Source: Alphaproteobacteria bacterium
GTDB taxonomy: Bacteria; Pseudomonadota; Alphaproteobacteria; JAQWUY01
NCBI GenBank assembly: GCA_029250225.1
Contig: JAQWUY010000011.1
Coordinates: forward strand, 1-59,273
Length of the DNA: 59,273 bases
Reading direction: 5' to 3'
This document shows, piece by piece, positions 1 through 59,273 of the stretch. Positions within the stretch are counted from its first letter, which is position 1. Each line of letters starts with the position of its first letter. The position numbers and the translations under genes were made by a program. The notes under the pieces are model-generated. The model did no database searches. It was given only the letters and a program-made list of their open reading frames with translations, and had not been told where the DNA came from.

Positions 1-289
1 CTAATACACCATAAATATTAATATAAAAAGCATGTAAATTGATATATAAATTAGTAAGATTATCTCGACTAAGTTTTTCTTTCTGATTAAGGGGTGCTAT
101 TTTATATATATTATCTATGCAGGTTTTTATAATTCTCACTCTTCTGGAAATTCCTTGATTTGCATATTCATGAGATTTTTTACATTTATATTGGTGTCTA
201 ATAAAATCTTCACAAATATTTTGACATTCAAAAGTTAATTTATAGTGCCTATATTTTAATTTTTCTGATTCTTCTTCACTAAAAAGCAT
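1..289 (-). CDS. Unrecognised protein, partial (C-terminus beyond left edge)
   Basis: An open frame starts at the ATG read from 289 downwards and runs off the left edge without a stop; 96 codons are visible. The start follows a purine-rich GGGAG about six bases upstream, a convincing ribosome binding site. The visible part is hydrophilic and looks mostly helical. It opens MLFSEEESEKLKYRHYK and later has an RR-x-RIIK segment and a NLYINLHAFYINIYGVL stretch. There is no signal peptide or membrane segment. I do not recognise the family with confidence; the helical pattern could fit a HEPN-like protein, but that is a guess. It is the gene nearest the tRNA-Val 3' end, a place where accessory DNA often sits. 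Confidence 0.6.
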   Translation of the reverse strand, partial: MLFSEEESEKLKYRHYKLTFECQNICEDFIRHQYKCKKSHEYANQGISRRVRIIKTCIDNIYKIAPLNQKEKLSRDNLTNLYINLHAFYINIYGVL

Positions 290-331
290 AAAAAACTCCC
301 TTCAATTTATTTTTATATTTCTGAGTACAAT

Positions 332-374
332 AAAAAACCAACTCGAAATAACTAGTATTAAGAATTGGTTTTTT
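332..374 (-). terminator. Terminator downstream of tRNA-Val
   Basis: A ten-base inverted repeat, AAAAAACCAA at 332-341 and TTGGTTTTTT at 365-374, encloses a 23-base loop. Read leftward the stem ends in a T run, as expected for an intrinsic terminator of tRNA-Val. The symmetric A and T runs would let it also end transcription coming from the left. Confidence 0.65.
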
Positions 375-397
375 ACGATTATATATTAATCAAAATA

Positions 398-473
398 TGG
401 TGGGTGATAACAGGATCGAACTGCTGACCTCCTCGGTGTAAACGAGGCGCTCTCCCAGCTGAGCTAATCACCC
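398..473 (-). tRNA. tRNA-Val (anticodon TAC), CCA encoded
   Basis: Read on the minus strand, the sequence begins GGGTGATTAGCTCAGCTGG and folds as a cloverleaf. The acceptor stem is GGGTGAT/ATCACCC, the anticodon stem CCTCG/CGAGG with loop TTTACAC (anticodon TAC, valine GUA), and the T arm has loop TTCGATC. The discriminator is A at 401, and bases 400-398 encode CCA. Body length without CCA is 73. Confidence 0.95.
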
Positions 474-723
474 GATAGAGAATATATATGTTATAAGTAT
501 TTTTTTTGCAAGTACTTTTTTTTATTTTTTTAATTAAATTATTTTTTAGTGTTTATAAGTAGTTTTTACTATGTTTTTAAATTATTTTTTTTATATTTAT
601 TCTAAGGGTGATGCTAATCTTTTTTATGTATGAAACAATAATATTGTTTTATACCGAGATTTATAATATATAAAACATATAAGAAGCAATTGTTTGATTC
701 TTTTACAAAACTGGTGATTAAAT
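474..723. other. Intergenic region between tRNA-Val and nadK
   Basis: About 250 very AT-rich bases with no open frame of note. It holds the candidate tRNA-Val promoter and a 17-base perfect palindrome AAACAATAATATTGTTT at 633-649, about 75 bases before nadK. The palindrome could be an operator or a small hairpin. I see no RNA gene here. Confidence 0.5.
483..511 (-). promoter_or_regulatory. Candidate sigma70 promoter of tRNA-Val
   Basis: On the minus strand, TTGCAA (511-506) and TATATA (488-483) are separated by exactly 17 bases. The -10 box ends nine bases before the tRNA. Each box matches four of six consensus positions. The call rests on spacing and position, in a region where AT-rich matches are common. 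Confidence 0.45.
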
Positions 724-1473
724 ATGAATATTTTTTATGAAGTAAGCAAAAGCTTAGAAGCAAGACAAGAATACAAAAGATTAAAATCGATATTCCCTGA
801 AACAGATCCGGAAAAAGCCGAAGTTATAGTAGTAATCGGTGGTGATGGATTTATGTTACGAATTCTTCACAAATACTATGGTAAAGAAAAAAATATATAT
901 GGGTTAAATTTCGGTACAGTTGGATTTTTAATGAATGATAAAACTGATGATTTATTAGCAGATATAAAAAAAGCTAATAAACATAAATTAATTCCTTTGC
1001 AAGCAAAAGCAACGCTACAAAATGGTAAAGAAAAAACATTACTAGGTTTTAATGAAATCAGTATACATCGCCAAAAAGCACAAGCAATTCAAATTGATAT
1101 TAAAGTTAATAATAAAAAAAGAGTTGAAGATTTAATATGTGATGGGGCATTATTATCTACCCCTGCTGGTTCAACAGCATATAATTTTTCTGCAGGCGGG
1201 GCAATACTACCGCTAGATTCAAAGACCCTAGCCCTTACCCCTATATCATCATTCCGACCTAGAAAATGGGATGGTGCAATCATACCAGATAAAACAAATA
1301 TATCATTTACTGTATCTAATTGTGAGAAAAGACCGGCATACATAACTGCTGATAACAAAAGTGTTGAAAATGTAACAAAAGTAGATATTAGCTTAGCTGA
1401 ACAAGGAATTTATATATTAACAGATTCAAATCACGATCTAGAAGAACGAATAATTTCAGAACAATTTAATTAA
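724..1473 (+). CDS. nadK: NAD kinase
   Basis: Phosphorylates NAD to NADP in the cytoplasm using ATP or polyphosphate, setting the NADPH supply. The 249-residue length fits the short alphaproteobacterial form. The hallmark GGDG lies at residues 39-42, the NFGTVGFL stretch at 62-69, the NE pair at 110-111, and the substrate loop DGALLSTPAGSTAYNFSAGG at 140-159. No domain is missing. It begins a rightward pair with the YciI gene, which starts 11 bases after its stop behind an AGGGAT ribosome site. A palindrome upstream (633-649) may be a control site. The family call is secure. Confidence 0.95.
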   Translation: MNIFYEVSKSLEARQEYKRLKSIFPETDPEKAEVIVVIGGDGFMLRILHKYYGKEKNIYGLNFGTVGFLMNDKTDDLLADIKKANKHKLIPLQAKATLQNGKEKTLLGFNEISIHRQKAQAIQIDIKVNNKKRVEDLICDGALLSTPAGSTAYNFSAGGAILPLDSKTLALTPISSFRPRKWDGAIIPDKTNISFTVSNCEKRPAYITADNKSVENVTKVDISLAEQGIYILTDSNHDLEERIISEQFN

Positions 1474-1484
1474 GGGATATAATA

Positions 1485-1775
1485 ATGTATTTTATTTTTA
1501 ATGCACTAGATAAAAAAAATAGTGTAGAATTAAGAACTCAAAATCGCCAAACACACCTAGAATTTCTAAAAACTAGTGAAGAAAATAATATTAAGATATT
1601 ACTAGCAGGCCCTAGAATAAATGAAAACAAACAAATGATCGGCTCAACATTAGTTGTTGAGTGTGAAAATAAAGATGTGTTAGAAAAATGGCTTGAAAAA
1701 GACATTTATAATAAAGTTAAATTATTTGAAAATTCCGAAATAAGAGAATATAAAATTGTTATTAATAACTTTTAA
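1485..1775 (+). CDS. YciI family protein
   Basis: A 96-residue protein of the YciI fold, a small ferredoxin-like domain. Family signatures visible are the N-terminal strand FIFNALDK, a conserved histidine at residue 24 (RQTHLEFL), and the central LLAGPRI. The usual late DPY is DIY here. Members are proposed to act as small lyases or hydrolases using a His-Asp pair, but most have no assigned reaction and I give none. It sits directly behind nadK and probably shares its transcript. Its stop abuts the stop of the convergent MlaC-like gene with no spacer. Confidence 0.85.
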   Translation: MYFIFNALDKKNSVELRTQNRQTHLEFLKTSEENNIKILLAGPRINENKQMIGSTLVVECENKDVLEKWLEKDIYNKVKLFENSEIREYKIVINNF

Positions 1776-2354
1776 TTAGTACTGAGATTTCATCTTGTCT
1801 ATTAAACCTCTAATGCCAACTTGGCTATAAACAGATATAAACTCACTTCTTTGTGTTGATATCATAGATACATTTTCAACTGCAATATCTATCACCTTAG
1901 GTGAATTTTTTATAGTCCTAATGTACCAATCAATTGTAACTTTTTCATTATTATCCGGATTATCTGCTTGAGTTCTAATTATTACTACTTCGTTTGAACC
2001 TTTATAAACTTTTACAATTTTTACATCTTCTTTTATTTTAAAGCTTATTAATCTTCTTGCTATTATTTTACCAACCCAAACACTTAAAACTTTTACATAT
2101 TCTCTTTTTTCTGATTTTGTAAGGTCACGCCAAGGTTGCCCTAAAACACTTCTACTTATTTGTAATTTAGCTATATTTTTGGTAATTAATTTTGAAAGTT
2201 TTTTTTCTTTTTTTTCATCTTTCATATTATCCGCTGTTAGAATTTTTAATGCATCGGTTCTTACATCTTCGAAAAATAACTCTTCAACACTTGTCCCTGC
2301 ATACGAAACAGTTGAAAAAAACACCACTAATACAACTAATAAATTACGAATCAT
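1776..2354 (-). CDS. mlaC: MlaC-like phospholipid-binding periplasmic protein
   Basis: Resembles MlaC/Ttg2D, the periplasmic shuttle that carries phospholipids between outer and inner membranes for the Mla ABC transporter. I take the ATG at 2354 (192 residues), which has AAAGGG at a good distance; a GTG three codons upstream is possible. The N-terminus MIRNLLVVLVVFFSTVSYA is a clear signal peptide. The family core follows: a VLGQPWRDLT segment, helices with KEYVKV-like spacing, an IDWYIR strand, then VIDIAVENVSMI and a late EF-x-SV helix. No other mla gene is in the window, so the transporter would have to be elsewhere. The family is likely and the exact role inferred. Confidence 0.8.
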   Translation of the reverse strand: MIRNLLVVLVVFFSTVSYAGTSVEELFFEDVRTDALKILTADNMKDEKKEKKLSKLITKNIAKLQISRSVLGQPWRDLTKSEKREYVKVLSVWVGKIIARRLISFKIKEDVKIVKVYKGSNEVVIIRTQADNPDNNEKVTIDWYIRTIKNSPKVIDIAVENVSMISTQRSEFISVYSQVGIRGLIDKMKSQY

Positions 2355-2373
2355 ATATTTCACCCTTTAATTA

Positions 2374-2733
2374 TTATTTTTTCTTATATAACTTTACACC
2401 AACCCCTTGTACTTCGTCAATAGCTTGAATTTTTGACACAGAGACGGTTACATTCATTACTTTTTTATTATTTAAACATAAATTACATATTTTGTCAGCA
2501 AGAGTTTCAACCAGTCTAATATGCCCCATATCACGCATTTTTTTTATTTCATCGACAATAGTTTTATAACAAACAACATCTTCGTAGTCTTCGTTACCGT
2601 CAAATTTAGGGGCTAAAGCTTCCATATCTATATCAATTACAACAGATTGTGGCTTTTCGTACTCAAAATCGTATATCCCAATAAACCAATCTAGCTTTAA
2701 TTTTTCAACTTTTACAATTATTGTTTGTGTCAT
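2374..2733 (-). CDS. folB: Dihydroneopterin aldolase (FolB)
   Basis: Cleaves 7,8-dihydroneopterin to 6-hydroxymethyl-dihydropterin and glycolaldehyde in folate synthesis. The 119-residue length is normal for the family, which forms tunnel-like oligomers. Visible family features are the DWFIGIYDFE opening (15-24), a pterin-anchoring glutamate at residue 76 in LVETLAD, and the catalytic-type lysine 101 in VSVSKIQAID. It is divergent from folP with a 59-base gap that must hold both promoters. With folP and folK next door, it gives three consecutive folate steps. Confidence 0.92.
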   Translation of the reverse strand: MTQTIIVKVEKLKLDWFIGIYDFEYEKPQSVVIDIDMEALAPKFDGNEDYEDVVCYKTIVDEIKKMRDMGHIRLVETLADKICNLCLNNKKVMNVTVSVSKIQAIDEVQGVGVKLYKKK

Positions 2734-2792
2734 TTTTTATCTTTTTTTAATGATTAAATTATGTATAATGCTCCCATACAAGGAGTATATAT

Positions 2793-3635
2793 ATGTTTCG
2801 TAAAGTTTCAACAAAAATAATGGGAATTATTAATTGCACACCAGATAGCTTTTCCGGTGATGGAATAAGCAAAAGCCTAGATTCAGCAATAAAACAAGCT
2901 CAATACTTTATTGATAACGGAGCTGAAATACTTGATATAGGCGGTGAATCAACTCGCCCAGGGGCTGATTTAATCGATACAAAAGAAGAAATAGCTAGAA
3001 TACAACCTATAATTAAGGCAATACACAATAAATTTCCTGACATTAAGATTTCAATTGATACATATAAATCCGAAGTCGCAAAAGTCGCACTTGATAATGG
3101 AGCAAGTATTATTAACGATGTTTGGGGCGGAAAAATGGATAAATTGATTTTAGAAGTTGCTAAACAATATGATGTTCCAATTTGCTTAATGCACAATAGA
3201 TCAAAACCTAAAAATATTGAAATTGATGATAAATTAGGCGGAATATACAAAGCCCCTACTTACAATAATTTTATAAGTGAATTGTTACGAGAATTAAAAC
3301 AACTTGCACAAAATGCCATTGATGTTGGTATTAAAAAGGAAAATATAATTCTTGATGCTGGGATTGGATTTGGTAAAACAAGCACACAAAATATGCAAAT
3401 ACTACATAATTTAGATAAAATAAAAAATTTAGGATACCCCATACTTGTAGGAGCAAGTCGCAAATCTTTTATTGGTCAAGAATTAGATTGTGAAGTAAAT
3501 GATAGATTAAACGGGACTATTGCTACAAGTGTTATTGCAACACAAAAACAAGCGGACATAATCCGTGTTCACGATGTAAAGGAAAATTTTCAGGCTATGT
3601 TAATGACGCAAAAAATTATGGACTCAGGAAAATAA
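2793..3635 (+). CDS. folP: Dihydropteroate synthase
   Basis: Joins 6-hydroxymethyl-dihydropterin pyrophosphate to p-aminobenzoate; this is the sulfonamide target. In 280 residues all TIM-barrel signatures are present: MGIINCTPDSFSGDG near the start, DIGGESTRPGA at 48-58, SIDTYKSEVA, IINDVWGG, a CLMHNRSKP loop, ILDAGIGFGKT, VGASRKSFIG and a final IRVHDV. The start has an AAGGAG ribosome site. It overlaps nothing and folK begins one base after its stop, so they are one transcription unit. Cytosolic and complete. Confidence 0.96.
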   Translation: MFRKVSTKIMGIINCTPDSFSGDGISKSLDSAIKQAQYFIDNGAEILDIGGESTRPGADLIDTKEEIARIQPIIKAIHNKFPDIKISIDTYKSEVAKVALDNGASIINDVWGGKMDKLILEVAKQYDVPICLMHNRSKPKNIEIDDKLGGIYKAPTYNNFISELLRELKQLAQNAIDVGIKKENIILDAGIGFGKTSTQNMQILHNLDKIKNLGYPILVGASRKSFIGQELDCEVNDRLNGTIATSVIATQKQADIIRVHDVKENFQAMLMTQKIMDSGK

Positions 3636-3636
3636 A

Positions 3637-4119
3637 ATGAAAAAAGTATTTATTGCAATCGGAACAAATATAGGTAATCGTCAAGAAAATATTGACACAG
3701 CTATTAATCAATTAAATAACAATAATGTGAATATTATTAAAAAGTCTCGCATTTACTCCACAGCACCAATGTATGAAACCGAACAAGATAGATTTCTAAA
3801 TATGGTAGTTTTTGCTGAAACAAATATAAAACCAAATGAATTATTAAAGTTATTGAAAGACTTAGAGGAAAAAATAGGAAGAACTCCATCATTCCGTAAT
3901 GGCCCAAGGCTAATAGACTTAGATATATTATATTACGATAATTTAATTATAAATGAAGAAGATTTACAAATTCCACATATAAAAATAAGTGAAAGACAAT
4001 TTGTATTACAGCCATTAATGGATATAAATCCAGATTGGTTAGATATAAGAACTAATAAAACTATTAAAAAAATGCAACAAGAAGCTCCGCTAGATAAAAC
4101 CCTATCGCCTATCAACTAA
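3637..4119 (+). CDS. folK: 2-amino-4-hydroxy-6-hydroxymethyldihydropteridine pyrophosphokinase (HPPK)
   Basis: Transfers pyrophosphate from ATP to 6-hydroxymethyl-dihydropterin, making the FolP substrate. The 160-residue protein shows IGTNIGNRQENI near the N-terminus, a YSTAPMYETEQDRFLNM pterin loop (40-56) and the metal-binding GPRLIDLDILYYDN, with aspartates at 94 and 96. It follows folP almost without a gap, so the order of synthesis is reversed relative to the order of genes. It converges on fmt with about ten bases between stops. Confidence 0.95.
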   Translation: MKKVFIAIGTNIGNRQENIDTAINQLNNNNVNIIKKSRIYSTAPMYETEQDRFLNMVVFAETNIKPNELLKLLKDLEEKIGRTPSFRNGPRLIDLDILYYDNLIINEEDLQIPHIKISERQFVLQPLMDINPDWLDIRTNKTIKKMQQEAPLDKTLSPIN

Positions 4120-4129
4120 GAAGCTTACA

Positions 4130-5053
4130 TTAATTATTAAAAATATTTTCGCCAATTACTATATTATTACCATTAAGAAAGTCTTTGATTGAAACTTCTT
4201 TTTTTCCAGGTTTTTGTAGCTTAGTAATATTTATTATTTGACCATCACCACAGGCTACAAGCAACGGATTATCAGATAATATCGTACCTGCTGGTTTATC
4301 TGTTTTTTTATTAAATAACTCACAAGAAATTACTTTTATTGGACTAGAATTGATATTTGTGGAACATAACGGGAATGGATTAAATGCCCTTACTGTATTA
4401 TAAATATCAATTGCATTTTTACTCCAATCAATATTTGATTCATTTTTATATAATTTATCTGCATATGTTATACCTTGCGATGATTGCGGTGTAAGATTAA
4501 TATTTTTAATATTATCAACAACCTTAATCATTTCATCAGCCGTAACTATCATTAGCTTGTCGTGCAATTGCTTAGAATTCATATCCTTAGTGATATCAAC
4601 CTTAAATTCGCTAATTACATCGCCTGTATCAAGACCTGAATCCATTTGCATAATACAAACACCTGTTTTTTCATCACCAGATTGAATTGCTCTTTGAATT
4701 GGGGCTGCACCACGCCACCTTGGCAATAACGAAGCGTGTCCATTAATACAACCGTATTTTGGGATATCTAAAACTTTCTGAGGCAAAATAATACCATAGG
4801 CAACCACAACCAATAAATCAAGGTTATATGATTTTAATATCTCAAATTCATCATCATTAAATTTTGTTGGATTTAAAACTGGAATATCAAGAGCATCTGC
4901 TTTTTCGTGAACTGGACAAGGAATTATTTTTTTACCCCTGCCTTTTGGGCGCGGTGGTTGTGTGTAAACAACTTCAACACTATGAGTGCTGTTATGTAAA
5001 ACTTCGAGTGTAGGCACAGAAAAATCAGGCGAACCCATAAAGCCAATACGCAT
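4130..5053 (-). CDS. fmt: Methionyl-tRNA formyltransferase
   Basis: Formylates initiator Met-tRNA using 10-formyl-tetrahydrofolate. The 307-residue length is standard. Catalytic residues Asn104, His106 and Asp142 are visible in the GHASLLPRWRGAAP and DSGLDTGDV segments, matching E. coli N106/H108/D144. A C-terminal OB-like domain occupies roughly 205-300. It follows def on the same strand with one base between stop and start, the classic def-fmt pair that adds and later removes the formyl group. It links to the neighbouring folate genes through its cofactor. Confidence 0.96.
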   Translation of the reverse strand: MRIGFMGSPDFSVPTLEVLHNSTHSVEVVYTQPPRPKGRGKKIIPCPVHEKADALDIPVLNPTKFNDDEFEILKSYNLDLLVVVAYGIILPQKVLDIPKYGCINGHASLLPRWRGAAPIQRAIQSGDEKTGVCIMQMDSGLDTGDVISEFKVDITKDMNSKQLHDKLMIVTADEMIKVVDNIKNINLTPQSSQGITYADKLYKNESNIDWSKNAIDIYNTVRAFNPFPLCSTNINSSPIKVISCELFNKKTDKPAGTILSDNPLLVACGDGQIINITKLQKPGKKEVSIKDFLNGNNIVIGENIFNN

Positions 5054-5054
5054 A

Positions 5055-5585
5055 TTATTTTTGCCCTTTAAGATATTTTTTTACTTTTTTATATATCATA
5101 TCTCGTTTTAATTTTGATAAGTAATCAGTATATAAGATACCGTTTAAATGGTCGATTTCGTGCTGTATACAAGCTGACAACAAACCACCTGTTTTTAAAG
5201 TTTGTTTTTTTCCTTTTTCATCAAGATATTCAACACTTATCTCAGTTGGTCTTTCAATATCAGCTAGACCAGTTGGAATTGACAAGCACCCTTCTTGACG
5301 AGTTGTTTTTTCCTTGCTATGCCAAGTAATTTTTGGATTAACCATCTTGTATTTTAATGATTCTGCATCTTCTTCTTCATCTGCCTCATCGATTGGACAA
5401 TCGATTACAACAAGTCTTTTTAACACTCCAACTTGATTACCTGCAAGCCCAATTCCATTATGTTCATACATAATATCCATCATATTATCCAAAATATCGC
5501 GAATTTCATCATTAACAGATGAAACTTCTTTGGCTTTTTCGTGTAAAGCGCTATCTGGTATGTATAATAAATCTAACTTTGTCAT
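5055..5585 (-). CDS. def: Peptide deformylase
   Basis: Removes the N-formyl group from new proteins, using a bound metal (usually Fe2+). The 176-residue protein has the three motifs: GIGLAGNQVG (44-53), EGCLSIP (98-104) and QHEIDHLNG (141-149). Metal ligands are Cys100, His142 and His146, with catalytic Glu143. Motif I carries Gly where most enzymes have a second Ala (A-A-x-Q), a mild variant. An acidic insertion, DEADEEEDAES, near 66-76 is slightly unusual. It is first gene of the def-fmt pair and divergent from rmuC. Confidence 0.95.
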   Translation of the reverse strand: MTKLDLLYIPDSALHEKAKEVSSVNDEIRDILDNMMDIMYEHNGIGLAGNQVGVLKRLVVIDCPIDEADEEEDAESLKYKMVNPKITWHSKEKTTRQEGCLSIPTGLADIERPTEISVEYLDEKGKKQTLKTGGLLSACIQHEIDHLNGILYTDYLSKLKRDMIYKKVKKYLKGQK

Positions 5586-5645
5586 TTTAAAAAATCCTTT
5601 TTCCCTATATAATGTTTTTAATACTTTAATCTTGAAAGGTCAACT

Positions 5646-6980
5646 ATGGAAAACATTTTAATTATTATAATTGGTATAAGTATATCAATTGCATTGGTAT
5701 TGATACTTAAAAATAACAAAATAGATAAAAATAAAGTTGATTTTTTAGAACTAGAAAATAAAAGATTAAATCGAGAAAAACAAAGTCTTGAAAATCAAAA
5801 AACAAAGATTCATACCGAATTAATCGAGACAAGAACAAGACTTAGAGCAAATATTGAACATATGCAAGACTGGGAAAAAACAAAAAGACAGTTTATTGAA
5901 CAAGCAAAATCAACCTCTATGGAATTAAGTCAAAATCTTGTTAGTGATTTGCTAGATAAACATAACAAACAAGCAGAAACACAACGCAAAGAAAACGAAG
6001 AAACAATTTCACAAAATACAAAAAAATTACACGAAAGCTATCAAACCCTATTCTCATCAGTTAATATTTTAAAAGATAGTCTAGAAAAAAGTAATGATAC
6101 AGTAAACACGATAAAAAGTGCTTTGTCTTCATCAGCCGAGGTTGGATACGCATCTGAAACAATACTTGAAAATACTCTAACCGCATTCGGCCTAACAGAA
6201 GGTGTGGACTTCCTAACCCAAGTTAACATTAATATTGATAATAAACAGTTAAGACCAGATGGATTAATATTTATGCCTAATAATTGTGCATTAGTAATTG
6301 ATAGTAAGGCATCAAAATTCATTTACGAACTAGCTCAAGCTGAACAACAAGGTGACATCGAAGAAATCAAACAGGCAAATGAAAACCTTAGATTAAGTAT
6401 GAATAATCATTTAAATTCATTATCTAAAAAAGATTATAAATCAATTATACAAAAACTTTTAAAACAACAAGATAAAAGAACTACATTAAATGATATTACT
6501 TTTGTAATGTGGTTACCAAATGATTCTTGTGTGGAAAAATTACAAAAGTCAGATCCAAAAATTATGCAAAAAGCATCAATGAACAATATATTTATATGTG
6601 GCCCTACCGCCTTATGGACGGCTATTGGTATTGCTTCACAAAAAATAAACACAGAAAAACAATCGCAAAATAACCATAAAATCCGCGAGGAAATTGAAAA
6701 ATTACTAGGTTATATTGGAACTATTGTTGACAAGGGCAATAAATTAGAGCGTGGTTTAAATAGTGCAAATAGTGCTTGGGTCGATTTTAAGAAATCATTT
6801 AATTCAAGATTTATCGTTTCAGCAAAAAGAGTTGAGAATTACGGTGTAAAAAGCTCTAAAAATATACAATTACTAGGTAAAGAATATGAGGGTGAGATCC
6901 TAGAAATTGACAATCAAAATATCGAAGTAGAAAATCAAAACGATGAAATTGAAAAAAAATTGGAAATAAGTAAAAAATAA
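5646..6980 (+). CDS. rmuC: RmuC family DNA recombination protein
   Basis: RmuC proteins limit certain DNA rearrangements and resemble a nuclease-fold domain behind a coiled coil; the biochemical activity is not settled. This 444-residue copy has an N-terminal membrane helix (about 4-21), a long charged coiled coil to about 150, then the RmuC domain. Features include AEVGYASETILENTLTAFGL, LRPDGLIFMP and LVIDSKAS (the putative nuclease-type acidic residues), and a VMWLPND strand. The last 40 residues are acidic low complexity. Stands alone; the tRNA-Phe promoter starts right after its stop. Confidence 0.9.
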   Translation: MENILIIIIGISISIALVLILKNNKIDKNKVDFLELENKRLNREKQSLENQKTKIHTELIETRTRLRANIEHMQDWEKTKRQFIEQAKSTSMELSQNLVSDLLDKHNKQAETQRKENEETISQNTKKLHESYQTLFSSVNILKDSLEKSNDTVNTIKSALSSSAEVGYASETILENTLTAFGLTEGVDFLTQVNINIDNKQLRPDGLIFMPNNCALVIDSKASKFIYELAQAEQQGDIEEIKQANENLRLSMNNHLNSLSKKDYKSIIQKLLKQQDKRTTLNDITFVMWLPNDSCVEKLQKSDPKIMQKASMNNIFICGPTALWTAIGIASQKINTEKQSQNNHKIREEIEKLLGYIGTIVDKGNKLERGLNSANSAWVDFKKSFNSRFIVSAKRVENYGVKSSKNIQLLGKEYEGEILEIDNQNIEVENQNDEIEKKLEISKK

Positions 6981-6981
6981 C

Positions 6982-7008
6982 TTGAAATGTTTTCAATTAT
7001 GCTATACA
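6982..7008 (+). promoter_or_regulatory. Candidate promoter of tRNA-Phe
   Basis: TTGAAA at 6982-6987 and TATACA at 7003-7008 are 15 bases apart, 17 bases before the tRNA. Box quality is good (five of six at each) but the spacer is short. It begins directly behind the rmuC stop, so position also supports it. Confidence 0.45.
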
Positions 7009-7025
7009 AATCATTATCTGATAGT

Positions 7026-7101
7026 GGTCGGGTAGCTCAGTTGGTAGAGCAACGGATTGAAGCTCCGTGTGTCGACAGTTCAAGTCTGTCTCCGACCACC
7101 A
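7026..7101 (+). tRNA. tRNA-Phe (anticodon GAA), CCA encoded
   Basis: The cloverleaf is clear: acceptor GGTCGGG paired with TCCGACC (one G-U), D arm GCTCAGTTGGTAGAGC, anticodon stem ACGGA/TCCGT with loop TTGAAGC (anticodon GAA), and T loop TTCAAGT. The discriminator is A at 7098 and CCA is encoded at 7099-7101. It lies next to yacG-rng, a neighbourhood common in alphaproteobacteria. Confidence 0.96.
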
Positions 7102-7168
7102 TTTATCAAATTATTAATACAATTAAACCCCAAAATTAACAATAAAATCAATGAGTAATGGCAATAAC

Positions 7169-7339
7169 TTAATATTCGTCTTCTTCTAAATTTTGAGTGT
7201 TTATTATTTCTTCTGTGGGTATTGCATATGAACCATTGCCCCAACGATACAGATCAATATCTGCGCATCGCTTAGAGCAAAATGGTTTATATTTATCATT
7301 TTGTTTTTCTTTTTTACAAACAATACATTTTTTAATCAT
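7169..7339 (-). CDS. yacG: YacG, zinc-finger DNA gyrase inhibitor
   Basis: A 56-residue small protein. Four zinc-binding cysteines are visible at 5, 8, 21 and 25 (CIVC and CSKRC), followed by the family's DIDLYRW motif. E. coli YacG binds GyrB and inhibits gyrase; that role is from the family. The C-terminus is acidic. Its ATG overlaps the rng stop in an ATGA, so it is translated together with RNase G, as in other alphaproteobacteria. Confidence 0.92.
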   Translation of the reverse strand: MIKKCIVCKKEKQNDKYKPFCSKRCADIDLYRWGNGSYAIPTEEIINTQNLEEDEY

Positions 7340-8670
7340 TTTTTTAATGCTACACCTATATTATTATCAATAATAAACTCAATTTTCTTCTTAATGCGAT
7401 TTTCAACATCATCAATTAAATGAATCATATTATCTTTTTTCATTTCATTTACAATATTAATCGGTGCATATACGGTTGGAGTTCCTACTCCATTAAGATA
7501 AATTAATTTTTGCAATAATTCTAAACAGATAATTGTTAGGTTTTTTTGTGGAATCGGTTTATTTAAATAAATCTCACTTATACTTGGGCTTGTTCTTTTT
7601 CGTGTAATTTCTACAAGACCCGCTTTTGTAATATCCATCACATCAAAAACATTACTATCAATGCGTTGTAATTCAGATTTTAATATTTTTGGTAATTGTT
7701 TTGCCATTCCGCGATTCTTAAGGCGAACAAAATCAACAACTATTAATCCACTTAAATTTCTTAAAATTATTTGTTTTGCTATTTCCTTAACCGCTTTTTT
7801 ATTTAGTTTAAACAAAGCATCATCACCTTTATTAAGGTTTTTAAAATCTGATCCATTTACATCAATAGCCGTTATAGCTTCGGTTTCATCAATAACGATA
7901 TTCCCACCGCCTTGTAAATCAACACTTCGTTGTAATAATTTTTCTATTACATCATTAATTCCTGATTGTTCATATAAATCGCCATCTTTAAAGTGTTTAA
8001 TTGTAATATCACTAGCTTCATTTTTATAAGATTTTAATAAAGATAATGTTTCAAGACAATCTGTTACAAAGACGGAAGCGTAAATACTTTCATTTATGCA
8101 TTTTTCTAATAATGTTAGTGGTTTTTTAACAATGCCAACCTTATCAGTTTTATGATTTAATATTCTATCGTGTTCATTTCTTAAATCGCTATATGATTTT
8201 TCTAGATTTTTCAAATTAACATTAACACAGTTTGTTTTAACAACAACTCCGTTATCATCACCAATTACCGACGATGCTATTTTTTCCAACTCTGATTTTA
8301 TTTTGCCGTTTCCCGCACGATTATCAAAACCGAATCCTTTTGCTTGATTTGATATTTTAAAAAAACGATTTTCTATACTTATTCTAGTATGAAGTGCTGG
8401 TAGTTTATCATTAAAACCATCGCGAATTACTTGTACTAATACATTTTGACCTTGTGTTAATTTATTAAAATTGTTTAATATGGCGTTTGTTTCCCCAATA
8501 TCAACAATAGCGATAGACTGAGCTTTATTTATTTCCACTATTCTACCTATATATATCCCCCCAACCAGAGATTTTTGTGAAAACACTTCTGTTTTAAAGC
8601 TAAGCATTTCATCATTATCTATTTGAGCAACTTTTACTTGCCCAATTTTATTTTCAATATAATATTCCAT
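7336..8670 (-). CDS. rng: Ribonuclease E/G family protein
   Basis: Endoribonuclease that processes rRNA, tRNA and mRNA 5' ends. An S1-type RNA-binding domain covers about 35-105. The DNase I-like catalytic part has Asp270 in AIDVNGSD and Asp313 in VVDFVRL, matching the catalytic aspartates of E. coli RNase E. After the conserved GLVEITRKRT (351-360) the zinc-link CPxC motif is absent; SPSISEI follows instead. This is a known state in the short alphaproteobacterial branch, though it affects how the tetramer would assemble. At 444 residues it has no RNase E scaffold tail. Overlaps yacG by four bases. Confidence 0.92.
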   Translation of the reverse strand: MEYYIENKIGQVKVAQIDNDEMLSFKTEVFSQKSLVGGIYIGRIVEINKAQSIAIVDIGETNAILNNFNKLTQGQNVLVQVIRDGFNDKLPALHTRISIENRFFKISNQAKGFGFDNRAGNGKIKSELEKIASSVIGDDNGVVVKTNCVNVNLKNLEKSYSDLRNEHDRILNHKTDKVGIVKKPLTLLEKCINESIYASVFVTDCLETLSLLKSYKNEASDITIKHFKDGDLYEQSGINDVIEKLLQRSVDLQGGGNIVIDETEAITAIDVNGSDFKNLNKGDDALFKLNKKAVKEIAKQIILRNLSGLIVVDFVRLKNRGMAKQLPKILKSELQRIDSNVFDVMDITKAGLVEITRKRTSPSISEIYLNKPIPQKNLTIICLELLQKLIYLNGVGTPTVYAPINIVNEMKKDNMIHLIDDVENRIKKKIEFIIDNNIGVALKK

Positions 8671-8708
8671 TATCTTTCCTGTAAGTATTTAAAATTATTC
8701 TCGTTTTT

Positions 8709-9185
8709 TTATTTAATATGCATCACGGTTATGAGTGTAAACAATCGCCTTGAAGTTTCATAATCGATTTTCACATTTGACTCAACAACTTTTTGTAATA
8801 AATCAGCCCCTTCGTTGTGAATTCCCCTTCTTGCCATATCAATGGTTTCAATTTTCGAAGCCGGTAAAGTACGCATTGCATTATAATAACTTTCACAAAT
8901 ATGCGTGTAATCCTTGATAAGGCGACGAAATGGCTTTAATGAAATTATAAATTTATATATTTTATCACCTTGTTCATTTTTAACATCAGCATTTATTTTC
9001 TGACCTAAATCATCAATACTAAAAACCAATGCATAAGGGCCTTTGAATTTTTTATCAACCAATTCAAATCTATTTTCAGTAATTAAATCGCGAATAGCAG
9101 TAGAGCGTTCATTTTCAACAATTGCACTTCTACTCACAATTTTCTCTTTTAACATTATATTTAATAATTTATTAGTTTTATCCAT
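8709..9185 (-). CDS. UPF0262 family protein
   Basis: A 158-residue protein of a family found almost only in alphaproteobacteria and of unknown function. Recognition rests on ERSTAIRDLITEN (26-38), GPYALVFSI, ISLKPFRRLIKDYTHICESYYNA, IETIDMARRGIHNEGADLL and the C-terminal RRLFTLITVMH. There is no signal peptide or membrane helix. It lies just upstream of rng. In many relatives infA and maf lie between these genes, but here only 38 bases separate them. Confidence 0.9.
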   Translation of the reverse strand: MDKTNKLLNIMLKEKIVSRSAIVENERSTAIRDLITENRFELVDKKFKGPYALVFSIDDLGQKINADVKNEQGDKIYKFIISLKPFRRLIKDYTHICESYYNAMRTLPASKIETIDMARRGIHNEGADLLQKVVESNVKIDYETSRRLFTLITVMHIK

Positions 9186-9330
9186 ATTAATCCTAAATGG
9201 TAAATTTATACACTACAAAACAACAAATTTGCAATAAATGTGCAATATATAGCAAAATATACAAATTTTATCAAAAAAAATCCACTAAAACCTTGATTTA
9301 TTGTAAAAAAAAATTTATCTTGCAAATATT

Positions 9331-10449
9331 ATGAACTCATTAGGATTTGATAAAGAACCAAAAAATACAAAAGTAGTCGTTGCAATGTCTGGTGGCGTTG
9401 ACAGCTCTGTTGTCGCGTGTATGCTAAAAGAACAAGGCTATGATGTAATTGGTATAACATTACAATTATATGACCACGGCGAAGCTATACAAAAAAAGAA
9501 TGCTTGTTGTGCCGGTCAGGATATTGATGATGCAAGGTTCGTTGCTGGATTAATGGATTTCCCTCATTATGTACTTGATTATGAAACATTGTTTAAACAA
9601 AAAGTTATCGATGAATTCGCAGATGCATATATCCGCGGGCAAACACCTATACCTTGTGTGAAATGTAATCAAACCGTTAAATTTGAAGATTTATTAACTA
9701 CCGCTGTTGAATTGGGTGCTGATTGCTTAGCAACAGGACATTATATTCAAAGAAAAAACGGAGAGATAAAGAGTGAAATGCATCGTGGTTTTGACAATAC
9801 AAAAGACCAATCATACTTTCTTTTTGCGACAACACAAAAACAACTAGATTTTTTAAGATTCCCACTAGGTCATATGGAAAAAACACAGACTAGGGAATTA
9901 GCCCACAAATATGGTTTAAGAATTGCTGACAAACCAGATAGTCAAGATATATGCTTTGTGCCAAATGGTGGATATGCTAACTTAGTTAAAAAGTTACGAC
10001 CTGAATCAATTATATCCGGAAATATTGTTGATTTAGACGGAAATATACTAGGAAAGCACGACGGAATTATAAATTACACCATTGGGCAAAGAAAAGGAAT
10101 TGGAATCGGTGGACGAAAAGGTAGTACAGAGCCATTGTATGTAATTGAGTTAAGACCTGAACAAAAAGAAGTTGTTGTAGGGGAAAGAAAACATTTAGGC
10201 AAGCAAACTATTACCATATTAGATATAAATTGGATTGGTAATGATGAAATTGATTACAACCCAAAAGAAGTAGATATAAAAATTCGTTCTGTTATGAAAC
10301 CAGTAAAAGGGTTAGTATATAAAAAGGGCAATCACATCTTGGTAGAATTTATTGAACCTGAATTTGGTATATCACCTGGCCAAGCTTGTGTATTTTATGA
10401 TAATGACCGTATGCTAGGTGGCGGTTGGATAAGTGATACAAATGTTTAA
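9331..10449 (+). CDS. mnmA: tRNA 2-thiouridylase MnmA
   Basis: Makes the 2-thio group on wobble uridine 34 of Lys, Glu and Gln tRNAs, using ATP and persulfide sulfur. The 372-residue protein has the PP-loop SGGVDSS at 20-26, the GITLQLYD strand, and two catalytic-type cysteines: Cys112 in CVKCNQTVKF and Cys208 in DSQDICFVP. The GHYIQ and TDQSYFLF-like (here KDQSYFLF) tRNA-binding segments are present. A weak ribosome site precedes the ATG. A small membrane gene overlaps its stop by eight bases. Sulfur would come from a cysteine desulfurase elsewhere. Confidence 0.95.
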   Translation: MNSLGFDKEPKNTKVVVAMSGGVDSSVVACMLKEQGYDVIGITLQLYDHGEAIQKKNACCAGQDIDDARFVAGLMDFPHYVLDYETLFKQKVIDEFADAYIRGQTPIPCVKCNQTVKFEDLLTTAVELGADCLATGHYIQRKNGEIKSEMHRGFDNTKDQSYFLFATTQKQLDFLRFPLGHMEKTQTRELAHKYGLRIADKPDSQDICFVPNGGYANLVKKLRPESIISGNIVDLDGNILGKHDGIINYTIGQRKGIGIGGRKGSTEPLYVIELRPEQKEVVVGERKHLGKQTITILDINWIGNDEIDYNPKEVDIKIRSVMKPVKGLVYKKGNHILVEFIEPEFGISPGQACVFYDNDRMLGGGWISDTNV

Positions 10450-10666
10450 TTTTGATAATGTTTATATTGAATACGGATTAATTGCATTTATTGTTTTTTG
10501 GGTAATTCCATACATAATGGCAATTCCAATATCTATTTTATCAATAAAAAAATCACCATACCAAAAATGGTTACTAGCTTTATCGCTGATTCTTTCACCA
10601 TTAATAACTGGATTAATATATTTGTGGGTAAAAAAATTAAATCAGTATTTTAAAAAGAAGTCGTAG
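10442..10666 (+). CDS. Small membrane protein, PLDc_N-like
   Basis: About 74 residues from the ATG at 10442, overlapping the mnmA stop by eight bases; a GTG three codons upstream is also possible. Two hydrophobic segments flank a short KKSPYQKW loop: one at about 10-33, the other ending LSPLITGLIYLWVKK. The second half resembles the two-helix PLDc_N domain, whose members are mostly uncharacterised. The C-terminus is basic and likely cytoplasmic. It is translationally coupled to mnmA, but no functional link is known to me. Converges on dapE. Confidence 0.6.
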   Translation: MFNFDNVYIEYGLIAFIVFWVIPYIMAIPISILSIKKSPYQKWLLALSLILSPLITGLIYLWVKKLNQYFKKKS

Positions 10667-10677
10667 ATTTAATATAA

Positions 10678-11826
10678 TTAACAAACTTTATTTTTTAAAT
10701 ATTCAATTAATATTTGATTTAATTGATTAATATGATCAACAGGGACATATTCATCAACCTGATGAATTGTTTGACAACTTACACCGTAATCAATTACCGG
10801 ACAGTACTCAACTACAAAACGGCTATCACTAGTTCCGCCACTTGTTACATATTTAGGCTTACTACCCGAGATTTTTTCTATAACCTTTGATAAATCATCA
10901 GCAAGTGTATTTTTATTAGGTTCTGTAATAAAACTACGATTATTACCTAATATATGCATATCATATTCTAGTCCGGCCTTATCAAGGGTTTTACATATTA
11001 AATCCTGTAAAGTATCAGAGGTAAATTCAGATGAAAAACGAATATTAAATGTAAAGTTAGCAATTCCTGGAACTACATTATTAGCCCCAACTCCGCCACA
11101 AATATTGACTATCTGTAATGAAGACGGATCAAAATAATCATTGCCATTATCCATTTTCATTTCTAATAATGATGCAATCAATTTATTCATATTATGTATT
11201 GCATTATTAGTTTTTTCAGGATAACCAACATGCCCTTGCTTTCCTTTTACAATCACATTTGCAGTCAAGGAGCCACGACGACCAATTTTTATTTGATCAC
11301 CCATAGTTTTAAAATTTGTCGGTTCTAGTGTTAATGCACAATCCCACTTTTCACCCTTGCCGTGTAAATATTCTAGTAACTTTTTACTACCATTTACAGC
11401 ATCAGCTTCTTCATCACCTGTGATTAAAATACTTACCGAACCAGATAAATTTGGATCGTTAGCAATTTCAGAAATAGTAGAAATAGCACAAGCAACACCT
11501 GATTTCATATCAGCTGAACCCCTACCGTATAAATTACCGTCAATAATTTCACCACCCCAAGGGTTATATTTCCAATCTTGTAAATTACCAACTGCAACTA
11601 CATCTACATGCCCTACTAACATTATATGCGGTTGTCCTGAACCAATCCTAGCATATAAATTGTCAACATCATATGAACCATCACCGCTAAATACTTTGCG
11701 ATAAACCTTTGCCCCAATATCTTGCATGTATTTTTCTACCACATCAAGACATTTACCCACATCAGGAGTTATGGATTTTATCCTTACTAATTCTTGGGTA
11801 ATTTTAACGGGACAAAGGTTAGACAT
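10678..11826 (-). CDS. dapE: Succinyl-diaminopimelate desuccinylase
   Basis: Hydrolyses N-succinyl-LL-diaminopimelate to LL-diaminopimelate for lysine and peptidoglycan. This M20 metallopeptidase of 382 residues shows the di-metal ligands His73 and Asp75 (GHVDVV), Asp106 (GRGSADMKSG), catalytic Glu139 with Glu140 (TGDEEADA) and the late His355 (TIHQVDEY). The dimerisation lid domain lies at about 185-300. It follows dapD with a five-base gap. Together they cover the succinylase branch of lysine synthesis; lysC elsewhere in the window supplies the entry step. Confidence 0.95.
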   Translation of the reverse strand: MSNLCPVKITQELVRIKSITPDVGKCLDVVEKYMQDIGAKVYRKVFSGDGSYDVDNLYARIGSGQPHIMLVGHVDVVAVGNLQDWKYNPWGGEIIDGNLYGRGSADMKSGVACAISTISEIANDPNLSGSVSILITGDEEADAVNGSKKLLEYLHGKGEKWDCALTLEPTNFKTMGDQIKIGRRGSLTANVIVKGKQGHVGYPEKTNNAIHNMNKLIASLLEMKMDNGNDYFDPSSLQIVNICGGVGANNVVPGIANFTFNIRFSSEFTSDTLQDLICKTLDKAGLEYDMHILGNNRSFITEPNKNTLADDLSKVIEKISGSKPKYVTSGGTSDSRFVVEYCPVIDYGVSCQTIHQVDEYVPVDHINQLNQILIEYLKNKVC

Positions 11827-11831
11827 TTTCT

Positions 11832-12677
11832 TTAATCTCTCAATAAATCATTGATAGAAGTTTTTGAACGAGTGCGTTCATCAACCTTTTTAATAATTAC
11901 CGCACAGGCAAGGTTTGGCCCTGCACTGCCATCAGGTAGTGGTTTGCCTGATAAAGTACCAGGAACGACAACACTATATGCTGGAACTCTGCCCATATGT
12001 ATCTCGCCGGTTTCACGATCAATAATCTTGGTTGATTGTCCGATAAATACCCCCATAGATAAAACAGCGCCTTCTTCGACAATAACACCTTCAACTACTT
12101 CTGACCTAGCACCAATAAAGCAATTATCTTCTATTATTACAGGCCCTGCTTGTAAAGGTTCCAAGACACCGCCGATTCCTACACCACCTGATAAGTGAAC
12201 ATTTTTACCAATTTGCGCACAACTACCAACTGTTGCCCAAGTATCAACCATTGTACCTTCATCAACATAAGCACCTAAATTAACGAAAGATGGCATTAAA
12301 ACAACTGATGGAGCAATATATGCAGAATGCCTAGCAATACAACCTGGAACAGCACGGAAACCAGCTTCTGTAAATGCTTGTTTGTCCATTTTTTCAAATT
12401 TAGATGGAACTTTATCCCACCAATTTGAAGAATTAGGAGCGCCGGATATTAATTTCATATCATTTAATCTAAATGATAATAATACAGCTTTTTTTGCCCA
12501 TTGATTAACAACCCAAGAACCACTAGATTTATCGGCAATTCTTAATGAGCCATTATCTAGTAAATCAAGTGTTTTTTCCACGGCATCACGAACTTCGCCC
12601 TGTGTATCAAAATTAATACCATCGCGCTCTTGCCAAGCTTGTTCAATTACTTTTTCTAGTTGTAATAGTTCTCTCAT
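11832..12677 (-). CDS. dapD: Tetrahydrodipicolinate N-succinyltransferase
   Basis: Transfers succinyl from succinyl-CoA to tetrahydrodipicolinate. The 281-residue length fits. The N-terminal helical domain (1-100) includes KAVLLSFRL. The left-handed beta-helix then shows hexapeptide-type turns: [52 protein letters not shown]-terminal [24 protein letters not shown] follows. It is transcribed leftwards after the HAD gene, with a 56-base gap that could hold a promoter, and is followed by dapE. Confidence 0.96.
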
Positions 12678-12733
12678 AAATATGCTCTCCTTAATTTATT
12701 ATATTTATATTGATAAATTATATTATTAAATAA

Positions 12734-13390
12734 TTAAAAAGACAAGAATTTTACTAGATCGTCAATTGCATAATCAATATAATCTTTGTATTCATCATAT
12801 TGGTGTTTTGTTTGTTCTGTGTATATCCAGACTGTTGTCATTCCCATTTTTTTTGGCACAACTAAGTTTTTTGCCATATCTTCAAAAAAGACGGTGTTTT
12901 TAAAATCAATATTAAATCTATTTTGCATAATATCATAATTTTTTTGTTGTGGTTTTGCAATAAAATTAGCTTCTATAATATCAAAACAATCGTTAAATAA
13001 ATTACTGATCTCTAATTTATCTAATACTTTATCACAGTGGCTTTTTATTCCGTTTGTATGAATATATTTTTCATTTGGTGCTTTTTGTAAAATATTTTTT
13101 AAATCTTTGTTATATTTAATAACTGAATAGTCAAGGTCGTGAACTCTATTTAAAAAATCTATTGGATCAACATTATAATTTTTAATTAATACATCAAGTG
13201 TTGTTCCATAGTCTTTAAAATATTTCTTTTTAAATTTAAACAACCCTTCATTATCAATCTTTAATAAATCCATAATATACAAACATATTTTATCATTCAT
13301 TTCTACGAAAATATCATTTTCCGCCGGATATATAGTATTATCCAAGTCAAAAACCCAATTTTTTTTATCTGATACCGATAACTTGCTCAT
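12734..13390 (-). CDS. HAD-family pyrimidine 5'-nucleotidase-like protein
   Basis: A 218-residue haloacid dehalogenase phosphatase. Motif I is FDLDNTIYP with nucleophile Asp15 and acid Asp17; motif II is the HTNGIK segment; motif IV is FFEDMAKN. A helical C1 cap lies between. The YP after the DLDNT motif and the overall pattern match the SDT1-like pyrimidine 5'-nucleotidase subgroup. In rhizobia this gene sits between argB and dapD, and here between engB and dapD. The substrate is not provable from sequence. Confidence 0.82.
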   Translation of the reverse strand: MSKLSVSDKKNWVFDLDNTIYPAENDIFVEMNDKICLYIMDLLKIDNEGLFKFKKKYFKDYGTTLDVLIKNYNVDPIDFLNRVHDLDYSVIKYNKDLKNILQKAPNEKYIHTNGIKSHCDKVLDKLEISNLFNDCFDIIEANFIAKPQQKNYDIMQNRFNIDFKNTVFFEDMAKNLVVPKKMGMTTVWIYTEQTKHQYDEYKDYIDYAIDDLVKFLSF

Positions 13391-13426
13391 ACTAAAACTC
13401 CTTTTTTAAATAATAAAATATAAAAA

Positions 13427-14080
13427 CTATATTTCAATCGCAGTCAATATATATGACCTAAGTAAATCAATGCCATCTTTCTTCTCAGCAGAAGTTGCAA
13501 CTATGAATGGATATGATGCCGATCTCTTTTGAACTAAGCCTAGAACTTCGTTGTATACTTTTTCCACATCAGATTTTTTTATCTTGTCAATTTTTGTCAA
13601 AATAATTTGATATGTAACAGCAGATTCATCTAACATATCCATCAATTCAATGTCATTAGGTTTTATACCGTGCCTAGAATCTATCAACAAATAAACACGG
13701 CGTAGATTAGCGCGTCCTTGTAAATATGAACGAATAAGATTATTCCACTGCTTTATATCCGATTTACTAGCCTTAGCATAGCCATATCCGGGCATATCCA
13801 CTAAATTAACCTTATTATCAACTGAAAAGTAATTTAATTCACGAGTTCGCCCTGGTGTATTAGAAGCCCTTGCCAAACCTTTTACATTAGTTAATGAGTT
13901 AATCAAAGATGACTTACCCACATTAGAACGACCTGCAAAAGCAATTTCTGGTAAATCCATAGGCGGAAGACCCGACAAGCTAACTACCCCTTTTACAAAA
14001 GTAGTTCCCCTAGCAAACAATAATCTTGCTTGCTCCATAGTATTTTCATCAAATTGTTTATTAGTTAATACCTTATCCAC
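13427..14080 (-). CDS. engB: Ribosome biogenesis GTPase EngB/YihA (YsxC)
   Basis: An essential small GTPase that acts in late 50S assembly. The core has G1 GRSNVGKSS, G2 near NTPGRTRELNYF, G3 DMPGYG and G4 TKID, then a TSAEKKDG G5 region. The family motif LPEIAFAGRSNVGKSS is exact. The start is uncertain: the frame opens at a TTG (14125) inside yidC, a GTG at 14080 just after the yidC stop gives a family-like 217 residues, and an ATG at 14038 gives 203. I use the GTG. It belongs to the rpmH-to-dapE cluster. Confidence 0.9.
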   Translation of the reverse strand: MDKVLTNKQFDENTMEQARLLFARGTTFVKGVVSLSGLPPMDLPEIAFAGRSNVGKSSLINSLTNVKGLARASNTPGRTRELNYFSVDNKVNLVDMPGYGYAKASKSDIKQWNNLIRSYLQGRANLRRVYLLIDSRHGIKPNDIELMDMLDESAVTYQIILTKIDKIKKSDVEKVYNEVLGLVQKRSASYPFIVATSAEKKDGIDLLRSYILTAIEI

Positions 14081-14084
14081 AGCA

Positions 14085-15791
14085 TTATCCAGTAGTTCTT
14101 TTTTGAATAGTATACTGTTGAGCAATTGATAACATATTATTCCAAGTCCAATAAATCACTAAGCCTACTGGGAATGTTGCTAACATAAATGTGAATACAA
14201 TAGGCATCCAACCAAATATTTTTGCTTGAATTGGATCTGTTGGCTTAGGATTAAACTTAAACTGTAACCACATTGAAATTCCCATTAATATTGGCCATAC
14301 ACCGATATTTATAATTGATAAATACGCTGGAACTTGCCAATCAATAAAACCAAATCCTGTCAAAACACCCAAACTATCAGGAGCTGATAAATCAGTAACC
14401 CAACCAATGAAAGGTGCGTGTCTAGTTTCTAGTGTAACGAACAACACTTTGTACAAACTGAAAAATATTGGAATCTGAATTAACATTGGTAAACAACCAG
14501 CCATAGGATTTACTTTTTCATCTCGGTACAATTTCATCATTGCTTGTGATAAACCTTGTCTATCGTTTCCGTATTGTTTTTTTAATTCTTCCATTCTTGG
14601 TGCAAGAACTTTCATTTTTGCCATAGAGCTATAAGATTTATTTGCAAGCGGGAATAAAAATGCTTTAACAATTAATGTAATTAACAATATAGCAAATCCA
14701 ACATTACCAGTTAAACCTGATAAATAGTGCAATAAATGGAAGAACGGTTTTGTTAAGAAATAAAACCAACCAAAATCAACAGCACGGTCAAACATTGGTA
14801 TGTTGTATTGTGCTTCGTATTTATCTAAAACATTTATTTCCTTAGCACCTGCAAAAACTCTCATTTCATATGAGTTTTTTTCACCAGATTTTAAATAAAC
14901 ACCCTTATTTTTAAAATCAGATTGATACAAACCGTTATTTAAATAACGGAAATTAGCTTTAATAGAGCTTTGTTGTTGTGGGATTAAAGTAACTAACCAA
15001 AATTGATCTGTAAAACCAATCCAACCACCAGTTGTTTCATAACTAATTTTTTTATCATCTTTTACATCTGAATAATCAACTTCTTCTAGTGTTCCATCAA
15101 GAACACCTATTGGCCCATCGTGTAAAATGAACATATTCTTTTTACCTTCATCAGAACTAGAACGAGCAACAAGGCCATAATCTGCAAATTCAATGCCGGT
15201 TTCAGATTTATTAACTACTTCTTGTTTTACACTTATCATATAATCTTCATCAATAGTGTAAATCTTTCTAAATTCAACACCTTGTGGATTTGTCCATACT
15301 AATGTAACAGGATTATCAACACTTAACACAGAATTTGTTGTATTCCACAGCGTTTTAGATGTTGGAACTAATTCTTTTTTACCAACCCAACCAGTATCAA
15401 CAAAATATGGTTTTTTAGTATCACGCGGGCTAAGTAATCTAACTTTCTCGCTATTTTGTGTATTTTCTTGTTTATAAGTGTTTAATACTAAATCATTAAT
15501 TCGCCCACCTTTTAAACTAATTGAGCCTGATAATTTTCTTGTATTAATTTTTATTGAACCAAATTCATTATCTAATTCTTGTAAAGTGTCGGAAGCCTTT
15601 TTAACATTAACACTTTCATCTAACATATTTATATCGCCATCAACTAAATTAGAAGAATTTTTTGTAGCTTCAACATTGTCCTGCCTTACAACGGGTTCTG
15701 GTGCAAAAAAAGCTGACCAACCGAAAATTACTATTATTGATAAAACAATCGCTAATACTACATTTTTAATTTCTGAGGAATTATTATCCAT
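14085..15791 (-). CDS. yidC: Membrane protein insertase YidC
   Basis: Inserts and folds inner-membrane proteins alone or with SecYEG. The 568-residue protein has the Gram-negative layout. A first membrane helix (about 9-28, VVLAIVLSIIVIFGWSAFF) leads to a large periplasmic beta domain (about 60-345). A conserved five-helix insertase part follows, with KPFFHLLHYLSGLTGNVGFAILL, MKVLAPRMEELKKQYG and NPMAGCLPMLIQIPIFFSLYKVL. The family's late membrane helices end near QQYTIQKR. Gene order rpmH-rnpA-yidC-engB is the common one, without the small yidD gene often found between rnpA and yidC. Confidence 0.96.
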   Translation of the reverse strand: MDNNSSEIKNVVLAIVLSIIVIFGWSAFFAPEPVVRQDNVEATKNSSNLVDGDINMLDESVNVKKASDTLQELDNEFGSIKINTRKLSGSISLKGGRINDLVLNTYKQENTQNSEKVRLLSPRDTKKPYFVDTGWVGKKELVPTSKTLWNTTNSVLSVDNPVTLVWTNPQGVEFRKIYTIDEDYMISVKQEVVNKSETGIEFADYGLVARSSSDEGKKNMFILHDGPIGVLDGTLEEVDYSDVKDDKKISYETTGGWIGFTDQFWLVTLIPQQQSSIKANFRYLNNGLYQSDFKNKGVYLKSGEKNSYEMRVFAGAKEINVLDKYEAQYNIPMFDRAVDFGWFYFLTKPFFHLLHYLSGLTGNVGFAILLITLIVKAFLFPLANKSYSSMAKMKVLAPRMEELKKQYGNDRQGLSQAMMKLYRDEKVNPMAGCLPMLIQIPIFFSLYKVLFVTLETRHAPFIGWVTDLSAPDSLGVLTGFGFIDWQVPAYLSIINIGVWPILMGISMWLQFKFNPKPTDPIQAKIFGWMPIVFTFMLATFPVGLVIYWTWNNMLSIAQQYTIQKRTTG

Positions 15792-15812
15792 TTTATTTTT
15801 CTTTCTTTTTTA

Positions 15813-16190
15813 TTAATCCTGTTTTGGCTTTATTAATTTTGATTCAATTAATGCTTTATCCATATCAGCAACTAGCTTTCCCCAGCTTATTTGTGCTGTT
15901 GAACTTCTTGCAATAAGAACTATATCATACCCACCTTTTAATTGCAGGTATTTTTTTGCAATTACTTCTTTTAATCTTCGCTTTGCTCTATTCCTAATGG
16001 TTGCTTTCCCAATTTTTTTGGTAGCAGTAAATCCAATATTTATATCATTACTTGATAATTTAGACGGAGCATATTGCATTATAAAAGATTTTGTAACTAC
16101 GGTTTTACCCTTATCCCTTAAATGCAAAAAATCTGCCCTTTTTTTCATGCGAAAAATTTTAGGCAGATTTTTTAAATTTTTATTTGTCAT
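15813..16190 (-). CDS. rnpA: Ribonuclease P protein component
   Basis: The protein subunit of RNase P, which trims tRNA 5' leaders together with a catalytic RNA not seen here. The 125-residue basic protein starts after a lysine-rich stretch. It contains RMKKRADFLHLRDKGK, a GFTATKKIGKATIRNRAKRRLKE signature with the RNR box at about 66-74, and a YDIVLIARSS strand. It lies 31 bases downstream of rpmH and 21 bases upstream of yidC, a universal arrangement. Confidence 0.94.
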   Translation of the reverse strand: MTNKNLKNLPKIFRMKKRADFLHLRDKGKTVVTKSFIMQYAPSKLSSNDINIGFTATKKIGKATIRNRAKRRLKEVIAKKYLQLKGGYDIVLIARSSTAQISWGKLVADMDKALIESKLIKPKQD

Positions 16191-16221
16191 AAAACAAATC
16201 CAATCGCTAGAACAATTGGTG

Positions 16222-16356
16222 TTAGGCGGTCAAACGAGAACGACCTTTAGCACGACGAAAAGCTAAGATACTACGACCAGCTTTTGTTGCCATACGAGAA
16301 CGAAAACCGTGACGGCGTTTGCGAACTAAATTACTAGGTTGAAATGTGCGTTTCAT
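16222..16356 (-). CDS. rpmH: 50S ribosomal protein L34
   Basis: A 44-residue, highly basic ribosomal protein. It opens [18 protein letters not shown] and continues with [19 protein letters not shown], the L34 signature. It is the first gene of the leftward rpmH-rnpA-yidC-engB cluster. The 87 bases upstream toward uvrB must contain the promoter; I did not identify boxes with confidence. Confidence 0.96.
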
Positions 16357-16443
16357 TGTTCTAATCCTTAATCTTTACAAAATTTATAAATAATTTAAGG
16401 CAATGTTTACAATATATATTATCAATTGTCAAACACTTTTTAC

Positions 16444-34706: not shown

Positions 34707-35954
34707 ATGAATAAATTAAAAAGAATAAAAGGCACTCACGATTTATTACAACAAGAAAAAGAAAAACATTTATATGTAGTTAATACTGCACGAAAAATCG
34801 CTAAGAAGTTTGGTTTTGATAGTATAGACACCCCTATTTTTGAATTTACTGATGTTTTTTCTCGCCCACTAGGTGAAACATCTGATGTAGTTACCAAAGA
34901 AATGTATACATTTGAAACTCGCGGTGGTGACTGTGTAACACTAAGACCAGAGGGAACAGCGGGGATTGTGCGTGCATTTATTGAAAATGGATTAACTCAA
35001 TCGGGACCTTTCAAAGTATTTTATGAAGGTGCAATGTTTCGTTATGAACGCCCACAAAAAGGTAGACAAAGGCAATTCCATCAATTTGGAGTTGAAGCCT
35101 TATCCTTACCTAAGCCGGCAACTGATGTTGAAATAATATCGATGGGTCAAATGATAATAGAAGAATTAGGTATTGCAAAAGATATTAAACTTCACATAAA
35201 TTCATTAGGTGACCAAGAAAGCCGTGATACCTATCGCAAAAAATTAATTTCATATTTATCTGACTTTAAAAATGATTTAAGTGAAGATAGTAAAAATAGA
35301 CTAGAAAAAAATCCTCTGCGAATATTGGATTCCAAAGATAAAAAAGATCGTGAAATATTAAAAAATGCTCCTATTTACTATGATTCATTAAATGATGTAT
35401 CAAAACAACATTTTGACGATGTTTTAAACGGGCTTGAAAAACTAAATATAAAATTCACTCTTGATAATAATATGGTTCGTGGTTTTGATTATTATTGCCA
35501 CACCGCATTTGAATTTATAACTAATTCATTAGGGGCGCAAGGAACTGTGCTAGGCGGTGGTAGATATGATAATTTATGCGAGATTATGGGTGGAAATCCA
35601 ACTTCTGGAATTGGTTTTGCCGGTGGAATTGAGCGACTAGCTCTTATGATTGATAATATTAGCGAAAAAAATAATAAAATTGTAGTTATTGGAATTGACG
35701 GGGAAACTCAAAAAATTGGCTTGAAAATTGCTAATGAATTGCGTTATAAAACAGACTTTGTAATTGAGACATTCTTTGGCAATCTAAAAAAAGGATTAAA
35801 GTATTCTGATAAGATTAACGCAAATACTGCTATAATTCTTGGTGAAGATGAATTAAGTAAAAAAACCGCAATTATTCGCGATCTTAAAAGTGGCGAGCAA
35901 CAAGAAATAAAATTTGATGAAATTTGTAATTATATAAAAAAGGGCAATAAATAA
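34707..35954 (+). CDS. hisS: Histidyl-tRNA synthetase
   Basis: Class II aminoacyl-tRNA synthetase. In 415 residues: the N-terminal KRIKGTHDLL opening, RPEGTAGIVRAF (motif 2 region preceded by VTLRPE), YEGAMFRYERPQKGRQRQFHQFGVE, the histidine A loop RGFDYYCHTAFEF, and GGGRYDNL with GIGFAGGIERL as motif 3. The anticodon-binding domain follows from about 325. It ends within one base of the prfA start. Cytoplasmic and complete. Confidence 0.96.
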   Translation: MNKLKRIKGTHDLLQQEKEKHLYVVNTARKIAKKFGFDSIDTPIFEFTDVFSRPLGETSDVVTKEMYTFETRGGDCVTLRPEGTAGIVRAFIENGLTQSGPFKVFYEGAMFRYERPQKGRQRQFHQFGVEALSLPKPATDVEIISMGQMIIEELGIAKDIKLHINSLGDQESRDTYRKKLISYLSDFKNDLSEDSKNRLEKNPLRILDSKDKKDREILKNAPIYYDSLNDVSKQHFDDVLNGLEKLNIKFTLDNNMVRGFDYYCHTAFEFITNSLGAQGTVLGGGRYDNLCEIMGGNPTSGIGFAGGIERLALMIDNISEKNNKIVVIGIDGETQKIGLKIANELRYKTDFVIETFFGNLKKGLKYSDKINANTAIILGEDELSKKTAIIRDLKSGEQQEIKFDEICNYIKKGNK

Positions 35955-37021
35955 TGGCGTGGGACGAGAAACTTAATGATGTTATAAAAAGAGCAGAATT
36001 AGTTAATAAAAAGCTAAGTAGTAGCGGATTATCTAGCCAAGAATTGCAAAAATATTCAAAAGAGTTTGGTACACTTGAACCTATGGTTAAAAAAATCAAG
36101 CAATATCAAGAATTAGTATCAAATATGAATAATGCAAAACAAATGCTTAATGATTCAGATCAAGAAATGGCTGAAATGGCTAAACAAGAATTTGAAACAG
36201 CTAAGCAAGAATTACCTGTTATTGAACAAGAATTAAAAATTATGATGTTACCAAAAGACGAAGCGGACGAAAGAAATGTTATTGTTGAAATTCGTGCAGG
36301 GGCTGGCGGTGATGAAGCTGGATTATTTGCAGGTGAAATACTAAGAATGTATCAAAGATACGCAGAAATTAAAGGTTGGAAAGCAGAAGTAATAGAATGC
36401 AATGAAACCGACCTAGGCGGATATAACTTTGTAAGTCTTGAAATTTCCGGTAATAATGTATACGGAACTATGAAATATGAATCTGGGGGGCATCGCGTTC
36501 AACGAATACCTGAAACAGAAAGCGGTGGACGAATTCACACATCGGCGGCAACTGTTGCTGTTTTACCAGAAGCAGAGGATGTGGATATTAATATCGACCC
36601 ATCAGACCTTCGTATCGATACATACCGCGCATCAGGAGCCGGTGGACAGCATGTAAACACAACAGATAGTGCCGTAAGAATAACACACACACCAACAGGT
36701 ATTGTTTCACAGTGTCAATCTGGGCGTTCACAGCACAAGAACAAAGACCAAGCTATGAAAATGTTAAAAACACTACTTTACGATGCGAAAAGACAAGAAG
36801 CGGAAAAAGAAATGTCTGATACTCGTAAGTCACAAGTTGGAAGTGGCGACCGCTCACAACGAATTAAAACATATAATTTTCCTGAACGCCGTGTAACCGA
36901 CCATAGAATAGGCTTAACATTGTACAAGCTTGACAAAATATTAAATGGCGAAATCGACGAGATGCTAGAAGCAATTATCACACATAAACAACTAGAACAG
37001 CTAGCACAATACGGAGAATAA
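35954..37021 (+). CDS. prfA: Peptide chain release factor 1
   Basis: Reads UAA and UAG stops. The 355-residue length is normal. The codon-reading PxT motif is PET at 186-188 in QRIPETESGG, and the peptidyl-transferase GGQ is at 230-232 in ASGAGGQHVNTTDSAVRITH. The start overlaps the hisS stop by one base. In most relatives prmC, the enzyme that methylates this GGQ glutamine, follows at once; here the next gene is a corrin gene after 129 bases. Confidence 0.96.
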   Translation: MAWDEKLNDVIKRAELVNKKLSSSGLSSQELQKYSKEFGTLEPMVKKIKQYQELVSNMNNAKQMLNDSDQEMAEMAKQEFETAKQELPVIEQELKIMMLPKDEADERNVIVEIRAGAGGDEAGLFAGEILRMYQRYAEIKGWKAEVIECNETDLGGYNFVSLEISGNNVYGTMKYESGGHRVQRIPETESGGRIHTSAATVAVLPEAEDVDINIDPSDLRIDTYRASGAGGQHVNTTDSAVRITHTPTGIVSQCQSGRSQHKNKDQAMKMLKTLLYDAKRQEAEKEMSDTRKSQVGSGDRSQRIKTYNFPERRVTDHRIGLTLYKLDKILNGEIDEMLEAIITHKQLEQLAQYGE

Positions 37022-37066
37022 TTTAAAATAATTAAACAGCGTAAAATATTATTTGATTAATACCCT

Positions 37067-37121
37067 ATAAATTGCTATTGTCTTGTAATTCGTACCTTTG
37101 TCAGGGCAAATAGCAATTTAT
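37067..37121 (+). promoter_or_regulatory. Leader hairpin upstream of the corrin operon
   Basis: ATAAATTGCTATT at 37067-37079 pairs perfectly with 37109-37121 around a 29-base loop that contains AGGG, able to pair with CCCT at 37063-37066. It lies 29 bases before the precorrin-8X methylmutase start. There is no T run, and I see no B12-box. It may be a leader control element or the processed end of the prfA transcript. Confidence 0.5.
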
Positions 37122-37150
37122 GTGAACCCAGAAAAATAACAGGGGCAAAT

Positions 37151-37807
37151 ATGGGGAAAGTTAAATTTAATTACATTAGTAAACCTGATGATATTTACAA
37201 GGCTTCTTTTGACGCTATAAAAAAAGAAGCTGACTTCTCACCACTAGACACTCAGCTACACCCTATTGCACTTAGAATGATACACGCAACAGCCAATCCG
37301 GATTTAATTAAAGATATTCGCTGTTCTAAATCCCCTATTCAATCAGGAATTAATGCATTAAATAACGGAGCAACTATATTTTGTGATTCAGAAATGGTAT
37401 CTCGCGGTATTGCAAAACGATTTTTACCTAAAAACAATCCTGTTATATGCACATTAAATGATCCAAAAACAACCGAATTTGCTAGAAAAAATAATACAAC
37501 TCGTTCCGCAGGAGCAGTAGAATTATGGCGTGAAAAAATCGGTGGTTCTATTGTTGTTGTTGGTAATGCTCCAACTACCCTATTTTATTTACTAGAAAAA
37601 ATACATAATGACAATTGGGATAAACCTGAACTTATAATCGGGTTGCCAATTGGTTATATTGGTGCTATTGAATCTAAACAAGCCTTGGTTAATTATGCCC
37701 AAGGAATAGAGTATATTACTTTAATAAGTAAACTTGGCGGTTCTTCTATGGCATCTAGTGTGATAAATGCAATTATTGGGTGTAACGAGGTGTCTTATAA
37801 TGTCTAA
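37151..37807 (+). CDS. cobH: Precorrin-8X methylmutase
   Basis: Moves the methyl group from C11 to C12, giving hydrogenobyrinic acid (or its cobalt form, where the gene is called cbiC). The 218-residue protein shows RMIHATANPD with catalytic-type His45, the TIFCDSEMVSRGI strand, a TRSAGAVELW segment, VVGNAPTTLFYLLE and IIGLPIGYIGAIESK. AGGGGC precedes the start. It heads a five-gene corrin run and its stop overlaps the cobL start by eight bases. Confidence 0.93.
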   Translation: MGKVKFNYISKPDDIYKASFDAIKKEADFSPLDTQLHPIALRMIHATANPDLIKDIRCSKSPIQSGINALNNGATIFCDSEMVSRGIAKRFLPKNNPVICTLNDPKTTEFARKNNTTRSAGAVELWREKIGGSIVVVGNAPTTLFYLLEKIHNDNWDKPELIIGLPIGYIGAIESKQALVNYAQGIEYITLISKLGGSSMASSVINAIIGCNEVSYNV

Positions 37808-38990
37808 GATAACGATTTTGGGTATAGGAGCTGATGGAATAAACAGCTTAAATAAAAAAGGCTTACAAGTATTAAAACAAGCAGATATTATATTTGGTTC
37901 AAATCGTCATCTTGAAATGATTGATACAAATTGTGAAACTGTTAATTGGGTGTCTCCGTTTTCCGATAATATAGAAATTATAAATAAACATTTTATTCAA
38001 AATAAAAATATTTTAATAGTTGCAACTGGTGATGTAAATTGGTTTGGAATTACAAATATAATTCGTAAAAATTTTGATAATGAAAAAATACAAATTATTA
38101 CCAATATTAGCTCTATCAGCCTTTCAGCTATAAAAATGGGTTGGCCGTTGCAAGATATAACCCCTATTACAATTCACGGTCGCGATATTAACAGTATTAT
38201 TACAAAAATATATGATAATGCAAAATTGATTATACTTAGTCATAACAAGCAATCGCCAATTGCTGTATGTGAAATATTACAAAAATTAAAATTCTCTGAT
38301 AGTGAAATTAGCATTTTGAATAATCTTGGACGAAATGATGAAACAATACAAAAATTCCAAGCAAATTCACCGCAAACAGCAAACAGCGATTTAAATTGCA
38401 TTGCTGTTGAATGTAAAAAAAATGATAATAATAATAGTCTTTGTGCTGGACTAGATGACCAAGATTTTATAAACGATGGACAATTAACAAAGCGTGAAGT
38501 AAGGGCAATAACAATATCATCTTTACAACCGTATCCTAATGCGGTTCTTTGGGATATTGGGGCTGGTAGTGGTTCTATTTCTGTTGAGTGGTGCCGTTTA
38601 GGTGGGAAATCTTGGGCTTTTGAAACCGATAAAACCCGTTGCGAAAATATAAAACAAAATTCTATCAATTTGGGTGTAAAACAAAAATTACAAGTTCACA
38701 ACTGTACGATAAATAAATATGGTTCTAAGTTACCAATTCCTGATTGTATATTTATCGGTGGTGGCTTAACCAATATTAATACAGAAGAATTGTACGAACA
38801 ACTAAAATTTGGCGGTCGTATGGTTATCAACAGTATTAGTATGCAAGGACAGGAAGTTATAAATAAAATGCATAAAAAATATGGTGGTGATATCATTCGA
38901 ATAAACATAGAAAGAAATACTAAAATAGGTAATTTCGATTCATTAAGGCCAATGATAAGTGTTATTCACTACACATTAAAAAAGGTTTGA
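37800..38990 (+). CDS. cobL: Precorrin-6Y C5,15-methyltransferase (decarboxylating), CbiE-CbiT
   Basis: Methylates C5 and C15 and decarboxylates the ring. I chose the ATG at 37800, which has GAGG upstream and begins SKITILGIGADG, the CbiE opening; a longer frame from 37767 is unlikely. Residues 1-200 form the CbiE methyltransferase and 215-396 the CbiT domain with TKREVRAI, LWDIGAGSGSISVEW and the later IFIGGGL motif. The fused form is typical of the alphaproteobacterial pathway. Tightly packed between cobH and cobI. Confidence 0.92.
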   Translation: MSKITILGIGADGINSLNKKGLQVLKQADIIFGSNRHLEMIDTNCETVNWVSPFSDNIEIINKHFIQNKNILIVATGDVNWFGITNIIRKNFDNEKIQIITNISSISLSAIKMGWPLQDITPITIHGRDINSIITKIYDNAKLIILSHNKQSPIAVCEILQKLKFSDSEISILNNLGRNDETIQKFQANSPQTANSDLNCIAVECKKNDNNNSLCAGLDDQDFINDGQLTKREVRAITISSLQPYPNAVLWDIGAGSGSISVEWCRLGGKSWAFETDKTRCENIKQNSINLGVKQKLQVHNCTINKYGSKLPIPDCIFIGGGLTNINTEELYEQLKFGGRMVINSISMQGQEVINKMHKKYGGDIIRINIERNTKIGNFDSLRPMISVIHYTLKKV

Positions 38991-38991
38991 T

Positions 38992-39684
38992 ATGTCAATA
39001 TTATATGGTGTTTCAGTTGGTACAGGTGATAAAGAATTAATTACATTAAAAGCACTTAATACTGTTAAAAATTGCGGGGTAATTGCTTATATTCATAGCC
39101 CTAACAAACAGTCAATGGCTCTTGAAATTATTGATGAATACATTACAGATGATAAAATTCACATTGCCATAGAAATGCCAATGGAAAAAAACACCAAAAA
39201 TGCAACATATGTATATGACAATGCTTGTAAAAAAATTAAACAACATTTGATTAAAGGAATTAGTGTAGCATTTTTATGTGAAGGTGATGCAATGTTTTAC
39301 GGTTCTTTTATGTATGTAAATGAAAGAATAAAACAACAACATAGTGTTAAAACTATATCTGGTATAAATTCTGTTTCTGCTTGCACAGCATCACTTGGTT
39401 TTGGCTTAGTGTCAAGAAATGAAATTTTATCTGTTATACCTGCTGGTGCAAACGAAGACAAAATAATAACTACTATAAAAAATTCTGATGCTATCGCTAT
39501 CTTAAAAACAAATAACAATATAAATAAAATAAAAAAAATATTAAGTGATTTAAATTTACTCAACAAGGCTATTTGCATTATAAATGCATCTTCAAAAGAC
39601 GAACAAATAATAGAATTAAACAAATTAAATAAAATCCCTTATTTTACGACTATTATTATAAAAAAGAACAAGGATTTTTATTAA
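38992..39684 (+). CDS. cobI: Precorrin-2 C20-methyltransferase
   Basis: Adds the C20 methyl to precorrin-2 (or its cobalt form, CbiL). The 230-residue SAM enzyme shows YGVSVGTGDKELITLKA at the N-terminus, IEMPM, the GDAMFYGSFMYV loop and SGINSVSACTASLG. It starts one base after cobL and its stop overlaps the next start by one base. The C-terminus is lysine-rich, typical of this genome. Confidence 0.92.
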   Translation: MSILYGVSVGTGDKELITLKALNTVKNCGVIAYIHSPNKQSMALEIIDEYITDDKIHIAIEMPMEKNTKNATYVYDNACKKIKQHLIKGISVAFLCEGDAMFYGSFMYVNERIKQQHSVKTISGINSVSACTASLGFGLVSRNEILSVIPAGANEDKIITTIKNSDAIAILKTNNNINKIKKILSDLNLLNKAICIINASSKDEQIIELNKLNKIPYFTTIIIKKNKDFY

Positions 39685-41462
39685 TGAATGTAACAATAAT
39701 ATGTATTACTGAAAACGGCTTAGAAGTAGCCGAAAAAATCAAAACCAAAATTGGCGGAAGTATACACGGTTTAAAATCGCGTGTAAAAACCGAAAATACA
39801 TTTACTAATACAACTAAATTTATAGGTGAACAATTTGCACAAGGAAATGCGGTTATTGGTATTTGTGCAACAGCTATAATAGTAAGAGCAATAGCACCGT
39901 ATATTGTTGGAAAAAGTATTGATGCCCCTGCAATTGCTATTTCTGAAAACGGTGATACTATCGTACCAATACTAAGTGGTCATTACGGAGGGTATGAATT
40001 ATCTAATAAAATTGGCGATATTTTAAATATTAAGCCCGCAATAACTAATGCAAGCGATAAAACACTAAAATTTTCTTTTGATAACTTACCACAAGGTTGG
40101 GAAATAAGTGATAGTAAACTTGTGAAGAAAATAACCGCTCAGTTATTACAAGATGGAAAAGTTAATTTAATCGATGATATCGGTGTTGATTTTCCCAATT
40201 CTGATATTTTTAAAGGTGGAAATCTTAGTGTGCGAATAACAAATAAAACCGGTTTTGAAAATGAAAATACACTGGTTATTTATCCACCTTCTACCATTTT
40301 AGGAATTGGCCTAGAAAGAAATGCTAGCGCTGATGGACTTATTAATTTTATAGATTCAAAACTTCAAGAATATAAAATAAGCCCAAAATCAATATCCGCA
40401 ATTACAAGCATAGATTTAAAAATTGATGAACCTGCATTAAAAGCATTATCAGGACATTATAACAAACAACTAAGATTTTTTAATGTTGATGAATTAAACA
40501 AATATAAGGATAATATACCAAACCCAAGTGAAGTTGTGTACAATGAAATTGGTTGTTACGGGGTATGTGAATCCTCTGTTCTAGCATCAAATGCTGAAAT
40601 AATTTTAGAAAAACAAAAATTTGACAAATATACGCTTGCCATTGGTAAACTCAAAAAACCCGAGATATTATCAAAAGGACGAACTTCCGGTAAATTATTC
40701 ATTGTTGGAATTGGTGCAGGCGATAATACTTGGCGTACTCCACAAGCAACAGAAGCAATAAAAAAATCGGAAGTAATAGTAGGTTATAAATTATATCTAG
40801 ATTTAATTGCTAATTTAATTCAAAACAAAGAAACTGCAAATAGTGAATTAGGCGAAGAAGAAGCAAGAGCAAAAAAAGCAATCGATATTGCAAGTACCGG
40901 TAAAAATGTATCATTAGTTTGTTCAGGTGATGCGGGGATATATGCCCTATCAACCCTAGTGTTTGAATTACTGCACCGCAACCCAAAAAACCGCTTGTGG
41001 CAAGGAATAGATATTGAAATAGTTCCAGGAATATCAGCATTTCAAGCTTGCTCAGCTAGGATTGGAGCACCGTTTAATCACGATTTTTGCCTAGTTAGTT
41101 TATCTGATTTATTAACACCAAGACAAGCAATATTAAATAGGCTTGAAACACTAGGGGCGGGTGACTTCGTCGTTGCATTTTACAATCCGCAATCAAAGCG
41201 AAGGCGTACATTATTGGAACAAGCAAAACAAACATTGTTGAATTACCGACCTAAACATACACCTGTAATAATAGGACGAAACCTAGGGCGAAATGACGAG
41301 CAAGTAAATATCACAACTCTTGAAAATTTTAAACCTGAAATGGTTGATATGTTATCATTGGTAGTTGTGGGAAACAGTGAAACAAAAGAGTTTGAATCAG
41401 CTGGTAGAAAGTTTATTTATACCCCAAGGGGATATGCTAAAAAAATGAATCAAAAAATATGA
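39684..41462 (+). CDS. cobJ: CbiG-CobJ fusion (precorrin-5A hydrolase plus C17-methyltransferase)
   Basis: A 592-residue bifunctional corrin protein. Residues 1-320 form CbiG, with CATAIIVRAIAPYIVGKSID (61-80), SGHYGGYELSNKI (98-110) and a CbiG/CobE C-terminal part at 205-320 (LGIGLERNASADGLI, NEIGCYGVCESS). Residues about 337-592 form the CobJ/CbiH methyltransferase: FIVGIGAGDNTWRTP, VVPGISAFQACSARIGAPFNHDF-like and AFYNPQSKRR. CbiG opens the lactone in the anaerobic route. The aerobic-route CobG or CobZ is not in the window. Overlaps cobI by one base. Confidence 0.92.
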   Translation: MNVTIICITENGLEVAEKIKTKIGGSIHGLKSRVKTENTFTNTTKFIGEQFAQGNAVIGICATAIIVRAIAPYIVGKSIDAPAIAISENGDTIVPILSGHYGGYELSNKIGDILNIKPAITNASDKTLKFSFDNLPQGWEISDSKLVKKITAQLLQDGKVNLIDDIGVDFPNSDIFKGGNLSVRITNKTGFENENTLVIYPPSTILGIGLERNASADGLINFIDSKLQEYKISPKSISAITSIDLKIDEPALKALSGHYNKQLRFFNVDELNKYKDNIPNPSEVVYNEIGCYGVCESSVLASNAEIILEKQKFDKYTLAIGKLKKPEILSKGRTSGKLFIVGIGAGDNTWRTPQATEAIKKSEVIVGYKLYLDLIANLIQNKETANSELGEEEARAKKAIDIASTGKNVSLVCSGDAGIYALSTLVFELLHRNPKNRLWQGIDIEIVPGISAFQACSARIGAPFNHDFCLVSLSDLLTPRQAILNRLETLGAGDFVVAFYNPQSKRRRTLLEQAKQTLLNYRPKHTPVIIGRNLGRNDEQVNITTLENFKPEMVDMLSLVVVGNSETKEFESAGRKFIYTPRGYAKKMNQKI

Positions 41463-41484
41463 ATAACAGAACAAGGATAAAAAA

Positions 41485-42255
41485 ATGACGGTATATTTTA
41501 TAGGAGCAGGCCCTGGTGCGCTTGATTTAATAACAGTGCGTGGATTAAAATTAATTCAAAAATGTGAAACTTGTCTTTATGCTGGTTCACTTGTTCCTAC
41601 TGGAATTATACAAGAATGTCCAGATGGTGCCAATATTATGGATACGGCATCTATGCACCTAGATGAAATTATATCACATATAAAAACCGCTCACGAACTA
41701 GGTCACGATATCGCAAGAATTCATTCAGGCGATCCATCAATATACGGTGCAACTAGCGAACAAATGCGTAAACTTGATAAAATTGGAATTGATTACGAGG
41801 TATGCCCTGGTGTTTCGGCCTATACAGCAATGGCGGCATCTATGAAAAAAGAATTAACATTGGCAGATGTATCGCAAACTGTAATAATAACAAGGACATC
41901 TGTTCGTTCAAGCGGTATGCCATCAGGCGAACAATTAACTCAACTAGCGAAATCAAGGGCAACTCTTGCTATACACTTATCGATTAATAATTTGAAAAAG
42001 ATTATTAAAGAATTAACACCATATTACGGCCAAGATTGCCCTGTTGCAGTTGGTTATCGTGTTTCTTGGGATGATGAAAAATTTATTTATGGAACATTAT
42101 CAGATATTCGCGAAAAAGTTAAAATAGCTAATTTTACAAGAACTGCTTTAATAATGGTTGGTAAAGTACTAGATACTAATGATTTTAACGATTCAAAATT
42201 ATATGATAAAAATCACTGGCATATTTGCCGTGACGAACAACAAAGCTCATATTAA
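41485..42255 (+). CDS. cobM: Precorrin-4 C11-methyltransferase
   Basis: Adds the C11 methyl. The 256-residue protein has FIGAGPGALDLITVRG, CLYAGSLVP, RIHSGDPSIYGATSEQMRKLD, VCPGVSAYTAMAAS and the GYRVSWDDEKFIYGTL region, all family motifs. It begins 22 bases after the fusion gene with AAGGAT upstream. It is the last of the five corrin genes; precorrin-6A reductase (cobK/cbiJ) is absent from the run. Confidence 0.94.
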   Translation: MTVYFIGAGPGALDLITVRGLKLIQKCETCLYAGSLVPTGIIQECPDGANIMDTASMHLDEIISHIKTAHELGHDIARIHSGDPSIYGATSEQMRKLDKIGIDYEVCPGVSAYTAMAASMKKELTLADVSQTVIITRTSVRSSGMPSGEQLTQLAKSRATLAIHLSINNLKKIIKELTPYYGQDCPVAVGYRVSWDDEKFIYGTLSDIREKVKIANFTRTALIMVGKVLDTNDFNDSKLYDKNHWHICRDEQQSSY

Positions 42256-42262
42256 ATTTTAA

Positions 42263-42286
42263 AGATATTGCAAGATATCTATTTTT
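42263..42286 (+). terminator. Weak terminator after the corrin operon
   Basis: AGATAT at 42263-42268 pairs with ATATCT at 42275-42280; a T-rich ATTTTTC stretch follows. The stem is short and all A/T-rich except one G-C pair per arm, so the call is tentative. Confidence 0.35.
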
Positions 42287-42364
42287 CTTATAAGTTAATA
42301 CTGTAATTTTAAATATAATATAGTCTTGAATAATAATTGATGTATCTTTCATAAAAGGAAAAAA

Positions 42365-43432
42365 ATGAGTAAGCATTGTTGCGGTGGTTCTAACGATAAA
42401 AATCAAACAAAAAAACAAAAGAAAATTAATTATCAAAAAAACCCAATATTAGTAAATGTAACCCGTGGCGGTATTATTGAAAGCTCACATACCGGAAGAA
42501 TATGTGTTGTCGATATTCAAGGAAAGATACAACTAGCTATGGGCGAAGTACAAGAAGCTATATATCCTCGTTCTTCCGTTAAAATCCTACAAGCGTTACC
42601 TATGGCATTATCCGGAGCAATTGAAAAATATAACCTTAATGCCCAAGAATTATCCGTTATATGTGCATCACATTCAGGTGAAAAACACCATACAGAAGTA
42701 GTAGAAAATATTCTAAAAAAGGCTAATTTATCAGAAAAAGACCTAGAATGTGGTATACACACACCCACAAACAAAAGACAATCTTATGAACTAGCAAAAC
42801 AAGGTATAAAACCAAATCAATTACACAATAATTGTTCCGGAAAACACGCCGGTATGCTTTTACTAGCAAAAATGAGAAATTTTGACACAGCCGGATATAT
42901 TAATCCAAATCACCCTGTTCAACAATCGATAATGGGAATATTCGAAATGATGTGTGAATATTCGCTGGAAAATGCACCTAATGACCGAGATGGCTGTTCT
43001 GTCCCAACTTGGGCGGTGCCAATGAATAATTTAGCATTTGCATTTGCAAAAATATCTGATCCACTTGCCGTATTACCAGATGAAACAGCAAAAGCAATTA
43101 TAAAATTAAGGGATAGCGTTATACAAGAACCTTTTATGGTTGCAGGAACAAATCGTTGTTGTACAAAAGTTATGCAAGTATTAAAAAATAAAGCATTCGT
43201 TAAATATGGAGCAGAAGCAGTATACACAGCTTCATTACCAGAATATGGCCTAGGAATAGCAATTAAAATTGATGATGGTAGTACAAGAGCCGTTGAAGTC
43301 GCACTACTTAGAGTACTTGATAAGATAGGCGTTTTATCAGATAAAGACAAACAAGAATTAGTAGATTTATATAAACAACCAATAAAAAATTGGAATGGTT
43401 TTACAGTAGGTAATGTTGAACCAGCATTTTGA
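42365..43432 (+). CDS. Asparaginase (Rhizobium etli AnsA type)
   Basis: Hydrolyses asparagine to aspartate and ammonia. The 355-residue protein belongs to the asparaginase_II family seen in R. etli, unrelated to the E. coli type. It shows VNVTRGGIIESSHTGRICVVD, YPRSSVKILQALP, ICASHSGEKHHTEVV, NNCSGKHAGMLLL and CSVPTWAVPMNNLAFAFA. The paired serine-lysine residues likely form the active site. A 27-residue N-terminal extension begins MSKHCCGGSNDKNQ and is lysine-rich, possibly metal-binding. A clear terminator follows. Confidence 0.9.
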   Translation: MSKHCCGGSNDKNQTKKQKKINYQKNPILVNVTRGGIIESSHTGRICVVDIQGKIQLAMGEVQEAIYPRSSVKILQALPMALSGAIEKYNLNAQELSVICASHSGEKHHTEVVENILKKANLSEKDLECGIHTPTNKRQSYELAKQGIKPNQLHNNCSGKHAGMLLLAKMRNFDTAGYINPNHPVQQSIMGIFEMMCEYSLENAPNDRDGCSVPTWAVPMNNLAFAFAKISDPLAVLPDETAKAIIKLRDSVIQEPFMVAGTNRCCTKVMQVLKNKAFVKYGAEAVYTASLPEYGLGIAIKIDDGSTRAVEVALLRVLDKIGVLSDKDKQELVDLYKQPIKNWNGFTVGNVEPAF

Positions 43433-43441
43433 TAATAAAAA

Positions 43442-43469
43442 ATAGGGTTCTGTAAAATCAAAACCCTAT
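43442..43469. terminator. Bidirectional terminator between asparaginase and BCCT genes
   Basis: ATAGGGTT at 43442-43449 pairs with AACCCTAT at 43462-43469. A-rich sequence precedes it and CTTTATTGTTT follows, so it can serve both convergent genes. Confidence 0.8.
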
Positions 43470-43492
43470 CTTTATTGTTTAAAAACTAATTG

Positions 43493-45004
43493 CTATACTT
43501 TTTCTTTTATCAAATCTTTCATTAAAGAAATAATTATTAACCACATTATAAATAAAAATGGTAATGCAATTAAAATAGCCGCTTGTTGTAATGCACCTAA
43601 TCCGCCAACAGCAATTAATACTGATGCAACTAATGCTTCCAACACACCCCAAGAAATACGATGTTCTTTTGGTGGCTCAATATTACCGCCAGAAGAAAGA
43701 GTTGAAAGAACCAAGGTGCCGGAATCCGCAGATGTAACAAAATATGTTACAATTAGGATAGTTGCAAGCACAGATAATATCGTAGTAATAAATGCATTAT
43801 AATTCAAAGCTTCGAATGTAGCATATACGGCAACCTCATTACCTTGTGTTTTAACAGATTCTAAAATCCCGCCTTGTGTCATTTCAATCCATAATGCAGT
43901 ATTTCCAAAAATTGTTAACCATATGATTGAAATAAATGATGATACAAACAATACACCGAAAACAAATTCACCAATCGTACGACCGCGGGAAATTCGAGCA
44001 ATAAACATACCAACAAAAGGTGCCCAGCTTACCCACCAGCCCCAATAAAATATAGTCCACCAAGTTTGCCACTTACTAACACTTACATCTACTACTTCTA
44101 CCGACATTTGCAACACATTAACAACATAATGACCAATATTAGTGAAGAATGAACCAAGTAAATATACAGTTGGCCCTAGAATAAATAAAAGTAATAAAAT
44201 AGCAAAAGATAACCATAAATTCCATTCAGATAATATGCGAATACCTTTTTTAACACCAGTTACAGAAGAATAAATAGCAACAGCTGTAATTGCAAAAATT
44301 AATCCATAAACTGCTTCCTTAGTAGCAAAAAAATCTAATCCAGTTAAAATATGTAAACCCTTAGACATTTGACTCACACCAAAACCTAGCGAAGTAGCAA
44401 CACCGAAAATAGTTGCAAATATAGCTACTATATCAACGATTTTACCAATAAAGCCATTTGTTTGTTTGCCTAAAATAGGTGATAAAGTTGAACTAACAGT
44501 CAAAGGTAAATCTTTGCGGAAACAGAAATAAGCCATAGATAAACCTGTAATTACATATATCGCCCAAGGATGAAAAGCCCAATGGTATATAGTTATTTGC
44601 ATTGCCATTTGTGCTTTCTGCGCACTTGACATTTCATTAGAAACCCAAGGATTACCAGCATAATGCCAAATTGGTTCAGCAATAGACCAAAATATAAGTC
44701 CAATACCTAAACCAGCACCGAACAACATTGCAATCCAAGACCAGTAAGCAAATTCGGGTTTTTCACCGTCTTTACCTAGTGTTATCTTGCGGTATTTACT
44801 AACTGATAAAAAAATTGCAAAAATTAAGAAAAACGCTACTGACCATATATAAAACCAATTAAGATTTGTCCATAACCAAGTATTTGAATTTTTGAATATT
44901 TTTCCAGCACTATCGGGCATAAGACAAGCATATAATACAAAAAGTATTATAATAACTTTTGAGTAAATAGTAACTGGATTTTTATAAGAATCTAGAATTT
45001 TCAT
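43493..45004 (-). CDS. BCCT family transporter (betaine/choline/carnitine)
   Basis: A 503-residue inner-membrane symporter with about twelve helices. The family signature is strong: GAGLGIGLIFWSIAEPIWHY near residues 93-112, AFHPWAIYVITG, and the tryptophan-rich WWTIFYWGWWVSWAPFVGMFIARISRGRTI. The SADSG loop near residue 440 is typical. The substrate, a quaternary ammonium compound, and the driving ion cannot be assigned from sequence. The gene has its own ribosome site (GGAG). It lies between the asparaginase terminator and grpE. Confidence 0.93.
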   Translation of the reverse strand: MKILDSYKNPVTIYSKVIIILFVLYACLMPDSAGKIFKNSNTWLWTNLNWFYIWSVAFFLIFAIFLSVSKYRKITLGKDGEKPEFAYWSWIAMLFGAGLGIGLIFWSIAEPIWHYAGNPWVSNEMSSAQKAQMAMQITIYHWAFHPWAIYVITGLSMAYFCFRKDLPLTVSSTLSPILGKQTNGFIGKIVDIVAIFATIFGVATSLGFGVSQMSKGLHILTGLDFFATKEAVYGLIFAITAVAIYSSVTGVKKGIRILSEWNLWLSFAILLLLFILGPTVYLLGSFFTNIGHYVVNVLQMSVEVVDVSVSKWQTWWTIFYWGWWVSWAPFVGMFIARISRGRTIGEFVFGVLFVSSFISIIWLTIFGNTALWIEMTQGGILESVKTQGNEVAVYATFEALNYNAFITTILSVLATILIVTYFVTSADSGTLVLSTLSSGGNIEPPKEHRISWGVLEALVASVLIAVGGLGALQQAAILIALPFLFIMWLIIISLMKDLIKEKV

Positions 45005-45200
45005 ATTTATAAAATCTCCGTGTTTTTTTATATTTATAAGAAACTATTATGATGATTATAATAGTGATATCGTGCTATTTTAAATATTAAAAAATAATTA
45101 ATAAAAATTAGAATTAAATGCAAAAGCACTGATAATTTTATATTAGAAAAACAAATCTAAGTCAACGAATAAAAGAGATTTGGTTGGGTAAAAACATAAA

Positions 45201-45247
45201 TTAGTAAGCATAGTTAAGAAAAAAATACTTCCTATTATGCTTACTAA
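45201..45247 (-). terminator. Hairpin downstream of grpE
   Basis: TTAGTAAGCATA at 45201-45212 pairs perfectly with 45236-45247 around a 23-base loop. Read leftward it is followed by TTTATGTTTTT. The surrounding stretch 45005-45297 holds no gene that I can see; it carries this hairpin and, presumably, the BCCT promoter. Confidence 0.5.
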
Positions 45248-45297
45248 TGAATTATTTATTTAGATTTTTAATTGAGTTATTTTAAGTAAAATTAATT

Positions 45298-45864
45298 TTA
45301 CTCTTTATCATCACCTATACTTTTAGCAACATTTACCATTGCAGGCTTTAATAATCTGTCGTGTAAAGTATATCCTGCTGATAATACCTGTGCTATCTTA
45401 CCTTTTTCAACTTCATCAGTTTCAACTTCACCCATTGCTTGGTGTTTGTTATGATCAAAACTATCACCTACATTTGGTAAAATTTGCTTTATACCGTTTT
45501 TTTCGAATGCAGAATAAAAATCTTTCACAACCATATCCAACCCAAACGATAAATTTTTCAATGTTTGATTGTTTTCTTTGTCTTGCTCAGTAATTGACAT
45601 TATAGCCATTCGCAAATTATCAGCAACCGAGAATAAATCTCTTGCTAGTGTTGAAGCACCATATTTCCTTACATTAACAATTTCTTCGTCTGTTCTTTTA
45701 CGCATATTTTGCATATCAGCAATAGATAGCAATAAGTCTGACTTAGCTTTTTCTAGTTGTTGTTCAACTGTTAGTTTAACTGCTTTTTCTTTTTTATTAT
45801 TTTTTTTATTTTCATCAGAACTATCTTTATTTTTTACTTCTTCTTGTTTTGTTTTATCTGTCAT
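45298..45864 (-). CDS. grpE: GrpE nucleotide exchange factor
   Basis: Releases ADP from DnaK and acts as a thermosensor. The 188-residue protein starts with an acidic-basic disordered tail. A long helix (about 30-95) includes DMQNMRKRTDEEIVNVRKYG, and the beta wing follows with LDMVVKDFYSAFEKNGIKQILPNVGDSFDHNKHQAMGEV and GYTLHDRLLKPAMVNVAK. It is divergent from dnaK. A sigma32-like promoter lies upstream on its strand (45910-45937). Confidence 0.95.
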   Translation of the reverse strand: MTDKTKQEEVKNKDSSDENKKNNKKEKAVKLTVEQQLEKAKSDLLLSIADMQNMRKRTDEEIVNVRKYGASTLARDLFSVADNLRMAIMSITEQDKENNQTLKNLSFGLDMVVKDFYSAFEKNGIKQILPNVGDSFDHNKHQAMGEVETDEVEKGKIAQVLSAGYTLHDRLLKPAMVNVAKSIGDDKE

Positions 45865-45909
45865 AATTTCCTCTTGATATGGTTAAAGGGTTGCCTATTT
45901 AAAAACAAT

Positions 45910-45937
45910 ATATAGTAAGATAATTCATTTTTTCAAG
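45910..45937 (-). promoter_or_regulatory. Candidate sigma32 promoter of grpE
   Basis: Read leftward, CTTGAAA (45937-45931) is followed after 13 bases by TACTATAT (45917-45910). The -35 is a full match; the -10 matches CCCCATAT at five of eight positions. The TTTTACCCTTGAAA leader is shared with the dnaK promoter. Confidence 0.55.
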
Positions 45938-45994
45938 GGTAAAATTATTTTACTACATATTTATCATTAAAAATAAAAAAAATGACATTTTACC

Positions 45995-46022
45995 CTTGAA
46001 ATCTTATTTTTAACCCCCATAT
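45995..46022 (+). promoter_or_regulatory. Sigma32 promoter of dnaK
   Basis: CTTGAAA at 45995-46001 and CCCCATAT at 46015-46022 are separated by 13 bases, a perfect match to the heat-shock sigma factor consensus. It lies about 50 bases before the dnaK start. No CIRCE element is seen. Confidence 0.85.
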
Positions 46023-46072
46023 CTGTTGTATGGAGACAAAACATACAATTTTTAAATTTGAAAGGAATTAAT

Positions 46073-47995
46073 ATGAGTAAAGTAATTGGTATTGACTTAG
46101 GAACAACAAACTCTTGTGTATCATTAATGGATGGTGCTAGGCCTCGTGTAATCGAAAATATAGAGGGTGCTAGAACAACCCCTTCTGTTATAGGATTCAC
46201 AGATGATGAAAAATTGGTTGGTGATAGCGCAAAAAGACAAGCTGTTACAAACCCTAAGGATACACTATTTGGTGTAAAACGCTTAATTGGTCGTAAATTT
46301 AAAGACAGTGCAGTTAAAAAAGATATTAAAAATTCACCTTTTGAAATTATAGAAGCTGAAAATGGCGATGCTTGGGTAAGAGCTAAGGGTGAAAAATATG
46401 CCCCTGCTCAAATTTCAGCATTTGTATTACAAAAAATGAAAGAAACGGCTGAAAAGCACCTTGGACAACCTGTAACACAAGCTGTTATTACAGTTCCAGC
46501 TTATTTTAACGATGCTCAAAGACAAGCAACAAAAGATGCTGGTAAAATTGCAGGACTAGAAGTTTTAAGAATTATAAACGAACCAACTGCAGCTGCCCTT
46601 GCTTATGGACTTGATAAAAAGTCTTCTGGTGTAATAGCAGTTTACGATTTAGGTGGTGGTACTTTTGATGTATCTATTCTTGAAATTGGTGACGGTGTAT
46701 TTGAAGTAAAATCAACAAATGGTGACACTTCATTAGGTGGTGAAGACTTCGATTCTACAATTATTGACTTCCTTACTGATGAATTTAAAAAGTCAGATGG
46801 AGTTGATTTAAGAAAAGACACAATGGCTTTACAAAGATTGAAAGAAGCAGCTGAAAAAGCAAAAATTGAGCTTTCAACTGCTACAACAACAGATGTAAAC
46901 TTGCCATTTATCACTGCTGATGCATCAGGGCCTAAGCATATGAATGTAAAACTTACTCGTGCTAAGTTAGAAGAATTAGTTGGAGAACTAATCAAAAATA
47001 CATTAAAGCCTTGTGAAAAAGCATTAAAAGATGCGGGTGTTTCTAAATCAGAAATTACAGATTTAATATTAGTTGGTGGACAAACTAGAATGCCAAAAAT
47101 TATTGATACTGTTACTAAATTCTTTGGTAAAGAGCCAAACCGTGAAGTAAACCCTGATGAAGTAGTGGCAATGGGTGCTGCGATTCAAGGTGGTGTATTA
47201 CAAGGTGATGTGAAAGATGTATTATTACTTGATGTTACACCTTTATCACTAGGCATTGAAACATTAGGCGGTGTATTTACAAGATTAATTGATCGTAATA
47301 CAACTATACCGACTAAAAAGTCACAGGTATTTTCAACTGCCGAAGATAACCAATCGGCTGTTACAATTAATGTTCTACAAGGTGAACGAGAAATGGCATC
47401 TGATAACAAGCCACTGGGTCAATTTAACCTAGAAGGTATTCCAAATGCACCAAGAGGCGTTCCACAAATTGAGGTAACATTTGATATTGATGCAAACGGT
47501 ATTGTAAATGTAAGTGCAAAAGATAAAGGTACTGGTAAAGAACAAGCCATTTCAATTAAAGCCGACGGTGGTTTAAGTGATGAAGAAGTTGAAAACATGG
47601 TAAAAGACGCAGAAGCAAATGCCGAGTCTGATAAAAAACGTCGTGAAGAAATAGACGCGAAAAATAATGCAGAGGCATTAGTTAATTCAACTGAAAAATC
47701 TTTGTCTGAACACGGTGATAAAATTTCAGAAGACGAAAAGAAAGCTATTGAAGATGCACTAAAAGAAGCAAAAGAAGCATTAGAAGGTGATGACATCGAA
47801 GTTATCAAATCTAAATCTGAAAGTTTAAGTACTGTTGCTATGAAGTTAGGTGAAGCTATGTATAAAGCTGAACAAGAAAAACAAGCTACAACAGATGGTG
47901 ATGCTAACAACGATTCTGATAAATCAGCAGATAGTGATGTTGTTGATGCAGAATTTAGTAATGTAAAAGAAGAAGATAAAAAAGAAAATAAATAA
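46073..47995 (+). CDS. dnaK: Chaperone DnaK (Hsp70)
   Basis: The central ATP-driven Hsp70 chaperone. I use the ATG at 46073 (640 residues), which has AAAGGA before it; a TTG five codons upstream is not needed. The N-terminus reads [41 protein letters not shown] and LVGGQTRMP mark the ATPase domain; [19 protein letters not shown] and INVLQGER mark the substrate domain. The C-terminal tail is acidic, ending [10 protein letters not shown] sigma32 promoter drives it, and dnaJ follows after 103 bases. Confidence 0.97.
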
Positions 47996-48036
47996 ATAAA
48001 AATCTTTAATTTTATTATAAACATTATCAACTAATC

Positions 48037-48081
48037 TTACACGCCCCCCTTTTTCATTTATTGAGATGGGGGGGTATGTAA
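48037..48081 (+). other. GC-capped hairpin between dnaK and dnaJ
   Basis: TTACA-C-GCCCCCC (48037-48049) pairs with GGGGGGT-A-TGTAA (48069-48081), twelve pairs with one mismatch and one G-T, around a 19-base loop. Runs of C and G this long are rare in this AT-rich window. The dnaJ ribosome site (AAGGA, 48086-48090) lies just beyond its foot. Confidence 0.65.
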
Positions 48082-48098
48082 AAAAAAGGACACACCAG

Positions 48099-49211
48099 AT
48101 GAGCAAAACAGATTACTACGAATTATTAGGGGTTGGAAAAAATGCAAGCGAAAAGGAATTGAAGTCCGCATACCGAAAAAAGGCTATGGAATTTCACCCT
48201 GACAAAAATCCCAACAACCCAAAAGCAGAAGAAAAATTTAAACAAATAAATGAAGCTTGGGAAGTATTAAAAGACCCACAGAAAAAATCGGCTTATGACC
48301 AATTTGGACATTCTGCTTTCGAACAAGGCGGAGCTGGTGGTTTTGGTGGTCAAGGATTTGGCGGTGCTGATTTCGGTGATATATTCGGTGATATATTCGG
48401 TAATCGTTCTTCTCGTGGTAGAGCTGGGCCAGTATCAGGAAATGACTTACAATATACAATCACAATTACACTAGAAGAAGCATTTGAAGGATGTGAATCT
48501 GAAATCTCAATCGCAACAGCACAATCTTGTGGTGATTGTTCAGGCTCTGGTGCTAAGTCTAATTCTGGTAAAAAAACTTGTAGTAATTGTGGTGGCTCTG
48601 GTGTAACTCAAATGCGTCAAGGCTTCTTTGCTGTGGAACAAACCTGTAATCAATGTATGGGTGAAGGGCAAATAATAAAAGACCCTTGTTCTTCTTGTAG
48701 AGGTGAAGGCCGTGTAAATGGAACTAAAAAATTATCCGCTAGTATTCCAGCAGGTGTAGATGAGGGTACAAGAATAAGGTTATCAGGTGAAGGTGAAGCG
48801 GGTAGACGCGGTGCTAGAAATGGTGATTTATATTTATTTGTATCTATTAAATCACATAACATATTTAACCGCGAAGGTAATAACATATATATGGATTTAC
48901 CAATTTCAATAACAACTGCTTGCTTAGGTGGTAAAATAGAAGTTCCGACAATTGATGGTGGACGAGTAGAAATAAAAGTTCCGAATAGCACACAAACAGA
49001 CACGAAGCTAAGAATTCGCGGACGAGGTATGTCTATATTACACTCAGATAATCGCGGTGATATGATAATTAAAGTTATTGTTGAAACCCCTACTAAGCTT
49101 AGTAAAGAACAACAAAATTTACTAAAACAACTTGATGAAACATTAAAAGAAAATAACAATCCAAATTCAAACTCTGTATTTGACAAGATAAAGAAATTTT
49201 GGAATAATTAA
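48099..49211 (+). CDS. dnaJ: Chaperone DnaJ (Hsp40)
   Basis: The J-domain co-chaperone that loads substrates on DnaK. The ATG at 48099 (370 residues) has AAAGGA upstream; an upstream in-frame ATG at 48066 lies inside the hairpin and is unlikely. The J domain has the HPD motif at 33-35. A glycine-rich stretch follows, then four zinc repeats CGDCSGSG, CSNCGGSG, CNQCMGEG and CSSCRGEG, and the two C-terminal beta domains. It shares the dnaK heat-shock promoter. Confidence 0.96.
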   Translation: MSKTDYYELLGVGKNASEKELKSAYRKKAMEFHPDKNPNNPKAEEKFKQINEAWEVLKDPQKKSAYDQFGHSAFEQGGAGGFGGQGFGGADFGDIFGDIFGNRSSRGRAGPVSGNDLQYTITITLEEAFEGCESEISIATAQSCGDCSGSGAKSNSGKKTCSNCGGSGVTQMRQGFFAVEQTCNQCMGEGQIIKDPCSSCRGEGRVNGTKKLSASIPAGVDEGTRIRLSGEGEAGRRGARNGDLYLFVSIKSHNIFNREGNNIYMDLPISITTACLGGKIEVPTIDGGRVEIKVPNSTQTDTKLRIRGRGMSILHSDNRGDMIIKVIVETPTKLSKEQQNLLKQLDETLKENNNPNSNSVFDKIKKFWNN

Positions 49212-49214
49212 CAA

Positions 49215-49928
49215 ATGTTAATGGATAAAATAATCGGTCATCGTGGTATTTGTGGAGTTGCTCCTGAAAACACGATGGCCGGTTTTTATATTGCAAAAAA
49301 ATATTTTAAATGGATTGAGATAGATACTTGTTTAACAAGTGATGAAAAAGTTGTACTTTTCCACGATGAATCTCTTGATAAATTAACAAACGGCACCGGA
49401 AAAATTAGCGATAAAACATTTAAGGAATTACAAGAATTAAATGTAAATATGAAGTTTCCTGAACACGGTGATTGTAAAATTCCTCTATTAGTTGATTTTT
49501 TAGATTTTGTTATTAAAAACGATATGTGCGTAAATGTTGAAATAAAAGATAATGACAAAAGATGGAAATTATTAACAGATAAAGTCATAGAAACAATTGA
49601 GAAAAGTAAAATTAACATAGAAAATTTACTATTTTCTAGCTTTAACCATAATGTATTAATGCATTTAAGCAAGAAAAAGCCAAATTGGAAAATTGGACAT
49701 TTATTTTACTCTGATACAACTGATTGGCAAAAAAAATGTAAGGCTGTAAATGCCAAATCAATACATTTATACAACAAAAACATTCCAGAAAATATTATAT
49801 CGCAAGCCAAGAATATGGGACTTGAAGTTTATTGCTATACGGTAAACAATAAATCAGAATACAAAAAATTAATTGATTTAGGTGTTGATGGTGTATTTAC
49901 CGATGAAAAGCCGGAAACTATAATTTAA
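49215..49928 (+). CDS. Glycerophosphodiester phosphodiesterase
   Basis: Hydrolyses glycerophosphodiesters to glycerol-3-phosphate. The 237-residue protein has the GDPD barrel signature: GHRGICGVAPENTMAG with catalytic-type His9, then EIDTCLTSDEKVVLFHDESLDKLTNGTGKI with Glu, Asp and His ligands, and a late YCYTVNN and DGVFTD. There is no signal peptide, so it is cytoplasmic, like UgpQ. The start at 49215 is followed by another ATG two codons later. Follows dnaJ by three bases but is probably unrelated in function. Confidence 0.9.
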   Translation: MLMDKIIGHRGICGVAPENTMAGFYIAKKYFKWIEIDTCLTSDEKVVLFHDESLDKLTNGTGKISDKTFKELQELNVNMKFPEHGDCKIPLLVDFLDFVIKNDMCVNVEIKDNDKRWKLLTDKVIETIEKSKINIENLLFSSFNHNVLMHLSKKKPNWKIGHLFYSDTTDWQKKCKAVNAKSIHLYNKNIPENIISQAKNMGLEVYCYTVNNKSEYKKLIDLGVDGVFTDEKPETII

Positions 49929-49940
49929 GAAAAAGCCTTT

Positions 49941-51029
49941 TTAATGGGATTTAGTTACTTCGCTTTTACTTGTATGTAGATTACTTAATTTATTAGTTGC
50001 CCAATTTGCCATTTTTGCAACAATTTCACTTTCATCATTAACAAGAGGTTTTATTTTTTTAATATATTCTTTGTTATTTGAATTACCCACCGCTATTAAT
50101 ACATTGCGCAAAAATTGTTTGTAGCCAATTCTTTTAATTGGAGAGCCTGAAAACTTTTTTCTAAATTCAGCGTCATCTGAAATATTCAATAATTCATTTA
50201 GTGATGGATTTTCAAGTTCAGGTTTTGCAATAAATCTTTCCTCGCCGGTTTCGACACTAAATTTATTCCACGGACATACCGCTAGACAATCATCACAACC
50301 AAATATTCTGTTTCCTATTGGTTCAAGATATTTTTCATCAATATGTCCTTTGTGTTCTATGGTTAAATAAGATATGCATTTTCTTGCATCTAGTTTACCA
50401 TCTGCATATATTGCATTTGTTGGACACGAAACTATGCAACTATTACACGACCCGCAATTTTCCCTAGATGGTTTATCGGGTTGAATTTCCATTGTGGTTA
50501 ATATTTCCCCTAAAAATAACCAGTTTCCAAATTCACGACTTACTATTATAGTATGTTTACCCTGCCACCCGATACTAGTTTGACTAGCTAGGGCTTTTTC
50601 CATTAAAGGAGCGGTATCAACAAATACCTTTACATCAGATTCATTGTTATTTTTCCTAGAATAAGCAACAATCCAACCGGCAAGGTTTTTTAACTTTCCC
50701 TTAATAATTTCGTGATAATCGCGATGCCTTGCATAAACAGATATATTTCCGATATCTGGTTTTTTTAAGTTTTCCATAGGGTCTGTATTAGGGCCGTAAT
50801 TCATTCCCAAAACAATAGCTGATTTTACTTCCGGCCACATTTTATCTGGTGATATTCTGCGTTCTGCCTTTTCTTGCATCCACTTCATTTCACCATATTC
50901 TTCGTTTAATATGAATTCTTTTAATCTATCTTGATTTCTTTTAGGAACAGTTGCATTGGTAAAACCAACTGTATCGAAACCTATTTGCTTAGCTTTTTGT
51001 GTTAATAGTTCTCTAAATTCACTATTCAT
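49941..51029 (-). CDS. queG: Epoxyqueuosine reductase
   Basis: Performs the last queuosine step, reducing epoxyqueuosine in tRNA. Known QueG enzymes need cobalamin and two [4Fe-4S] clusters. The 362-residue protein shows YARHRDYHEIIKGKL, FVDTAPLMEKALA, the first cluster motif CGSCNSCIVSCPTNAI and the second CDDCLAVCPWNKF. A HEAT-like end (NVLIAVGNS) follows. It starts nine bases after tgt, and its B12 need ties to the corrin cluster in this window. Confidence 0.95.
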   Translation of the reverse strand: MNSEFRELLTQKAKQIGFDTVGFTNATVPKRNQDRLKEFILNEEYGEMKWMQEKAERRISPDKMWPEVKSAIVLGMNYGPNTDPMENLKKPDIGNISVYARHRDYHEIIKGKLKNLAGWIVAYSRKNNNESDVKVFVDTAPLMEKALASQTSIGWQGKHTIIVSREFGNWLFLGEILTTMEIQPDKPSRENCGSCNSCIVSCPTNAIYADGKLDARKCISYLTIEHKGHIDEKYLEPIGNRIFGCDDCLAVCPWNKFSVETGEERFIAKPELENPSLNELLNISDDAEFRKKFSGSPIKRIGYKQFLRNVLIAVGNSNNKEYIKKIKPLVNDESEIVAKMANWATNKLSNLHTSKSEVTKSH

Positions 51030-51038
51030 TCTACAACC

Positions 51039-52163
51039 TTATATTGGGGCTATGTCACCGCCCTTGTAATCAGTATTAAATTTAACTTGGAATTCATCAA
51101 ATTCATTATTTTCAATAGCTTTTCTTATTTCACTCATTAAATCCTGATAATATTGAATATTATGCCACGATAATAACATTAATCCAAGTATTTCATCTGA
51201 TTTGATTAAATGGTGCAAATATCCCCTTGTATACTTTGTACAAGCAGGACAAGAACAATTATCACTAATTGGTCTTTTATCATCTTTGTGACGAGCATTC
51301 TTTAAATTAACTTGTCCTCGTGCTGTAAATGCCGTTCCTGTTCGCCCCATTCGCGTTGGAATTACGCAATCAAACATATCAACACCTCTTGCAACAGCCC
51401 CTACTATATCATCAGGTTTACCAACACCCATTAAATATCTTGGTTTATTTTCAGGCATACTTTCTGCTGTGTAATCAAGAACACCGAACATTTTTTCTTG
51501 TCCTTCACCAACTGCCAATCCACCAATAGCATAACCTGGTAAATCTAAATCAGTTAATTCTTTAATACTTATTTTTCTTAAATCTGGTTCTAATCCCCCT
51601 TGAACAATACCAAATAAACCATACCCATCTCGTTCAATAAATGCTTTTTTTGACCTTTCTGCCCAACGCAAGGATAATTCCATTGCTCGCTTAGATTCAC
51701 TATGGGGAGCCGGCAATGAAATACATTCATCAAATTGCATTGTTATATCAGCTCCTAATAAATGTTGTATTTCAATTGACCTTTCAGGGCTTAGTTCAAA
51801 TTTTTCACCTGATAAATGTGATTTAAATACAGCGCCTTGTTCTGTTATCTTGCGCATACTAGCAAGTGACATTACTTGAAACCCACCGCTATCTGTAAGA
51901 ATTGGTTTATCCCAACCGATAAATTTATGTAATCCGCCAAATTCAGCTACTCTTTCGGCTGTTGGACGCAACATTAAATGATAAGTATTACCTAAAATAA
52001 TTTCTGAACCCGTTGATTCCACATCCCACATTGTCATTGCTTTTACTGTGCCGGCTGTACCAACAGGCATAAAGACTGGTGTTTGAATATCACCGTGTGC
52101 GGTGTGAAGTGTTCCTCGTCTAGCCTTTTTATCTGAATTATGTAATGTAAATTTAACTGTCAT
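51039..52163 (-). CDS. tgt: tRNA-guanine transglycosylase
   Basis: Exchanges guanine 34 for preQ1 in GUN-anticodon tRNAs. In 374 residues: [17 protein letters not shown], the catalytic [46 protein letters not shown] with the second aspartate, and the zinc site [17 protein letters not shown]. It is 51 bases downstream of queA and just upstream of queG. Complete. Confidence 0.97.
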
Positions 52164-52214
52164 AATTTTTCCTTTAATTTATTTTTTAGGGCTTTATTTA
52201 TAGTTATGGCGAAC

Positions 52215-53261
52215 TTACTTAATTCTTTCTAAAAAGCTACTATCGCCGTACGAATAAAATCGGTAATTATTTTTTATCGCATATTCGTATACTGATTTCA
52301 TATTATCAATTCCTAAAAAGGCTGAAACTAACATAAATAATGTTGATTTTGGTAAATGGTAATTCGTCATTAAACAATCAACTATTTTAAATTTATAACT
52401 TGGTATTATAAACAGTCTTGTTTCATCGGAATATTCATTAACTATACCATTATCATTTGTAGCCGTTTCTAGTAATCTTAATGCGGTTGTTCCAACAGCT
52501 ATTATACGACCGCCATTTGATTTATAATCATTAATTTGTTTTGCTTGTTGTTTTGTTATTACACCTATTTCAGCGTGCATTTTATGATTATCTGTATCAT
52601 CTACAACAACAGGTAAAAATGTACCCGCCCCTACATGTAATGTTATCTTTACAATACCAACACCCATTTTTTCAATTTCATCTAGCAATTCATTAGTTAA
52701 ATGTAATCCAGCAGTAGGAGCTGCAACGGCTCCTTCTGTGTTAGCAAAAACAGTTTGATACCTTGATTTATCATTTTCAAGAACATCACTATCGGAATTG
52801 TTTCTTTTTATATAAGGTGGTAGAGGCATTTGTCCATATTTATGTAAATATGTTATCAATTCAGCACCTGATTTATTAAATTGCAATGTAATTTCCCCGC
52901 CTTCGCGGTTTATAACTTGTGCAGAAAAATCATCAGCAAACCTTATTTCATCACCTGTGTTACATTTCTTGGCAGGCTTTGCAAATGCAACCCAAGAATC
53001 CAATGATTTTTGTAAATGTAATGTAAATTCAACTTTACCACCTGTTGGACGATTTCCAAATAATCTTGCCGGTATTACCTTGGTATCATTAAGCACAAGG
53101 CAATCCCCACGGCGTAATAACTTGGGTAAATCTTTTACAATAAAATCACCGCAAACACCGTTTAAATCAGCATTTAACATTTTTGCATTATGTCTTGGCT
53201 CTATGGCTGTTTGTGCAATTGAGTCCTCAGGTAGGTTAAAGTCAAAATCAGATACTTTCAT
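52215..53261 (-). CDS. queA: S-adenosylmethionine:tRNA ribosyltransferase-isomerase
   Basis: Adds the epoxycyclopentandiol ring from S-adenosylmethionine to preQ1-tRNA. The 348-residue protein has the VSDFDFNLPEDSIAQ opening, EPRHNAKML, VLNDTKVIPARLFG, VAAPTAGLHLT and VGAGTFLPV segments, and a late NYHLPKSTLFMLVSAF. It follows the transporter gene with three bases between. Complete, cytoplasmic. Confidence 0.97.
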   Translation of the reverse strand: MKVSDFDFNLPEDSIAQTAIEPRHNAKMLNADLNGVCGDFIVKDLPKLLRRGDCLVLNDTKVIPARLFGNRPTGGKVEFTLHLQKSLDSWVAFAKPAKKCNTGDEIRFADDFSAQVINREGGEITLQFNKSGAELITYLHKYGQMPLPPYIKRNNSDSDVLENDKSRYQTVFANTEGAVAAPTAGLHLTNELLDEIEKMGVGIVKITLHVGAGTFLPVVVDDTDNHKMHAEIGVITKQQAKQINDYKSNGGRIIAVGTTALRLLETATNDNGIVNEYSDETRLFIIPSYKFKIVDCLMTNYHLPKSTLFMLVSAFLGIDNMKSVYEYAIKNNYRFYSYGDSSFLERIK

Positions 53262-53264
53262 ATA

Positions 53265-53789
53265 TTAACCAACATATTTTGTTTTGTATTTCATAACTAT
53301 CATTCCATAAATTGGGAATAATATTAAATTAATAGAATACTTTACTGCTGTATCACCAACAATTAATGTATGCCAAGGCACATCAGTACCATAAAATGCA
53401 ATGAAAAAGAATAATGATGTATCAACCAAGCCAGAAACTAATGTTGATATAAGCGGTGCTTTAAACCATAAACCATTACGGAAATTATCAAATATTTTGA
53501 TATCCATTAATTGAGAAACTAAAAATGCTATAACAGATGCAAAAGCAATACGAATTGGTGCAAGATTTAACGAGAACAACGCCCCTGTGATAAATCCGGC
53601 TAGTACAACTTTTCTTGCAAAATAAACACCAAAATAACGATTGATAACATCAGTTATCATAAATGTAATTGGAAATGTAATAGCACCCCAAGTTAGAAAA
53701 TCATTAATTGGATATTGAACAAGTATATTCGCCGAAGCTACGACTATCCCCATAGACAGACAAGAGATAATTAAATTTGTTTTTTTCAT
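53265..53789 (-). CDS. Queuosine precursor transporter (YhhQ/QPTR family)
   Basis: A 174-residue membrane protein with about six helices. I chose the ATG at 53789, which has GAAAGGG upstream and begins KKTNLIISCLSMG; a longer frame upstream lacks support. VVASANILVQYPINDFLTWGAITFPITFMITDVINRYFG and the GLVDTSLFFFIAFYG segment mark the family that imports preQ0/preQ1 or queuosine. Its place within the queuosine genes supports that role. A structured hairpin lies in its 112-base leader. Confidence 0.88.
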   Translation of the reverse strand: MKKTNLIISCLSMGIVVASANILVQYPINDFLTWGAITFPITFMITDVINRYFGVYFARKVVLAGFITGALFSLNLAPIRIAFASVIAFLVSQLMDIKIFDNFRNGLWFKAPLISTLVSGLVDTSLFFFIAFYGTDVPWHTLIVGDTAVKYSINLILFPIYGMIVMKYKTKYVG

Positions 53790-53823
53790 AATAAACCCTT
53801 TCAAGATTAAATTCTTAAAAATA

Positions 53824-53861
53824 AAATAGCAATTGGATTGTTCCAACGCTTTGTGCTATTT
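53824..53861 (-). promoter_or_regulatory. Leader hairpin upstream of the queuosine transporter
   Basis: On the minus strand AAATAGCA (53861-53854) pairs with TGCTATTT (53831-53824), and inside TTGG pairs with CCAA around a six-base loop; an unpaired CAAAGCG lies on the 5' side. It starts 35 bases upstream of the ATG. It does not match preQ1 riboswitch classes I can recall. Confidence 0.45.
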
Positions 53862-53901
53862 ACCATAAAATCAAATTTTTTACAATTAAGATTTTTAAAC
53901 C

Positions 53902-54570
53902 TTAATTTAAATAAGCAGTAGAATCTTTTACACCACTATCATTCACGGCTTGTTTTCTTTCAACACAAGTTCCACACAAACCACAATGGCTTTCACCGCC
54001 CTCATAACACGACCAAGTTTCTACTATATCAAGATCTAGCTGTTTAGCTATTACAGCAATTTCGCTTTTTGACATATTTTTATACGGGGCATAAAGTCTA
54101 GGACTTGATAAACCTTGTAAGGCTAGTTGTTGCATTTCATCGAATGTTTTCAAAAATTCTGGACGACAATCTGGATATATAAAGTGATCTCCGCCGTGAA
54201 CAGCAATTGCTATCATATCTACATTCATACTCGAACCTATACCAAAAGCAATGCTTAACATAATTGCATTACGATTTGGAACAACGGTTGATGTCATATT
54301 TTCTTGATTGTATGAACCTTTTGGAATTTGACCGTCAAAGGTTAAAGAAGATTTTAATAATTCACCTAAATTTGGAATTGGTACAAGGGTAAATGAAACA
54401 TCTAATTTCTCTGCACAGGTTTTTGCATATAAAATTTCTTTTGAATGTCGTTGTCCATAATCAAAACAAACTAAACCTTTTAATTCCATATCAGGATTAC
54501 TTGAAATCATATGGGCAAGAGTTATTGAATCCATACCACCTGAACAAATAACCAAGACTTTTTTAATCAT
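53902..54570 (-). CDS. queC: 7-cyano-7-deazaguanine synthase
   Basis: Converts 7-carboxy-7-deazaguanine to preQ0 with ATP and ammonia. The 222-residue protein has the PP-loop SGGMDS at 10-15, the FDYGQRHSKEI segment, VVPNRNAIMLSIA and four zinc cysteines at 188, 196, 199 and 202. A TWSCYEGGESHCGLCGTC end confirms the family. Its start overlaps the ubiX end by eight bases. Upstream enzymes QueD and QueE are not in the window. Confidence 0.96.
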   Translation of the reverse strand: MIKKVLVICSGGMDSITLAHMISSNPDMELKGLVCFDYGQRHSKEILYAKTCAEKLDVSFTLVPIPNLGELLKSSLTFDGQIPKGSYNQENMTSTVVPNRNAIMLSIAFGIGSSMNVDMIAIAVHGGDHFIYPDCRPEFLKTFDEMQQLALQGLSSPRLYAPYKNMSKSEIAVIAKQLDLDIVETWSCYEGGESHCGLCGTCVERKQAVNDSGVKDSTAYLN

Positions 54571-55135
54571 CTTGCTTCCATCTCTTTATATTTGGAATAT
54601 CAATACCCAAATCAAGAGATTCAACAGAACGAGCAGATATTTGATAATTTAACTCATCAATTGTTTTCGGATTAGTATAAAAAGCAGGAACCGGCGGACA
54701 TATAACCCCGCCCATTAAAGTAATTGTTTCCATATTACGAATATGAGATAAATTAAATGGAGTTTCGCGAACTACCATTACAAGCTTTCTTCTTTCTTTT
54801 AAAACTACATCAGCACTTCTAGTTAATAAATTACCACAAATACCACAAGACACTTCACCAAGTGTTTTCATAGAACAAGGTACAATAATCATACCATCGC
54901 TTTTAAATGTTCCTGATGCACACAAAGCACCAACATCTGTATTATTATGTACAAAATCAGCTTTTGCTTTAACATCATCAAGTTTATAATCAGTTTCATA
55001 TGCAATAGTCATTTGAGCTGGTTTTGTTATAATTAAATGCGTTTCAACATTTGCTTGTTTTAAAATATCAAGACAATGAATTGCAAGACTTGCACCAGAA
55101 GCACCGGATATGCCAACAATAACTTTTTTCTTCAA
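54563..55135 (-). CDS. ubiX: Flavin prenyltransferase UbiX
   Basis: Makes prenylated FMN for UbiD-type decarboxylases, normally in ubiquinone synthesis. The 190-residue protein starts at a TTG; the sequence KKKVIVGISGASGASLAIHCLDIL fits the family start exactly. Family motifs IVPCSMKTLGEVSCGICGNLLTRSADVVLKERRKLVMVVRETPFNLSHI are present. It sits inside the queF-queC run, coupled to queC, though its known role is not in queuosine synthesis. No ubiD is in the window. Confidence 0.93.
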   Translation of the reverse strand: MKKKVIVGISGASGASLAIHCLDILKQANVETHLIITKPAQMTIAYETDYKLDDVKAKADFVHNNTDVGALCASGTFKSDGMIIVPCSMKTLGEVSCGICGNLLTRSADVVLKERRKLVMVVRETPFNLSHIRNMETITLMGGVICPPVPAFYTNPKTIDELNYQISARSVESLDLGIDIPNIKRWKQDD

Positions 55136-55150
55136 CTTACACCAACCTTA

Positions 55151-55615
55151 TTAACCACGCCCACGATAAGTCGGGACATCTTGTTCTTTTATCCATACAT
55201 TTTTAGGCGGTTCACCCGTTTGATAAAAAACATCAATTGGAATGCCACCTCTTGGATACCAATAACCGCCTATTCTCAACCACTTAGGGGCTAATAGTTC
55301 AACCAATTTCTTAGCGATATCAACAGTGCAAGATTCGTGAAATGCGCCGTGATTACGGAAAGAAAATAAATATAATTTTAATGATTTACTTTCAACTAGG
55401 TATTTATCTGGAACATAATCTATTGTCAAATGTGCAAAATCAGGTTGCGATGTCATTGGACACAAAGAAGTAAATTCGGGACAGGTAAAACGAACCATAT
55501 AGTCATCACCATAATTAGGATTTTTAACTTTTTCCAAAAATGCATCATCTGGATTGCTTGGCATATTTGTTTCAGAGCCTAGTTGTGTTAAATCTTTGTA
55601 TATATTTTGCGTCAT
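55151..55615 (-). CDS. queF: NADPH-dependent 7-cyano-7-deazaguanine reductase
   Basis: Reduces preQ0 to preQ1. The 154-residue unimodular form has the thioimide-forming cysteine at residue 52 in [13 protein letters not shown] and acid Asp59. The signature [21 protein letters not shown] lies at 74-94. It leads the queF-ubiX-queC unit, 15 bases before ubiX. Divergent from the YitT genes. Confidence 0.96.
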
Positions 55616-55711
55616 TAAAAAAATCCAAATTAAAATTTAAAATAGTATTGATAATTAATAAAAATAAGTTATACTAAAAAATGAAAATTAACAAGGAAAA
55701 ACAAGTAAGTA

Positions 55712-56383
55712 ATGAAAAAAAATATTAATCAATCGGGCCATAGTTTAATCGAAGATATATTCAGTATATTCTGTGGAATAATAGTTTTTTCCGTAGGTGT
55801 TTTAATTATAAAATCAGTTGGAATAATAGCTGGTGGAACAGCTGGAATATCACTAATACTAAGTTACACAACAGATATAAGTTTTGGTGTTTGGTTTGTA
55901 ATAGTATCATCACCTTTTTTTATTATTTCATTAATTAAGCTAGGAATAAAATTTACTATTATGACGGTATCTTCAATCGTCATATCTTCTCTTATTGTTG
56001 ATAACTTAAAAATATCTATGGAACTTAACCATTATGGTATGTTTATATCTTCATTATTCGGAGGAATACTAATAGGTGTGGCAATTCTTATTTTGGCACG
56101 ACACCGCGCTTCATTAGGAGGTTTTTATATACTAGGTGTTTATTTGCAAGACAGAAACATAATTAATATGGGGAAATTAGCATTAATTTCGGACTGTATT
56201 ATTATGTCGTTAGGATATTACTTTTTAAATTTTGAATTAATGTTCTTTTCATTATTGACAACTATAATATATAATGTATTTATAATAATCAATCACAAAC
56301 CTGGAAGATATTTACCAAACGAAATAAGTAAAAACAAAAAACTTGCAAAATATCTACAAAACGAAATAAACAATAAGGAATAA
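55712..56383 (+). CDS. YitT family membrane protein (first of a pair)
   Basis: A 223-residue protein with about six membrane helices: an opening SGHSLIEDIFSIFCGIIVFSVGVLI, GIIAGGTAGISLILSYTTDISFG, a GIKFTIMT segment, GGILIGVAILILARHRASLGGFYIL and IIINHKPGRY near the end. These fit the YitT (DUF161) family, whose transport function is not established. The C-terminus is a charged tail. The following gene is a clear paralogue starting ten bases after its stop. AAGGAAAAA lies upstream. Confidence 0.85.
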   Translation: MKKNINQSGHSLIEDIFSIFCGIIVFSVGVLIIKSVGIIAGGTAGISLILSYTTDISFGVWFVIVSSPFFIISLIKLGIKFTIMTVSSIVISSLIVDNLKISMELNHYGMFISSLFGGILIGVAILILARHRASLGGFYILGVYLQDRNIINMGKLALISDCIIMSLGYYFLNFELMFFSLLTTIIYNVFIIINHKPGRYLPNEISKNKKLAKYLQNEINNKE

Positions 56384-56393
56384 TAAGGAAAAA

Positions 56394-57014
56394 ATGGCGA
56401 AAAAGACAATCCAGTCAGGACATACCCTAATCGAGGATATAATTTCAATATTAATAGCAGTGATTATGTTCACCATAGGAGCATTGATATTTAAAGAATC
56501 TCAACTAATTGCTAGTGGTACTACTGGTTTATCCTTAATACTTACATACAAGACGGACATAGGTTTTGGCACTTGGTTTAGTATTGTAAATGCACCATTC
56601 TTTATATTAGCTTTTATGCGAATGGGATTAAAATTTACGATATTAACAATATTTTCAATTGTCTCTGTATCATTATTAGTTGATTATTCACCATTAGTAA
56701 TGGAGATAAAATCATATAATAAATTTGTATCTGCAATTGTCGGCGGTGTAGCAATTGGTCTTGGTATGCTTATAATGTTCAGGCATCGTTCGTCAATGGG
56801 TGCCCTGAGTATATTAGGTATGTACTTACAAGACCTTAAAATAATAAAAGCTGGTAAATTTATGTTATCTATTGATATGGCAATAATGATTATAAGTTTT
56901 TATTTATTCGATATTGAAACTGTTCTTGCTTCTACTCTAACTCTTGTCATAAGTAATGGGATATTAATTATGAATCACAAAGAAGGTAGATACTCACCAA
57001 ATAAAACAAAATAA
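56394..57014 (+). CDS. YitT family membrane protein (second of a pair)
   Basis: A 206-residue paralogue of the preceding gene, with the same SGHTLIEDIISI opening, an IASGTTGLSLILTYKTDIGFGTWF segment, GGVAIGLGMLIMFRHRSSMGALSILGMYLQD and NHKEGRYSP end. It lacks the longer C-terminal tail of the first copy. The pair suggests a local duplication and perhaps a heteromeric complex. The gene has AAGGAAAAA upstream. ung follows three bases after the stop. Confidence 0.85.
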   Translation: MAKKTIQSGHTLIEDIISILIAVIMFTIGALIFKESQLIASGTTGLSLILTYKTDIGFGTWFSIVNAPFFILAFMRMGLKFTILTIFSIVSVSLLVDYSPLVMEIKSYNKFVSAIVGGVAIGLGMLIMFRHRSSMGALSILGMYLQDLKIIKAGKFMLSIDMAIMIISFYLFDIETVLASTLTLVISNGILIMNHKEGRYSPNKTK

Positions 57015-57017
57015 TCT

Positions 57018-57677
57018 ATGTATAATTTAAGTAATATTAATAATAATTGGAATGACTTACTACAACAAGAAAAATCAAAAGATTATTTCAATAAATTAGA
57101 ACTTTTTTTAAATGGCGAAGAAACTGTTTTTCCACCTAGTGAGATGGTATTTAATGCCCTATCATTAACACCCCCTGAAAATGTAAAAATAGTAATCCTA
57201 GGGCAAGATCCTTATCACGATAACGGACAGGCTATGGGTTTATCTTTTTCAGTACCGGATAATATAAAATCCCCGCCTTCACTAAAAAACATATTTCGTG
57301 AAATTGAACAAGACCTAGGTATATTAATGCCTGATAAAGGTGATTTAACAAATTGGGCAAAACAAGGTGTTTTATTATTAAATACGGTTTTAACTGTTTT
57401 ACCGCATACTCCGCAAAGTCATAAAAATAAGGGCTGGGAAATATTTACTGATGAAATCATACATTACATAAACAACAATCTGAATAATGTTGTTTTTATG
57501 TTATGGGGTGGTTATGCCAAGAAAAAATCTAGTTTAATAGACAACAACAAACATTTAATTTTAACAGCAAACCACCCTAGCCCATTATCAGCAAATCGTG
57601 GCGGTTGGTTTGGCTGTAAACATTTCTCGCAAGCTAATGAATATTTAAAAGAACCTATCAATTGGGATTATCTATAA
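57018..57677 (+). CDS. ung: Uracil-DNA glycosylase
   Basis: Removes uracil from DNA. The 219-residue family 1 enzyme has the water-activating motif GQDPYH at 62-67 (Asp64), GLSFSVP, LLLNTVLTV and the minor-groove motif HPSPLSANRGGWFGC with His186. It follows the YitT pair after three bases and converges on tsaB. Complete and cytoplasmic. Confidence 0.96.
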   Translation: MYNLSNINNNWNDLLQQEKSKDYFNKLELFLNGEETVFPPSEMVFNALSLTPPENVKIVILGQDPYHDNGQAMGLSFSVPDNIKSPPSLKNIFREIEQDLGILMPDKGDLTNWAKQGVLLLNTVLTVLPHTPQSHKNKGWEIFTDEIIHYINNNLNNVVFMLWGGYAKKKSSLIDNNKHLILTANHPSPLSANRGGWFGCKHFSQANEYLKEPINWDYL

Positions 57678-57683
57678 AGCTTA

Positions 57684-58334
57684 TTATTTTTTGTTAGGCA
57701 TTTGTACATCGGCACACCTTAAATACAATGCCTGTGTATCAGAACAATCAATCGCATTTTTAATATTATAAGATATTAAACCGGCAACCCCGACACTTGT
57801 TGGGTAATCTTGATTTATCACCTTGTTTTTTATTTTTTTATCGCCTAAAAATCTTTTAACCCCAGAACCAACTAACACATCATCGCAAATATTAATATTT
57901 TCAGGCTCCAAAGCTTGAATAGAATTAAGCATTACTCCACCCTCAAACTTAGCCACATAAAAATCACTGCGTTTTGTCTCTTGAATAACAGTTAACTTTT
58001 TATCGTTATTTTCAAATGCAATCACACTTAAAGCATCAACCCCGTATATTGGCACATCAAGCCCCAATGCTAATGCCTTGGCGGTTGATAAACCTATTCG
58101 CATACCGGTAAAAAATCCGGGCCCCCTGCACACTCCAACAGCATCTATTTGTGATTTCTTAATACCACTTTTTTTTATTACTCCGTCAAGTATCGGAATT
58201 ATAACCTCACCTTGGGAAAATGCTATTTTTTGATACTCATCAGATAAAGACTTATCATTTTTGCAATCATACACACAGGCCGAAACAGACCCCGCACTAG
58301 TATCCATAGCTAATATATATCTTATTGTTTTCAT
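57684..58334 (-). CDS. tsaB: tRNA threonylcarbamoyladenosine complex protein TsaB
   Basis: Partner of TsaD in making the t6A37 tRNA modification. The 216-residue ASKHA-fold protein begins IRYILAMDTSAGSVSACVYD and has the signature GVCRGPGFFTGMRIGLSTAKALALGLDVPIYGVDALSV. The rest is shorter than the E. coli copy but typical. tsaD and tsaE are not in the window. It converges with ung. Confidence 0.92.
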   Translation of the reverse strand: MKTIRYILAMDTSAGSVSACVYDCKNDKSLSDEYQKIAFSQGEVIIPILDGVIKKSGIKKSQIDAVGVCRGPGFFTGMRIGLSTAKALALGLDVPIYGVDALSVIAFENNDKKLTVIQETKRSDFYVAKFEGGVMLNSIQALEPENINICDDVLVGSGVKRFLGDKKIKNKVINQDYPTSVGVAGLISYNIKNAIDCSDTQALYLRCADVQMPNKK

Positions 58335-58535
58335 AGTTATAATTTAATTTGTTAAATAATATCACCGCGATAACTAATTTATAGAATAATAGTAGACATT
58401 TTTCAATTAGTTTTATTTGTTTCTAAAACTTTGCTCGTAGCTGGGTAATTTTAATTAAATGTAATTGTAAAGTGATGGTGTTTATGGTACTACTTCGGCA
58501 ATCATTGGTAGAACAATATATAAAGAAAGAAAATT
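58335..58535. other. Intergenic region before the right-edge gene
   Basis: About 200 AT-rich bases with the tsaB promoter on one side and the right-edge gene's promoter on the other. I see no RNA gene or hairpin of note. Confidence 0.4.
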
Positions 58536-59273
58536 ATGTCAGATAATGCAGGAAATGAGAATAAAGAGTCAATAACTATTAATGAAAAAGAATTGAAAAA
58601 TGCTTTCGATAAAATTTTTTATTACGACTACATGACAGTAGATTTAGGTAGTAAAATACTATTTATTGCAGAAAAAAAATCCGTTACTTTTAAAAATATT
58701 AATTTTAATAATTTTGAACTTGAAAAATTTACAGCTATTATAGGTGCGCACAATATAAAATTAGATGGATGTAAATGTGAATCTTTAGAACTTATAATTG
58801 ATAATAATAAAGAAACTACAATAGAGATAAAGAATTCAGACTTTAAAAATATTTCTATGCGCAATGATGATAATAATAACAATGGTTGTAAAAATTTTAA
58901 ATGTATTATTTTGGATAATGTAAATATTGATATATTAAATTTTAGAAATGTTTATAATCTTTCTATAGAAGAGAGTAACACAAATAAAAATTCGGTAAGA
59001 AAAGAAATAAATTTATCAAGTGTAAGAAAAACTAATATAAAAAATACTTTTTTTAAAGAAATTAATATTAATGATGATTATGATAATAAAATTGAACATT
59101 TCAATCTTACCAATGAAAAATATACGGTTGATAAAATTCATATTAATATAAAAAATATTATTATGAAAAAATTTAAAGTCATTAATCGTCCTAAATTAAA
59201 ATCAACTTGTGTTTTTTCATTTGATAATTTTGAGGTTGAAAATAAAATGGAAGTTGAATCAAAAATATTATTA
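58536..59273 (+). CDS. Unrecognised asparagine-rich protein, partial (runs past right edge)
   Basis: An open frame begins at the ATG at 58536 after a purine-rich AAAGAAAGAAAA and stays open for 246 codons to the end of the window. The sequence is very rich in asparagine, lysine and isoleucine. Recurring short pieces such as VTFKNINFNNFEL, IKLDGCKCESLEL and IEIKNSDFKNISM repeat a hydrophobic pattern like a right-handed beta-helix (pentapeptide-like). There is no signal peptide in the visible start. I cannot assign a family or function. Confidence 0.6.
   Translation, partial: MSDNAGNENKESITINEKELKNAFDKIFYYDYMTVDLGSKILFIAEKKSVTFKNINFNNFELEKFTAIIGAHNIKLDGCKCESLELIIDNNKETTIEIKNSDFKNISMRNDDNNNNGCKNFKCIILDNVNIDILNFRNVYNLSIEESNTNKNSVRKEINLSSVRKTNIKNTFFKEININDDYDNKIEHFNLTNEKYTVDKIHINIKNIIMKKFKVINRPKLKSTCVFSFDNFEVENKMEVESKILL

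Follow-up and report, generated by a model that had tools for sequence, protein, structure and literature searches.

A stem-loop between prfA and a corrin operon is probably a prfA transcript end in an AT-rich alphaproteobacterial genome

The 129-nt gap that separates prfA from the first gene of a corrin operon (37022-37150 of the window, the whole 59,273-nt stretch of DNA analyzed here) encodes a stable stem-loop RNA, which is probably the 3′-end stem-loop of the prfA transcript. It would belong to the gene-end hairpins of this AT-rich genome, many of which do not carry a clean U-tract, and may terminate transcription weakly or incompletely, impede 3′ exonucleases, or do both. This reading starts from what was observed: a hairpin that folds better as + strand RNA and stands 44 nt from prfA, a tendency of such hairpins to occur where genes end, and neither a U-tract nor a known riboswitch at this place. 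We infer from this basis that RNA ends or is protected at the hairpin, and likewise how the cob genes are transcribed: by blocking 3′ exonucleases the stem-loop would give the prfA mRNA a stable end, and/or it would terminate transcription weakly or partially, and the corrin operon would be transcribed by read-through from prfA or from a promoter just upstream.

The stem-loop and its locus

Upstream of the gap lies prfA, the gene for peptide chain release factor 1 (35954-37021, + strand; TIGR00019, 509.8 bits against a cut-off of 423.25). The corrin operon opens with cobH, for precorrin-8X methylmutase (37151-37807, + strand), which matched NF006136 at 246.3 bits and so did not reach the family cut-off of 276, and continues on the same strand with cobL (CbiE-CbiT), cobI, a cbiG-cobJ fusion and cobM (37767-42255). 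In this remainder TIGR02467, TIGR02469, TIGR01467, TIGR01466 and TIGR01465 all scored above their own cut-offs, and the CbiG part of the fusion gave a match to NF004466 below the cut-off. The corrin pathway of the genome is mixed, since CobN, a cobaltochelatase subunit (contig C38, 65803-69525), is found alongside the CbiG-CobJ fusion of the window (within 37151-42255). Searches of the genome gave no match for CobG, only sub-cut-off matches for CobF, all of them at CobF paralogues, and a single sub-cut-off match for CobZ.

A first-pass annotation of this DNA had described a perfect 13-pair stem with a 29-base loop in the gap, and both the sequence and a script agree on the stem, the 5′ arm being ATAAATTGCTATT (37067-37079, + strand) and the 3′ arm AATAGCAATTTAT (37109-37121, + strand). 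The loop has the length that was given (37080-37108), but it is not open: GUCUUG/CAGGGC and UAA/UUG pairings extend the stem into a rod of 23 pairs, interrupted by two single-base bulges and closed by a terminal loop of 9 nt (37066-37122, 57 nt, + strand; computed fold −20.1 kcal/mol). Directly 3′ of the rod the + strand reads TGAACCCAG, with no U-tract. An alternative pairing of CCCT (37063-37066) with AGGG (37103-37106), also proposed earlier, is possible on paper, but the minimum-energy fold takes the AGGG up into the rod. The rod lies 44 nt 3′ of the prfA stop codon and ends 28 nt 5′ of the cobH ATG (37151), and is thus as close to the first start codon of the operon as had been remarked; AGGGG, the probable cobH ribosome-binding site (37141-37145, + strand), falls outside it.

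The energy of the rod compares with a mean of −6.8 kcal/mol among shuffles (z −6.0), and none of the 2000 dinucleotide shuffles of the 57 nt was as low. On the − strand the same region folds to only −13.5 kcal/mol, because four G-U pairs are lost. When the whole 149-nt region was folded the z score was −1.8, which indicates that there is nothing notable beyond the simple rod, and no multi-helix core.

That the hairpin is a functionless chance inverted repeat is improbable, although the AT-rich window has just 31% G+C and perfect stems of at least 11 pairs are numerous in the genome sample, where several fall within genes. Stems of at least 13 pairs arose in only 9 of 20,000 dinucleotide-preserving shuffles of the 129-nt gap, and strong hairpins cluster at gene ends in this genome, as set out below. 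Over the whole window, three stems of at least 13 pairs were seen against 0.2 expected, so that the prfA-cobH hairpin is real, though not unique in the window. The prfA-cobH gap holds the genome's only copy of the exact stem pattern, and a DNA search with that gap as query returned only the self match. No other perfect stem in the window is as long as the one at 30344-30409, in a convergent gap, which has 18 pairs around a 30-base loop, is not followed by a U-tract and is of the same class as the prfA-cobH hairpin. A further perfect 13-pair stem, with no U-tract at its foot, is found at 45200-45248, between the stop of a − strand open reading frame (ORF; 45298-45864) and the BCCT transporter gene downstream of it (43493-45004, − strand).

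Strong hairpins and gene 3′ ends in this genome

We compared the best hairpin of each intergenic gap of 50-500 nt according to the orientation of the flanking genes, in a sample of 434,851 of the 1,197,446 bases of the genome (36%, window included), with ORFs picked by length alone and two tRNA-bearing gaps skipped. Hairpins of −15 kcal/mol or lower were present in 8 of 13 convergent gaps and in 17 of 80 co-directional gaps, the prfA-cobH gap among them, but in a single one of the 43 divergent gaps; the divergent gaps differ in this from the convergent gaps with a Fisher p of 7e-6 and from the co-directional gaps with a p of 0.003. At −18 kcal/mol the counts were 6/13, 9/80 and 0/43 for convergent, co-directional and divergent gaps. 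Since no gene starts in a convergent gap and none ends in a divergent one, strong hairpins in this genome track the 3′ ends of genes. The prfA-cobH hairpin is itself strong, and prfA ends in its gap, which places it in the gene-end class so defined.

A classical intrinsic terminator combines a stable stem-loop soon past the stop codon with a U-tract. The former is found here (−20.1 kcal/mol, 44 nt from the prfA stop) and the latter is not, as there is one T in the 8 nt 3′ of the rod and no terminator-like site was called at this place; termination is therefore not predicted by the classical rule. Strong hairpins without TTTT near the 3′ foot nevertheless made up 7 of the 8 in convergent gaps and 7 of the 17 in co-directional gaps (0 of 1 in divergent gaps), and a missing U-tract is therefore not unusual in this genome; these counts include a co-directional hairpin from within the short cbtB gene and a U-poor call with a T-run within the outer fold.

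Some observations speak against the prfA 3′-end reading, the missing U-tract among them. The hairpin is closer to the cobH start (28 nt) than to the prfA stop (44 nt), and is hence one of the 5 co-directional strong hairpins that are not closer to the upstream stop, as the other 12 of the 17 are; and full termination at this point would leave scant room for a cob promoter. The closeness to cobH would suit a 5′ leader stem-loop of the cob mRNA, made from a promoter at 37023-37052 (TTAAAA, 18 nt, TATTAT) with a start near 37059, in which the rod would sit at the extreme 5′ end and shield the mRNA from decay without sensing any ligand. The promoter-like sequence matches at 9 of 12 positions and stands at a suitable distance, but promoter-like matches are not in excess (7, against 8.4 in shuffles), and only one of the 43 divergent gaps, which hold 5′ ends alone, has a strong hairpin. 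We regard this arrangement as possible but rather unlikely, and a 5′ leader role as less likely than a role at the prfA 3′ end.

B12 control and the corrin operon

The absence of a B12 box from the gap, pointed out in the first-pass annotation, held in every search that we made. No Rfam family reached its gathering score in the hairpin region, the cobalamin models of Rfam (RF00174 and others) were not among the matches up to E = 10 in 36900-37300, and a B12-box pattern with up to three mismatches gave six sites in the window and none in 37022-37150, the consensus having been loosened to fit the genome's own riboswitch copy. That copy, the single RF00174 cobalamin riboswitch found in the genome (contig C38, 4995-5152, − strand, 45.1 bits), was recovered with the same Rfam library and serves as a positive control; a TPP riboswitch was likewise detected in the genome. 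The cobalamin riboswitch immediately precedes the genes of a proposed cobalt transporter, cbtB (PF09489) and cbtA (PF09490), and the cbtBA leader contains an exact match to the B12-box pattern. B12 feedback thus appears to act on cobalt uptake and not on the corrin operon next to prfA.

An undescribed riboswitch or other sensing leader, which would act on the corrin operon through attenuation or by covering the ribosome site, is very improbable. The hairpin does precede a B12 biosynthesis operon, and the minimum-energy fold can pair CCC at 37127-37129 with the ribosome site and CCC at 37063-37065 with the GGG that follows the cobH ATG; but the masking depends on helices of three pairs, no terminator follows the rod, and the rod is the sole notable structure of the 149-nt region (z −1.8), with no multi-helix core. 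The accessibility of the cobH ribosome site stands at the 83rd percentile of 353 ORFs, and masking was rejected as the main mechanism because the site is more open than most. The stem is also single-copy in the genome, and the regions upstream of cobQ and cobN contained nothing resembling it; in the gap before cobQ there is a U-tailed hairpin just past the ribosomal L28 gene. It is exceedingly doubtful that the rod and the flanking CCC/GGG pairings together form a previously undescribed leader RNA of the B12 pathway through which a corrinoid, cobalt or a bound protein would switch either the translation of cobH or read-through.

A search for a second genome of the same order found none. CobH was identified in 137 of 385 sampled genomes of the class, which protein similarity marks as probably Alphaproteobacteria, with at most 51% identity to the product of this cobH among the matches listed. 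Scanning contigs with a CobH pattern gave 20 matches, none of which was confirmed as a close CobH, and in a further contig scan the best 80 of 594 matches had 40-47% identity, nothing being close. In 34 of 44 class loci, by our count, cobH follows another ORF on the same strand by no more than 45 nt or overlaps it, and there is therefore no homologous leader at those loci; this count relied on simple ORF picking, which may err in G+C-rich genomes, and one locus (L031) had an in-frame stop. Rfam matches near cobH were found at 0 of the 39 class loci scanned (about 1.5 kb on each side; L043-L047 lay outside the scan). In this sample, therefore, cobH usually has no riboswitch beside it, the scan reaching only to nearby operon starts.

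Of the two readings that the first-pass annotation had left side by side, an undescribed leader and the end of the prfA transcript, the latter is the better supported, since strong hairpins in this genome accompany the 3′ ends of genes and hardly ever fall in divergent gaps. The leader, on the other hand, gained no positive support, given the open ribosome site, the single copy of the stem, the lack of anything alike at cobQ and cobN, and the placement of the B12 switch elsewhere. The plainer of the two, a prfA transcript end, is thus the likely one.

If this is an ordinary gene-end hairpin, it matters little in itself. The locus does caution that the B12 operons of small genomes need not bear a riboswitch, the sole recognizable one here being on cobalt uptake. 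When relatives are missing, sorting the hairpins of a single genome by the orientation of the flanking genes is also a cheap test of gene-end against leader roles.

Comparison with known systems

The RF00174 cobalamin riboswitch occurs in the same genome and, upstream of cbtB-cbtA, is tied to B12 metabolism, but the prfA-cobH gap lacks its B12 box and multi-helix core and is not matched by its model. A likeness may also be sought in the puf operon of Rhodobacter capsulatus, where intercistronic stem-loops reportedly stabilize the upstream mRNA segment, an observation said to go back to Klug et al. in 1987. In both cases a hairpin stands between co-directional genes and read-through is possible, whereas no common transcript of prfA and the cob genes is known and any difference in decay between them would be hypothetical.

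The other comparison is with the U-poor hairpins of gene ends, or intrinsic terminators without a U-tract. In a survey of 1060 species, about half of 26,000 best candidate hairpins just past stop codons were without any U stretch, and approximately 90% of the hairpins identified were within 50 nt of the stop (PMC8355165). Compared with these hairpins, the prfA-cobH rod is long (57 nt) and A+T-rich, a co-directional gene follows close behind it, and its role in termination is putative; what it shares with them is a stable stem-loop no more than 50 nt from the stop codon that is not followed by a U-tract (PMC8355165).
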